The notes under the pieces were generated by a model that worked only from the letters and a program-made list of their open reading frames with translations, had not been told where the DNA came from and searched no databases. A stretch of DNA of 64,000 nucleotides, taken from Lutraria lutraria. Lineage: Eukaryota; Mollusca; Bivalvia; Venerida; Mactridae. The stretch covers positions 9,466,088 through 9,530,087 of the forward strand of contig OZ026837.1 of NCBI GenBank assembly GCA_964023205.1, in the 5' to 3' direction. This document shows positions 1-64,000 of the stretch, one piece after another (within the stretch, counting starts at the first letter, position 1; each line of letters starts with the position of its first letter). The translations under genes were made by a program, and so were the position numbers.

Positions 1-3000
1 TCGTTGACGAGGAGTTCTATTCGAGTCGACAGATGTTTGCAAGCTGACGTTGTATCATTTAGGTTGAAACACACAAATTTTATACGACTTCCGAACATGG
101 ACATATTTCTATGATATTGACAAATAACACAGAAAACCTGTCTGAAATAATTGCGGGTTTTATAGTGAGGTGGCCATAGTATCAAGGCAACTTAAGATGA
201 AATTATACGATAATTTTGCAAGGAGTTTATTTTAGCCGCAATTCAAAATTGACTTCATCAAACACTACAAACTAATTGTTGACATGTAAAATGCTATAGA
301 TTATGCCAAACTGCGATGTTTACTGATGGCTTTGTATAATATACACGTATTATTGTCAAGCTAGGTAATGACTTGTCATCTCGGAGAACATTGTGCGCTA
401 CAATCACGCGACGCAACTCACTCGCCATATTATAAATCACTCTTCGTGTATGTGTGACTGTGTCGGTGCTGGAAATTTTATGGAAACCCCACGATGGTGA
501 AATGAACTAATTTACTCACATGTCACGATTTGATACCGCGGTGTCACGTGATAACGGGTGACTTGGTGTGAAGAATTAGGACAGAGAATGTTTATCTGTA
601 AGTTCTAATGAAGTGTCATACGTTGCTTGGTTACCGGCAATAGCTTTGTATGCCACACACAAGCATGTAAATAATGCCTCCAAGGGTATACAGAAATACT
701 AATAACTACCAAACCCGTTAAGCATTTAAACAGTTCAAGCAATGCTTACATAGGCGCTGTCATAGAATGAAAGACATTGCCAATTTTATATTATAATCAT
801 GTTTAAATTTATCCATTCCATTGTACATACATACATAATACAACACAACACAAAAAAGCTTGTCAATTATACATTGACGCACAAAAGGGCATATTTAGCA
901 CATCACAGAAAGTACAGTCAGTGCCAGGAAACGTTTAGTGTCCATAATTGGCTTTTTATCGTTGTAGTAATTACAAAAAGCAACAATCGATATTGACAAA
1001 CTAGCCGTATTCTGTTTGTTTCAAATACGATGTCAGATCTGAATGCTGTCCCATGTTCAGAAGTTCAATGTAAGCGTGATCCATTCATTAGTGATCTGTC
1101 ATTATGCTTCATCAGCTGTTAATTCGCCCACCAGAACAAGACAAAGATATATATATATATAAACACAGGCAACCTATCCAATTCTGAACTACTATGGCAA
1201 TTAGGGGCAACAACATTGCAACTGCATCATATTGGTGGAAGGGTTTCAAATCATTGGATATAAATACATTTCTTCAGAATAAGGGTTTCTCGTATTTTTA
1301 TAGTCATATACTGGCTACTAACTTCAGGATCAGCCCTCGTACTTTAGGTAGTATATACATAATACTGTAGTTCTTTCATGTATTTGCTGACAATGTTACT
1401 GAAATTGTTGATAATATAAAAGTAGTATTCAACATTTATCGTTATTTCATGATACATTTTTTTAAAAAATGTAAGAGTTGTTTCCCTTGTTGAATTAGAT
1501 AATGCTTTGTAACTTATATTTTTCTGTATAACACTAGATTGGTGTTGAGGTTTATGCATCTTTTTAATGTGAGATTTCTTTTAAGATGGTCTTCTCTGTC
1601 TTTTATCTTTGAAATATTGACAACTTCAAAGCAAATTCAAAGGGACGATAACTGATCGATTTGTCATGTTGTTTTCTAAATTCACACATTTAACCGTTTT
1701 CTGTAATAGAAAGCTGTAAAAAATAAAAATAGTTTCTAAAACCTGTCATCATGGGTATAAACCATAGTATGTTCTAAATATCATCAAGGATTGTTCCAGT
1801 CCACTCCAAATGGTGTTAAACCGATGACAATTTTTTTAGAAGTGTGATATATCAAAGTTGGTGTTTTGTCTCTTACATTGGTTAAAACAATTAAGTCATT
1901 GAATGCAGACAAGCGCGGGGTTTGAACACAATATATTATTTTTTATGTGTAAATGTCGTGTTATCATGTGCTATTTGTGATAACTGGTTTATGACGCGGT
2001 ACACTGGGAGCGAGGGAACGTCAAAATGGCTGCAAACGTCATTTTAAGTCTGTCAGAACCTTTTTAAAACAGTTTTTAAATTCAATCAAATGTTTTCGCG
2101 GGTTTGAAATCCTTTTAATGTGCGGTTTTACAGAACAATTTCTATATCTGTAAGCGCTGTATAAATTTGCACGCTTTAGGAAACCTTAAACTTTTGCCGA
2201 CAATCACCATAAGCCCCTATAAATAGACTCAGTAAATTCCTCTGCCAGATTTAATCAGTCGACACTCCTTATATAATTGAGGTGTACACACTCTGTAACA
2301 GTCCATTTCTTCATAAAATGAACTGGTATGGTTTCCGGCTATAGCTCTTACAGGACGTAATAAGAGCGATAGATACGTCACCAGACTGTAATAACGTTTT
2401 ACGAGAACCAGTTTTCTCCTGGTCGAATACCTAATAAAAGCTGCACATGTTTTGTTCTACACATTTCATAATGCCTAACCTATCGATGGTCATTTACTGA
2501 CAACTCCAGATAATTCCAACATCCCTGAATTAGACCTCCATAAGCCAGTAGAAGAACAATTTTCTATCTGCAATCAATATTCCTGTAATCCTTGAATTCC
2601 ATGGTCTTGAGCTTACATACTACTTTTAAGTTTGATCATTTAAGTTTAATAAAAGTCTTTCATCCTCCCAAGTCTACTAAGACAGTCCTTACAGCGTTTC
2701 AAGTTTTTGAGGGTATCTATATGAATCAAGTAAAAACTTTAAAACACATTGCAAATTTGAATGCGGGCGCTGGTTTTTGAGTTACGGCCTTAAACTTAAT
2801 TAGATAAAACAGAAAAGCTAGCTTTCATGAAACAAATATTGGTACACTTCCATTTTTGTTTTAATATTCCAATAGATTGAATATAACTTTGTGATTCAAT
2901 TGTGTCTAAAGGCATTTGGTACGGTATACGAGTCACTGATGCCTACATGATGGTCAGTCCTGTCATTAAACCTCTCTCATATTCCAGTTTGCGAGAAATA

Positions 3001-3644
3001 AATTACTTGATAGCATCACCACCAAAAATGTGAACACTCATCCGTACCAAAGGCAGACCATATAATTGGTAGAACAACATATTAACCTAAGTGATACCAC
3101 CAAAGTTCACTTTCAAAAGTTAAAGTTTAACAGTTAGTCTTAATTGAATATGTATGTTAGTGTACCAGAACCAACTTATGATGACAATTTAATATAATTT
3201 GCTTCGACACAGATGATTTTAACAGGATCAGGAAATATACCAGAATTGATCTGTCCAAAACCGTTATTAAGTTATTAAAATGGAGACAAATGAGCAGTGA
3301 TTATGTTATGATATCAGTGCAGTAATTAATTCTATGCCAGGTGTATCGACGATATTTCATGTATCTGGAGATCGAAGCAGATACTAACTCGTTCTCCTCT
3401 TATCACAACAGCACAATAGGTCGTGGAATTATTTAATATTGATGATTAGTGTCGCATCTGTACTGTTATTGTTGAACGCAAAATGTCAATAATTATGTTG
3501 TTTCGGGTATGATGCTCGTAATCAAAGCTTTAGTGATGCGAAGCAACAAACGTATCTGTTCTGAAACATTAATATTTAAGTTCCATATAATATGCAAGAC
3601 ATTACATCTGTGCCAAGTAAGTAGTAAAGGAAGTATAAGTATTA
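1..3644. other. AT-rich intergenic DNA, no gene recognised
   Basis: Only short open frames without recognisable motifs occur here on either strand. There is a short AT dinucleotide run near 1148-1160. I see no tRNA, long repeat or coding exon that I can defend. Confidence 0.6.
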
Positions 3645-3870
3645 GGGTCTCGAGTTGTTATGGTCTATGGAACGAAATCAGCCCTTCCCTACCGTGAGTT
3701 CAAATCCCATCCGAGACCAGACTAATTTCATAATTGAGGAAGCTGTCCAGTTTAAGGAAGATCGGTGATTTCACCTGGTGTAAATATGTGGTCTTCATCC
3801 ACTATTACAACCGAGCTGGAAGAGTTGCCAAATGATCCTGGTTGTTAAACAACAAAACAAAATAAAAAGA
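3645..3870 (+). repeat. tRNA-derived SINE
   Basis: The first ~75 bp resemble a decayed tRNA: a GGTCTCG acceptor strand at the start pairs with CGAGACC near 3713-3719. A B-box-like GAGTTCAAATCCC lies near 3696-3708. A non-tRNA body follows, ending in an A-rich tail with AAACAACAAAACAAAA near 3848-3864. A tRNA head, unrelated body and A-rich tail is the usual SINE layout. The family name is not known to me. Confidence 0.55.
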
Positions 3871-6800
3871 AATTACCCCATTTTGCTTATACTGACAATT
3901 CTAATTCTAATGAAGAACAAATCTTAACTTTACAATAAATTACAAACAATTATAGTACATTCTTCAATGCCATATTCATACTTTCGAATACATTTATACC
4001 ATAACGCTTAGTAATGTTGATGCCTTATGAATTGGTTATCCCTAAAATTTCATTAAAATACATTTATCAAATGTTTACGTGGTAGATTTGCGGTTCAAGA
4101 AGTCAAGATCTTCAGAATTGGCTGATATCGAATGGTGCTAAACTGATTGTATTACAAGGATTTAACCAAATACGTATTTACTATCTGTGAAATAGATATA
4201 GAAAATCGAAATAATTCCAATAAAAAAATGGAAAAGGAAAGACAAAACATGGTCTCCAACCTTCTCTTTTTTATTTATCAGATTACTATGATGATAGTGA
4301 TTCATTAACATCATAATTTATATTAATCATCTATTAAGTAGTCTCAAAGAACGCATGAAATATTCGCAGTTCTTTACCAGTCATATTAACGACAAACACA
4401 CTCAGTTTTCTTTTTTATCTAAATGATGAATCTAGTTATGCTTATCGTAGTCTCATTAAACAGTGTCTGTGGTCGAACAAAATTGTCGTTAAACATAGTA
4501 AATGAAGTCCCTTCATCAATCATTTAAACGCATCCGTCTGACTTTTATCAAGAATATCATTGTGTTCTATGACCTCGCTTGATCCAGCGACATGCAAACT
4601 TGCTAGCGTCATTTTCTCTTCTTACGAGTTTAAGTGCAGTCTGGTGAATGTCAGAGATAGCACCGATCACTGCGTAGTGGCATATAGAGAGAGGAACATA
4701 TATACAATGACATACAAAGCATGTTAAGCAACTATATTCTTGACCATTATTCACAGACCAACATACGTATTTTATAGATCTGAATGACTTTTGCTGAACC
4801 TATCAAACGTCATGACTTTGTGTCAATATGACCTTCACTTAGTTAGTATTCGTGTGTTTACCATTTCTTCAGACAATCAACAAATTTTCTCTCCGGAATT
4901 GACACAGTCTATTATCGTCTGCCATGTATAATCCGACGATGTCCCGGGAGATTTATGTAGTCTGTGCTGTCTGTCCAGTATTCCATTCCTCTTACAAGGG
5001 AAATATGTTTTGGATTTGTTTTCTAAGAAGTTAACCAGAATTGTGACCTGTCTTCATTTAATCAGAACATTGCTGCCAATGTTTATTGCTTTTTATTGCT
5101 GTGTTGCTGTGTTCGGTCTAAAAGTAAATATCTATTCAGTTGTTTCATAGTAGGTTTGTTTGGCTGCCATTTTTAAAGCCTCGTGTTTATTCGAATTTCA
5201 AGTGCATCCCTTGGTTTGGGCCTTGTGTACCCAACGATGACTGGGTCCGTTTTCAACTAATGGAAACCAACTTCAAATTAAACAAAAAATACCATAATAC
5301 GACTTTTGACGATGTTTCTTTTCTTTCATTTATATTATGAATGTTCAAGAAATTATAAATTCAAAGCACTGTTAGTACTTTTTAGAAACAGAACCATTTC
5401 TTCAGAAATGTTTACCAAGCTCCAGAACAGCTGTATACTTGGAAATAACTTTAGACCCGGCTTTGTATTTATGAATGGCAAGATCATTGTGATGTAAACC
5501 ACTCTGCATGTACTCGAATGTGTATCAATATGGTTTTGATCTGAGTCATGTTTGATATAGAATGACATTGTGTAGCAGACTTTGCATATTGAACCAAATT
5601 TGTAGTGTTGCATACCATTGCTGATAAGCAATGTGATTTACGTGTGTTTCAATCGTTCATGTACACAATTTTATCATCTCGTTTTGATTAATGTATACGC
5701 AAAATGTCGTTTACTTCAATATGTCAGCTACGTACAACTCTACCAACGCCAAAAGGCATTTGCTAATGCGTATTTAATTGAAACTCATTCGAATGATTTT
5801 TCTGGCTGTCTGTCACTTGATGTTACGATAATTGCTTGAATAAATTGGAATTGATCGGGAATCATATTATCAATGGTTAGTTAGAGCGGCAGGTTTGGTA
5901 ATTTACTGTGAAATTCTTGAAAAATTGTCCATTATCTGGTGCTTGGTACTTTCCATATTTATCTAATGACATCAAAAACGATTAATGCGAAGAACGATTT
6001 ATTATCCACGATACGTATTTCAATTAGAAAGCCATTACCCAACGACGAAATGGAATATTGACAAACAAATATCATTTAGTATAATCTATATGTCATACTC
6101 GTTTAGTAAAGCTTCTCTGACTACCTCATGTCGTATCAGCGTTGTTAAGACAGAAGTTCAAATTCCATGATATGATTAGTGTTTAAATATTGCACGTCGT
6201 GTATCACATTTTCGAACTTCTATTTAAGTAGTTTGTGTTGGACATTCACTGTCCTCATCAATTTGTTCCCGAAGCATGTCTGGCTTCTAAGTCGCCGTTA
6301 TACATACATATACACGATTAATTCGTATATGAGTATTCCTCTTGCAATTTCCCATCCACCATCGTCGTACAGACGTGCTATAGAGTGAATTTGTGACAAT
6401 CAAGTTTTATGGCTTTCTTGAGCTATTATTGTCATTTCAGCACACCATTTACTGATATTTCACGTTGTCTTGACATTGTCTATAATCTACCGTCAGATAC
6501 AATCTAACTACATCCCTAAGATTTATGTGCCGATTTATGTATATTCAGTAATTGCTCCTTTCGCAATCCAGTGCGATTAATTTTTTGTTATATAGGTATG
6601 AGGGACTGTCTAGTTTTGCAACATAGTGGACAAATCTTATCTTGTATCCAACAGTCATCTTTCCTGTTGCCGTATATTTTCCAGCATTGTGAACCGTTCA
6701 TTCCGACAATGACAAACGGTCACAATTTAGAAGGTTTTCTTTTTAGATTAGTAAAAGTAAATTTGTTGGAATGATGTCCATTAATCTATTAAACAGTTTT

Positions 6801-9800
6801 TTTATCCATACTCAATATTGAATTAACTGATAGGATCATACAATTTAACATTTATTATGTGTTCTTTGGGTTTTGTGGGATTGGAGGTATGGAAGTACTT
6901 GACTTTTTTTGCAGGTGTTCCTTACCTGTATTCTCTTCGATTTTGAGTGCTACGTCAAATTATCACATAAATTGATGTCCAAAACTGTTACGGCAAACAT
7001 GAACATACCGGCTTGTCATACAAATGTCATTGATCGTACTTGATATGCTGAAGCACAATCACATACAACTGAACAGCGAGGATTTTCTCAGATGGCATTG
7101 ACTTATCATTCACTTTATTGTTTAACTAGCTTGGCATTGAACGGTAATCGTGCTATCTAGATGAATGTATGTGACAAATGAGCAATAACTTCATCAATAT
7201 CTTGAAGATTGTCGATTACCCTATTGAACAAAGGAATAAAAGAATCACCTTATCACATTAATACAAGCAATGCGTGACACGATTAACTATTTTTATTGGG
7301 CACTTCTTCTAGAATGTAATTATTCACACTAAAACCTTCATGTTTAATATGTCTTAGACAAGGCACTTGCTAATTGTATCACCCGACTACAAGTAATGGA
7401 TGGATCGTTAATTGGAGTACCTGTCGATTTATTGTCTTCCGTTTTTATGACCTTATTTTTAAATGTCTATCAACGCAACATGTTCGTGTATGGTTCTGCA
7501 GTGCTTGTGATTATACTGTCTGTAGAGTATTCACGAAGCATGGATTTGCTTGCTTAGTAATTGTTCCTCCAGAAATGTGCTTCGTCATTGTTTGGCATTC
7601 TTCTATTGTAGTGTTTTATTTTGTCGCATTCTTTATTTGTTCCATTTGTAGTATTCTCTATCATTGATGTTTTTACTGCTATCTTTATTATTCAGTCAGT
7701 TCGTAACTGCCAATGCTTATTGTATACAAAGGGACAGTTGAGGTATTTATTTGGCTACGGTGTTGTATGGTTAACATTAAGTCAGTTTATCTGTCTGTTG
7801 TTTGTATAATTCCAACAATGATATGGCCGTTTGTGAGACAAGGTATATTTTTTCATGCATAATAATGACATACCATGGTATTGATTTTACATTATCAATA
7901 CAACGATACACACACGCTTGTTCTAATAATTTGCCAGTTACCTGTCAGCTAAAGAAGCAAAGACTGGAACCTTGTCTATTGATATTTAACGCTTTCATTC
8001 CGTATACTAGAGTATACCCTTTCCTCCAACATCAATTGCTAAATCCTGGGGAAATTACTTTTAAACATTGACCTCAGTTAGAATTAAACTACATTGCCAA
8101 GCATGCAACTGGGGGGCATAATATACGTTTATTGAATGCAGCTTCTTGGTTTCCGTTTGTTCCCCCATGATAAAAGGGGTTTGCGCCCTCAAACAGAGTT
8201 AAAATATCCTTATAATCTTTAACACAGACCTTTGAACCTACAGAACGATGCACTCCATAAGACAGATTTTCGACCTCTATGTTTTGTATGGTCTTATGTG
8301 TTAGATAGGCTTTGGAATAGATGGTTTTGGGAGACAGTATTATGTGATGGTGGTAATCTTGTGATGCACTTCATTTTCTAGAAATTATATTCTTATCTAT
8401 ACAACCAAACCTATGAACAAAGGCATTCCTTGTGGCCTGTATTGGTAGACCTATGGCGTTATAAGTTTAGACATCATTGTGTTCTGAATATTCAATGACT
8501 AAAAGAATGATCTTAATTCAGGAGGTTGACGCTAACACAGGTTCGCCTTTATTTTGTGATACGCTCGTATATGATATTTAATCTTAGTTGTTTATATAAG
8601 TGTCATTTATGATTAATGATATTGATATCAATTTAAACACCGGTTATTGACCCCTTATCGACCCCTATCGTCGTTGTTGTATATAGGATGGTTATGTATA
8701 AAATGCAGTTTGAGTATAACTTGTATGTTGTATTTCCATAAATAACGGTACCGATAATTCTGTTTTCAAATATATTTTTACATAAAGTAGATATTTAAGA
8801 ATGTAAGAGTAATGCCACATGAACTAAAACTCGACTTAATTCACACACTTCTTCAGAATGTAAGCTGATTACAAATAAGCTTCTCTGTAGTTTCTAGTCT
8901 AAATAAAGGAAGGTTTTAATCATTGTACAACAATTAATACATTTGTATCACAAATAAACGTATGTTAATATCAATATGGTCTAAGAAAAGCTTCAATGCT
9001 TGGTATAATTGTTTTTATTACATGTTCAACAAAAAAAATTGTTAGATACTCCAAATACAATGTATATTTGAAATACATGATATATAACCGGCCCATTGCG
9101 TTTTTTGAAATAATATGGTTAGATTTGATCAGACGTTGAAGCCACTATAGGAGACACTGACGATATATCAACAGTATGTTCTCACACTTTGTTAGACCAT
9201 TAGTTACGGAGTAACACCACTGTAGGATTTTAGCATGCTGAATGAGTTACAAGAAGTGGACAATGGATAATGAGATGAAAAAAGGTCTTAGAATGTAAGA
9301 ATTTTATGGTCATCAATAGATAGAATGTATATATCCTTCCGTAAATTAGTAACCAAAAGCCTTTAAAGTAAACAGATTATCGTGGTTATAGATTTATTTC
9401 AATGGTTGTGTAGTACGTAATACAGCGGACATAGTTTGTGTAACCTTAATCTTCGTAATGGCCCAAGTTTCTTAACATTATATGAGTGAATAAGGATTAT
9501 TCAAATATTTGGCTTTCTTGTTTTAATACAATATAAAACTTCTCAGTTTCGAAGAGCGACTTAGTACACACTACGCATGCCCAGGAGGCTTGCTTTGTAC
9601 ACCATCAACTATTGCGGTTATATGTATACCCTTTGCAATGTGTTAAGACTGATACAGGGTTCAAATGAGGAAGGAATGGTGATGTGACGTATTAAGTCAC
9701 CTGACAGTATTGAAAATGTCAATGGTATCCTAGTAAAATGGGTGGAGCATTAAGACGGTTAGAATACATACCTGTGTGTTCTTCGTAATAAGAAAGCTAC

Positions 9801-12800
9801 AGTCGCTATTACAGCTTAAGCTTTTTCTAATTTACAAAGTTCATCCAAATATGCACTCTAACTTTCACGAAACATGGAAAAGAATATGTTAGTCCGATGG
9901 GTCCATCGAACTCACTAATTATTTTTTTGTCTATAATTATTTTACAGAAAACAGTTGTTGATAATTAGGTAATGCTAGATTCCGTGTTGTATGAAACATG
10001 AGTAGATATTGGAGAAAATCAGGTAACGTGTTAAATAAGCATCATTAAAACTAGTTTATAGAGTAATGGTGCTGGACTCAGGGGACGCTTGCGGAATATC
10101 AAATTATATATTAGCTAGAATGGACATCTACATCAGGAATAAGCAAACTTCCCGTTGGTTTAGTGCTCATGAAATTATTGTAATTTAACGCATTATTGTT
10201 TAATCTATTATGAGTTTCAGGCTGCAAGAAAGGAAAGTATTGGATGAAAGAGAGATATATTTGTATCCGAACTGTATAAATTAAGGTTAACATTGGGTAT
10301 TTCTGAGAGATGCAGTTCTTTTGTTGATATTAATGTTAAAGTGGTTATATGCTAACACGAAAAAGAAAGTGTACACCTATATATTTGGTATAACGTCTCA
10401 TAATCAACTCAAAACGCATGATATTCTTATAATTATCAAATTTCAATTAATTGTCAATAATACATTTGTTTATATATGTTGATACCAATTATGCCTATAT
10501 CTAAAAGTGTAAAAAGATCTGTCAAACCAAGTACTCACGTTCTCTTTCATGTGACTTTATATCAGATTTCAACTTTTTTTTTTTCAAATCTAGAAAATTA
10601 CACGGAATTACAACATTATTTACACAATGTTATTAACAAAAACGAAAACAAATAGCATTGTCTGTTTTTGTTTACTTCGTCGTCTTCATTAGACAATTTT
10701 CTCAAAACAATTATTCGATTCTGTTTTTCACTTTCTACTCGGTCATTCCAAATCTTGAAGCATTCTGTTGTTATCTTATTAAGTGATTTACATTTTTATT
10801 TCATTACCATGATTTATATTCCCATTGTACTGAAACATCAAAACATCGACTAGTACACCGCTCAACTTTGATAATCGGTCACCTATTGTTTTGAATATCT
10901 AAAACATATTTGGCACCTTGAAAATATTAAAGAGAATCAAGGACCTTTACTTCTAGTGTAAAATACAAAATGTAAAATATCATGGTATATCAGAGTAATT
11001 GAAGCTTACAATAGACTAAAGTGACATTACACGCCACATCTGTAAAGTATCAAATAAAGTAAAAGATAGTCATGTTCATAAGATGTTCAGATTACATCAT
11101 GACCGATTATAACAGCTGAGTAGTATACCATTGAATGTGTTTTACTCTCTGATGCCATATTCAATCACCTCTTGGGTATGAAACGTTGTTTATTCACTAT
11201 TGGGTAATAATATGTAAGAAATGCTATCGACAAGTTAGTGTTTATGAGAAGTCTCGATCTAGATCTAACACTTATTGATGTTTTGCGTTTGTTATAGAGT
11301 TACTATACCCATTTTAAATTTGCCCCGGCCCCGGGCGCTGTGTCATTAATTCGTACGGGACTTTCCGTTTGGTTTAGGGTATTGAAAGTGGCTAAAAGCT
11401 ATATAGCGTTTGTGATCACATTGCAATCGAGCATCGTACCATTTCTTGTTTCTATTTATTCGGGACAAGCTGAGGCAAATTCGCACGAATGCTAAGCGGC
11501 GGCTGCAAGTAAAACAGGACACAAGAAGTATACAGATTTTGTCGACCCATTGCATGCCAAATGTGAATCAGGCATTAATGATGCTCCTTGCTTCATTATA
11601 AATTTATTTACATTTGTATTTAGAACTTTACTTTTTTGTCCTACGCTGGTTCAAAACAGCATTACAGCTATGTAATAGCGAAATGCTTCAAATTTGTCAT
11701 TCAAAGATTTTCGAGCAAAAATAATAAACAACGCTGTGTTTCTCAATTTGTAACTAGCAAATATTGATATACGAGTGTGTCAACTTGATTTTTTGTGCGT
11801 GTTTAGGACCTGGACAGATTCACAATAAAGAAATAGTTCGTACAAGGTATAAGAAATGCAATACAAAGCATAACATGGACAGCAGCCGTTTATCAAAATT
11901 ATGTTTAGATGTCTTGCAAATAAACTTTTTTGCAATCTTGGCATTCAGCCACACATTTGAGATGAACATATAGATTACAGAATATCTCGAATGTTATATT
12001 TATTATGGTAGTTTATGGCATTTGGTGCGAAACTAGATTTAAAACGTATCAGTCCGGCCGGGAAATATCGCGATTTAAATTTTATAAAAACAATATGCAT
12101 GAACGTGGTTAATTTTTAAACACAAAACCTTGGAAATCTTGCGGATGCAATAGTCTCAATGGTACTGCAGAAGCAGATAATTTACCGTGATTAGGTCACG
12201 TGTCGAAACGGCAGGAATCTAGCTAACAACTAATTAAGGACGTTGTTACTTTTTTGTTTCATTTAATTAGACTACAAATAATAACCAGATTAATTTCGAG
12301 GCTAAAAAGTCCAATCCCATGTTTTCCAATTTCACGTAGGATTGACTTGAGCTCTCTGGTTAGATTATAAAGTATTAGGAGATAGGTGATCCCCATATAA
12401 TTGTAAATTTCAGATTCATTTGCTTTAGTTCTTTTCCAATGCATGATAACAATGTAAATTAATTTCAGAATCAAATTTCGACTTCTTAATTTGAGAAAGT
12501 CGCCCGAATATGCTATGACCACGTCCTTTGTTCAATAGTTGATGAAAACGTTTGGTAAGTATACAAATAACAACACATTAAGTTAAAATATTATGATATC
12601 ACATCGTTTTGCTCTAATTCCAACCCCTTCGTCCGTGTGTCATCTTAATACTACTTAAAGACATTGAAACAGGAATGCGAGGCATGTGACTTATGGACTA
12701 GCAAGTCATCTGGTTCCACAGTAGGGTAATAAAACAGACAGACTCATTGAATCAGTTTACATAATCAGTTAATATAATACTTATAAAAACAACAGAAAGT

Positions 12801-13005
12801 TAGTCGTAAACTAATTATCACCATAAATCAATAGAATTTACGACCCTATTTTTACAAGGTGTCAAGTCTATACAAGACACGAAGCTGACCGTGACCAGAC
12901 ATGATTAGACTGATAAGGGACAATAAAACAATTAATGAATTTGACCTCCAGTTGCCTTCACAAATGTTTCATTATCACAGAGTCTGAAGTAGAATAATAA
13001 ACATT
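3871..13005. other. AT-rich intergenic DNA, no gene recognised
   Basis: A long stretch without supported genes. A fragment with a GCTAACACAGGTTCG end near 8530-8547 resembles the 3' end of the MITE family at 13,006. A motif around 10,852-10,890 (GCTCAA, then ATAATCGGTC) recurs near 35,417-35,455, so it is probably a dispersed repeat. No coding exon was identified. Confidence 0.55.
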
Positions 13006-13114
13006 GTACAGTTATACCTGTGAACAAAGGACACTCATTGGAACTGACATAATATGGCCTTTACAGACAGGTGACCTTATTCGGAGGTGGCCGCTAACAC
13101 AGGTTCGACTGTAC
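13006..13114. mobile_element. Short MITE, family A
   Basis: About 109 bp bounded by imperfect terminal inverted repeats of ~17 bp: GTACAGTTATACCTGTG on the left and CACAGGTTCGACTGTAC on the right. Internal words (AAAGGACACT, TTATTCGGAGGTGGCCGCTAACAC) recur in the elements at 20,936 and 26,360, so these are copies of one non-autonomous family. No coding capacity. Confidence 0.6.
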
Positions 13115-13178
13115 ATATGTTTGGCAAAAAATTAATTCAAATGTTTGTCAACGTACACTTTACACACTGCTATACATG

Positions 13179-13343
13179 TACAATGCAACCTCACTTGAGC
13201 AACAACCTCCCTTTAACATCAGTATGATTTTTTCCGACTGCGCGGTTTAACTATTAATTGGACCTCTCAAAGGCATCAACCTCTCAACAACAACATAATA
13301 GTGCTACTCCCAAAGGGTGTTACTTCATAAAGGTTGCACTGTA
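13179..13343. mobile_element. Short MITE, family B
   Basis: About 165 bp bounded by 13-bp inverted ends, TACAATGCAACCT on the left and AGGTTGCACTGTA on the right, with one mismatch. There is no open frame inside. It is a non-autonomous DNA-transposon-like element. Confidence 0.55.
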
Positions 13344-16121
13344 TACTGATCACGTACTTCAGTATTCTAAGAAATGCGCTATGAGAGAGTTAAACCTTTT
13401 TAATTCTTGATGAAGTAGTTTTTTATAGCATAGAATATCGATCTGCGACATATCCTTGGTGGAAATCCTGAATTAGCTTTATGTACAAGTTTTTAAAATT
13501 GCATTACGTCGTGCAATTGATTATAACGGTATAACGATAAATGTGTCTCGTGATGGGGAGACGGGGAAGAAAATACTGATTTTACCTCTTGTTATTTTAA
13601 TTCAACTCTTTCCGTTTCTTTTGACTGTTTCCGTTTATTTTAATTGTTTCCGTTTCTTTTAACTCTTGTAACCTGGTTTCTGGTTCGATCGATTATTGAT
13701 TGATTTGTAATTCATTTGGTATTTAGCCCTTTTCACATGACATCTACAACTTTTACAGGGTATCTGTTTATTATAAATAATTCCTAGTTTTGTACTTAAG
13801 GTATATGAACACCATTTTTTACAATGATTTTCATAATTTGTTCCATACTTTCATTCTTTTAATGAATGGCTTTTGGAGATGTCTTAATCTCTTTGATAAG
13901 CGACCGCCTTTATAGAAATAATATTCCAATTTAAATTTCCACGATCTGAAAAGAACGCCGCGTGTACGTCGGATGTGCGTGTATATAGCACACGCACACA
14001 CTCACACAAGCAAACAGAAAACACTGGAAATTTAAGAGTTTCTAAAGCTAGTCTCTGTTTTTTTGTATTTAAATATCCAAATTAGAATCACTAAATGCGA
14101 ACATTGCGTGATGAAGGTCAATTTGTAACAAAATACTCGAGTTTTCATCTCCTGCATCTTCTGTAGAAAACCATGTTAGAATGTTAATGTTGTATTCGAA
14201 CAACATGTTACGTGTGACAACATCAGTTGCACAATTTTATGTGTACCAATTTAGTTGGTACGAATAAATCTTCTCGAATATAAAATTTTATGCAACACAA
14301 TTTGCAATATACTAGTTTTTTTTGTTACCATAGATACTTTTATGATTGAAATACAAAGAAAGTGTGCCTGATTGTCTATACATTCATGTTTTTGTTCCGA
14401 ATAAAGCTAACCAAATATTGATGCAGCAGAAGATAAACATGATTTGTTGCTGGAATAAAGATGCTTGGCGTGCATTTACATCCGACGTTGAATGTTTGGC
14501 GCCGTGATGTTGTTTCCGTGTTAGGATATGGCAGAATAGAAATTGTTGCACAGACTTTACGCAATATTGCGGGATAAATATGTTTTCTAAAGATTTCCTT
14601 TTTTCTCCCAACTTTCATTCAAAACAGTCCTTGAAGACAAACAATTCCGAAACGCAAAGTCTTCAAACACGTAGGTCTGAAAAAGACCAACACCGCAAGC
14701 ATAATCAGCATAAAGCTTACCGTGATGTTCGTCGTGTTGGAAGACAATAGTTCTGCTAATGGTTGTAGCAGTATTGATCGAGACAAGATTAAGTGAATAA
14801 GTAAATGATGAACGAAATATATCATAAACGAATGGTTTTATTTGATGGATGCGTTTTCCGCTCGTTTATGAATCAAGTAACCTATTACTCGGATTCATCC
14901 ATAACGTTTTTATGTCTGTACGGGGAGCATAAAAGTCGGAGGATTTAAAACACAGCTAGAATGTAGTGCCCGAGAAGAATGTGTCATTGTTTCTCCTATT
15001 CGTTTGTCTGTGGATAAAATGTAAGAGAATGTTACCAGAGAAAATCCAAACCGCGCAGCAATTCAAATTGACTTTATAATAAACTCTAATGTCGCTTCTA
15101 TGTTGACATAGACTTTATACTTAGTCTATTTAAATGACAGTATGTTATTTACGCCAATAACATAGTTAAGCTGCATTTTAGTCAAACAATTTGCCCATAT
15201 GTATAATCAATACACACATATATATGATATTATTCAACCTCAATCAACACATCTTTCCCACATAGCCCGGAGAATCTCTTCACTATGAAGAGAAGTAGAT
15301 CTATAATCATGTAAACCGGCCCTGATTCTATAAGTAGAAGAGCTGTTAACGTTGCATACTACAAGTTAGATTTACTCCGTTCATTTCTTCTGTTTATAAA
15401 TATCTCACGCATCTCTCAATTTTACCCATAACTATGTGCTCTTTCCATTCTCATACACTGTGGACACCGGACTTAATTTCTTCCTGGACATATTTTTAAT
15501 TATAGAAGTAACATAGTTCCCGTGTTTGTTAGCGGAGATTCGGGAGTTCTCAAGAAATATATGCATTTACTTGTTTACCATCTTGTAAATCTATGAATAC
15601 CACTAGTCGTTCCTTTTTTCAATTCTTTCGTCTATGTCCATCGTTCCTGAAAGAGCGTGACAGTTTTCGTGTTATCTTATATTTAAGGTAAGCATTGTGT
15701 CAATTTATACAAATCCTTCCACATTGTTCACACCAAATTGAATTAACACTTTACATCGTTAATGGTGAAAGATCACCTTATTTCTCTAGCTTCAACAAAA
15801 GTATTTTGTCAAATAGTCAGTGACTATCATCTCTTTGAGTGTAAATATGTGGTCTTTGTCGTTGTTCAGGTTGAATTAACCACGTATGCTTGTATTGAAT
15901 AGTAAACTTCTGGACTTACAGCCTTTTGGTTTCTATTCGCTAATTGTATAGGTATATCTATAGTGAAATGACTAATGCATATATGGCACCTTGCACAAAT
16001 TGTTGCAATTTAGCTGAACAACACTTTAGTACATCCATTCATCGAAGACTAACAATATTATGAAAGGGGCTTTCAAATCGCTTAACTTACTTGTGTGTAT
16101 CTGATCCAATACAAACAGGAA
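13344..16121. other. Intergenic DNA with a short pyrimidine-rich tandem repeat
   Basis: No gene is supported. At 13,600-13,665 the word TTTCCGTTTCTTTT is repeated imperfectly several times. The rest is AT-rich unique-looking sequence with only short open frames. Confidence 0.5.
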
Positions 16122-16320
16122 AGGTCTATTTCATATCATTTTCATTGAAATTGAAGTATCTGCCAATATCTGTCTTTGATGTCACGCATGCAAGAAGCGT
16201 CCATCATATATCATTTTGATTGAATTCGGAAATATCTCCTAATATGTGTCTTTGATGTTATGCATGCGAGAAACGTCTATTTTATATCTCTTTGGTTGAT
16301 TGAATCACGTCTCGTATAAT
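16122..16320. repeat. Diverged tandem repeat, ~76-bp unit, about 2.5 copies
   Basis: The block from TCTATTTCATATCATTTT through GTCTTTGATGTCACGCATGC, about 76 bp, recurs as TCCATCATATATCATTTT ... GTCTTTGATGTTATGCATGC, and then partially again as GTCTATTTTATATCTCTTT. The copies differ by scattered substitutions. Confidence 0.65.
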
Positions 16321-18267
16321 ACTTATTTTCTACTACATCATGTATCATTAATGACCAGAGAATTTTATGACGTACAATTACTCTTAAATTGAAGTACTAA
16401 CTCGTATTGCTATTTACATAACCACGAAGTACATGTTAAATGCAATAGGACTAGACTTAGTTCTGAGAAAACTCTTCGAAAAAAGTAACGATACAAATGG
16501 CTGTCCTCCAGTAACTTATCTCCCCTCTCTCTGTGGCGGCTCTGAAATGCCCAAAGCTGACACAACATTGACTTGATGAACTGCATAAACACGAAGCAAT
16601 CGAACTGATGTTAATTCATTCACGTGTTAATCAGTATTCAATGATCATCGCTTCTGTCAAACTAACGTTGGCATCAAAAGGCATAATCAATTTTGATGTG
16701 AATAGTTCGGCATTGTAATCAACCACTGATGATTATCATTTATTCGTTCGAATCAATATCACATATTGATAACATTTCGCATAAGAAATTATTATAATTT
16801 TAGATTTACACCCTTAAGTGGTACGGTGATTTCATTATGTTGTTGATTCAAATAATGAGTTCATAATTTTGTGCAATTTAATGGTGCATGTATGAACTCA
16901 TTTGTATTATTGAACCAGCGATGTTTACACCCACTTAACGTGCGACCAACAACAACACCGAGCTTTGAATGCTGGGATGGAAATACTTGAATCTTTTGAC
17001 TGTGGTAAAAATATGAGGGTACGCCATAGGACTCATTTTTTCATATAAACTTTGACATTAATGACATATGTAATAAAACTAGAGCGCTAATATAAACTTC
17101 GTAATAATTTTAATTAGTCCGTTTTTGTTCGGTCTCAGAATAATTGAAATCAAATTATTTTCCCAGACTTTTCACAGCCGCGTATGAATAAAAATCCAAA
17201 GTTTGACAGTGGTGCGTATTGGAATAGAGGTTAGTGTCGTATTGACGACACAGCTGCTATTTATAGAATGACTAAACCGGAATAGATTGTTATATATCTA
17301 ATTAACAGAGCATGCTGGTTGCATGGTGAAATTCCAAGTATGTCTACCTTTCCGCTCTGAGAGCTTTTATCATTTCTATTGTATGAACTTCTTTGACAAA
17401 GTCAAAGTTCAGTAATAAGAACCACGTCGAACAGAACAACACAACGCTGATTTACATCTCAGTGTCTTCGTGTTGGTTATTTGTTTTATTTATTTACTAT
17501 TAAGTGAAAAGAAACGGTTACATACTGATGCAATCGACCTAACAAACACGGATCTGGAACAAACGAGAACATATAGTGATGGACATGTTAAATACATGTT
17601 TTCAAAAACCTCATGTATACCATACTAAAGAATTACTTTCTGTTATTTTTAAGTTGTATACAAAAAGGTACCACCGCGTTTATTCTAATGAGAATTAAAA
17701 ATAAATTAAAAACTCATTTTCCAAGAAATGTCACATACAACGAGCGATCTAATCACACAGACTACAAAACAGTATATTAACCATCATGCCACTCATCAGC
17801 CCTCTCGCATGCAAACACGTGCATCCACGCACGTAAGCACAACTACACTACGCAGTACCACGCTTAAAACTGACAATCGATTAAAAAACTTATAATCTCT
17901 CCTCCCAGATCCTTTAGCAACACTTAATAACACTGTTACAAAGCCATGAGACGAGTCACAAAAGAAGCCACACAGCAACATGCAGAAAACATTACAAAAA
18001 CATAAATAATGTCGGCAGTGTCTGATACTGAATTAGATGAGAAAGTCGACAAGTTCTACTTCTGTTTTAAATGTGTTGTTGTGTCTCCAGAGATGTCGAT
18101 TAGGTAATTAACTTAGGAAGGACAAATGTATTGTACTTGACAAATCCATGTGGTGTTCTTGTTCTGTAGTAGTATCCTGATGCAAATGCATTTCTTGTGC
18201 AACTTAGACATTAAGCTAAATATGCATTATGCGTACGTGTACAAAAAATTCCAGTCAAGGAAATATA
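16321..18267. other. Intergenic DNA, no gene recognised
   Basis: AT-rich sequence without a recognisable coding exon, RNA gene or long repeat. Confidence 0.5.
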
Positions 18268-18433
18268 TACAGTAAAACCTTTGAAAACCGAAATTCTCTG
18301 AAAATCGGAGAAATTTCATGTCCCAGTTTTACGACATTTATTAATAGTTCTCTGAAAACTGTTATTCTCAGTAAACCTGACTTTTGGCCTAGTTCAGATA
18401 GGATCCGGTTTTCAGGGGTGTTAGTTTACAGTA
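18268..18433. mobile_element. Short MITE-like element
   Basis: The left end TACAGTAAAACCTTTGAAAA is an imperfect inverted match to the right end, which reads GTTTTCAGGGGTGTTAGTTT followed by ACAGTA, with a small insertion. The internal part is rich in CTCTGAAAA words. No open reading frame of note. Confidence 0.5.
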
Positions 18434-18842
18434 TACTTAAACTACGCATGGGTCCAGTCCGATACAGACTAAAAATCACATTTAAAAAAACTATATATTG
18501 AGGCCAAGGACTTATATGTATGTATATAAGTCCTCATTGATGCGTATGGAATTCCCCAACCTAATCTTTGTGGTAGACTTTGTCTTGGCTAGCTTACCCA
18601 GTGGTATTGAAAACAACCATATAGAATATAAATCCCACATTCATCAACTGAAGATGGATTTTGTTTATTTGGCTCCAAGACGAACATGTTATTCCAATCC
18701 TGTTTCTCAATCATTCCAAGAGCTGACTTCAATTCACAAATTAGATTATATTGGATTTTATTCAGACACTTCATTTTCCAGGAGCTAAGCTGTAGAGCTA
18801 AATGTGATAAAAGTGTTTAATCAAGACGTAGTATGCAAGCGC

Positions 18843-19115
18843 TAATGAAAACTTCGCAATCTTGTTAACTTTAGGAATGGATTTAACTTTGACAGTCTAT
18901 TTGCATTCGTCGGTATCATATTTACTTAACTCTGGTAATATATCCTATTTTTATACTAGCGGTTTTGTACGACGTCTTCCAAACAAGTTTTAGTATCACC
19001 TTCACGTACATAATACAATTATGAAAACTTTGTGATCTTGTTAAGTTTGATTGGAAAATAAATATACTTTGACGGTATATTTTCATTAGTCGGTATTCAG
19101 GTAATATATCGCATA
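18843..19115. repeat. Diverged tandem duplication, ~177-bp period
   Basis: The segment beginning ATGAAAACTTCGCAATCTTG at about 18,846 recurs as ATGAAAACTTTGTGATCTTG at about 19,021. The match continues into related text: ACTTTGACAGTCTATTTGCA versus ACTTTGACGGTATATTTTCA, then CGTCGGTAT versus AGTCGGTAT. It is an old direct duplication. Confidence 0.6.
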
Positions 19116-20935
19116 CTCACGGAGAGGCAGATTGCACGGCAGTCGTCGAAATCAGTTCCAATATTACATACGTATACAAGTCAGTCATTTCGTAAGGAAC
19201 AACTTAATGCTGATTTATAAACCTAAGATGAAAAGCATACGCCAATTAATGTAGCATCTTCAAATCACAGAGAACTGACTGCCTCACTCCGATTTCTAAA
19301 TACGTGACTTAATATGGCTTGCCAATAATTTCAACTGACGTCAGTCGCGAGGTCAACTTCAACATTAAGTACAACTGATGTTGCACTCATTCTGCTCTGA
19401 TCTTTATATTCCCCAAAGGCCGTATCAAAAAAAAGTTAGAAAAAGTAATTTCAATTTCTGTCACTTTCGGTCGCTTTTAGTAGGAAAGAAAAAGATTAAT
19501 GAAAGTATGGTTTTACCCAATGGGTATGCGAGTAATTTGCCATGTTTAGACTCTAAAATAACCTGCGCAATTTAGTCAAAGTCAGAGAAATAAAAACAAA
19601 GCCATGGTGATCATTATCGTTATTAATAATATCCACACAGATCTAGCAGAAATAAGTACACGAAATATTGAGGCGGAATGGAACAAAACATAGAAATTAT
19701 TAGAAAATACAATCTACCTAAAAGATATTTCTGAAACGTATGAACAAAGTATTAATACTCAATGGAAGTGCTCTGGGATAAAGGTATTGCATGCTTATGT
19801 GTCGTTGCTACATAGGTATAAGTACTATTCATTTAAGATTAGTGGAATTTTACTTGGAAAACATAAAATCTATCAAATTTCAAATGTTTTGTACACATTA
19901 TACTTTTTTAAATAAAGTTAATGTGGCATAATGTCATATGTCACCTTAAATGTGTGTCATAACGAATTGTTGTTGTTATGGACGCAACGGAACATAATAT
20001 TAATTAATAATAATTCAGCATTTTCATGGTAACAGTTTATCCAATGAACAAAACTATAAGACATTATCAGCGCCTATATCTACAATCCAATTACTATATC
20101 ATAAAAACAATTATAAACCACTTTTAGTATGCTTTAGGAATACCAAACAGCTATGATTACCTTGTTAACAACAAAGACGCAATAAATAATGATGATCTAA
20201 TATAATACACACTTGGCGAACCAAAGCCATGAAATAAAGAACTGAAACTTACTTAAAGCATGTGATCACTTTCTCAATGGAAACACTGATTGTGATATAT
20301 GTCTGTGATAAAATTCACTAAACGACTTGTTGCTTTTAACAATTCAGCGGTTCGTTTCCACCAAACCATATCAATGTCAACAAAAGAATGGAAGAGAGAA
20401 ACAACTTTCGTAATTACCATTTTTAATGCAGGAATTGATTTGGTCGACAAGAATACACCTAACGAATTAGAATTTTGTTATTGGTATTAATGTATGGTAT
20501 TAGTCAATTTACTTCTAACTTAAATTCGCTGCAAGTTTTATTATGATTAGATTAACGTTAGTTTCGGTTTGGGGATCAAGTTTCGGGGCATTTAGAATGT
20601 CATTCGGCTACTAATTGTTTTGGGTGTCATTAGAAGACCGTCCTAAGGCAAACCATGCATGAAAGTGTTTAGTCCCATTTAGTCCATGTTTGTTTCTCTT
20701 TTATGTGGGTTTTTGACTGATGTCTTTTTGGAAGGTTATATTTTGTTAAGAGTTGAATGATTTTTGGTGTGTTTTTTGTCATCTTCTACATATCCGTTTC
20801 TTGTCTGTTCTTGTACAGTTAATGCATGGGACTGTCATTTGTACCAAAAGTACCGAGGTAATGATATTCTAATGATAAACTTATCGAGTTCAGATAGTGC
20901 TCGTGATATCGATGCTGGAAATAACAAAGTTACAC
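19116..20935. other. Intergenic DNA, no gene recognised
   Basis: AT-rich sequence with short open frames only. Nothing recognisable in either strand. Confidence 0.5.
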
Positions 20936-21117
20936 TACAGTCAAGCCTGTGTTAGCAGTCACCTCCGAATAAAGGCCACCCTTTGAATAAAGGCCACTAT
21001 TTCAAAAACTTTCGTAGATTATTAAGAACAAAATGGCCGCCAAATAACGGTCACTTGTCTATAAAGGTCACATTCTGTCTTTTCCAAGGGTAGCTTTTGC
21101 TCTCAGGTTTGACAGTA
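20936..21117. mobile_element. MITE, family A copy
   Basis: The ends TACAGTCAAGCCTG and CAGGTTTGACAGTA are inverted matches. The inside carries two close copies of AATAAAGGCCAC. The vocabulary is shared with the elements at 13,006 and 26,360 (AACCTGTG-type ends, TCCGAATAAAGG). It is non-coding. Confidence 0.55.
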
Positions 21118-24100
21118 CTTAAAATATCTTCAGATGTAACGATTCTTCAATACTATCATTGTTTTGAAATGACTTTAATTTGGATGTAATGTTTTGTTGA
21201 AAAAAAAACATGTTGAATAAAGGAAATTTGTTATGAAAACGTGATATGATTTTGGAAGGTGCCAGTGCTTTAAGTCATGTTCGTAATTTGTTACCGCGTA
21301 AAAAAATCATTTTCAAACTCACTTAATTAAAGAGCAAAGTTGGTTCTTAAACATGTGCAGAAGTGTATTCGTTATTCCCTGCAAAATTTATTTGTAATGC
21401 TTTACACAGGATACTAAAAAGAGTGATTTCAATTTTATTCAACAGTGTTTCAACTATACAGTTATTGGTTTGAGAACAAGCATGATAGCTAACAAGTAAT
21501 ACACTCTTGGCCTCTATGTTCGACAAAAGCATTTTATCCGCAAAGAAGCAGAGTAATCATTGACATTTGCAACACGCTAGAATCACATAAGTCATTAGGT
21601 TGATGTATTCGTTTTCCCAAGAAAAGCTTTAAGATTAACGTACACATTTTACATTAGATCCCTTAATAACCATATATAGGTTTCCATCTACTTCACAAAT
21701 GTTCTCTCTGTACGTCTAATGCAGCTTACATTTGGCATTTGGTATGATGTGCTCGGTTACTAATAGTGTTAGCAAATGGAAGAGTACATTGTTAATGTGT
21801 TTTCTATATCCTAATTTAGTTGCCTTAATATGTCTAAGTGCTAGCACTGAACAGATGCCACATGGGATCCGCACAATATCCGCTCAGTAGCTGCGGAGTC
21901 TACACTGCCCTGAAATTACAAGATTTCCGTACAATCTCCACGCATTGCATTGTAAGTGAATTTAACTCGCCACAAACCTTTGGAATCGTATAAGAAATAG
22001 CATGATGCTCGTAGACAATATGAACAAAAACATCGTATCCCTAAATCAAACACGATGCCACTAAATGCCACACTGAACAACGTTGACCAAGGCATCCCAT
22101 GACGCCCTGGGCAAATTTGAGTCAGGCAGTATATGTAGTATCATACGTAAATTATTGATCATGTAGTACTTTTGAGGATAAGAACCAGCTGTGCCCGTCG
22201 GAATATTTAAAACTCCTGTTTAACAGTCGACTTTTCCAGATAAACCCCTTGGGCTGACAGCGATAATTTTAAAGCATTTACGATTTTAGCAATTTGATAG
22301 ACTTAGTGACAGTTTAAGTTAATGATTATCGACGACAGTATGAATCCTCGTTTTTGTATTTTTGTTTGAATATGCATTATGATTATGTTGATAAAATATA
22401 CAGTGTTAGGATGTCCCTGATAGTGATATATTGCTTGTCTGCGAAATATTGACAGTGTATAAAATTATCTCACAAAATCAAGTCTTGTTCAACCTATTAC
22501 TGTTTGCTTCCCTGTCTGTATATAGTTTCATTATATTCAGTTAGAGGCCTTCAATCAGATAACCACTATGTACGACTATGTATTCTCGTATATCTTCAGA
22601 AGAATTTATTTCGTCTCAATCAGTTGTCAGTTTGTCATAAAATTAATCCCCCAGTCGAATATAGAATAAATTGACTATTTGCCTGTTTGTGCAATGCAGG
22701 CATTGGTGGTTCTCGTTGATAAATAATTTGCGTTGGGCGTTTATGAATACTTTGGCAAAAACTTAAACCATTGTTAACATCTCTATAGAAGAATAAATGT
22801 GTGTACTTTTCTAATCGAAATTGGCGAAACGTTTCACCCATGCGAATGAATTCTAGACTGCAGGTGCAATTATTATTTCCACTTGCCGGTTTCAATTACC
22901 ATCAGTATCTACAAGCAAACTCGTAAATATCTCGTTAGGTGTTTGTCAGTTGGTAGTTCCAATGTTCAACTGACGATAAATCTTCATACTTGTCTCCTTT
23001 GTGGCAACAGACGTGTAATGGAGCTAGTCGTAACTTAGTGTCCATAGCTGACGGTCCCGTCACAAGTATTGACTAACTTAAATGTAAGAGTGTGTAATTT
23101 TTGTGTAATTATGTTACTAGCATGTGTGATTTTGTTTTACTACCATGCTTATTTGTGCAATTTTGTTACTAACTAATTTGCGTAATTGCATTCTATCTTG
23201 CGTATTTTTGAAATTCTGTTACTAGCATGTGTTTTTGTGTAATTCTGTCACTATCCTAATTATGTTTAAAATACTGTCCCATGCTTCCACATCCTTACAT
23301 TATAATAATTATGTCTTGCAAGCATAAAATCATAAAAAGTCCTTGAACCGCACGGATTCGCATATTTCAATTTTGGTGTCGTATATCAATTATCGCCAAT
23401 GATGTCGGATCTTCAGTGTATCAATAATCATAACAAAGTTTACTGGCGGCGCTAGTTCCTGACTGGGATTCTGAAGCAAATTTGTTATTGTCTTATTTGT
23501 TTGTTCCACGCTTGGCATTTATAAAACAGACACATATTCACATGTATAAGTCTGTCTACTGTATATTTGATTGGAAGTAGCAGATTTATTACTCTTAGTA
23601 AATGTTTATTTAATTTAACGTTTTTCTTTTCGCTATAATACAACTTGTGTGTATACGTCCACATGACCATAAGCCTTCAGACGAGGGTAATGAGAAAAGA
23701 AAATTGTTGCATTTACAATTACCCGTCCAATCGTGAAATAGGAAAAAGGCCTACAACAATAACGGTAAACACGACCATCTCTTCTGGTCTAAAGCTATCT
23801 TCTAGTAATGCCATAGTAATCATTTGTCTGTCTGTGTTTGATCCATGTTAGTATTACATTGATGTTTTGCTGTGCGTTTTTTGGAATTTTAGTATCGTAT
23901 TTAACTATATTGCATTTACTATAACCCATGTAACTCTGTCGAACGTTGAATGCAACATTTAACCATCTCGTACACCGGGCTACCATTGGCAATGGGTTTA
24001 TTATTTGTACCAGCAAATCTCTTGTCTACATTCCATTCTATCCAAGCTTGGTTGTCTTCGAGAAGAATTTTTATGTAGGAAAATAATAAATTGCGATGTA

Positions 24101-24243
24101 AACAGTAGTAATTTTGACATTATGTGTAATTATTGATATAAAGTTTACGTAAATAATCAACTTACATAAACTTAATGACTGTGATCTACCGAAAAGAGAC
24201 AGATGTTTAAATTTGACAATATCTAGTAAACAATATAATTATG
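21118..24243. other. Intergenic DNA with a degenerate short repeat
   Basis: No gene is supported. Between about 23,080 and 23,260 the words GTGTAATT, TTTTGTTACTA and TAGCATGTGT recur irregularly, suggesting a decayed tandem array with a period of a few tens of bases. Confidence 0.45.
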
Positions 24244-24244
24244 C

Positions 24245-25110
24245 AAGCGATTTAACAAGGTGAATACTTCTATGTCAACTTTAATAGCTAAGGAAAGATC
24301 TTTAAAATTTTGGCAAAAAATCATGTCGACAAACGATTCGTTTATAAGAAAAATTTATGATGAGCAGTGTACTTTGAATAATTCAAACAGCTGGGCTTTT
24401 AAAATAAATAACGCAATTGACTCTCTAGGCTATTATTATGTTAGAAATACTTATAACGTAAATTGTAATTATTTCCCCTTACTTAAAAGAACGATGCGTG
24501 ATAATTTTATTCAACATTGGAAAAGCACTATTAATGACATGTCAAGATTAAATTATTTTAGTAAATTCAAAAATGACTTTTCATGTTCCAATTATATAAA
24601 TCTCATTGAAAACGATAAGTTGAGAAAACAAATTACATCTTTTAGACTATCATCTCATAAATTACTTATAGAGACTGGGAGATCAAATAATATTGCCCGT
24701 GAAAATAGATTATGTAAATTCTGTACTTTAAAACAAGTAGAAACAGAGTTTCATTTTCTTCTTTGTTGTCCAAAATATTCACTCATTAGAAAAAAATATC
24801 TTGGTAATATTCCTTGGCCATCCTTAAATAAATTCTATAACATTTTAACTACAAACAACAAAAAAATGCTCTACAAGTTAGCTTTATTCCTAAAAGAGGC
24901 ATTTTCAGAACGCAACAACTGTCTTACGTCATAATTTTGTTTTATTGTCAATTTGCATTTAACCGCTGACTGCATTGTACTAATGTTTTGTATTTTGTAT
25001 TGTATTTATATGCATTTTCTATATTTCTGTCATGTTTGTATTGCTTTTGTACTGTTTTGTGTACCATAGGCAAGTATTTGCCGATCTGTAAATAAAGTAT
25101 ATATATATAC
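24245..25110 (+). pseudogene. 5'-truncated LINE: C-terminal tail of a non-LTR retrotransposon reverse transcriptase, with 3' UTR
   Basis: An open frame of 224 codons (24,260-24,934) has no proper start and looks like the C-terminal region of a LINE ORF2 protein, beyond the polymerase domain. The signature is RLSSHKLLIETG, followed by LCKFC and then ETEFHFLLCCPKY, the Cys/His zf-RVT-like tail common to mollusc and cnidarian non-LTR reverse transcriptases. The frame is stopped upstream at about 24,236 and no polymerase motif (such as FADD) is present, so the copy is 5'-truncated, as is usual for LINE insertions. After the stop comes an AT-rich 3' region with CTGTAAATAAAGTATATAT near 25,085-25,105. 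A second, older LINE tail lies near 31.5 kb in the opposite orientation. Confidence 0.75.
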
Positions 25111-26359
25111 TTTAGGCTTAGCCTTCACTCGTGGACAGCGTGTTCTTGTATTGAAACTTAATTATTATGTCGTATAGTCGGTGCAAGGTATTATGTTCTG
25201 TTTGTACCAATTCCAAGGACTTCTACTTGGCTTCTTGACATTTGTAATTCTATTCTATAATTGTGTGAATGCATCTATGTACACTTTGTTACTATTACAC
25301 TAGCTATGTTAATTACTCAATTATAATGGTACTTTGGTCATTCGTATAGCTTCTCCAAAACTTAGGATTGTATTAAATGTTTTATTTTGTATTTAGGTGT
25401 ATGTATGGTAGTATAGTTATTTATTATACGTATATGTTGGAAATATGTTGAAAATATGTTATCCTCATGGGCCAATTTGCCTAATGGATTTAAAAATAAT
25501 CTTATCCATCTTTACATTACATTCCAATTTAACCATATTAGATCATATATTCATAATTATTTAGTAAAAACACCATCTCACAAAAACATAATAATGCTTG
25601 ATGCACATTATATTATGATATGAAGCTATTGTTTCTTTTTTAATTTATAGTGTTAGAAAGCTGAGTATTCGGTGCAATTAATCCTAACTGAAAATGTTTA
25701 GAGAAAATAGCAGGTCCTGTTTAGAAAGAATAAGTTGTTGTTATTAGCTATGGATATGATCTAATGTGCACACATTTCACCTTGGAAATGACCTGGTGTG
25801 ATGTGCATGAATCTTGGGATAACCGATGACTCACCTCGACAATCTACGTGATACTCCGGAATAACTTTGAAACTGGGACTTTATGGTAGCGTGTGATAAA
25901 CCGTTTTAACGCTTGTTTGAACTATGTCAGAATATTAGTATAAATGTGTCACCAAATAAGTAACCAAATATATCAAATCAACAAACTGAAAGAAACACGA
26001 GCTAGTTCTTCACCATTAGGTTAAAATTAATTAAAGAAATGGTAGGATATTGCAAATTCTTCTAGTTTCACTATAATGATTGAAACATTGTGAAATATTT
26101 CCATATTCAGAACATTAGTTCAGAGAAATGAACTCTTTACATTTAAGTCAACCATGCATGTTCAATTAAGTGACATGGTTGTCGGATAATGAGGACATTC
26201 GTACAAAATTTTTGATTTGCATTTTTCTCTTAAGCATTATATTTTTGTCAGACGATAATCCATCTGGGGTAATAATGCTAAAAGCCCTAATAGTACTATA
26301 AACACAAGTTAAAATCAGCTCTTAAAACAATTATTCTTACATTTGCACTCATTTGATGT
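25111..26359. other. Intergenic DNA, no gene recognised
   Basis: AT-rich. No coding or RNA gene recognised. Confidence 0.45.
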
Positions 26360-26508
26360 ACAGCCAAATCTGTGAAGAAAGGCAACCATTGGTAAAGACA
26401 ACATGTGGCTTTTATTGACTGGTGGTCCTTATTCAGAGGTCATTTTTCATAATTAACCAATGTAATTACTTTCATTCATAGGTCGGCCGCTGACACAGTT
26501 TTGGCTGT
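26360..26508. mobile_element. MITE, family A copy
   Basis: About 149 bp bounded by 15-bp inverted ends with one mismatch: ACAGCCAAATCTGTG on the left and CACAGTTTTGGCTGT on the right. It shares GAAAGGCAACCATTGG, TCCTTATTCAGAGGT and GGCCGCTGACACAG with the copy at 13,006. Confidence 0.6.
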
Positions 26509-27015
26509 GTTTACAGGTATCGTTTCTAAGTAAGGATGTCTGGAAAGAGGCTTTAAATTGAATGTTTTAGCATTATTCTATTCGGTTTAAAAAAGTATTT
26601 AGACTGAATTCATTGCCTTCATCTATTGTTTTAATAAGCTATGTTCATTCGGTCTTAAGTTCAGTATTTTTCAGTCCATTCACTCATCGATGTCATTTTG
26701 TTGAAAAAAATATTTCAACTAAATATTGATTCAGGTCCCCAAGACACTATTGTTTCTTGTGGCAGTTTCCAGGAATTTCGACAAAACCTTATTAAGTGTT
26801 CCTTCTCGAACATGCGTAAGAAAGACGCAGTTCCATTATATCATCAGGTGCCGCTTCTTATAGATGTATGTTGTAATTAACTCTGCCTGTAGAGAATTAT
26901 TGACTACTGATGTTTTAATGGCTTTGGTGTAAACGTCTGCCATATGGTTTTCCCCTTCTTAATGATTCTGATGATCGTGAGTTTGGTTAGACCGCACACC
27001 AGTCAATACATCCGT

Positions 27016-27254
27016 AAAAGAATAGTAAAATATAGTAAAAGAATAGTAAAAGAACAGTCAAATATAGTAAAGTAAAGTATAGTAAAGTATAGTAAAGAAT
27101 AGTAAAATATAATAAAGTATAGTAAAATATAGTAGAATATAGTAAAGTATAGTAATATATAGTAAAGTATAGTAAAATATAGTAAAGTATAGTAAAGTAT
27201 AGTAAAATATAGTAAAGTATAGTGAAATATAGTAAAATATAGTAAAGTATAGTA
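27016..27254. repeat. 10-bp satellite (AGTAAARTAT)n
   Basis: Roughly 20 tandem copies of a 10-bp unit of the form AGTAAAGTAT or AGTAAAATAT, more irregular before 27,060. It gives a long antisense open frame rich in Tyr and Leu that is a by-product of the repeat and not a gene. Confidence 0.9.
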
Positions 27255-30200
27255 TGACTAAAGGTAGGATCCAAACTCCCAATGATTATTATCTCAAAAT
27301 GGATTTTGGAAATATTTATCTTTTTTATTGGTTTCCATAATAAAAATGATTTACCATGATTTTTGGAGTAGCCCATTTAAAAAAATAATGAAGGAAATGT
27401 TTTGTTGATATTAATATCTTAGTGGAATATGCGCATGCAATATGGGGTTTTACTAATCATTTTGATATTGCCTGGAAGATGCAATTTATTGTTAAGGAGG
27501 AAAATGTGGCTATCCTAGCATTTTTCCTACAAAGCGTAATAATGAGTGCATCCTTTTATTGAAACTTTAATCGCTTAAGGTAGATAACGTAATAAAGTGA
27601 GATTGTATGTGTCATATAATGTTATATTCGACATCGATGTACTGAAAAAGACCCAATCCGATTCAACGACTTCAGGAACGCAAACTCAAGTCGAAACGTT
27701 ATCTGCCGAATCATAATAATGTATTCGTGACTGCTATCTATTCCTGAAATAATGGTACATATTTCTTCTGCAATAGTTATTTAACAACAACTTAAAGTGA
27801 CATTAAATCACTTTGGTGTTTAGGAACATTCCACAAAATTAGATTATATTAGATTTATAGTGATATAAATTCGTGAACTATGGCAAAATTGATTGTACTT
27901 CCTTTAGAATTTGTTTCAAAGATTTTATGCGTAAATTATTGAATTTATAAGTAAAATACTAACTGACATTTCTTGTATTTTTAGATAATATTGTGTCCAA
28001 ACTCAATAGCAAAATTATCGTAAGTCATATCGCAGCATTCCAGGTGTCCATGCTTAAAACATTTTCATTTTATTGATAAATGAAATATAATGCATTGTTT
28101 GTGGATTGAGGCGAAAACAATCTTTTACAAAATGTCTTATAAAAAGTTTTTCTCTCCCGACGAGTAACTGATAAACAGCTACGCGGATTTTGAATTTCAC
28201 CAAGGTTATGTTTATTCATATTTGAGGCTTTCATTTAATTATCTGACAGTCATTACACTCACACATTACAAAATGTTTCTTGCAATGACATTCAACTTTG
28301 TTTGTACATGTTTTGTCTGCACAAGTAGCACTTGGGCTATGATGCCCTTAATTAAACTTCACACGTTTGCTGCTAACCTTCAACACAGCTTATCCTGATT
28401 TCAATTTAACCATCCCGACTGTTACCAATATTCACTTTAAAGCATATTTGTGCGAAAAACGGCCGACGTTGTTATAACAAAAAAGTATGACATGACGTTT
28501 GCTTAATCACGAAGTTAAATTACAGTTTTTGTCATAATCATGATTTATGGATGCCTCCAAATATGTTTTTCAGACAACATGGAGACTTTGACATCTTATT
28601 CTAATGTAATTGACAAAAAGCATGAATGGCATACAATGTTGTTCAAAAACAAGTAATTGATGTTGGAGAATCATGGATGTCTTGCGTGCTTTGATACCAT
28701 AGTTGTAATCTATCTGATGTGTCATTATTTCAATACTATAATGAATAAAAAACATTCTCTTGAAAATGCACAGTACAGATTAAAATGCATGATGCATAGC
28801 GTTCAACATGCATCTTTTATTTGTGGTTTTCAGTTTCTAGTCTAAAAACAATCCCTAGTAACAAATATCTTTATACTTGTCGAAACATTCAAAACTGATT
28901 AATACATATTTCTGGAATGCCTGTTTTTCAAAATTACTTCAGTTCTTCGGACTAACCGGTAAATATTTTATTTTTTAATATACAATCGTGTTTATGACAA
29001 AACGTATAATTCACGGGGAGGAGGGTGGAATAGAATAAATACTTGCATTTGTAACGTATTGAAAGCATTAAGCAGTTGTGAATAAAAGTTTGCTACTTGT
29101 TTGAGTAACATGCAAAATTGTATACAACAAATTTGACAAAAGCATCCGCCCTAGTGTAGGAGCGTACGGTACATTTCTTTAGATGTTAACTGCCAATTTC
29201 AGTTGTCAACTGACACCAGAGTTCATACTAAATTCGTCATTAGGTGTGGGCTAATTGATAGTTCATATGTTAACTGATGCAACGTCACTCTTTATGTCTC
29301 CTTAGCCAACTTCAGTCTAATTGGACGGAAATTATCACAAGTCTCGCCCACTGAGATGAACCAAGCATCTCGGGTACATTTGAAAAGTAGACATTTTATG
29401 TCAAAAGGACTTCGTTAAAGAAAGGCTTCGTCAGAAATTATCGGCGATTGTATCAAACATGCCAATGTGTTAATGAGCAAATATTTGTAAAGAACTATTT
29501 CTTTGTCAAAAATATCATTTAAATGATACAAAAAATGACTTTAATATTTTAAGACCTCTTGCTGAATAAATTACGACATCGACCTAAAACGGCGTTAATG
29601 TTGATGTTTCAAGCACCATGTTCATCATAGTAGCCACTTCTTCAGAGCCACGTAAGCATTTTGGGAACATCGGTTACAATTCGCGTACAGGACTTGGTTC
29701 ATTTGGTCAATCTGGTTGTCTGTCATGTCTGTAATATCATCAGTTATGTGTGCATCAATCTTTCTGTTATAATTGTCTTATCTTCCAAAGCTCGTTGTGT
29801 TTATGAGGACTTATTATCATTTAAAGTCATTATTTGTCGCAGGAGGGACTTAGCACTTCATCCACAGGATGGATTATAGGGTCTTTACCATTTTCTATTT
29901 GTTACCGTCATCACTACGCCTTGGTTTCCCATTGATTCTGAAAATAAATGCAAATAGCTTTGTGTAATCAATAACACAGGTCATGTATGGTATCTGTACA
30001 TTTACAACTACTTTTCAAGAGTAAGGTTTGAAAGTAAAGTTTACATTGCCTTTGGTTTACTAACTGGTGAACATTCTTTAGTACTGGTATCCTAAGTAAA
30101 AAGTATGTAAGTGATGATCATTCTTTATTTTTCAGATGAATGTTTGTTAAACGCAGAAACACTTTATCACTAATGAATACACTGCCATGTTGTCTCGTGC

Positions 30201-31325
30201 ATCATAACAAATTCAGAGAAGTTTTTAAAATACGCACACCTTTTACAGTGTATGGCTTTGTTCGGCAACATTATTGATACTTGATCTAGAAAACTGAAGA
30301 ACTATCATGTACTGAAGCTACAGCTTAAAATACATGAAGTTATATCTGACAATCCAAGTATTGGCAGAATTGTTGTTTTGTATGTGATAAAAACCATACA
30401 CAAGTACCTAAATTTAAAATGTGACTGTTGGAAGCACCCTGTAAATTTTGATAAGCAACTATAAATAGACATGCAAGGGAGATAAATCGGAATTAAACAT
30501 CAACATAATCAAACATGTTCAATGTTTAATCAGGTTTGTCTTTTTTTTATTTCCAAGAAAAATACATATAAAACGGTGTCTATAGTTTCGTTAAAATAAA
30601 AGCGAACAGGATATGTTTGAATTCAGCAAACGCTACTTGAATAGTTAAACAGTGGCATAAAATATTATGGAACTCTTTATTCTGATTACTTGTAAGAATC
30701 ATGTTTGTTTAATTGTTAAAACTTCTTTGAGAAAAACACTATAAAGTTATGAAAACAATGTGATTTTACACTTTTTGAAACCTATGCAGTATTTTTTGTC
30801 AGATATAGCTTTATAATGTTCTTTAACTTTACGAAATTTTTTTTTTTTGTTGTTGTTGTCACTCATCACTTCAAATTCTTCAAATCACCCCGGTTATACA
30901 TAATAATATATTTGTTTTACGATCACCATGTGTCATCAGGTGATAGGCTTACATGCATTATACTGTCGCTACCATATTCGGAGTATGATCGATATTCTAA
31001 ATGAATGTAACAACTCAATCTTAAGAGATTATCATTAATATTAATGTTATTTCTCTTTTACTAATGGCTTTATAGACTGACAAACTGATGTAAGAATACG
31101 TTCTATATCGTAATAGCACACAATATCATGTTAAATATAATAAAGAGACTGACAACAACAATTATAATAATAAATTATGAAAACAAAACTATGAAAAAAG
31201 AGAAGGAAATATGTTTGACAGTTGATAGGGAGAAAGAGTTACCTAAATTAAATGTAGTATTCGTTATCTCTACGTTTCAAATGTAAATATACATGTATTT
31301 GGATAGATTTAATATGATTCCGCGG
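27255..31325. other. Intergenic DNA, no gene recognised
   Basis: AT-rich sequence. A stretch at 29,195-29,320 (TCATTAGGTGTGGGCTAATTG, then GATAGTTCATATGTTAACTG) resembles 22,930-23,000 (CGTTAGGTGTTTGTCAGTTG, then GTAGTTCCAATGTTCAACTG), so a dispersed repeat is likely. No gene is supported. Confidence 0.45.
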
Positions 31326-31765
31326 TTTTCAGAAGACAAAAGTTCAGTGAATTTTAAAATATTAGTTCTTTTCCTGTAATATTGTTTGATATGTTCTTTT
31401 CTAATATCATAATATGGGGACATTCTAATATAAAGTGGAATTCGTCTTCAAGAGTGTTACATAACTGACATGTTCTTTCTGATCTTGGTGTTTTAACTGG
31501 TTTTGTCCATCTGCCTAATTCTATTTCTAATCTATGACTTAAAGTTCTTATTCTGCATAAAGCTATTCGATATTTTCTATTTTTAACACAATCTAAATAT
31601 ATTTTAAACTCAAAATTTGAAAATAGTTTATAGGTGCATGCCCTTGAAGAATATCTAAGTTCGCCACTCCATGTTTGAATAAAATTGTCTTCAATGCGTA
31701 ATTGAAAAATTCTTAAAACTATATAAATGTTCTTAAGTACGTTATCTGAAGTATTATTTGATTAA
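31326..31765 (-). pseudogene. Decayed LINE reverse-transcriptase C-terminal fragment (antisense)
   Basis: Reading the minus strand between about 31,560 and 31,420 gives SHRLEIELGRWTKPVKTPRS, then ERTCQLCNTLEDEFHFI. This is the same conserved tail (R-L-x-I-E-x-G, CxxC, E-x-EFHF) seen in non-LTR retrotransposon proteins and in the fragment at 24.3 kb. No complete frame with a start exists, so it is a broken, 5'-truncated copy from a different LINE lineage. Confidence 0.7.
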
Positions 31766-33534
31766 AGTGAAGGGTTTGTTTCTTTTGTATGCATTTCTTC
31801 CTGACTGGTATCCGGCTTAGAGCTTTAGTGTCGGTTATGTCTTATTGTATAGACTGTGTTGTTTTGGTATTCAGGACGATGTGTATTAGCCATATTGGTG
31901 TTTCTTTTCAGTTTTCTATTTCTGTAATGATTGGTGAATAATTATGAAGTCCGTGTGTTTATATGGGATCGTTTTGTATTAGCAGAATCATAACTTTTTG
32001 AATCCACGATACTTTTTTCTCAAAACAGATTAAGCTTCCAAAACTGTACCCAAATAGATCGTCCATTTAAAAACGACTCCTGATATTCTTTGTACCAACC
32101 ATTCTGTGCCAAATCGATTGAATGGTTTAGTATTGTCCTGTATCTATTTAAATGAATTGCATTTCATTGCGAACGACGCCTTTATTTCATGCATCATCGC
32201 ATTCATTACTGAGACAGGATTTTTATGGTCTGATATAGACAAAAGATGGATTGAGATACAAACGAGTCTACTTCACGACTGAACGGAGAACCAGTGCCAG
32301 AATGTTGACAGATGTAATCAGGATAGTCGCGTATACTGTTTGATAAAAACTGAATTGTGCGATTTTTATATATCTGTGTTGTGTTAAACAAAGCAACATT
32401 ACCAGGAGACACAATTGTTTACAGTTATTGATAGGAACAATTCCGAGAGATTGTCCGTGAGATAGATAACTACAAGCATGATAAATTTGATTAGAATGAC
32501 ATTGATATAATTATTAACCGCATTGTGGAAGTACCCCATGCATCCATCTGGAGTGAAGAGGATGTCACCAGCTTTCAGACACTGCCGCAGTAATATTTAC
32601 TAAATCAAATATTATTCTCTATGAATGGAATGTGCCATGTTGTAAATTCTAAATAGATCCATTTAACTAATTGCATGCCTTTGGATCGAGGGATCGCGTG
32701 TTTGATCCCAGTGAGATCATATTTTATTACTAGTATGATATTAACTTCAAGAAAGGTGACACAGGAGTACTGGTTAGGCCAACTACCTTGTGTATACAAC
32801 TAGATGCCGTCTTTAATCAACGTCAGAGCGAAACAGAAAAGCAATTATATCCAACATACCCATTCTGAAAATCTGCGGAATGCTTTATTTTTTACATTGA
32901 GCCTGATGAGGAACAAAACAATTGCTGGGGGGAAAAAAGACATTCATTCAGTATATTGATGTACAATGTATTATCTTTTGATAGACCATAAATTGCAAGA
33001 TAGTGACATGCGCTGAATCGCAAATTTGGCTACTTTGAGCATCGCTTCCCATGCAAAGCACATCAATGAACTGATGTGACTTTCCGTACACAATATACGT
33101 TTACATTAAGAATTGCCGAATTCTATTATGAAAATGTGTATAAAGAAGACCATAGTAGTGTTTTGACAGTAATTAACTACTTTTTTTATTGACCTTCGAA
33201 CAAAAACGTCGCCCCATTAAGTTAACGGATACGTCTTTTTGCTAGCCCGCTATAATATGTAAACATCTTTAAGCTAAACATTCTACTAATATTTTTTCCA
33301 TTTAACATTCCAATGTATGCAGTAATTCAATTATTGTATTTGAATATGATTTTTTAAATCAAACGAATATTAGATAGTTATTAATAAAATACTCAATAAT
33401 TAGAAAAAATCATATTGGCTGAATCATTTGTCCTCGGTCAGTTGTCAATACAGCGAACATCGGCCAAATAACTCTGCCAATATGAAATTCCCTTATTGAT
33501 AACTTTATGTTAAAATAAGAAAGCCAAAAATAAA
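31766..33534. other. Intergenic DNA with a possible decayed SINE
   Basis: No gene is supported. Near 32,690-32,720 the text GCGTGTTTGATCCCAGTGAG resembles a tRNA T-arm, with weak tRNA-like sequence upstream. It may be an old SINE head, but it is too decayed to call. Confidence 0.4.
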
Positions 33535-35150
33535 ATCCTTGTCACTGATTTGATAAGAAAGTGGGGCGAGCACTAATCCTTGTCACTAATTGGATAAGGA
33601 AAGTGGGCGAGCACTAATCCTTGTCACTAATTGGATAAGGAAAGTGGACGAGCACTAATCCTTGTCACTAATTGGATAAGGAAAGTGGACGAGCACTAAT
33701 CCTTGTCACTAATTGGATAAGGAAAGTGGGCGAGCACTAATCCTTGTCACTAATTGGATAAGGAAAGTGGACGAGCACTAATCCTTGTCACTAATTGGAT
33801 AAGGAAAGTGGGCGAGCACTAATCCTTGTCACTAATTGGATAAGGAAAGTGGACGAGCACTAATCCTTGTCACTAATTGGATAAGGAAAGTGGACGAGCA
33901 CTAATCCTTGTCACTGATTGGATAAGGAAGTGGGGGAGCACTAATCCTTGTCACTAATTGGATAAGGAAAGTGGACGAGCACTAATCCTTGTCACTAATT
34001 GGATAAGGAAGTGGGGGAGTACTAATCCTTGTCACTAATTGGATAAGGAAAGTGGACGAGCACTAATCATTGTCACTGATTGGATAAGGAAAGTGGGCGA
34101 GCACTAATCCTTGTCACTAATTGGATAAGGAAAGTGGACGAGCACTAATCCTTGTCACTAATTGGATAAGGAAGTGGGGGAGCACTAATCCTTGTCACTA
34201 ATTGGATAAGGAAAGTGGACGAGCACTAATCCTTGTCACTAATTGGATAAGGAAGTGGGGGAGTACTAATCCTTGTCACTAATTGGATAAGGAAGTGGGG
34301 GAGTACTAATCCTTGTCACTAATTGGATAAGGAAAGTGGACGAGCACTAATCCTTGTCACTAATTGGATAAGGAAGTGGGGGAGTACTAATCCTTGTCAC
34401 TAATTGGATAAGGAAAGTGGACGAGCACTAATCCTTGTCACTAATTGGATAAGGAAAGTGGGCGAGCACTAATCCTTGTCACTAATTGGATAAGGAAAGT
34501 GGACGAGCACTAATCCTTGTCACTGATTGGATAAGGAAGTGGGGGAGCACTAATCCTTGTCACTAATTGGATAAGGAAAGTGGACGAGCACTAATCCTTG
34601 TCACTAATTGGATAAGGAAGTGGGGGAGTACTAATCCTTGTCACTAATTGGATAAGGAAAGTGGACGAGCACTAATCCTTGTCATTAATTGGATAAGGAA
34701 AGTGGGCGAGCACTAATCCTTGTCACTAATTGGATAAGGAAAGTGGACGAGCACTAATCCTTGTCACTGATTGGATAAGAAAGTGGGGCGAGCACTAATC
34801 CTTGTCACTAATTGGATAAGGAAAGTGGACGAGCACTAATCCTTGTCACTGATTGGATAAGGAAGTGGGGGAGTACTAATCCTTGTCACTGATTGGATAA
34901 GGAAAGTGGGCGAGCACTAATCCTTGTCACTAATTGGATAAGGAAAGTGGACGAGCACTAATCCTTGTCACTGATTGGATAAGGAAGTGGGGGAGTACTA
35001 ATCCTTGTCACTGATTGGATAAGGAAGTGGGGGAGTACTAATCCTTGTCACTGATTGGATAAGGAAGTGGGGGAGTACTAATCCTTGTCACTGATTGGAT
35101 AAGGAAGTGGGCGAGTACTAATCCTTGTCACTGATTGGGTGATAAAGCGG
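33535..35150. repeat. 41-bp satellite array, about 40 copies with 3 main variants
   Basis: A tandem array whose unit begins ACTAATCCTTGTCACTAATT and continues GGATAAGGAAAGTGGACGAGC. Three variant tails alternate: AAAGTGGACGAGC and AAAGTGGGCGAGC (41 bp), and AAGTGGGGGAG followed by C or T (40 bp). Runs such as GGACGAGC then GGGGGAGT recur in blocks, so there is a higher-order pattern. The edge units at 33,535 and 35,110-35,150 are more diverged. No frame stays open across the array. Confidence 0.95.
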
Positions 35151-38100
35151 GGCAAACACAAACCCACTTTAGACATTCGTCTCATCGTATTACTGATTTC
35201 AGAAAGCTTCGATTTTCACGTATTAGGAAAGAAACTCTTTATATATTCCCTCTTGTGTCATCAATCACATAGTTACCACCACTGTTATCCTTACCCTCAC
35301 CCTCTGAAATATGCCTGAACTCCCTATGGAAATAAATTGTAGATTCTCTTATACTGTCATGACGGGATTCGATTACTTGCAAATCCATGTAATCCACGTA
35401 TATACGTTCTAAATAGGTACACTGCTCAATTTTTATAATCGGTCTCCCATATTTTTTATATACATTTGTACTTTATAAATATAATGAACTCATTGACATA
35501 TTTAAGGCAATTGAAAACTTATTCAATACTTTTTTTTCTAATGATATCACACGCTTTTAAATATAAAAAGAATCCTATTTACTAGATACATGTATACAGA
35601 GTGTACCATGCTTTCCTGTCTGTGCGGGGGCTTTGTAGTAAAAACGTCCCGCTGACACCTGGTGGCCTCAAGTGTCCGCCTTCGTCTGTCTCCCTAAACA
35701 AAGTAAATATGTTCTGATCTTAATTTGATTTAGTTTGTAGAATTGGTATGTCAATCACCCTTAAGTCGTCTCCTTAAATCAGCCAATGTGTAAATCTTGA
35801 TTCAACTTCACTTGTCATGTCGCAAGTGGGAACTCCATCAAGTTGACTGGTTAAAGTTGTGTAATTGTTTTTTATTGTTTTATTACTGTACAAACAAGCT
35901 TTATTATTACATTTACTCTCATGTCTCCAGAAAGAACATAAAACGGTTTATCAGTTGTTTGTTCAAAGTTCTCATTGTCGAAGTTTTGAGAAATCCAAGT
36001 TCCGTTCTAAATTCTTTACTTTATCACACGCGTGTTTGAAATTTTGAAAATTGATTGAATTGTGTAGTTCTTTATTGAATCCGATTCTGATTACACTTTG
36101 TACTTCATTCTATGTAATCAGTTATTTGCCTCTTCACAAAATCGAGTTGGAGAAATCTTATAATAAAATGCGAAAGTAACAAACAACATTCATTTCAGGA
36201 GGAGATCAAATATTTCAGTGACTGTAAAATTAATTGGGTTCACGACAAACATGCAAATTTATTATTCAGTCTTCACTTATTGCTCCGTTGTGTATTAAAT
36301 AAATGTTATGCAAAACGTTTTAGTTGTCTAGCGACAGCAAGCAGGTGACTTCAATATCACTTTAATTTAATTGAATTATCCGAACTGAGCAGATAATTGA
36401 CGCTTACATCCTAGACAACGTAACAACATTTAGAACATGATTGAATTATGTTCGACGCAATTCTGTTGATATTCTTGCAGATAATGTCAATGCTGTAATT
36501 TGTATTCCGAAGATATTTAGAATGTAGTCTAAGGTTTGGAGATCTACAAGAAGATTATTTTAAAAAATCGAAAGAAATTACACAAACGACATGGTTAAAG
36601 TAGCATTCATTGGACACTGATCGTATAACATATGACTCTGAAAATGCGAAGCATGTTTTTTTTGCTGTTGTTGAAATGTTAATGAGAACTATAACCGATG
36701 GTTGCCGGCTCTATTTTAATTCATCAGAATACAGACCGCTTCTTTGAGCAATGAGAAGAGAACAGAACATTTTATCATTGTGTTTGTACCGTCATATGAG
36801 TATTAAACAACATCATGGGAATTAGCAACAGAGAAACATAATATTATATCATAATAAAATTATTTCAGAAGAGGCTATGCTTTTCAATACCATAGTCAAG
36901 TGATCAAATTTAAGGACGAGTTTTTCCCCATGGAATTGCAAGATGTAAGAAATTTTCTACTGATAATATTCTAGAAGTTATATTTTCTTACGTTTTTTTA
37001 TATATATATTTCCAGAAAGAGCAAGATGCACGACATGAAGAGGAAAGAGACATCGATCCATGAAATATGAAACATCAATACGAACTGGCAAATCTCCCAA
37101 CATACACCAAAGCCCTTACTTCTGTATAAGATTTATGAAGCCGAGTCATCAGTAAGTTCGACTAGCGATCCATTATCAAGGAAGTAACCTTTCCGAAGTT
37201 TGTTTGTCAGAGCTTTTAGAAGAATCCACAAAACTGCATTCCATATCATAGACATTAATCAAAGTCTTTCCCGGCTCAGGATCTGGCTCCGACGCTTATC
37301 GTGTTGTTATACGAATTAGATGAAGGGAACATTGTGATAATACGTAATATCTGGGATTATAATTCATCTTGAAGAATGACATGAGACACAACGTATTAAT
37401 TACTTCCTGGTAAATCGGTAATCATGTAGTCTCAGTCTTCCGTGTAAATGTTGTTAACGAATGTATATATATTCATGCAATTATTCTGAATGTGGTCAGC
37501 CGTTTACTAAACATATCATTACGCGTCGAGTAATTCAAGATGGAGTCCTTAGTTGAAAGTTGGACTCGTTTGATTCGTTTGTCACTTAACTACGTGTTTC
37601 ATTACGGTAACATAGACATGAACACAATGAAGAGAACAGACGCTTTTGTTGGAAGGAAGTTTGTTAATTGAATTCATTTCAGCATTAAACAACGACTTAT
37701 ACAAAACGTGTAATATTAAATGACATTAAATCGTCTTAAACGTTGTAGCGAGGTATCAGAAAGCTTACACTTAAAGTTGACTAATTACCAATATGTAAAT
37801 ATGCATTATACTGCATTATACGGAAGCCATTTTACATACAAATCACATCCTAGTGCTGGACAATCGGAGCATGAATAAGGCCAACCTAAAAGTCATGGAA
37901 TGAACAATTCAGACTACATGTATATATTAACCTAGTGTTTTGAATGCGTGACTTCTAGCAATAAAGAAAGTAATCATTGATTGAATAAATCTCTCGACTT
38001 TTAAACTGACTTGTGCAATAAAAGCGGATTTTGTAACATGACTGAAATTGAATTCAATGGTATTCTAAACTTTCCCGTACAATAATGCGACAATTAAGAA

Positions 38101-38705
38101 ATTGCTTGTCTTTTACTAAATGAAGTGAACTTATTTTAATGCTTTTTTCTTGAAGTTTGTGCTGGAATTTTATTACTTCTGCCTGAATATTTTGAAACGC
38201 GAGAGTAATTTGTGAAAATCGATCAGGAATGGAGAATTTAAGTGTTCTACTAGTCAATGAATTTCGGCTTATACATTCTGATTGTACTGCGGAGCATGCG
38301 TCGTATCGGTTAGATCTCAAATCGACGGGCAGTGACGCTTTGAACAGTTGAGGTTATTCCGTAAAAATATTTACAGAATATGAATACTGACTTAAATGGG
38401 ACATTTATTTCAGAAATATTGGAATATTCATGAATTCGTGATTATAAAATACTGTACAAATAAAACAGTGCTTGGTGCATTTAAGGAGAATAATTATGCT
38501 GTAAATGTGACAATGTTTACGTCGGAGAAGAAATCTTTGTCTATTCGAATTAGGATAAACAATGGAGTTTGATAAATTAAAACGAACTGTGCATGCGTTA
38601 CGGATTTAGATATTTGAATTCGATTTAGTTTCATTAGTGATTTATTTTATTATGTAGGAAACTTGAAAGGTCTTTTAATGCAAGACTTTTGAAAGTTATT
38701 TTATT
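35151..38705. other. Intergenic DNA upstream of the small GTPase gene
   Basis: No protein gene is recognised. A pyrimidine-rich tract ending in TTTCCAG at 37,009-37,015 is followed by a 15-codon open stretch ending in TGA near 37,061. This could be a last coding exon but the evidence is weak. Upstream exons of the GTPase transcript could also lie here. Confidence 0.4.
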
Positions 38706-38715
38706 TATATATAAG
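38706..38715 (+). promoter_or_regulatory. Possible TATA element before the RASL10-like gene
   Basis: TATATATAAG lies 36-45 bp upstream of the first ATG. If used, the 5' UTR would be very short, so it may instead be chance AT-rich sequence or part of an intron ending at TATATAG near 38,724-38,730. Confidence 0.25.
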
Positions 38716-38750
38716 TAATAATCTATATAGAATACTTACAATTGTGGAAG

Positions 38751-39404
38751 ATGAATGCTTATATGAAGATGACGACCAGTCATTTAACGATTGATTCAGA
38801 GCAACAACGCATTAAACTGGCGATTCTTGGTGCGCCTGGAGTTGGCAAAACATCCATTGTTCGTCAGTTTGTATCTAACTCTTTCCAAGATGATTATCAG
38901 CCAACAGACAATAAACAAGTATTCTACCCGTCTGTGATTATCAATGACCATCTTTACGAACTGAAAATCATAGATTGTCCCTACATTCCATATTTTCCAG
39001 TGAACTCGTTATACGAATGGACCGATTACAGAGGCTACGGTTTACGGAACGCCTCGGCGTACATTCTTGTGTACGATATAACAGCCGAGGAAAGCTTTCA
39101 TTATATCAAAAACTTAAGGGATCAGATATTAGAAAGTCGAGACATGCATGATATCCCTTTATTTGTGGTCGGGAACAAATATGACCTATCGGAAGACCGG
39201 GGAATTTCACGCCGAGAAGTTGCTAGCTTGGTAAAGAAACACTGGAAATGCGGCTACATCGAATGCTCAGCTAAATATAATTGGCATGTTGTGTTATTGT
39301 TTAAAGAACTTATGAAAACGATTGATTATATAGATTACGGACATAAGCCTACTTCATTACGGGTCCAAGATGCTCTCAGAAACAATAGATGTGTTATATT
39401 ATGA
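38751..39404 (+). CDS. RASL10-like small GTPase (Ras superfamily)
   Basis: A 217-residue protein whose sequence matches the RASL10A/B branch of Ras-like proteins. The P-loop GAPGVGKT (G1) is at residues 27-34, NKYD (G4) and ECSAK (G5) are intact, and the WKCGYIECSAKYNWHVVLLF block is typical of RASL10. The usual DxxG (G3) motif with its catalytic Gln is replaced by DCPY, a feature shared by RASL10 proteins, so intrinsic GTP hydrolysis is expected to be low or unusual. The C-terminus is CVIL, a CaaX box whose final Leu predicts geranylgeranylation and membrane attachment. The whole coding region is one exon. I chose the first ATG at 38,751; a second ATG at codon 5 is possible. The length is close to the ~203 residues of vertebrate RASL10B. 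It is the only clear host gene here. Confidence 0.88.
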   Translation: MNAYMKMTTSHLTIDSEQQRIKLAILGAPGVGKTSIVRQFVSNSFQDDYQPTDNKQVFYPSVIINDHLYELKIIDCPYIPYFPVNSLYEWTDYRGYGLRNASAYILVYDITAEESFHYIKNLRDQILESRDMHDIPLFVVGNKYDLSEDRGISRREVASLVKKHWKCGYIECSAKYNWHVVLLFKELMKTIDYIDYGHKPTSLRVQDALRNNRCVIL

Positions 39405-39629
39405 TATACGTATGTATAAACAATGTATAAATGGTATGCATGATTTGTGTACATATATATATATAGTCAGTAACGCGAACATGCGTAACTAAGTCTCATG
39501 TCGCGTGTTCTACTATTTAAATACTCATGAAACGCATATAATTTATGTACGTATAAGACGCACATTCGAGTATAATTTATGCTTATATATTGCAATACCG
39601 GCCTGTGGATAAATTTAAGGCCTAGATAA

Positions 39630-39635
39630 AATAAA
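39630..39635 (+). terminator. Candidate poly(A) signal AATAAA for the RASL10-like gene
   Basis: The first clear AATAAA hexamer downstream of the GTPase stop, about 225 bp after it, in an AT-rich 3' region. AATAAA is frequent by chance in such DNA, so this is tentative. Confidence 0.35.
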
Positions 39636-39639
39636 GAAC

Positions 39640-41162
39640 AGACGATCTTTTAAAGAAGTAAATTCATCTGTTCAAAGTTGAGTTGTTTTTTAGTAAATTA
39701 TACCACAAACAAAATATTAATTGCAGATAAGCATACATAGAGTTTAAATTATACATCCGTTAAAGAATATTCTAAATACTGACACGTATAAATAAATGAA
39801 TAAATCATCATTTTTGTTAAATGATATATATTGTACATAATAACAAACACTTCATATTATTGAAATTCTGAGTTTGACAGCACGCACATGTAGAACCGAT
39901 TTAGAAATTAAACACATGTTTCAAGTCATTTTATCAAATGAACATTGCAAATAGATCTAAATGATGCAACGTTTGTGCTTGGCTTAAAAAAGTATGTATA
40001 TTAGCATGTAAATAACACAAATCAACTCAACGGAAGATTTTTAGGATCTTAACATATTTTGTCATTATTTCAACGTGTCATTAAGGACAAATACTCAATA
40101 ATTATATTGTTGCTATTCATATACTATTTGAAATTTTGCTTGAATTTAACTATTCTCTGTTTACATGCATTGAAATATTCAAAAACATAAAAAACTATTA
40201 TAGATCAGGTGGCAGCTTGACTCACACTCGTACGGACGGACGTCCGGACGGACGGACAGACAAGGTAATGACTTTCTGTCTCGGCATCATTGGATGTCGG
40301 CATAAAATACATAAATGATCGATACTTAACGACATTACAGTGATTTATCGTAATTTCTCATTATTATAATGGACATAAATACAATATTAACGTTCACAAT
40401 TACCCGAAAGGCCTTATTTTTGGCACCGACGCTAATACATCCAGTGGCTATATCAATATTACTGAAATATACTAAAATACATGGATTTGTGGATGTATCG
40501 AACGTTGTATTCTACAAACGGTCTTAAGAAAAGAAATAGATAAAGAATTTCGACCTATTTACACATTATTTGACAAGTTAAGCCTGAATATAACTTTTCT
40601 TTTTCGGCCATTTTTATTCGTGTCTATTTATCCTTACATTTTAGTGTGGTATTTCAATTACACTCCTTATCAGCTAAAGACGACAGAATAGTGATATCAG
40701 CATCATTAACCATCTCAAGATTAATTTTAGCTGACATGCTGAGATTGTTAAACAACGATTTCATGAAATATTAACTAATCGCTTAATACATTCTAGGTAA
40801 AATGTTAGTGAAATTGAATTCTGGATTAAAATATTTCCCCAGACATTTTGGAAACATCTTTGTGGAGCATGTTATCCAGTAAACTGACACGTTTTCTGAT
40901 GAACATAATTTTAACCAGTATTTAATTGATCATGCTTTCAACGTCAGATAAAAGATAATCTGTTTATAGAATATTCATCTAATCGATTTGAACTGACAAA
41001 ATGACAAAACATGTTAGATACAAATTGAATGACTCAGCACAAATATCAGACGTTTGAGTTAGAAAACTGCCATTTATTTTCTGCCGCGGAAATAATTTTA
41101 TCTTAGATTTAATTTTTGAACATTATCTTTGTAACAGTTACTATGGAATTGTATATTTTTTG

Positions 41163-41164
<2 letters not shown>
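39640..41164. other. Intergenic DNA downstream of the small GTPase
   Basis: No gene. Near 40,230-40,262 there is a GGAC-rich run (ACGGACGGACGTCCGGACGG), a short tetranucleotide repeat of a type common at the ends of invertebrate transposable elements. Confidence 0.4.

Positions 41165-41192
<28 letters not shown>
41165..41192. repeat. (TA)n microsatellite
   Basis: An uninterrupted TA dinucleotide run of about 28 bp. Confidence 0.95.
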
Positions 41193-41197
<5 letters not shown>

Positions 41198-41350
41198 CAA
41201 TGTTCCGTCTTAGTTTTGTTTAAACTTATTTGTTTTACATAGATTGTTGAGCAAGTTCTTACATCTTATATTAACCACTTTCGATGACTGCTTCCTGGAT
41301 TCTGACCAGTACTCGCGCCGAAAGAAGAGATTTTGAAGGTTCCGGTAAAA

Positions 41351-41430
41351 AGTTCCTCCACTGACGGGATCCGAACCCTCAACCTCTGTGTTAGGAGCCC
41401 TACGCTGTACCCCAACACTACAGCACATCC
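41351..41430 (-). repeat. tRNA-derived SINE head (tRNA-Arg-like)
   Basis: On the minus strand, GCTGTAGTGTTGGGGTACAG resembles the A-box/D-arm, GGGCTCCTAAC the anticodon region (CCT) and GAGGGTTCGGATCCCGTC the T-arm (B-box). It is too imperfect for a working tRNA gene, and the sequence continues into non-tRNA text, which fits a SINE. Confidence 0.55.
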
Positions 41431-41610
41431 ATTTCCGTCTTTATATTGAATGATTTAATAACTATTTCAATATGTGCGTTTTATATTTTTTAATTTATTT
41501 TCATGTACAACTTCTATCTATTTGTATATAGAGATTTGTGTATAAAGAATTACGTTACATACAGCTTACCAGGAAGTGACGATATAACGTTACGTTTCCG
41601 ATAATAAACA

Positions 41611-41965
41611 TTTAAAGGGGCATACCCTACAACTTGGTGCATTTAGAATTAAGGCAAAATGATGATAAATTAGAAGCTTGTAAAGAAAAAGGCCGACGAA
41701 GAAAGTTTCAGCCAAAAATTCATCCAATTAAAGATAAAATCATTAAAAATATGTATTTATGAAACATATATTTATTCATGGAAGGTTTTGGGTGGAAGTG
41801 ATTTATTATTCATAGCTATGTTTTTTGCGGCTAGTACCTAAACTAGTCATTTTATGACCCATGTTCTTCCTGCAATTATCCATTATATATTGTTTTACAT
41901 ATACATCCAGCACATTTTTACACTTTCACAGAATGTTTGTTAGTTGTAGGGTATGCCCCTTTAAA
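41611..41965. mobile_element. MITE with perfect 24-bp inverted ends and TTAA borders (piggyBac-like)
   Basis: The left end TTTAAAGGGGCATACCCTAC plus AACT (41,611-41,634) is the exact reverse complement of 41,942-41,965. Both ends contain TTAA, the target sequence used by piggyBac transposases. The 355-bp interior has no significant open frame. The perfect ends suggest recent mobilisation in trans by an absent transposase. Confidence 0.75.
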
Positions 41966-42990
41966 TAATAGGCCTAATGTGCGCTAATTAATTAATTAAC
42001 TTGTCTTTAGCTAACTTTGCGTTTATCTATAATTATAAAATTCAAAGAATGCCATGATACCTTCTACTCAGAATTAGATAAGGGTCACTTGCGATATTGC
42101 ATGTGTAATTGTTTCAAATATTATATTCAACAAAAATGTACTGTTGATTAAACTACATAAACATTTCGTCATTCAAGAATCACATGCTAATGTGAAAAAA
42201 ATGAAACAAATATATTTCAATGAAGCATATCTGTATATTATATTTTTTAATGTATAAACTACTCAAACATTGTCTAAGCGATCTTTTGCTTCACTACGAA
42301 CGGAATGTACGATATTTAAAGATTAGTGACATCCATTATGTGGACTGTAATTGAGGTTAAAAACTTTAAGATTGATCTTTCGAATCAAATTTAAATAATG
42401 GTAAAATAGAATCACATTTCAGCCAGTATTCTGTACACAGGTCAATCGATCATAATAATCACTTAACTTATAACAAACATACACATTGGTCTAAAAAGAC
42501 AGAGAAATAAAAGCAAACTCTAACCTTTAAGCAAGAGCTAATAGAAATAACATTTGTCTATCTGCACAAGAAATCCGTACACTGCGTTCGCTATACTAGT
42601 TACACAGTTTCTTTTTTTTTTACTTGGAGAACCTTCTAAAGGGAGATAATCTAGTGATGAACTTGTTGTTGATTTTAAGCTGTTTCCTGCTCGTTAAATC
42701 GTATGTACCATGCGCTGAAAAGAGTGATTATTATGCCGATAAATGACATATCATTGGCGCCTTAACGTCCTTTATTTCATTTTGAAAGAGAAAGGCTTTC
42801 TTTATTTTGATGTTACCCTTTTTGAAAGGGCCAGTCAAGTTGGTTTATTATACACTTATCTTTCTGTGTGCACAGTGCCTCCCGAATCCCTACTTTTTCT
42901 GTCAGTTGTCTGGCTAAGGTAGGCCTGGGTTATCTTTATTTAGGCTAGCGGATGGCTCAGCAACAGATCGCGTCAATTCTAACCAAGCCT
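41966..42990. other. Intergenic DNA, no gene recognised
   Basis: AT-rich. The word AAAGGGAGATAAT at about 42,638-42,650 is a short motif that recurs at 30,477. No gene is supported. Confidence 0.4.
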
Positions 42991-43060
42991 ACACCGGGGT
43001 TCGAACCTGCCGATTTACCGCTCCGAAGATGGACATTCTAACACTCGGCCACGGATGCGG
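42991..43060 (-). repeat. tRNA-derived SINE head (Ser/Leu-type)
   Basis: The minus strand reads CCGTGGCCGAGTGTTAGAAT (A-box region) and, about 35 bp later, GGCAGGTTCGAACCCCGG (B-box). The boxes are well preserved but the cloverleaf pairing is poor. Confidence 0.55.
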
Positions 43061-43574
43061 TAATGAACTACATTACATGTTTAACCTTATTATAACGTAT
43101 ACACTTTCCAGCCTTACAAATTATTTTTTCGTTGTTAAAGTAATTCGAACCACTTACATCTGCTTCATTTGAACAAATTGTAAACATGTGATGTATGTAT
43201 ATTCCACCTTATACAATACACCTTGAATCCGGTTCGCGTGAATGACACTTTACTACGGATTGATTTCGGCAGTCAATTTACAGTGATTACCACTGTCCTT
43301 TATAATGGTATCGTCCAATATTTGACCTTGACTATAAGAAAAATTGAACTAAATATGATTAGTCTATGTGTTGATAGTCAAATATCAAATACTTATCTTG
43401 ATTTAACGCCGTTTACAACAATGTATCAGTAATATACGACGGCTGATTCACCTAACAGGTTTTCCTTGACGGTATTCTAACCGACACTAACTTATCCTTT
43501 CTCAAGAAACCGGCAAAGTCTCCACAGATGGAGCAATATCAACATTGTTGTCAAATTTTCATGGACGGGTATGG

Positions 43575-43650
43575 CCTGCAGCGACCGGGAGTCGGACCCG
43601 TGGCCCCAGGTTACAAATCCAGCGCATTAACCACTGGACCATGGTCATGG
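43575..43650 (-). repeat. tRNA-derived SINE head (Thr-TGT-like)
   Basis: The minus strand reads TGGTCCAGTGGTTAATGCGC (D-arm), GCTGGATTTGTAACCTGG (anticodon arm, TGT) and ACGGGTCCGACTCCCGGTC (T-arm). It is related to the copy at 45,400. It may be a tRNA pseudogene, but the second copy favours a SINE. Confidence 0.6.
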
Positions 43651-44662
43651 ACTGTAGAATGTTTAGGGGGTTTATTAGTGAGAAGAACTAAGCTCTTCTA
43701 CTCGTGGAAGGCGAACAAAATCTACCAACGAATGAGCAAAGAGGTAGACAGACTGTTTTCGCTTCGAGTCTTCGCTCTATAGAACGTTCACTTTGTGTAA
43801 ATACTTTTGGGAGATCCATCTTACGGTACTGAACACAATCTTTAAGCATGTCGATATGAAACAGACAGCGAAATGAATAAGAGAAAACAGCAAGTGTCTG
43901 CACAATACAGACTTATATTTTTAAGCATCTTATAGAGTTGTTAAATTTGAAACTTAGACATATTTTATAGCATAATAGCGTGACAATAAACGAAGCAACG
44001 TTTGTCAGAATTCTCCATCGACGATCAATTTGTAGTTAGCTGTAAATATTCTCTACAGGTTCGTGCTACTTTGCATTACTAGTAGGAACACAAGGACGCT
44101 CTTGGTGAAAAATGTTGTCTTCATATTAAAGACGTATATCACAATTGTTAGTGCGCATCGCTACTGTGCACGTGTACACTGTACCGATTAGTTAATCTCA
44201 CGAAGAATGTGTATTCGACAGCCCTAGATTACGCAAGTTTGTAATCGGTGCTAGTTTAAATAAATTTATGAAAAATATGCCTTTTATGTATTAATTCACA
44301 TCTTTTAACTATCTATCAGATAGTATGATGTGAAGAAGCAGTGAAGTATTCAAGAAAACTGAGTTTGATTTATATTTTTTAAGGGTTGTTTGTTGAAATG
44401 CCTGATTTTTTGTGTACTTTTTACTCATGCGATCAACTTTAATCAGGTGTATTAGAAAAAGTAACATGGATACCCCTCTTTTTTCCTTTTTATGTTGTTT
44501 AGTATTATGTTTCAGACGTACCATTTTTGCTGTTTCACTGTTGCACGGCATGGCTTTTTATTGATATAATGTAGTTTTGTCAAATGATATTGAGCGACTA
44601 GGGAACACTGAACTTACAATGTTTTGTTATTCGTGATGGTGGTGTGCACGCTATATCAAGTA
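43651..44662. other. Intergenic DNA, no gene recognised
   Basis: No gene, long repeat or RNA gene identified. Confidence 0.4.
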
Positions 44663-44742
44663 TATCCGTGGTCGAGTGGTTAAGGTAGCTGATTTTATAT
44701 CACTGTAACCTCTCACTGATAGAGGGTTGTAGGTTACCGATC
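44663..44742 (+). repeat. tRNA-derived SINE head (Ser-like)
   Basis: The plus strand has TCCGTGGTCGAGTGGTTAAG, a near-perfect A-box of the Ser/Leu type, and a weak B-box, GGGTTGTAGGTTACCGA, about 45 bp later. It is decayed. Confidence 0.5.
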
Positions 44743-45399
44743 AATGAATGAATGGATGATAAAGGTTAGTTATCTATTGATATCAATGAACAATGCTCTT
44801 GATACACTATGTTTAATAATTACAATTGAGGGTTTGAAAATGAAAGCATTATATTCTAGATTGTTATCTGTTGATTAAATGATAGTATAATCACAGATAA
44901 TGAAATTAAATGAGGATTGATTTAATTGTTTATTACGTTAACCGATGACTTTAACTTTATAACTATTGACCTATAATGGGACCTAATAGTCACCATTGCA
45001 AAACAGATAAATAACCAAACAGCAGATATTTTTTGTACGTAGACATGTTTATGTCAGGATAACTGCAGTTAACACAGAGGATGTGTTGTAAGATGGACAC
45101 TTATGATTTTTCTCCTACCAATTTCAATAGATAAAAAGACAACTTTTTGATAGCAGTTTCCTTTATATGCAGTTCTAAATGTTTTATTTAATACATACAA
45201 AGTCTACAGTTACAATTACTGAAAAACAGAATTGTATTTTTAATATCAAATTCTTGAAATAATGAGGAAAGTCGACATTTTTTCATATTTTATTTTTAAA
45301 AAAATGTTGAAGAATAATGTAAACTTATTTATATTTATACCGATCGTAGAGCAAGTTCGTACAACTTGTACACAACTTATATTCTTATTGAAGATACGA
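44743..45399. other. Intergenic DNA, no gene recognised
   Basis: AT-rich with short open frames only. Confidence 0.4.
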
Positions 45400-45472
45400 C
45401 ATGCTGCGACCGGAAGTCGAATTAGGAGTGACGGGTTGCAAGTCCAGCGCACTTACCTCTGGATCACGACCG
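45400..45472 (-). repeat. tRNA-derived SINE head (same family as 43,575)
   Basis: The minus strand reads GATCCAGAGGTAAGTGCGCT, then GGACTTGCAACCCG and a decayed T-arm ending CGGTCGCAGCATG. The layout and words match the Thr-like copy at 43,575-43,650. Confidence 0.5.
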
Positions 45473-46740
45473 TTGCCATCATCAGCAACACCGGTTGAAT
45501 TTAACCAATGGGTTTAATTTGAGGTTTGGTTGAACAGTTCATTAGAGACAAGATGGCTCTTGTTATACCAAAAGCTAAATGACTTCAACAACTCAGATTC
45601 ATCCTACTAAAGATACATACTGAGGATATTGACGGTTTCTCACCTAGGTTAAATTTTACTGGAAATAATTTTAATCCGACCTCAAATGTAACCCAGTGGT
45701 TAGAATTAACCAATATACAGAGATACATACGTACTGAGTCGTATCACATGGAATAACGTTCTGTGATACTACTCACACGTTTGATGTTCTTATCTTTAAA
45801 AACTTTTTTTTGCGCGAGTATGTCTATGACAGACGAAATTGATTTATCTCAACACAGCATCGATCTTTCAGACGAACATTTTGACAACGTGTCCGAAATA
45901 TTTGATATAGCCTGGATGTAAGATATAATCTGTTAATATAAAACTACTGTATTGAAACCTTGTTTGGAATGTTTAAATGCTTTAATGTGAAGTTTCTCAT
46001 ATGTACAAGGCAACAAGAATCTTAGGGTTCAATGAAGACGCTGGAACAATCGTAACTACTCGGCCATTTCCGTCATTGCGAAATACGCCTAGTACATAAG
46101 TGTAGGGTTACAGATTTTGGTTATGCGGTTTCCGGTCACTACTCAAGAATCATTTGGAGAGTTTTCCAGATTTATCAGTAAGGTAAGATCTCAGGCGCAC
46201 ACTTTTTTTCTTTAGTTTTTTTATCAGAGACAATCATAATTCCACCATAGAGACCCCTAGATAAACTGAGCGAGTGCGACTACAATTAGTGATGCGATCA
46301 TATTGACATGGTGCATATTATTTTATCAGTACAATAAAAAGGGGCGTGTAAAAATAAGGTTTGTTAGAATGATATAAAAACTGGGAGGAAGTATACCCGA
46401 AGTATCAGCCCTTAAGAAAATATAGTGTTTTTTCAGTTTGACGTCGGTAACCTAGCAACTAAATGACGTTGAAACGCCATCTAGCGGCACCATCTATGTT
46501 AATGACTTGCTGTACATTTTCTTTATATCTTTGATATAGATTGTTATAGAATGAACTTTCAATTTTTGCGAATGAGCGAATGCAATGGTCTACCGAATGG
46601 TTTTCATCAATGTTTTGAATATCCATTACCGTCCGGCGTGTCTAAAATCAATCGACGTCAAAACTTCATTTTTTTCAAAGTAGAATATCCAGACAAATGT
46701 AAATAGTAAATATAGCTAAAACGCCGTGGTAGACGTTTCT
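45473..46740. other. Intergenic DNA, no gene recognised
   Basis: No gene is supported on either strand. Confidence 0.4.
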
Positions 46741-47943
46741 CAACAAGAGGGCCAAGATGGCCCTATATTGCTCACATGACAATCATTGTTTACTCACATT
46801 GTTTTGAATCTGTGACCTAGTATTAGACCCCAGATGACCCATGTTAGAACCTGTCCTACTTATAAATAAGACAAACATTCTGAAAAGGTTTGGTGAAGAT
46901 ACAATCAAAATTTGACATCTGCAGTGTTTATAAGGTTTTCCTTAGATTTTACCTCGTGATCTAGTATTTGACCCTAAGTGACCAATATTTAAACTTGTCC
47001 TTAATATCATTACGACGAACAATCTGACAAGGTTTGGCGCAAATCCAATTAAAACCATGACGTCTAGAGCTTTAACAAGGATGTTCCTAAGATTTGACCT
47101 GGTGACCTAGATATTGACCCTAGATACTGTGGAATCAATAATTTTCGTTGGGTTCAATTTTCGAGGTTTTTACTAAAATGGCTATTTCGTGGTGACATAA
47201 ATTCGTGGATTTTGATTTTTGAAAAGAAAATTAATGCCATATCTCCGCATTTTAATCAGTGGGGATTTGATTTTGTGGATGAGTCGACCCACAAATTCCA
47301 CGAAATTAAATCCGCAACGAAAATTAATGATTCCACAGTATTCCAAATTTGTACTCGACAGTTACATTATTAAAACAAACAATCTGATAAAGTTTGGTGA
47401 AGATCCAATTATAACTGTGAAATCTACAGTGTTAACATGATTGTCATTAGATTTGACCTAGCGACCTAGTTTTTTACCCAAGATGACCCATGTTCAACTC
47501 GTCCAAGACGAACATTCTGACCCGGTTTCACGATGATCCAGTCAAAACAGTGACTTCTAGAGTGTTCATAAGGTTTTTCAGGAATTTGCCCTAGTGAGCT
47601 AGTTTTCGACTGCAGATGACCCATCATCAAACCTGACCTACATATTATTGAAATAAACATTCTGACAAAGTTTCATGAAGATCCAATCAAAACAGTGATT
47701 TCTATAGTGTTCAAAAATTTGTTTTTCTTATTTGACCCTGGTGACCTAGTTTTTACCCGAAATGACCCAATATCGAACTCGTCCGAGATTTTGTCGATAT
47801 TAACATTCCGACCCAGTTTTGCGAAAATTTAGCTAAAAATGTGGCCCTAGTCTGTTCACAAGGTAAACGTTTGACGACGCACGACGCCGGTAGAAGACTG
47901 ACCACAAAAGCTCACCCTAAGCACAAGTGTTCATGTGAGCTAA
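46741..47943. mobile_element. Pearl-like non-autonomous element with ~145-bp internal tandem repeats
   Basis: The left end holds a small hairpin (AGGGCCAAGATGGCCCT) and GCTCACATGA; the right end holds TCATGTGAGCT, the inverted word. Between them are about six diverged units of ~145 bp, each with GACCTAGTGACCTAGTTTT-like text, ATGACCCA, CATTCTGACAAGGTTTGG-like text and GAAGATCCAATCAAAA. Bivalve genomes contain many elements of this sort (the pearl family, thought to be non-autonomous Helitrons). The family assignment is from memory of style. A separate MITE interrupts it at 47,125-47,340. Confidence 0.6.
47125..47340. mobile_element. MITE nested in the pearl-like element
   Basis: 216 bp with 24-bp inverted ends: TACTGTGGAATCAATAATTT then TCGT on the left, and ACGAAAATTAATGATTCCAC then AGTA on the right, with one mismatch. 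TA at both borders fits a TA target duplication (Tc1/mariner style). It splits a tandem unit of the host element, so it inserted later. Confidence 0.75.
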
Positions 47944-48617
47944 AATCAACATTCATAACTAAATGTTTTGTATTATAATTTTATGCAGAATAATGCATAC
48001 ACACTCGTTCGGTTTAAACCACTTCACACGACCAAAACACTGTATTTGTAGATATAGTCGATTTAAATGTGCATGCTAATGAGGGATTAGTCTCATTTCG
48101 ATATATAGGTGTAACAGGTAAACCCGGTAACCGTTATAGATTAAGATAGAGAAAACATAATTACGATTGCCTCAATAGCGTAAAGGTTATTGCTGATGAT
48201 TATGAGATATACATCATTCTAACCATTGGTTCCAACCTAGTTTATGTAATTTTATAACTATATTTTGTATGGTTTTTTTTCTTTTGATTATTTTAAATAC
48301 TTTTATTTTGTATTGTTTATTTTTTCATTATTTTATTATTTCGTTTCAAAACAACTCAAACATGTAAATTCAACACGCATCATCGCATTCACTAGCCGTG
48401 TCAGTCTCCTCGTCGCAAGAAGTGATTAATAACAATAAACAGTCAACCTCCTTCTCTACTGCATACTGCATGTATATTTAATAGTACACATTATTGTGTA
48501 TATGAAACAAGATATTAACTTTGATTTTCACAATTTGAAGGGTAATTCTATTCTTGAAAGTCAGAAAGAAATTGCAATTTCGAATACTATATATGTTAAT
48601 AAAAAAGAGGGATTTTG

Positions 48618-48683
48618 GCAGTTTTGAACTCATGGCCGCTACGAATAAAAAAATCATAGCCTTTACCTCTCAGCCACGGCGCA
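48618..48683 (-). repeat. tRNA-derived SINE head (Ser/Leu-like)
   Basis: The minus strand has GCGCCGTGGCTGAGAGGTAA, then AGGC (A-box region) and GGCCATGAGTTCAAAACTGCC (B-box). The anticodon region is a run of T and is decayed. Confidence 0.5.
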
Positions 48684-48744
48684 TTTATATAGTGTTCTGT
48701 ATATGTAATTCAATATAAAGTCATTTAAACCGGTAAATAAACCT

Positions 48745-48965
48745 GGGGCCGTATTTATAAAGCTTCTTAACTTAAGATTTTCTTAAATTTTGACTTAAAT
48801 ACACGAAATCTGTTCATTTTGATCTTAAATTTGAGAAATATCTTAAGTGTTATCTATAAATGATCTTAGCTATATTTTTAACATAAATATCGACTTATTT
48901 TAAGATAGCTAAAAAGGTATCTTAAATGTTTTAAGAAATTTCTTAAAGCATGCACATTTTGTTTA
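48745..48965. repeat. Dispersed repeat rich in CTTAA words
   Basis: Starts GGGGCCGTATTTATAAAGCT and contains many TCTTAA and TTAAGA words in both orientations, such as CTTAACTTAAGATTTTCTTA, giving self-complementary ends. It resembles a short inverted-repeat element. The family is unknown. Confidence 0.4.
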
Positions 48966-49200
48966 CCAAATCACCATCAGGACAGTTACAAATATTATTA
49001 GCTAAAGTTACAGAGGGAACTAGATTCTATATTGCACTTTATTGATAAGTCCTTATATTTGTTATTTATCACCAATGTTTCGAAGAAATCAATCTTGCTA
49101 GGACTGATTCTACTGCAGTTATTCATATCCAAGTTTCAAATTCCAATATTTACCTATGAATTCTAATTATGATTCTCGTTTAAATTTATAAATACCATAC

Positions 49201-49276
49201 CGAGGGTTCAATGCAACAGTGTCGTAACTCATGCTGAAATAAGAACAAGTTACGACAGTGTTGCGCTGAGCCCTCG
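49201..49276. repeat. Inverted repeat (hairpin), 29-bp arms
   Basis: The arms at 49,201-49,229 and 49,248-49,276 pair with 4 mismatches (CGAGGGTTCAATGCAACAGT versus the reverse complement of the right arm) around an 18-bp loop. It may be a very small MITE. Confidence 0.6.
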
Positions 49277-49970
49277 ATACGTAATTCCATTTTATTTATT
49301 AATTTCGTTTCTTTTATAACAAGTACTTTGACTTACATTTGGGCTTGGATAACTAGCGCACCCTATAGGGACCCTTTCGAGGCAAAGAATTCCATGGTTA
49401 GATGTTAACATACACTATATCAATATTTCCATCTTATTATGCACAGTCTCGCATACCAAATTTCATCAACATATTTTGACTTTTCTGTTACCAAAGCAAC
49501 CATAATTTTGACCAAGGAGAAAAAACAACCAGAGCTTATCTAGGTAAATAAAAATTCCGGGTGCATGCCCCCGGATCTCCCTAGAGTGACCCTGGGGCTG
49601 GACCTCCCTAGAGTGCCCCGACTTAAATTTATTTCTGGCTACGCCACTTTGTATACATGTATATACGACTCATTGGTGTAATTATAACACTGTCATTATC
49701 GGCGACATCATTACTCAGTAATATGGTAGGAAATTTGTGAAATTTAATACATATGTTGCATGATAAAGGGAATATAAGTAGTATATGGCGATACCCTGGG
49801 TACCAAATCAACGTAATTGGTACCCAGAAGTTTTCAAAATTGTGACAAATTGGGACAAATTGGAAATCAATGTTGTACCCCAAAATAGTATGAAATGGAT
49901 TTTAGGAATGTTCTGGGTACTGTGTGTGTTTTGTTATTTGTACTGTATAGACTTAGACAATGAGAGAATT
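49277..49970. other. Sequence just outside the virus-like element
   Basis: No gene. Contains an unassigned repeat-like stretch around 49,550-49,650 (CCTCCCTAGAGTGCCCCGAC). A perfect 11-bp inverted repeat (CTGGGTACCAA ... TTGGTACCCAG) at 49,796-49,827 has a further CTGGGTAC at 49,913. The left edge of the virus-like element probably falls in or near this interval, but I could not define a terminal inverted repeat. Confidence 0.4.
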
Positions 49971-49980
49971 TTCTTTCGAA
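49971..49980 (-). promoter_or_regulatory. Candidate histone downstream element (U7-binding type), left unit
   Basis: The minus strand reads TTCGAAAGAA, continuing into AAATT. It starts about 10 nt after the second histone-type stem-loop. Histone pre-mRNAs carry a purine-rich, GAAAGA-like element at this distance that pairs with U7 snRNA. An equivalent sequence sits at the same place after the other stem-loop pair (56,001-56,010). Confidence 0.55.
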
Positions 49981-49990
49981 AAGACATGGT

Positions 49991-50028
49991 GGCCCTGAAA
50001 AGGGCCGTTGGTGGTCCTGAAAAGGACC
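49991..50028 (-). promoter_or_regulatory. Tandem pair of histone-type mRNA 3' stem-loops (left unit)
   Basis: On the minus strand two hairpins occur in series: GGTCCTTTTCAGGACC (50,028-50,013) and GGCCCTTTTCAGGGCC (50,006-49,991). Each has a perfect 6-bp stem, a TTTC tetraloop, CAAC before the stem and ACCA after it. These features match the animal replication-dependent histone 3' stem-loop bound by SLBP. The pair starts about 13 nt downstream of the stop of the coiled-coil gene. A copy of the whole pair lies at 56,021-56,058. Confidence 0.85.
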
Positions 50029-50040
50029 GTTGGTGGTTTT

Positions 50041-50514
50041 TTAAACCGTGTTTGCTGACTGATCTGGTTGGGTACATAGTTCGCATTGGCAGTCTGGTGG
50101 GGGATAGCAGAGCCTGCATGTTGAATCCCCACAGGACCATTCCTGTTCTGGTACTGGTGGTTGTTCCGTGTACTCAACTTGAGCGGTAGTGATGATACGC
50201 CAATGCTCTTCTTCTTGTTGTTGTTCCCGTTGTCTATTCACCGTTCGTTCCCGAGCATCTCGCTGCCTTTCTCTGACTTGATCTCGAAATTGAGATAATT
50301 CTTCTCTATGATGAAATCGATTGGTTTCAATGGTATTCAAAGTCTCACCAATGAATTGAAGATCACGTTCCCTTTTTCTAACAATGCTAGCCGCTAAGCG
50401 ACTGATTGAACGCCATACCCTGCTCTGTTTTTCAGTCAGTTGTTTTGCTGTTTTGAGTTCATTGAATAAAGCCTCCATCTTGAGTGTTTGAGTTCTCAGA
50501 ATGAAATGAGGCAT
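50041..50514 (-). CDS. Coiled-coil, Cys-rich C-terminus protein of the virus-like element (histone-type 3' end)
   Basis: 157 residues from the first ATG at 50,514. The frame stays open upstream to 50,619, but that part overlaps the CRE-like promoter sites and has no ATG. The middle is strongly charged and helical (for example QFRDQVRERQRDARER, NRQREQQQEEEHW), predicting a long coiled coil. The C-terminus is Cys-rich: CGDSTCRLC, then CQCELC, a possible metal site. I do not recognise the family. It is the last gene in the transcription direction. It is separated from the protease by a poly(A) signal and its own promoter-like block, and its stop lies about 13 nt before tandem histone-type stem-loops. 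The expected product is a nuclear or regulatory protein made in S phase, which is inference only. Confidence 0.6.
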   Translation of the reverse strand: MPHFILRTQTLKMEALFNELKTAKQLTEKQSRVWRSISRLAASIVRKRERDLQFIGETLNTIETNRFHHREELSQFRDQVRERQRDARERTVNRQREQQQEEEHWRIITTAQVEYTEQPPVPEQEWSCGDSTCRLCYPPPDCQCELCTQPDQSANTV

Positions 50515-50549
50515 TGTATTGTAAGACGGAGTATTTTTCTGTTGAAGCG

Positions 50550-50618
50550 CCGCCCACTCTCGTGGTTGGATGACGTCATATCGCTTGGATGACGTCACCC
50601 TAGGGTTGGATGGCGTCA
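50550..50618 (-). promoter_or_regulatory. Promoter-like block: three CRE/ATF-type sites and a GC box
   Basis: Two perfect TGACGTCA palindromes lie at 50,571-50,578 and 50,590-50,597, with a variant TGGCGTCA at 50,611-50,618. All sit in a repeated GGTTGGATGACGTCA context spaced about 20 bp apart. A CCGCCC/GGGCGG box lies at 50,550-50,555. The block is 36-105 bp upstream of the ATG of the downstream coiled-coil gene. CRE sites bind ATF/CREB factors. Two more perfect CREs occur in each arm of the palindrome near 58,904-58,924. Confidence 0.6.
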
Positions 50619-50699
50619 CGCGCCAATGTACCGCACAGACATGTGCTTGATTTTTATGAACTTAGAAAAAAGATAACAGACACCTAGTTTTTCTAAACT

Positions 50700-50705
50700 T
50701 TTATT
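50700..50705 (-). terminator. Poly(A) signal AATAAA of the capsid/protease gene cluster
   Basis: AATAAA on the minus strand, about 44 nt after the protease stop, followed by T-rich text. It separates the capsid/protease cluster from the promoter of the coiled-coil gene, so the two units appear to use different 3'-end pathways. Confidence 0.5.
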
Positions 50706-50748
50706 TTTGTAACAAGAAAACAGTAACAACATGAAACAGTAACATTGT

Positions 50749-51339
50749 TTAATGATCACCATAAAGAGTTGTATTTCTATGTGTGATACTATGATACAAA
50801 CGGTTGTGACCTTCTGGTCTAGAGTTACGTTGAGCACAACACTTTTGTCCACACTTGTTCACATATTGAGCATGCATGTAATAAGTACCATAATATTGTT
50901 GAAACCAATGCGTCACATAAGTGTCATTTTTTCCATACATGTCCGGTTTGAATCGGGTTAACAGTATCTGGTTCAAGTCACATTCACGTGAGATAAAATC
51001 CAAAGCGAATAGACAATACACACCACACACCGGTAACATATCGCCTTGTATTCTCATGGCATTCCACAGATAAGTTTTGTTGGCATGTTTTTTCACAAAG
51101 GTTAGAATCTCTTCGAAAGGAGGTAATCCGTAGGAATCAAAGTACACTGCTTTATTGTCTTTTAAATAAAGAGCCACCCAGTGTTCTCCACGTTGATTCC
51201 CGTTATGGGTATTCACAATATAGGCTTTCACGTCATGCGGTTTCTCTGAAGGTAATTGATCTTTGGCACAAACACGAGCATGTAGTGGTTTTAATAACGG
51301 TGAATGATCTAATAGGTATTGTAGTTCATTCGTCTCCAT
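50749..51339 (-). CDS. Adenain-like (Ulp1/C48-C5 fold) cysteine protease of the Maverick-like element
   Basis: 196 residues from the ATG at 51,339, close to the ~200 of adenovirus protease. The catalytic set is in the expected order: His53 in GEHWVALYL, Asp68 in YFDSYG, Gln98 in RIQGD and Cys105 in VCGVYC. In adenoviruses and Mavericks this enzyme cleaves capsid and core precursors during maturation. The ATG overlaps the last 14 bp of the upstream 154-aa gene. A longer frame to 51,375 lacks an ATG. The gene is followed by an AATAAA signal at 50,705-50,700. All catalytic residues are present, so this copy may encode an active enzyme. Confidence 0.85.
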   Translation of the reverse strand: METNELQYLLDHSPLLKPLHARVCAKDQLPSEKPHDVKAYIVNTHNGNQRGEHWVALYLKDNKAVYFDSYGLPPFEEILTFVKKHANKTYLWNAMRIQGDMLPVCGVYCLFALDFISRECDLNQILLTRFKPDMYGKNDTYVTHWFQQYYGTYYMHAQYVNKCGQKCCAQRNSRPEGHNRLYHSITHRNTTLYGDH

Positions 51340-51790
51340 AATGCCAATTTCTGTTGACACGTTCAGCCCAAACACTGATCCATTGATCTATGAACTGATT
51401 CTGAGTGAGTTCTTCTTTAAATTGAATCCATAATCGACACGCGTCTCCTTTTTCACTATCGGTCAAGGTCACTAATTCAGGATACCACTTTTCCATGACC
51501 TTGAACACGTCCAAACGTTGAATCGCTTTTTGAATGTAAAGTTCTGTCCACTCTTCCGTATTCGTGTATAAGCAGAGTACATGTTGTACTTGACTAGGAT
51601 GATTCACTCGACAACCATAACAGTCTTTATGCACTTGATTATAAATTAAAGATTGGAGTGCTTCTGTGACGTGATGATTCAAGCACTCTTGTAAAAAGTC
51701 CGTCCTTGAACTTGTACAACAAGGATACGCCAATAACTTCATTTCGTAATCTTGTCCTTTTTCCAGGTGTTCAATATCCATGTCTTCCAT
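51326..51790 (-). CDS. 154-aa conserved Cys/His protein of the element, function unknown
   Basis: 154 residues. A central cluster CYGCRVNHPSQVQHVLC (C-x2-C-x3-H-x5-H type) suggests a metal-binding knuckle, flanked by helical Trp-rich segments. I recall related proteins next to F54H12.2-like capsid genes in other invertebrate elements but know no assigned function. Its ATG lies one base after the stop of the capsid gene (TAAG-ATG) and its end overlaps the protease start by 14 bp, so it belongs to the same packed cluster. It could be a minor virion or assembly protein (inference). Confidence 0.65.
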   Translation of the reverse strand: MEDMDIEHLEKGQDYEMKLLAYPCCTSSRTDFLQECLNHHVTEALQSLIYNQVHKDCYGCRVNHPSQVQHVLCLYTNTEEWTELYIQKAIQRLDVFKVMEKWYPELVTLTDSEKGDACRLWIQFKEELTQNQFIDQWISVWAERVNRNWHYGDE

Positions 51791-51791
51791 C

Positions 51792-53090
51792 TTAATAATC
51801 TAGAAGCACTTCTCTGAATTGATTGATTTCAATTTGATTGTCGTATTCCGCAAATACAATCACGTTGATGGCTTGTGCAAGTGCTGTTCCAAAGTGAAAT
51901 TCCAATCTCAGATTGCCCGTTTTTATAGGATGGAGTTGACCTTCCTCGCAACCTTGATCTGCTGTCAAGTCCAACCCCCAGAGTGTGTATCCGTTCCGAT
52001 AATCATTCATGCTCAATCCAAATGAACGATTGAGACCAAGAGCTCCTGTCGCTTGATAGAGTGACATGTAGGATCTTAGAACTTCTCCCGTTTCAAAATT
52101 GGGTTGAAACGCTTTGTTATGAATACTTTTTCCGTCAATGCTGACTTCTAGATGATTCAGTGTAAAATGACGGAAATCAAAGGGGTTGGTAGCCATGTCT
52201 CCATTCATGTCTCCATTTCTTACCATACCGATGATAAGACGTTTTGGCAATTGACCTTGAAATAAATGATCTTCAATCTTGGATCGTTGACCGTTAGGAA
52301 TCGTAAATGTTTTTACTTCAGTTCGTCGGATGGGGATTTTCATGTTATGTTGAGCAATCTGTTGATTGAGTTGATTGGCTACCACTGGCGGTAAATCTAC
52401 TGTTCTTACATTAAATCCTGCTTCTAGAAACTTGATTTTAGCCGGTGCGGCACCCATGAGACAGAATTGAGGTGACGCTTTGTTTAGTCTTAAGCGTATT
52501 TCCATACCATTGGGTAAATATTTATCTTGCATCATCAGATCCAAATGAAGTCGTCCACATAGTTCCACCACACGACTTTGAAGGACACGATCACGTCTCT
52601 CAATATAGCCCAGGTTACCCCCGTCATGTGCGTGGGTGTTCATATGACCAGGGGTGTCTTCACCCCATAACTCTAGCGCCTGAAGTTGAGTGTCTTTACA
52701 GCTTGAGGTGAAGGAGAGTAAATTTTCTATGTATGCCCGATAGGCATACGTGTCCGCATTGCTGGTGATCAGTTTATTATTCAGGTACACATCAATGCTT
52801 GAGAACATACTGTGAAAGAAATTGTTGACGGTAGCAATTTCACTGTCGGCCGCTAGGTCTGTACCATCTGCCTGTATAATTTTGAGTTTTAGGTACAGGT
52901 AAGATTGATTCAGATCTGTCCATTTTTCTGTCTGTGCAGGAATCACAAATTCAATCGGAGCATTATTGTCCAGAGCAGAAATGGGATAATGTTCAGTCCA
53001 TTGACCTTCTTGCATGGCTGTCATGGTAGGTGGCACAACAGACACATCCAACTCTGTCTTACTACATTCACAGGAACCGTGTTGCATCAT
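51792..53090 (-). CDS. F54H12.2-like protein, putative double jelly-roll capsid protein
   Basis: 432 residues, full length and uninterrupted. It resembles the invertebrate family annotated from C. elegans F54H12.2, which sits beside the F54H12.3 transposon integrase, the same pairing as here. Alternating hydrophobic strands fit two beta-sandwich halves: SYLYLKLKI and FFSSIDVYL-like text near residues 60-105, then PKRLIIGMV and LNHLEVSIDG near 280-320, and NLRLEFHFG and INVIVFAEYDN near 395-420. I infer it to be the major capsid protein; it is shorter than typical Polinton capsid proteins, so a minor capsid role is possible. It starts ATGATG two bases after the stop of the core-like gene. Truncated copies of its first 48 residues occur in both palindrome arms. 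Confidence 0.7.
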   Translation of the reverse strand: MMQHGSCECSKTELDVSVVPPTMTAMQEGQWTEHYPISALDNNAPIEFVIPAQTEKWTDLNQSYLYLKLKIIQADGTDLAADSEIATVNNFFHSMFSSIDVYLNNKLITSNADTYAYRAYIENLLSFTSSCKDTQLQALELWGEDTPGHMNTHAHDGGNLGYIERRDRVLQSRVVELCGRLHLDLMMQDKYLPNGMEIRLRLNKASPQFCLMGAAPAKIKFLEAGFNVRTVDLPPVVANQLNQQIAQHNMKIPIRRTEVKTFTIPNGQRSKIEDHLFQGQLPKRLIIGMVRNGDMNGDMATNPFDFRHFTLNHLEVSIDGKSIHNKAFQPNFETGEVLRSYMSLYQATGALGLNRSFGLSMNDYRNGYTLWGLDLTADQGCEEGQLHPIKTGNLRLEFHFGTALAQAINVIVFAEYDNQIEINQFREVLLDY

Positions 53091-53092
53091 GA

Positions 53093-53458
53093 TTAATCGA
53101 AAATATCAAGAGGTCTGGCCTGCTTAACTCGGCGATGATGAAGTTTCGAATGAGGTCTTTTCTTGACTGGTTTGCTCTTTATACGTCTTTTAGGGCTGGC
53201 CACGGCATGTAGCAAGGATTCACCCACATCTTTTAATACAGAGGCTCCACGTTTTCGTATTACTTGTTTAGCGTTTGATCCTGTCAAGATATCTTTGATA
53301 GCGGCTTTTCCTTGCTGGAGTCCTTCTTTTTTCAAGGTGCGAACTCCAGATTTCACAAATGGATTCAGTAAAGGTATAATTCTTTTCATGGCTTTCTTAA
53401 ACATGGATCCAAGTCCGTGTCCATATTGTCGAGGTTGACCTTGGTAAGTAGGTATCAT
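53093..53458 (-). CDS. Basic core-like protein with amphipathic N-terminal helix
   Basis: 121 residues. The N-terminus has a Gly-rich turn then an amphipathic helix (YGHGLGSMFKKAMKRIIPLL). The C-terminus is very basic (SPKRRIKSKPVKKRPHSKLH). This layout resembles the small virion core/membrane-active proteins (pX or pVI type) of adenoviruses and adintoviruses. A role in DNA condensation or endosomal escape is an inference from the layout. Its ATG overlaps the stop of the penton-like gene (ATGA). Near-identical copies occur at 59,454 and 62,330. Confidence 0.65.
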   Translation of the reverse strand: MIPTYQGQPRQYGHGLGSMFKKAMKRIIPLLNPFVKSGVRTLKKEGLQQGKAAIKDILTGSNAKQVIRKRGASVLKDVGESLLHAVASPKRRIKSKPVKKRPHSKLHHRRVKQARPLDIFD

Positions 53459-54297
53459 TGTCTTTGGCGTAGGTGTAGTTTCACCATAGACTTCCCATGA
53501 ATAAACTGAATAGACTGGCCAGTGTCACCCCTTATATGGATAGTGATGGTGTCAAAGTCGGCTTTAGCCAGTGGTACATAGTGTAAATTCAAGAACTCGA
53601 AATGAATATGAGGGTTAGTTCCTGCTTTCGTTCTCGGATCAAATGGAGCTACACGTAAGATGGGGGCTTCTATGTTTCCCAAATAGGTATAAGACGCAAG
53701 GTCGGAATAAACAAACAAATGATTATGACCCATGTTAATATCTACGCCATGAGGAAACGGATCTGGAGTGTCTTTAAAAAAGATGGTCGAAGAACTATCA
53801 GGGGCTCCACCCAGTTTAATAAACATGTGAGGATGAAACTGAATGCCTAGTTGATCCGAACTGTCCAGTTTTGCGCGTTTACTTTGTCCTGAAAAACCCA
53901 TGGTAAATCGAAGGCCTTTCTGTCTAAATATTTTACCTAATTGATCTTTCACGGTAAAGTCAATCGTCTCGATCAAATGTTGGGGTGTGACATAAGTTCC
54001 TATAGGAATACAAAGTCGTACACCTTTTTCTTCTTTATTGGGGAGAGTACAATAGGTCTCAAAGTTTTCTAAGGCCTTACCCAGGACAGGATCATGTGTG
54101 ACAATGTAGAAATGTCGCTCTTCTTCAGTGACATTAACGACCTGACTAGGAACAATCATTTCCACTAAGGCAATTTCCCAATCTTGTTTATTGAGATGGA
54201 TGGGTTTTGCCAGTTTGGTACGAAAACAACATTGCGTATTGTCTTGGAATAAATCCATAGAGCTATCACTCATGAGTGTGATGTAAAACGAACTCAT
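53455..54297 (-). CDS. Penton-like minor capsid protein of the Maverick-like element
   Basis: 280 residues, intact. It begins MSSFYITLMSDSSMDLFQDN, followed by F-x-T-K-L-A-K-P and WEIALVEM. The C-terminal half contains HLFVYSDLASYTYLGNIEAP, then LHYVPL and ITIHIRGDTGQSIQF. This pattern (VYSD, G-x-x-x-APLLR, YVPL, I-x-I-R-D/G-D-T-G) is one I associate with the minor capsid protein of invertebrate Maverick/Polinton elements. It would sit at capsid vertices as a single jelly-roll. The ATG overlaps the stop of the small membrane protein gene and its TGA overlaps the next ATG. Two other copies are present in the palindrome and differ at several dozen sites. Confidence 0.7.
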   Translation of the reverse strand: MSSFYITLMSDSSMDLFQDNTQCCFRTKLAKPIHLNKQDWEIALVEMIVPSQVVNVTEEERHFYIVTHDPVLGKALENFETYCTLPNKEEKGVRLCIPIGTYVTPQHLIETIDFTVKDQLGKIFRQKGLRFTMGFSGQSKRAKLDSSDQLGIQFHPHMFIKLGGAPDSSSTIFFKDTPDPFPHGVDINMGHNHLFVYSDLASYTYLGNIEAPILRVAPFDPRTKAGTNPHIHFEFLNLHYVPLAKADFDTITIHIRGDTGQSIQFIHGKSMVKLHLRQRQ

Positions 54298-54538
54298 GTT
54301 GATTTAGGTTTATTGAATTTCAAGGAGGGATTCGGTAGAATATAACCTAGAGAACTACTTAAAAGCAGAAGCCACAATTCTCGATCGGGTCGTTGAAAAC
54401 ACAAATTAAATAGCGATACGGTAATAATAATAAATACCACTACAATTTGTGCAAAAAAGTGACCTTATTTTTGGGTTCACACAATTTGGCTTGCTCTGAG
54501 GCAGTCACTACCACACTGGCCGTATCGGTTTGAGACAT
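54294..54538 (-). pseudogene. Small membrane protein gene, frameshifted in this copy
   Basis: Corresponds to the intact 81-residue genes at 60,655-60,900 and 61,249-61,494, which encode a protein with a hydrophobic segment near residues 28-48 and a second one near 58-70. In this copy one base present in both intact copies is missing at about 54,451-54,452, which breaks the frame just before the first membrane segment. It lies between integrase and penton genes, and its original stop would overlap the penton ATG (ATGA). The function is unknown; small membrane proteins of this kind could help virion membrane interactions. Confidence 0.65.
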
Positions 54539-54552
54539 GATGTATTTATTAA

Positions 54553-55626
54553 CTAAACGAGATGGGATTCGGGAATCCAACTGTCAAATTTCGAAGGATA
54601 ACCTTTCCAATGTACTTTAATTTCTCGTCTTCCGTCTACCTTACTCTGGCGATGGGCGAGCACTGATTCAATTTCATAGATAGCATCATCTTTTATAACC
54701 TGTACTTCAGAGAAATAAAACGAACCCAAAATGGGTTCTCCGTCTAAATCAGTCAATTTCACAGTAGCAGGAGAGGTCTTTTTGACTTGGATCACTTTAA
54801 ACAGTTCAGTGGTCCAGTTAGGTAGATAACCTTTATCAAATGTACGTTTTGTTTTATTGATACGAACAATATCTCCCACATGAAGGGTCGTCGACGCTTT
54901 TTTTCTTGATTTTCCATACAAGGTCAAGGCCACTTGAGATTCGTTATTCTCATTTACGGATACGGGTGCCATTTGTATACTACGATGAACACGATGATTA
55001 TAGGCATGCACGAGATCAGACAATACCTGAATATACCTTCGTGTTTTATGATGCGTAAAGTATTTCCACATGCGTGATTTTAAGGTCCGTTGAAAACGTT
55101 CCACTATACTAGCCTTAGTTTCTGGGTTTTCAGTCGTAAAATAATGAATCCCTACTTTGTCTAAAAACTGTTGAAACCTTTGATTCTTGAATTCTGTTCC
55201 TTTATCGGTTTGCAACGCTTTAGGTTGTCTCGTTTTAAGAATAGAGCGAAACGCTTCCACCAATGTGAGCCCCGTTTTATCCTTGAGGGGAACGACCCAA
55301 GCATATTTTGAAAACACGTCAATGACACACAACAAATATCGATAAGGGGTGTTGTACTGAGCCAAGGATTGCATGTCTGCCAAATCAGCTTGCCATTGAT
55401 GATCAATACCACCCACAATCGTTTTCCGTCTCGAGAATACCCTACGGATAGGTTTGTGCAGGGTATAGGTCTTTTGTCCCTTCAACCAGGATCGCACTTG
55501 ACTTGGCGTAATGGATTTCAGTTGAGTTCGAGCTGCTGTAGTAAGACGTTCTACCCCACCAAAACCAGCCGGATGATGGGGATCATAATAAATCTGATGT
55601 AACAGACTGTCTACCTTTTTGTTCAT
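54553..55626 (-). CDS. Maverick/Polinton-type DDE integrase with C-terminal chromodomain (F54H12.3-like)
   Basis: 357 residues from the first ATG at 55,626; the frame is open a further 7 codons without an ATG. The N-terminal part has the HHPAGFGGVERL motif typical of Polinton integrases. The retroviral-type catalytic core carries Asp81 (QADLAD), Asp141 (TDKGTEF) and Glu176 (IVERFQ), with D-35-E spacing. A chromodomain occupies about residues 310-357 (REIKVHWKGYPSKFDSWIP), which could direct insertion to methylated-histone chromatin. The enzyme joins linear element ends to host DNA. All catalytic residues are intact. It follows the 52-aa gene by 5 nt and precedes the membrane protein gene by 14 nt. 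The gene order with F54H12.2 matches nematode relatives. Confidence 0.88.
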   Translation of the reverse strand: MNKKVDSLLHQIYYDPHHPAGFGGVERLTTAARTQLKSITPSQVRSWLKGQKTYTLHKPIRRVFSRRKTIVGGIDHQWQADLADMQSLAQYNTPYRYLLCVIDVFSKYAWVVPLKDKTGLTLVEAFRSILKTRQPKALQTDKGTEFKNQRFQQFLDKVGIHYFTTENPETKASIVERFQRTLKSRMWKYFTHHKTRRYIQVLSDLVHAYNHRVHRSIQMAPVSVNENNESQVALTLYGKSRKKASTTLHVGDIVRINKTKRTFDKGYLPNWTTELFKVIQVKKTSPATVKLTDLDGEPILGSFYFSEVQVIKDDAIYEIESVLAHRQSKVDGRREIKVHWKGYPSKFDSWIPESHLV

Positions 55627-55631
55627 GTTGT

Positions 55632-55790
55632 CTAGAAGGCTTCCCACTTAGGTTCTGCTTTCATCTGTTTGACAGGTTTACTTATAGGTTCTGCTTTCAT
55701 CTGTTTGGCAGGTTTACTTATAGGTGAACGAGGCTCAACAAAACTATCAAAGAATTCATCATCTTCCTCCGAATCGTCTGCTTTTTGCAT
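55632..55790 (-). CDS. 52-aa acidic/basic protein just upstream of integrase
   Basis: 52 residues from the ATG at 55,790. The N-terminus is acidic (DDSEEDDEFFDSF). The C-terminal half is an imperfect tandem repeat of 12 residues (PISKPAKQMKAE, then PISKPVKQMKAE). The stop lies 5 nt before the integrase ATG, and the integrase frame is open across the junction, so either reinitiation or a frameshift fusion is conceivable. I do not recognise it. Two AATACTGTATAC-type words lie just upstream, where the promoter of the cluster is expected. Confidence 0.5.
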   Translation of the reverse strand: MQKADDSEEDDEFFDSFVEPRSPISKPAKQMKAEPISKPVKQMKAEPKWEAF

Positions 55791-55799
55791 CCATGACCA

Positions 55800-55910
55800 T
55801 TTGAATACTGTATACTTAATATATACTATCACAGCAATTTGAATACTGTATACATTTGTTGAAAATGATTGTACACATCATACTATCACAGCACTTTGTA
55901 GGAAATGTTT
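55800..55910 (-). promoter_or_regulatory. Putative promoter region of the main gene cluster
   Basis: Contains two direct copies of GCTGTGATAGTAT and two of TATACAGTATTCAAAT on the minus strand, and the TATA-like TATATATTAAGTATAC near 55,809-55,824, just upstream of the first gene of the packed cluster. This is inferred from position and repeats only. Confidence 0.35.
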
Positions 55911-56000
55911 ATAGAAAACTTACCTGACACCGTCTATTTGTATTTGGTGTTATCAGATAGGAATGTAAATATACTAGTAATATTGACAATATGAGAGTGA

Positions 56001-56010
56001 TTCTTTCTGA
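56001..56010 (-). promoter_or_regulatory. Candidate histone downstream element (U7-binding type), right unit
   Basis: The minus strand reads TCAGAAAGAA, 10 nt after the second stem-loop, close to the CAAGAAAGA-type element of invertebrate histone genes. The flanking text (ATTGTC, CACTCTCAT) is shared with the left unit. Confidence 0.6.
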
Positions 56011-56020
56011 ATTGTATGGG

Positions 56021-56058
56021 GGCCCTGAAAAGGGCCGTTGGTGGTCCTGAAAAGGACC
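56021..56058 (-). promoter_or_regulatory. Tandem pair of histone-type mRNA 3' stem-loops (right unit)
   Basis: The minus strand carries GGTCCTTTTCAGGACC (56,058-56,043) and GGCCCTTTTCAGGGCC (56,036-56,021), with the same order and 6-nt spacer as the pair at 49,991-50,028. The pair begins about 20 nt after the stop of the 107-aa gene. The fixed spacing to the stop and the downstream purine element indicate a functional 3' end rather than chance. Confidence 0.85.
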
Positions 56059-56077
56059 GTTGGTACTTGTATGGGGA

Positions 56078-56401
56078 TTAATGGCGTTGACCGCATCTCC
56101 CCATACAAGCAGGACACCACTTGTCCCATTTCTGGACATCCTTGGGGTCCGGTGTGGGTTGATAGAGGTTCGAAGGAACCTCCGTGAGTTCATCTTCCCA
56201 GTTCTCTGGGGTTGATTCTTGAGGGGTATCCCCCCAGTCCTCTTCCCCAGAGCAGACCTCCACCTCCTCTGCGAACTTCTTCCCCTCTCTCAGGGTCTTC
56301 ACCTCCAACCGCAGCTCTTCTAGCTGCATTTCCAGCTGTTCAATATACAACCCTAAGGTTGTATACTTTCTCTTAATAATGTTAAGCGTACGTTGAGACA
56401 T
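56078..56401 (-). CDS. 107-aa coiled-coil/acidic protein with histone-type gene architecture
   Basis: 107 residues with a normal ATG. Residues 5-45 form a predicted leucine-rich coiled coil (LYIEQLEMQLEELRLEVKTL). A strongly acidic Glu/Asp/Pro region follows, and the C-terminus is WCPACMGRCGQRH, a possible zinc knuckle. I do not recognise the family. The gene is unusual in its signals: three CCAAT boxes in tandem lie 70-140 bp upstream and a double histone-type stem-loop lies about 20 bp downstream. This would give a short, non-polyadenylated, S-phase mRNA. A coiled coil plus acidic region would suit a transcription or replication accessory factor (inference). Confidence 0.6.
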   Translation of the reverse strand: MSQRTLNIIKRKYTTLGLYIEQLEMQLEELRLEVKTLREGKKFAEEVEVCSGEEDWGDTPQESTPENWEDELTEVPSNLYQPTPDPKDVQKWDKWCPACMGRCGQRH

Positions 56402-56470
56402 CTCGATACAGAATGAAACTAGATCAAGGTAAGGCCACTCACTGACTATGATACAAGGACTCTGATTTGT

Positions 56471-56542
56471 CCATTTTAACAGTATTTCATTGGTCCATTT
56501 TAACAGTATTTCATTGGTCTATTTTAACGGCATTTCATTGGT
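56471..56542 (-). promoter_or_regulatory. Three tandem 24-bp repeats, each with a GACCAATGAAAT CCAAT box
   Basis: Three head-to-tail 24-bp units (56,471-56,494, 56,495-56,518, 56,519-56,542). On the minus strand each reads ACCAATGAAAT, then an ACTGTTAAAA-like part. The GACCAATGAAA context resembles the NF-Y sites of histone H2A/H2B promoters. They sit 70-140 bp upstream of the 107-aa gene, the usual distance for such boxes. Confidence 0.65.
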
Positions 56543-56604
56543 CTGTTGTTTTCTAGGTCAGTTAGTGTTTTTTTCATGTTCCATAGCTCATTTATGTTTC
56601 ATGA

Positions 56605-58001
56605 TTCAACATGGTCGACATTGTCATGATTTGATATTAGTATATACAGTCAGTGTCATGATTTGATAAAAGTATAGACAATTAGTGTCATGATTTAATA
56701 TTAGTATAGTCAGTCAGTGTCATGATATGATAAAGGCATATACAGTCAGTGTCATGATTTGATATAGGCATAGAAAGTCAGTGTCATGATATGATAAAAG
56801 TATAGACAGTCAGTGTCATGATTTGATATTAGTGTAGACAGTCAGTGTCATGATTTGATATAGGTATAGACACTCAGTGTCATGATATGATATAGGTATC
56901 GACAGTCAGTGTCAAGATTTGATATTAGTATAGACAGTCAATGTCATGATTTGATAAAAGTATAGACAGTCAGTGTCATGATTTGATATAGGTATAGACA
57001 CTCAGTGTCATGATATGATATAGGTATCGACAGTCAGTGTCAAGATTTGATATTAGTATAGACAGTCAATGTCATGATTTGATATTAGTATATACATTGT
57101 TATGATTTAATATAAGTAGATACAGTCAGTGTCATGATTTGATAAAAGTACAGACAGTCAGTGTCATGATTTGATATGGTATAGACAGTCAGTGTCATGA
57201 TATGATATAGGTATCGACAGTCAGTGTCAAGATTTGATATTAGTATAGACAGTCAATGTCATGATTTGATATTCGTATATACATTGTTATGATTTAATAT
57301 AAGTAGATACAGTCAGTGTCATGATTTGATAAAAGTACAGACAGTCAGTGTCATGATTTGATATGGGCATTGACAGTCAGTGTCATAATTTGATAAAGGT
57401 ATAGACAGTCAGTTTCATGATATGATATAGGTATAGACAGTCAGTGTCATGATATGATATATGTATAGACAGTCAGTTTCATGATATGATACAGGTATAG
57501 ACAGTCAGTGGCATGATATGATATATGTATAGACAGTCAGTGTCATGATTTGATGTTGGTATAGACAGTCAGAGTCTTGATTTAATTTTAGTATATACAG
57601 TCAGTGTCATGATTTGATATCAGTATAGATAGTCAGTGTCATGATATGATAAAATTATAGAGAGTCAGTGTCATGATATGATATAGGTATAGACAGTCAG
57701 TGTCATGATTTGATATAAGTATAGACAGTCAGTGTCATGATATGATATGGTTATATACAGTCAGTGTCATGATTTGATATTAGTATAGACAGTCAGTGCC
57801 ATGATTTGAAAAAAGTATAGACAGTCAGTGTCATGATATGATATGGTATAGACAGTCAGTGTCATGATTTGATGTTATTATAGACATTCAGTGTCATGAT
57901 TTGATATTGGTATAGACAGTCAGTGTTATGATATGATAAAAGTATAGACAAAAGTATAGACAGTCAGTGTCATGATTTGATTTAAGTATATACGGTCAGC
58001 A
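56605..58001. repeat. 32-bp satellite, about 43 copies
   Basis: Tandem units of the form GTCAGTGTCATGATTTGATA plus TTAGTATAGACA. The copies vary (ATATGATA for TTTGATA, and several AAAGTATAGACA tails). Longer blocks such as 56,880-57,000 recur nearly unchanged at 57,000-57,100 and 57,190-57,300, showing multi-unit duplication. It separates the intact element from the palindrome. Confidence 0.95.
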
Positions 58002-58045
58002 AGGTTTTATTTGTTCCAACACTTCAAGATTGTGTTAAATTCATG

Positions 58046-58425
58046 GTTATATTGTATAACTATTATATTATATCACTGTTATATTGTATCACTGTTATAC
58101 TGTATTACTGTTATATTGTATAACTATTATATTATATCACTGTTATATTGTATCACTATTATATTGTATCACTGTTAAACTGTATTACTGTTATATTGTA
58201 TCACTGTTATATTGTATCACTGTTATATTGTATCACTGTTATATTGTATCACTGTTATATTGTATAACTATTATATTGTATCACTGTTATATTGTATCAC
58301 TGTTATATTGTATCATTGTTATATTGTATCACTGTTATATTGTATCACTGTTATATTGTATCACTGTTATATTGTATAACTATTATATTGTATCACTGTT
58401 ATATTGTATCACTGTTATACTTTGT
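58046..58425. repeat. 16-bp satellite (TGTTATATTGTATCAC)n
   Basis: About 24 tandem copies of a 16-bp unit, with periodic variants such as TATTATATTGTATAAC. Its reading frames are artefacts. The part from 58,149 onward is mirrored at 63,724-64,000. Confidence 0.95.
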
Positions 58426-58716
58426 AGAAAAATGTTACACATCACACAATCACATTATACATCACACTTTATACATGATTGAAAAAAATGTGACAGTCTC
58501 TTAAGGTTTTTGAAGTCTATTACGAAGTGTTAAGGATCGTATTCTAAATACTGTCAGAAATTCATAGTAAATTGATTTTCGTTAATTAACCATATATAAA
58601 TTCCAATAAACTAGACCCAAAAAAATGGAATAAATATTTCCTTCCATATTACTGTATAAATTCATGTTATTAATAGGAAACATTACCTAAAAACTAAAAA
58701 AAGAGAAAAAAGTATG

Positions 58717-58752
58717 GTCCCAGTGGGGTTTGAACCCATGATCCTAAGGAAT
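58717..58752 (-). repeat. tRNA 3'-half-like fragment in the left arm
   Basis: The minus strand reads GATCATGGGTTCAAACCCCA, then CTGGGACC, which matches a T-arm and acceptor 3' strand. No convincing D-arm lies upstream, so it is a fragment or SINE relic. The mirrored copy is at 63,397-63,432. Confidence 0.4.
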
Positions 58753-58903
58753 ATGTCAATATGTCAGTAAAATTCATGAAATTGAGTATTCTTCAAAATG
58801 GAGGTTTCGAATTAGAGATTGAAATCCTTAACTCTTTGTATTATAAGTAGCAAACGTACACTTACCCCATAATATCTACGCACTAGCACATTAAGTTTAT
58901 AAA

Positions 58904-58924
58904 TGACGTCATGATTTGACGTCA
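58904..58924. promoter_or_regulatory. Two CRE palindromes in the left arm
   Basis: TGACGTCA at 58,904-58,911 and again at 58,917-58,924. They lie beside the conserved block TCAGATAGG-ATGTAAATATA that also flanks the histone-type stem-loops at 55,948-55,970. The mirror copies are at 63,225-63,245. Confidence 0.5.
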
Positions 58925-59001
58925 TCAGATAGGTATGTAAATATAGTATTATGATACTGACAATGTGAGAGTGATTTATTTATTTTTTGGAATGGTATGT
59001 T

Positions 59002-59017
59002 GGCCCTTATTTGAGCC
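59002..59017 (-). promoter_or_regulatory. Altered stem-loop at the position of the histone-type hairpin (left arm)
   Basis: The minus strand reads GGCTCAAATAAGGGCC, a 5-bp stem (one G-T pair) with an AAATAA loop. The flanks (CATAC; CACTCTCACATTGTC; TACATACCTATCTGATGACG) match those after the stem-loop pair at 56,021. It therefore occupies the same place but has lost the TTTC loop and the second hairpin. It is probably non-functional for SLBP. Confidence 0.45.
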
Positions 59018-59099
59018 ACCATGTGTTAGATTCGTTTTGTTTCTGAATCAAAGACAAAAGCATATTACATTGTATATCATTTATTTATATATAATTTCT

Positions 59100-59291
59100 T
59101 TAACTTAGTTTAAATAAGAAAGTACAAATAACAAAGTACAGTATGACAATAAAAGCATTCATTGTTGAAGGGTTCCGTACAAACCGTAGAATTCCACAAC
59201 GAAAACATTCTATATGATCCCAAATATGCTTTCGAAACACAAACTCTTCTTTTGTGAATTTCTCACATACTTCACAAACCAAGCCACACTG
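59100..59291 (-). pseudogene. C-terminal fragment of a C2H2 zinc-finger/membrane protein (left arm)
   Basis: The open frame begins just after an in-frame stop and has no ATG at its start, so it is a 5'-truncated gene. It contains a perfect C2H2 finger, C-x2-C-x12-H-x3-H (CEVCEKF ... FRKHIWDH), followed by ECFRC and a hydrophobic C-terminal segment (AFIVILYFVICTFLF). It probably is the remnant of the last gene of a related element whose middle part was deleted, joining it to the capsid fragment. Its stop is about 80 bp before the altered stem-loop. Confidence 0.55.
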
Positions 59292-59451
59292 CTAGGTGCA
59301 GGAATCCGAATTCTATGGGAGTATTATTGTCCAGGGCAGAAATGGAATAATGCTCAGTCCATTGACCCTCTTGCATGGCTGTCATGGTAGGTGGCACAAC
59401 AAACACATCCAACTCTGTCTTACTACATTCGCAGGAACCGTGTTGCATCAT
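59272..59451 (-). pseudogene. Truncated F54H12.2-like capsid gene (left arm)
   Basis: It keeps the first 48 codons of the capsid protein (compare 53,090 downward), starting ATGATG two bases after the core gene stop. After PIEF the homology ends abruptly; the frame runs 11 more codons through unrelated sequence to a TGA. The same junction is present in the right arm, so the deletion predates the palindrome. Confidence 0.8.
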
Positions 59452-59453
59452 GA

Positions 59454-59819
59454 TTAATCGAAAATATCAAGAGGTCTGGCCTGCTTAACTCGGCGACGAT
59501 GAAGTTTCGAATGAGGTCTTTTCTTGACTGGTTTGCTCTTTATACGTCTTTTAGGGCTGGCCACGGCACGTAACAAGGATTCACCCACATCTTTTAATAC
59601 AGAGGCTCCACGTTTTCGTATTACTTTTTTAGCGTTTGATCCTGTCAAGATATCTTGCATAGCGGCTCTTCCTTGTTGGAGTCCTTCTTTTTTCAAGGTG
59701 TGAACTCCAGATTTCACCAATGGACTCAGTAAAGGCATGATTCTTTTCATGGCTTTCTTAAACATGGATCCAAGTCCGTGTCCATATTGTCGAGGTTGAC
59801 CTTGGTAAGTAGGTATCAT
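59454..59819 (-). CDS. Core-like basic protein (left arm copy)
   Basis: 121 residues, intact. It differs from the copy at 53,093 at about a dozen residues and from the right-arm copy at one (Leu for Phe in PLLSPLVKSG). It has the same amphipathic N-terminal helix and Arg/Lys-rich C-terminus. The start overlaps the penton stop (ATGA). Whether it is expressed is unknown, since the capsid gene after it is truncated. Confidence 0.65.
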   Translation of the reverse strand: MIPTYQGQPRQYGHGLGSMFKKAMKRIMPLLSPLVKSGVHTLKKEGLQQGRAAMQDILTGSNAKKVIRKRGASVLKDVGESLLRAVASPKRRIKSKPVKKRPHSKLHRRRVKQARPLDIFD

Positions 59820-60658
59820 TGTCTTTGGCGTAGGTGTAGTTTCACCATAGACTTCCCATGAATAAACTGAATAGACTGGCCAGTGTCACCCCTTATACGG
59901 ATAGTGATGGTGTTAAAGTCGGTTTTAGCCAGTGGTACATAGTGTAAATTCAAGAACTCGAAATGAATATGGGGGTTAGTTCCTGCTTTCGTTCTCGGAT
60001 CAAATGGAGCTACACGTAAGATGGGGGCTTCTATGTTTCCCAAATAGGTATAAGCCGCGAGGTCAGAATAAACAAACAAATGATTATGACCCATGTTAAT
60101 ATCTACGCCATGAGGAAACGGCTCCGGAGTGTCTTTTAAAAAGATGGTAGGAGAACTATCAGGAGCTCCACCCAGTTTAATAAACATGTGAGGATGAAAC
60201 TGAATGCCTAGACTATCTGAACTGTCCATTTTCACGCGTTTACTTTGTCTCGAGAAACCTAAGGTAAATCGAAGATTTTTCTGTTTAAACATTTTACCCA
60301 GATTATCTTTAATGGTAAAGTCAATCGTCTCGATCAAATGTTGTGGTGTGACATAAGTTCCTACAGGAATACAAAGTCGTACACCCTTTTCTTCTTTATT
60401 GGGGAGAGTACAATAGGAAATTAAGGATTCAAAGGTCTTAGCCAGGACAGGATCGTGTGTAACAATGCAGAAATGTCGCACTTCTTGAGTGACATTGATC
60501 ACCTGACTAGGAACAATCATTTCCACTAAGGCAATTTCCCAGTCTTGTTTATTGAGATGGATGGGTTTTGCCAGTTTGGTACGAAAACAACATTGCGTAT
60601 TGTCTGGGAATAAATCCATAGAGCTATCACTCATGAGTGTTATGTAAAACGAACTCAT
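59816..60658 (-). CDS. Penton-like minor capsid protein (left arm copy)
   Basis: 280 residues, uninterrupted. It differs from the right-arm copy at about six positions, including Pro for Gln in MDLFPDN, QEVRHFC for EEERHFY, PEPF for PDPF and AAYTY for ASYTY. In every one of these the right arm agrees with the copy at 53,455, so the left arm is the odd one. The substitutions are clustered. Its ATG overlaps the stop of the membrane protein gene. Confidence 0.68.
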   Translation of the reverse strand: MSSFYITLMSDSSMDLFPDNTQCCFRTKLAKPIHLNKQDWEIALVEMIVPSQVINVTQEVRHFCIVTHDPVLAKTFESLISYCTLPNKEEKGVRLCIPVGTYVTPQHLIETIDFTIKDNLGKMFKQKNLRFTLGFSRQSKRVKMDSSDSLGIQFHPHMFIKLGGAPDSSPTIFLKDTPEPFPHGVDINMGHNHLFVYSDLAAYTYLGNIEAPILRVAPFDPRTKAGTNPHIHFEFLNLHYVPLAKTDFNTITIRIRGDTGQSIQFIHGKSMVKLHLRQRQ

Positions 60659-60900
60659 GTTGATTTAGGTTTATTGAATTTCAAGGAGCGATTCGGTAGA
60701 ATATAACCTAAAGAACTACTTAAAAGCAGAAGCCACAATTCCCGATCGGGTCGTTGAAAACACAAATTAAATAGCGATACGGTAATAATAATAAATACCA
60801 CTACAATTTGTGACAAAAAAGCGACCTTATTTTTAGGTTCACACAATTTGGCTTGCTCTGAGGCAGTCACTTCCACACTGGCCGTATCAGCTTGAGACAT
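60655..60900 (-). CDS. Small membrane protein (left arm copy)
   Basis: 81 residues from ATG (MSQADTASVE). There is one clear hydrophobic segment (FLSQIVVVFIIITVSLFNL) and a second, shorter one (LWLLLLSSSLGYIL), with a basic C-terminus. The reading frame is identical to the right-arm copy. The stop overlaps the penton ATG (ATGA). It lies directly after the integrase chromodomain tail. The function is unknown. Confidence 0.6.
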   Translation of the reverse strand: MSQADTASVEVTASEQAKLCEPKNKVAFLSQIVVVFIIITVSLFNLCFQRPDRELWLLLLSSSLGYILPNRSLKFNKPKST

Positions 60901-60919
60901 GATGTATTTATTAACCAGT

Positions 60920-61050
60920 TCAAACGAGATGGTATTCGGGAATCCAACTGTCAAATTTCGAAGGATAGCCTTTCCAATGCACTTTAATTTCTCGTCTTCC
61001 GTCTACCTTTCTCTGGCGATATGCGAGCATTGATTAAATTTCATAGTTAA
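60920..61050 (-). pseudogene. Integrase chromodomain remnant (left arm)
   Basis: Reads as the last ~40 codons of the integrase (REIKVHWKGYPSKFDSWIP) with a divergent end and a premature stop upstream of the chromodomain. Homology to 54,553-54,690 continues through the arm boundary at 61,002 to about 61,050 and then stops, so the left copy extends ~45 bp into the centre. Confidence 0.7.
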
Positions 61051-61150
61051 GCTCTCTTCTGAAACATGCATAGTATTCGGACGCAACATATTTCGGACAC
61101 GATGTATAAGGAACAGACACGTTCATCGGTTAAGAACAAACATGAAATTT
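61003..61150. other. Unique 148-bp centre of the palindrome
   Basis: Non-palindromic sequence between the arms. The first ~45 bp continue the left integrase remnant. The remaining ~100 bp have no match in the intact element. On the plus strand they keep an open frame that runs into the right chromodomain remnant. Confidence 0.75.
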
Positions 61151-61233
61151 ACGGAAGACGAGAAATTAAAGTGCATTGGAAAGGCTATCCTTCGAAATTT
61201 GACAGTTGGATTCCCGAATACCATCTCGTTTGA
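61150..61233 (+). pseudogene. Integrase chromodomain remnant (right arm)
   Basis: Encodes the final ~27 codons of the integrase chromodomain ending in TGA. The frame is open further upstream through the palindrome centre but the text there is unlike the integrase of the intact element. No catalytic core is present. Confidence 0.65.
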
Positions 61234-61248
61234 ACTAATAAATACATC

Positions 61249-61494
61249 ATGTCTCAAGCTGATACGGCCAGTGTGGAAGTGACTGCCTCAGAGCAAGCCA
61301 AATTGTGTGAACCTAAAAATAAGGTCGCTTTTTTGTCACAAATTGTAGTGGTATTTATTATTATTACCGTATCGCTATTTAATTTGTGTTTTCAACGACC
61401 CGATCGGGAATTGTGGCTTCTGCTTTTAAGTAGTTCTTTAGGTTATATTCTACCGAATCGCTCCTTGAAATTCAATAAACCTAAATCAACATGA
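61249..61494 (+). CDS. Small membrane protein (right arm copy)
   Basis: 81 residues, identical to the left-arm copy. The TGA overlaps the ATG of the penton gene. See the left-arm entry for membrane segments. Confidence 0.6.
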   Translation: MSQADTASVEVTASEQAKLCEPKNKVAFLSQIVVVFIIITVSLFNLCFQRPDRELWLLLLSSSLGYILPNRSLKFNKPKST

Positions 61495-62333
61495 GTTCGT
61501 TTTACATCACACTCATGAGTGATAGCTCTATGGATTTATTCCAAGACAATACGCAATGTTGTTTTCGTACCAAACTGGCAAAACCCATCCATCTCAATAA
61601 ACAAGACTGGGAAATTGCCTTAGTGGAAATGATTGTTCCTAGTCAGGTGATCAATGTCACTGAAGAAGAGCGACATTTCTACATTGTTACACACGATCCT
61701 GTCCTGGCTAAGACCTTTGAATCCTTAATTTCCTATTGTACTCTCCCCAATAAAGAAGAAAAGGGTGTACGACTTTGTATTCCTGTAGGAACTTATGTCA
61801 CACCCCAACATTTGATCGAGACGATTGACTTTACCATTAAAGATAATCTGGGTAAAATGTTTAAACAGAAAAATCTTCGATTTACCTTAGGTTTCTCGAG
61901 ACAAAGTAAACGCGTGAAAATGGACAGTTCAGATAGTCTAGGCATTCAGTTTCATCCTCACATGTTTATTAAACTGGGTGGAGCTCCTGATAGTTCTCCT
62001 ACCATCTTTTTAAAAGACACTCCAGATCCGTTTCCTCATGGCGTAGATATTAACATGGGTCATAATCATTTGTTTGTTTATTCCGACCTTGCGTCTTATA
62101 CCTATTTGGGAAACATAGAAGCCCCCATCTTACGTGTAGCTCCATTTGATCCGAGAACGAAAGCAGGAACTAACCCCCATATTCATTTCGAGTTCTTGAA
62201 TTTACACTATGTACCACTGGCTAAAACCGACTTTAACACCATCACTATCCGTATAAGGGGTGACACTGGCCAGTCTATTCAGTTTATTCATGGGAAGTCT
62301 ATGGTGAAACTACACCTACGCCAAAGACAATGA
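61491..62333 (+). CDS. Penton-like minor capsid protein (right arm copy)
   Basis: 280 residues, uninterrupted. It shares with the left arm many differences from the copy at 53,455 (for instance KTFESLISYC and KMFKQKNLRFTLGF), so the two arms are sisters. Where the arms disagree, this copy carries the same residue as 53,455. It is either the less mutated arm or was corrected by gene conversion. Its stop overlaps the next ATG. Confidence 0.7.
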   Translation: MSSFYITLMSDSSMDLFQDNTQCCFRTKLAKPIHLNKQDWEIALVEMIVPSQVINVTEEERHFYIVTHDPVLAKTFESLISYCTLPNKEEKGVRLCIPVGTYVTPQHLIETIDFTIKDNLGKMFKQKNLRFTLGFSRQSKRVKMDSSDSLGIQFHPHMFIKLGGAPDSSPTIFLKDTPDPFPHGVDINMGHNHLFVYSDLASYTYLGNIEAPILRVAPFDPRTKAGTNPHIHFEFLNLHYVPLAKTDFNTITIRIRGDTGQSIQFIHGKSMVKLHLRQRQ

Positions 62334-62695
62334 TACCTACTTACCAAGGTCAACCTCGACAATATGGACACGGACTTGGATCCATGTTTAAGAAAGCCAT
62401 GAAAAGAATCATGCCTTTACTGAGTCCATTTGTGAAATCTGGAGTTCACACCTTGAAAAAAGAAGGACTCCAACAAGGAAGAGCCGCTATGCAAGATATC
62501 TTGACAGGATCAAACGCTAAAAAAGTAATACGAAAACGTGGAGCCTCTGTATTAAAAGATGTGGGTGAATCCTTGTTACGTGCCGTGGCCAGCCCTAAAA
62601 GACGTATAAAGAGCAAACCAGTCAAGAAAAGACCTCATTCGAAACTTCATCGTCGCCGAGTTAAGCAGGCCAGACCTCTTGATATTTTCGATTAA
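62330..62695 (+). CDS. Core-like basic protein (right arm copy)
   Basis: 121 residues, intact, one residue different from the left-arm copy (PLLSPFVKSG). The amphipathic N-terminus and basic C-terminus are retained. It is followed after TAATC by the truncated capsid gene. Confidence 0.65.
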   Translation: MIPTYQGQPRQYGHGLGSMFKKAMKRIMPLLSPFVKSGVHTLKKEGLQQGRAAMQDILTGSNAKKVIRKRGASVLKDVGESLLRAVASPKRRIKSKPVKKRPHSKLHRRRVKQARPLDIFD

Positions 62696-62697
62696 TC

Positions 62698-62877
62698 ATG
62701 ATGCAACACGGTTCCTGCGAATGTAGTAAGACAGAGTTGGATGTGTTTGTTGTGCCACCTACCATGACAGCCATGCAAGAGGGTCAATGGACTGAGCATT
62801 ATTCCATTTCTGCCCTGGACAATAATACTCCCATAGAATTCGGATTCCTGCACCTAGCAGTGTGGCTTGGTTTGTGA
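62698..62877 (+). pseudogene. Truncated F54H12.2-like capsid gene (right arm)
   Basis: Mirror of 59,272-59,451: 48 codons of capsid homology followed by 11 unrelated codons and a stop. The gene is broken by a deletion that joined it to the zinc-finger fragment. Confidence 0.8.
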
Positions 62878-63049
62878 AGTATGTGAGAAATTCACAAAAG
62901 AAGAGTTTGTGTTTCGAAAGCATATTTGGGATCATATAGAATGTTTTCGTTGTGGAATTCTACGGTTTGTACGGAACCCTTCAACAATGAATGCTTTTAT
63001 TGTCATACTGTACTTTGTTATTTGTACTTTCTTATTTAAACTAAGTTAA
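62858..63049 (+). pseudogene. C2H2 zinc-finger/membrane protein fragment (right arm)
   Basis: Mirror of 59,100-59,291. The reading frame is identical, including the C2H2 finger and the hydrophobic C-terminus. It starts after an in-frame TAG at 62,855 and lacks an ATG at its beginning. Confidence 0.55.
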
Positions 63050-63131
63050 AGAAATTATATATAAATAAATGATATACAATGTAATATGCTTTTGTCTTTG
63101 ATTCAGAAACAAAACGAATCTAACACATGGT

Positions 63132-63147
63132 GGCTCAAATAAGGGCC
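63132..63147 (+). promoter_or_regulatory. Altered stem-loop at histone-hairpin position (right arm)
   Basis: Mirror of 59,002-59,017: GGCTCAAATAAGGGCC on the plus strand, downstream of the zinc-finger fragment, followed by CATACCATTCC and CACTCTCACATTGTC. Confidence 0.45.
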
Positions 63148-63224
63148 AACATACCATTCCAAAAAATAAATAAATCACTCTCACATTGTCAGTATCATAA
63201 TACTATATTTACATACCTATCTGA

Positions 63225-63245
63225 TGACGTCAAATCATGACGTCA
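63225..63245. promoter_or_regulatory. Two CRE palindromes (right arm)
   Basis: Mirror of 58,904-58,924: TGACGTCA twice, at 63,225-63,232 and 63,238-63,245. Confidence 0.5.
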
Positions 63246-63396
63246 TTTATAAACTTAATGTGCTAGTGCGTAGATATTATGGGGTAAGTGTACGTTTGCT
63301 ACTTATAATACAAAGAGTTAAGGATTTCAATCTCTAATTCGAAACCTCCATTTTGAAGAATACTCAATTTCATGAATTTTACTGACATATTGACAT

Positions 63397-63432
63397 ATTC
63401 CTTAGGATCATGGGTTCAAACCCCACTGGGAC
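63397..63432 (+). repeat. tRNA 3'-half-like fragment (right arm)
   Basis: Mirror of 58,717-58,752, with GGGTTCAAACCCCACTGGGA on the plus strand. Confidence 0.4.
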
Positions 63433-63723
63433 CATACTTTTTTCTCTTTTTTTAGTTTTTAGGTAATGTTTCCTATTAATAACATGAATTTATACAGTAA
63501 TATGGAAGGAAATATTTATTCCATTTTTTTGGGTCTAGTTTATTGGAATTTATATATGGTTAATTAACGAAAATCAATTTACTATGAATTTCTGACAGTA
63601 TTTAGAATACGATCCTTAACACTTCGTAATAGACTTCAAAAACCTTAAGAGACTGTCACATTTTTTTCAATCATGTATAAAGTGTGATGTATAATGTGAT
63701 TGTGTGATGTGTAACATTTTTCT

Positions 63724-64000
63724 ACAAAGTATAACAGTGATACAATATAACAGTGATACAATATAATAGTTATACAATATAACAGTGATACAATATAACA
63801 GTGATACAATATAACAGTGATACAATATAACAATGATACAATATAACAGTGATACAATATAACAGTGATACAATATAATAGTTATACAATATAACAGTGA
63901 TACAATATAACAGTGATACAATATAACAGTGATACAATATAACAGTGATACAATATAACAGTAATACAGTTTAACAGTGATACAATATAATAGTGATACA
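63724..64000. repeat. 16-bp satellite, right arm
   Basis: Reverse complement of the left-arm array (GTGATACAATATAACA)n, continuing to the window end. Confidence 0.95.

Follow-up and report, generated by a model that had tools for sequence, protein, structure and literature searches.

Histone-type hairpins at the 3′ ends of three genes in a Polinton/Maverick element of Lutraria lutraria

Tandem hairpins of the kind that ends replication-dependent histone mRNAs lie just 3′ of three genes in a Polinton/Maverick element of the bivalve Lutraria lutraria. Judging from sequence, it is probable (roughly 80%) that the mRNAs of these genes, CC157, CC108 and p252, are cut by the histone 3′-end machinery of the host and left without a poly(A) tail. 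This reading is supported by the match to the hairpins of the host's own histone genes, by the retention of the site in dozens of element copies and, in part, by the pattern of poly(A) signals. The original prediction named a single gene ended by such hairpins, and three were found. The window, meaning the whole stretch of DNA that was analysed, is 64,000 nucleotides long (C6:9466088-9530087), and the host assembly searched holds 728.5 Mb in 71 contigs. At the DNA level, the hairpin was followed in one Polinton family of one species, and no report of histone-type 3′ ends in Polinton/Maverick elements was found in the open-access literature searched.

Hairpins in the window and in host histone genes

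On the minus strand of the window, the stop codon of CC157 (50043-50041) is followed after a 12-nt spacer by hairpin 1, GGTCCTTTTCAGGACC (50028-50013; GGTCCT-TTTC-AGGACC), and 6 nt further on by hairpin 2, GGCCCTTTTCAGGGCC (50006-49991; GGCCCT-TTTC-AGGGCC). Both are flanked by CCAAC on the 5′ side and ACCA on the 3′ side, and a purine-rich, HDE-like GAAAGA stands beyond them at 49977-49972 on the same strand. Two perfect SLBP-type hairpins 3′ of a stop codon, with a 6-bp stem, a TTTC loop and ACCA, had been predicted, and position, covariance model and pattern scan all agree with this; the predicted GAAAGA-type element is also present, at a measured 13 nt past hairpin 2 instead of the 10–12 nt claimed. 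A covariance-model search had been proposed, and Rfam Histone3 (RF00032) matched 49965-50011 with 35.8 bits (gathering score 34; E 1e-06), the sole Rfam match in the 64-kb window that exceeds a gathering score. When up to two mismatches were allowed, the window had four sites for the hairpin pattern, each of them a perfect match on the minus strand, against 0.10 expected, and none of 100 shuffles of the window sequence gave four sites. Folding of a 90-nt RNA of the CC157 site formed both hairpins at -25.7 kcal/mol (z -3.7). A third, shorter hairpin, GGTTTAAAAAACC (50047-50035, minus), seen in the sequence and in folding, overlaps the CC157 stop codon, and many copies of the element, not all, have one. 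Downstream of the HDE-like element, alignment of copies showed a conserved CTCTCATTGTCT (49955-49966, minus).

The second hairpin pair of the window, at 56058-56043 and 56036-56021 on the minus strand, is identical to that of the CC157 site and lies 3′ of CC108 (56078-56401, minus), which has 107 codons here and which we read as a coiled coil with a Cys-rich end. Hairpin 1 of this internal site was located by the pattern scan and in other copies, hairpin 2 was matched by Histone3 at 31.7 bits, under the gathering score of 34, and comparison of copies placed a GAAAGA at 56002-56007 (minus).

The histone genes of the host are clustered on C6 in units of ~6.84 kb, and the one unit read has the order H3-H4-H2B-H2A-H1. 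The four core genes, H3, H4, H2B and H2A, share the hairpin GGCCCTTTTTAGGGCC, H1 has GGTCCTTTTCAGGACC, and these hairpins stand 28-31 nt past the stop. A comparison of the loop with the species' own histones had also been called for. Hairpin 1 of the element is the host H1 hairpin, letter for letter, and hairpin 2 has the stem of the host core histones with a loop one base apart (TTTC vs TTTT); a few element copies (L074, L101, L105, L134) have exactly the host core version. In addition, TCTCTCATT is common to the 3′ flanks of the element and of host H1, a weak likeness (p 0.024, uncorrected, one of 12 comparisons). The element thus shares with the replication-dependent histone 3′ end (RF00032) a 6-bp stem, GG(C/U)CCU..AGG(G/A)CC, a UUUC or UUUU loop, CCAAC and ACCA flanks, a purine-rich element ~13 nt on and a place near the stop codon; in the full-length copies read, the first 250 nt past the stop also hold no poly(A) signal, although eight hairpin-less genes there lack one as well. 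It differs in that its genes are non-histone genes on a mobile element, with two of the three sites in the terminal inverted repeat (TIR), and in that its hairpins usually come as a series of two (copies range from 0 to 3), whereas the host histone genes read have one.

With regard to the processing factors, the RNA-binding domain of SLBP (PF15247) was found in two neighbouring stretches of host contig C10 (E 7.9e-14 and 1.4e-5). The best match of a family search for host U7 snRNA reached 29.2 bits, under the cut-off of 34, and a search for U7 by pattern gave 37 matches vs 35 in the control, which is no better. By its likeness to the histone element, GAAAGA may act as an HDE.

A further locus of the host genome, L012 (C12:22876000-22885900), consists of tandem ~1.5-kb units, and Histone3 matches continue to about 22915400. 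Each of the six units read has a 109-codon non-histone gene with a histone-type stem-loop 39 nt later and CAAGAAA or a similar element after it; the stem-loop has one C-A mismatch in the stem and scores 28.4-31 bits, below gathering. Proteins related to its product number 227, and those with names come from Mya arenaria and Pinctada imbricata; this may be another non-histone gene, itself conserved, that relies on histone-type 3′-end formation.

The element and its copies

The hairpin-bearing element is about 17 kb long and belongs to the Polinton/Maverick class, as had been proposed. It has in common with this class a type B DNA polymerase (PolB), a chromodomain rve integrase, an ATPase, a probable adenain-like protease, an F54H12.2-like capsid protein, a penton-like protein, TIRs and 6-bp target duplications, and it differs in the histone-type 3′ ends on three accessory genes. 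The polymerase was found at L017:1478-4744 (PF03175, E 2e-38). The integrase INT of the window (54553-55626, minus) matched Pfam rve at E 3.5e-12 and Chromo at E 1.4e-07. A protein search with the major capsid protein MCP (51792-53090, minus) gave 384 proteins at E <= 0.001, of which 120 were listed; the named relatives among these listed matches are F54H12.2-like proteins of Mercenaria, Saccostrea, Ostrea and Crassostrea, which we take to mark Polinton capsids, and a Pfam search with MCP gave no match. Several labels follow from gene order and from similarity to L001, which is one of three contaminant contigs with related elements (L001-L003) found in a scan of genome contigs. These are the penton-like minor capsid protein (53455-54297, minus; E 4.6e-23 against its L001 counterpart), the pVI-like small basic protein (53093-53458, minus) and the adenain-like protease PRO (50749-51339, minus), which matched L001 PRO at E 1.45e-18 and Pfam C5 at 13.9 bits, below the cut-off of 21.3. 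The ATPase was recognised by similarity of L016 8760-8999 (E 6.7e-20) and of the start of L017 (1.3e-05) to an ATPase-like ORF of L001, which was itself labelled from a P-loop read in its sequence. TIRs of 276-302 bp and 6-bp target duplications were present in all three copies measured.

The original prediction spoke of a left unit, but the window copy is rearranged and not a complete unit: CC108 adjoins the integrase, and neither polymerase nor ATPase was detected in it by similarity search. The coiled-coil gene does stand beside the adenain-like protease, as stated in the prediction. This gene, CC157 (50041-50514, minus), has 157 codons, which we read as a coiled coil with a Cys-rich C-terminus, and gave no match in a Pfam search; between PRO and MCP the ORF list has a 154-codon frame (51326-51790, minus). 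Two further features of the window may be recorded. One is a perfect inverted repeat (58149-60913 / 61236-64000) with arms of at least 2765 bp around a 322-nt centre. It runs up to the window edge and doubles the genes for penton and pVI-like proteins in a second fragment of the element, through either a recent duplication as a palindrome or an error of assembly. The other is a set of tandem arrays (56490-57932 and 57961-58499) of 32-bp and 16-bp units, which lie between this fragment and the first.

The element family is young and abundant. Genome-wide, CC157 gave 516 first-look candidates and at least 150 scored copies, each at least 96% identical, and 38 of these 150, the window's included, encode exactly the window protein. 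For the capsid, 471 candidates gave 95 scored matches, all free of internal stops. At least 44 Histone3 matches were found in the host assembly, from 75 scored of 131,090 first-look candidates; this list is a lower bound, from which the window site itself is missing. Half of them (22/44) form 11 inverted pairs that are 16.7-17.8 kb apart. Inverted pairs of CC157 itself, ~14-16 kb apart, were seen at C18:20091890/20106277, C16:15355862/15370803, C16:32003064/32018633 and C12:30941866/30957073, which suggests element isomers with CC157 at both ends.

Our full-length gene map is composed of pieces of two different copies, L016 and L017, and leaves ~0.2 kb of the element uncovered. On the opposite strand of these copies are a zinc-knuckle gene, p116, then CC108 and p252, the last with a repetitive middle and a lysine-rich tail. 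Outside the family, Histone3 gave no match at E up to 1 in L001-L003, where L001 ends ~0.8 kb past the protease. Integrase and MCP queries found no relative in viral contigs, hairpin patterns gave 0, 0 and 1 match there (L120), and the phage collection gave no match.

Placement and conservation of the hairpin sites

In the L016/L017 pieces, no more than three genes are followed by hairpin pairs, namely CC157 and p252, which stand at opposite ends, and the internal CC108. At either end of the three copies measured, the TIR has the hairpin site as its inner border, and each terminal gene therefore runs into the same signal. At the p252 site, hairpin 1 is broken in L017 and both hairpins are intact in L006, L008, L009 and L018. 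When copies were compared, the first intact hairpin of all three genes lay 12-49 nt past the stop, in sense orientation and with the HDE-like element beyond. A decayed hairpin of opposite sense, GGCCCTTATTAGGGCC (L017:5926-5941, minus), was also noticed between p116 and CC108; its flanks are kept and no gene obviously ends before it.

Neither AATAAA nor ATTAAA occurs within 250 nt of the stop of CC157, CC108 or p252 in the full-length copies (L016/L017), where PRO (+52), INT (+11), p120 (+15) and p116 (+125) have AATAAA after the stop; in the window, PRO and INT are likewise followed by AATAAA and by no hairpin. In the same full-length copies, 11/18 genes are without a poly(A) signal within 250 nt and 8 of those have no hairpin. 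Several of these hairpin-less genes run directly into the next gene and may be co-transcribed. Moreover, 9/40 sampled CC157 copies have AATAAA ~38 nt past hairpin 2, beyond the HDE, and in these copies polyadenylated ends could be formed.

Conservation was measured in samples chosen without regard to the hairpin, and diversity from copies found by the hairpin was left out. The CC157 sample comprised 40 of the 150 listed copies, picked to span the list, and the MCP sample 12 of the 95 listed. At least one intact hairpin was present in 39/40 CC157-chosen copies, at least two in 37/40, and GAAAGA in 40/40. Per-site diversity in these 40 copies was 0.009 in hairpin 1, 0.012 in hairpin 2 and 0.000 in the HDE, compared with 0.088 in the spacer between stop and hairpin and 0.165 in the remainder of the TIR sequence fetched. 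For the MCP-chosen copies, the site was inside 9/12 windows (L131, L136 and L140 miss it), and none of these nine had fewer than two intact hairpins. Copies that had lost the stems had been named beforehand as evidence against the prediction; the stems are kept, for example in the 39 copies above.

The internal site was kept in 8/8 copies chosen by distance from the end. In six divergent copies, local alignment of the CC108 3′ UTR to L017 gave 97-99% identity over 98-104 of 122 nt, while the CC108 ORF of the same copies was 92.1-94.5% identical and the downstream sequence 81-91%; the other two copies were 99-100% identical to L017 throughout. For copies found by one end, the opposite end was predicted in 15 cases, and 8/15 of these places carried a hairpin array in which one hairpin or more was intact. 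Among the remaining windows, L076 contains a decayed end without an intact hairpin, L077 contains p252 only, and L070, L073, L075, L078 and L079 have no element sequence at the predicted place. Between hairpins 1 and 2, one C-G pair is compensated to U-A, and U-G intermediates occur among copies; this covariation concerns 1/6 pairs, its score is reached in 29/500 shuffles and its count of doubly changed pairs in 235/500, so we regard it as supportive, not strong. Conservation of the hairpins is shallow in time, because the listed copies are young, and at the two TIR sites homogenisation among copies may play a part.

The regions 5′ of the three genes also have promoter-like signals, which by themselves would be weak support. 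In the 91 nt before its start, CC157 has two perfect CREs (TGACGTCA, at 50571-50578 and 50590-50597, minus) together with an E2F-like site; the first 48 kb of the window contain a single CRE. By this sequence, CC157 appears to have its own promoter. The CRE palindromes and the E2F-like site recall S-phase and viral early promoters. Adenovirus E2-type promoters have CRE/ATF sites near an E2F-like site, an arrangement that CC157 shares as a likeness of sequence alone. Upstream of CC108 are four CCAAT boxes in 24-nt repeats; five are found at the host H3 gene, but the motif is common (133 in 48 kb). A TATA box lies upstream of p252.

Alternative readings and proposed mechanism

The hairpins might instead be a DNA-level element of the terminal repeat, serving replication, packaging or integration, with an incidental likeness to histone signals. 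That two of the sites border the TIR on its inner side in the copies measured, that the stems are perfectly palindromic and that the count of intact hairpins varies from 0 to 3, as in a small tandem repeat, would fit this. However, the CC108 site lies inside the element, away from the TIR, and is equally well kept, and all three sites are in sense orientation just 3′ of a stop (12-49 nt) with the HDE-like element beyond. Moreover, a palindrome in DNA has no need of an SLBP-type loop, whereas here the loop (TTTC/TTTT), flanks and stem match host histones, one hairpin letter for letter, and we consider the DNA-level reading unlikely. Still less probable, and the least so of the alternatives, is a histone 3′ UTR that was captured once and has been carried along without function. 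The identity of hairpin 1 with the host H1 hairpin and TCTCTCATT in the H1 3′ flank (p 0.024, one of 12 comparisons) are what such a passenger would leave, but diversity in the hairpins and HDE is over ten times below that of the neighbouring TIR, the internal UTR is better conserved than the adjacent coding region, and the sites persist at three genes with no poly(A) signal in the next 250 nt.

Polintons are relatives of virophages, and this kinship, together with the downstream AATAAA in 9/40 copies, lends something to a reading of the hairpins as polyadenylation signals of the virophage or Mimivirus style, which we nevertheless hold to be very improbable. There is a precedent in the Sputnik virophage, for which PMC6723459 describes a Mimivirus-specific hairpin polyadenylation signal at the ends of 16 genes. 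In both cases, a virus-like element would have taken over, for its gene ends, a hairpin that belongs to the machinery on which it depends. The hairpin of Sputnik is the polyadenylation signal of the giant virus and matches that virus, not the host, whereas the letters of our element match the histone hairpins of its animal host, and an SLBP domain is present in that host; no giant-virus partner was noticed in the sequences read.

The reading we prefer is 3′-end formation by the host histone machinery. In histone pre-mRNA, as set out in PMC6303110, SLBP binds the stem-loop, U7 snRNP binds the HDE, and cleavage takes place ~5 nt past the loop. For the element, SLBP would bind the hairpin, a U7-type particle would pair with GAAAGA, and a CPSF73-type nuclease would cleave past ACCA. 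The two hairpins in series might, as a speculation, give higher SLBP occupancy or provide a spare. Tail-less cleavage of this kind would lead the three mRNAs to accumulate in S phase, where they would be stable and translated, and to decay afterwards.

Since ordinary poly(A) signals stand behind PRO and INT, the element would make two classes of mRNA, a poly(A) type and a histone type timed to the replicating cell. With somewhat less confidence, we favour the wider proposal that the element has captured the host histone pathway, with integrase, protease and others expressed from poly(A)-type mRNAs, three histone-type mRNAs made only during host DNA replication, and the signal kept in the TIRs. 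Owing to this location, both ends of each new copy would carry the signal. Replication-timed expression would also suit an element that has its own polymerase and replicates in dividing cells.

If this proposal is true, this would be the first known capture of the histone 3′-end pathway by a mobile element or virus, and the element would be among the first non-histone users of that pathway. Three of its mRNAs would be hidden from poly(A)-selected RNA-seq. Polintons could then time gene expression to S phase, and in this genome they could do so in more than 100 copies.
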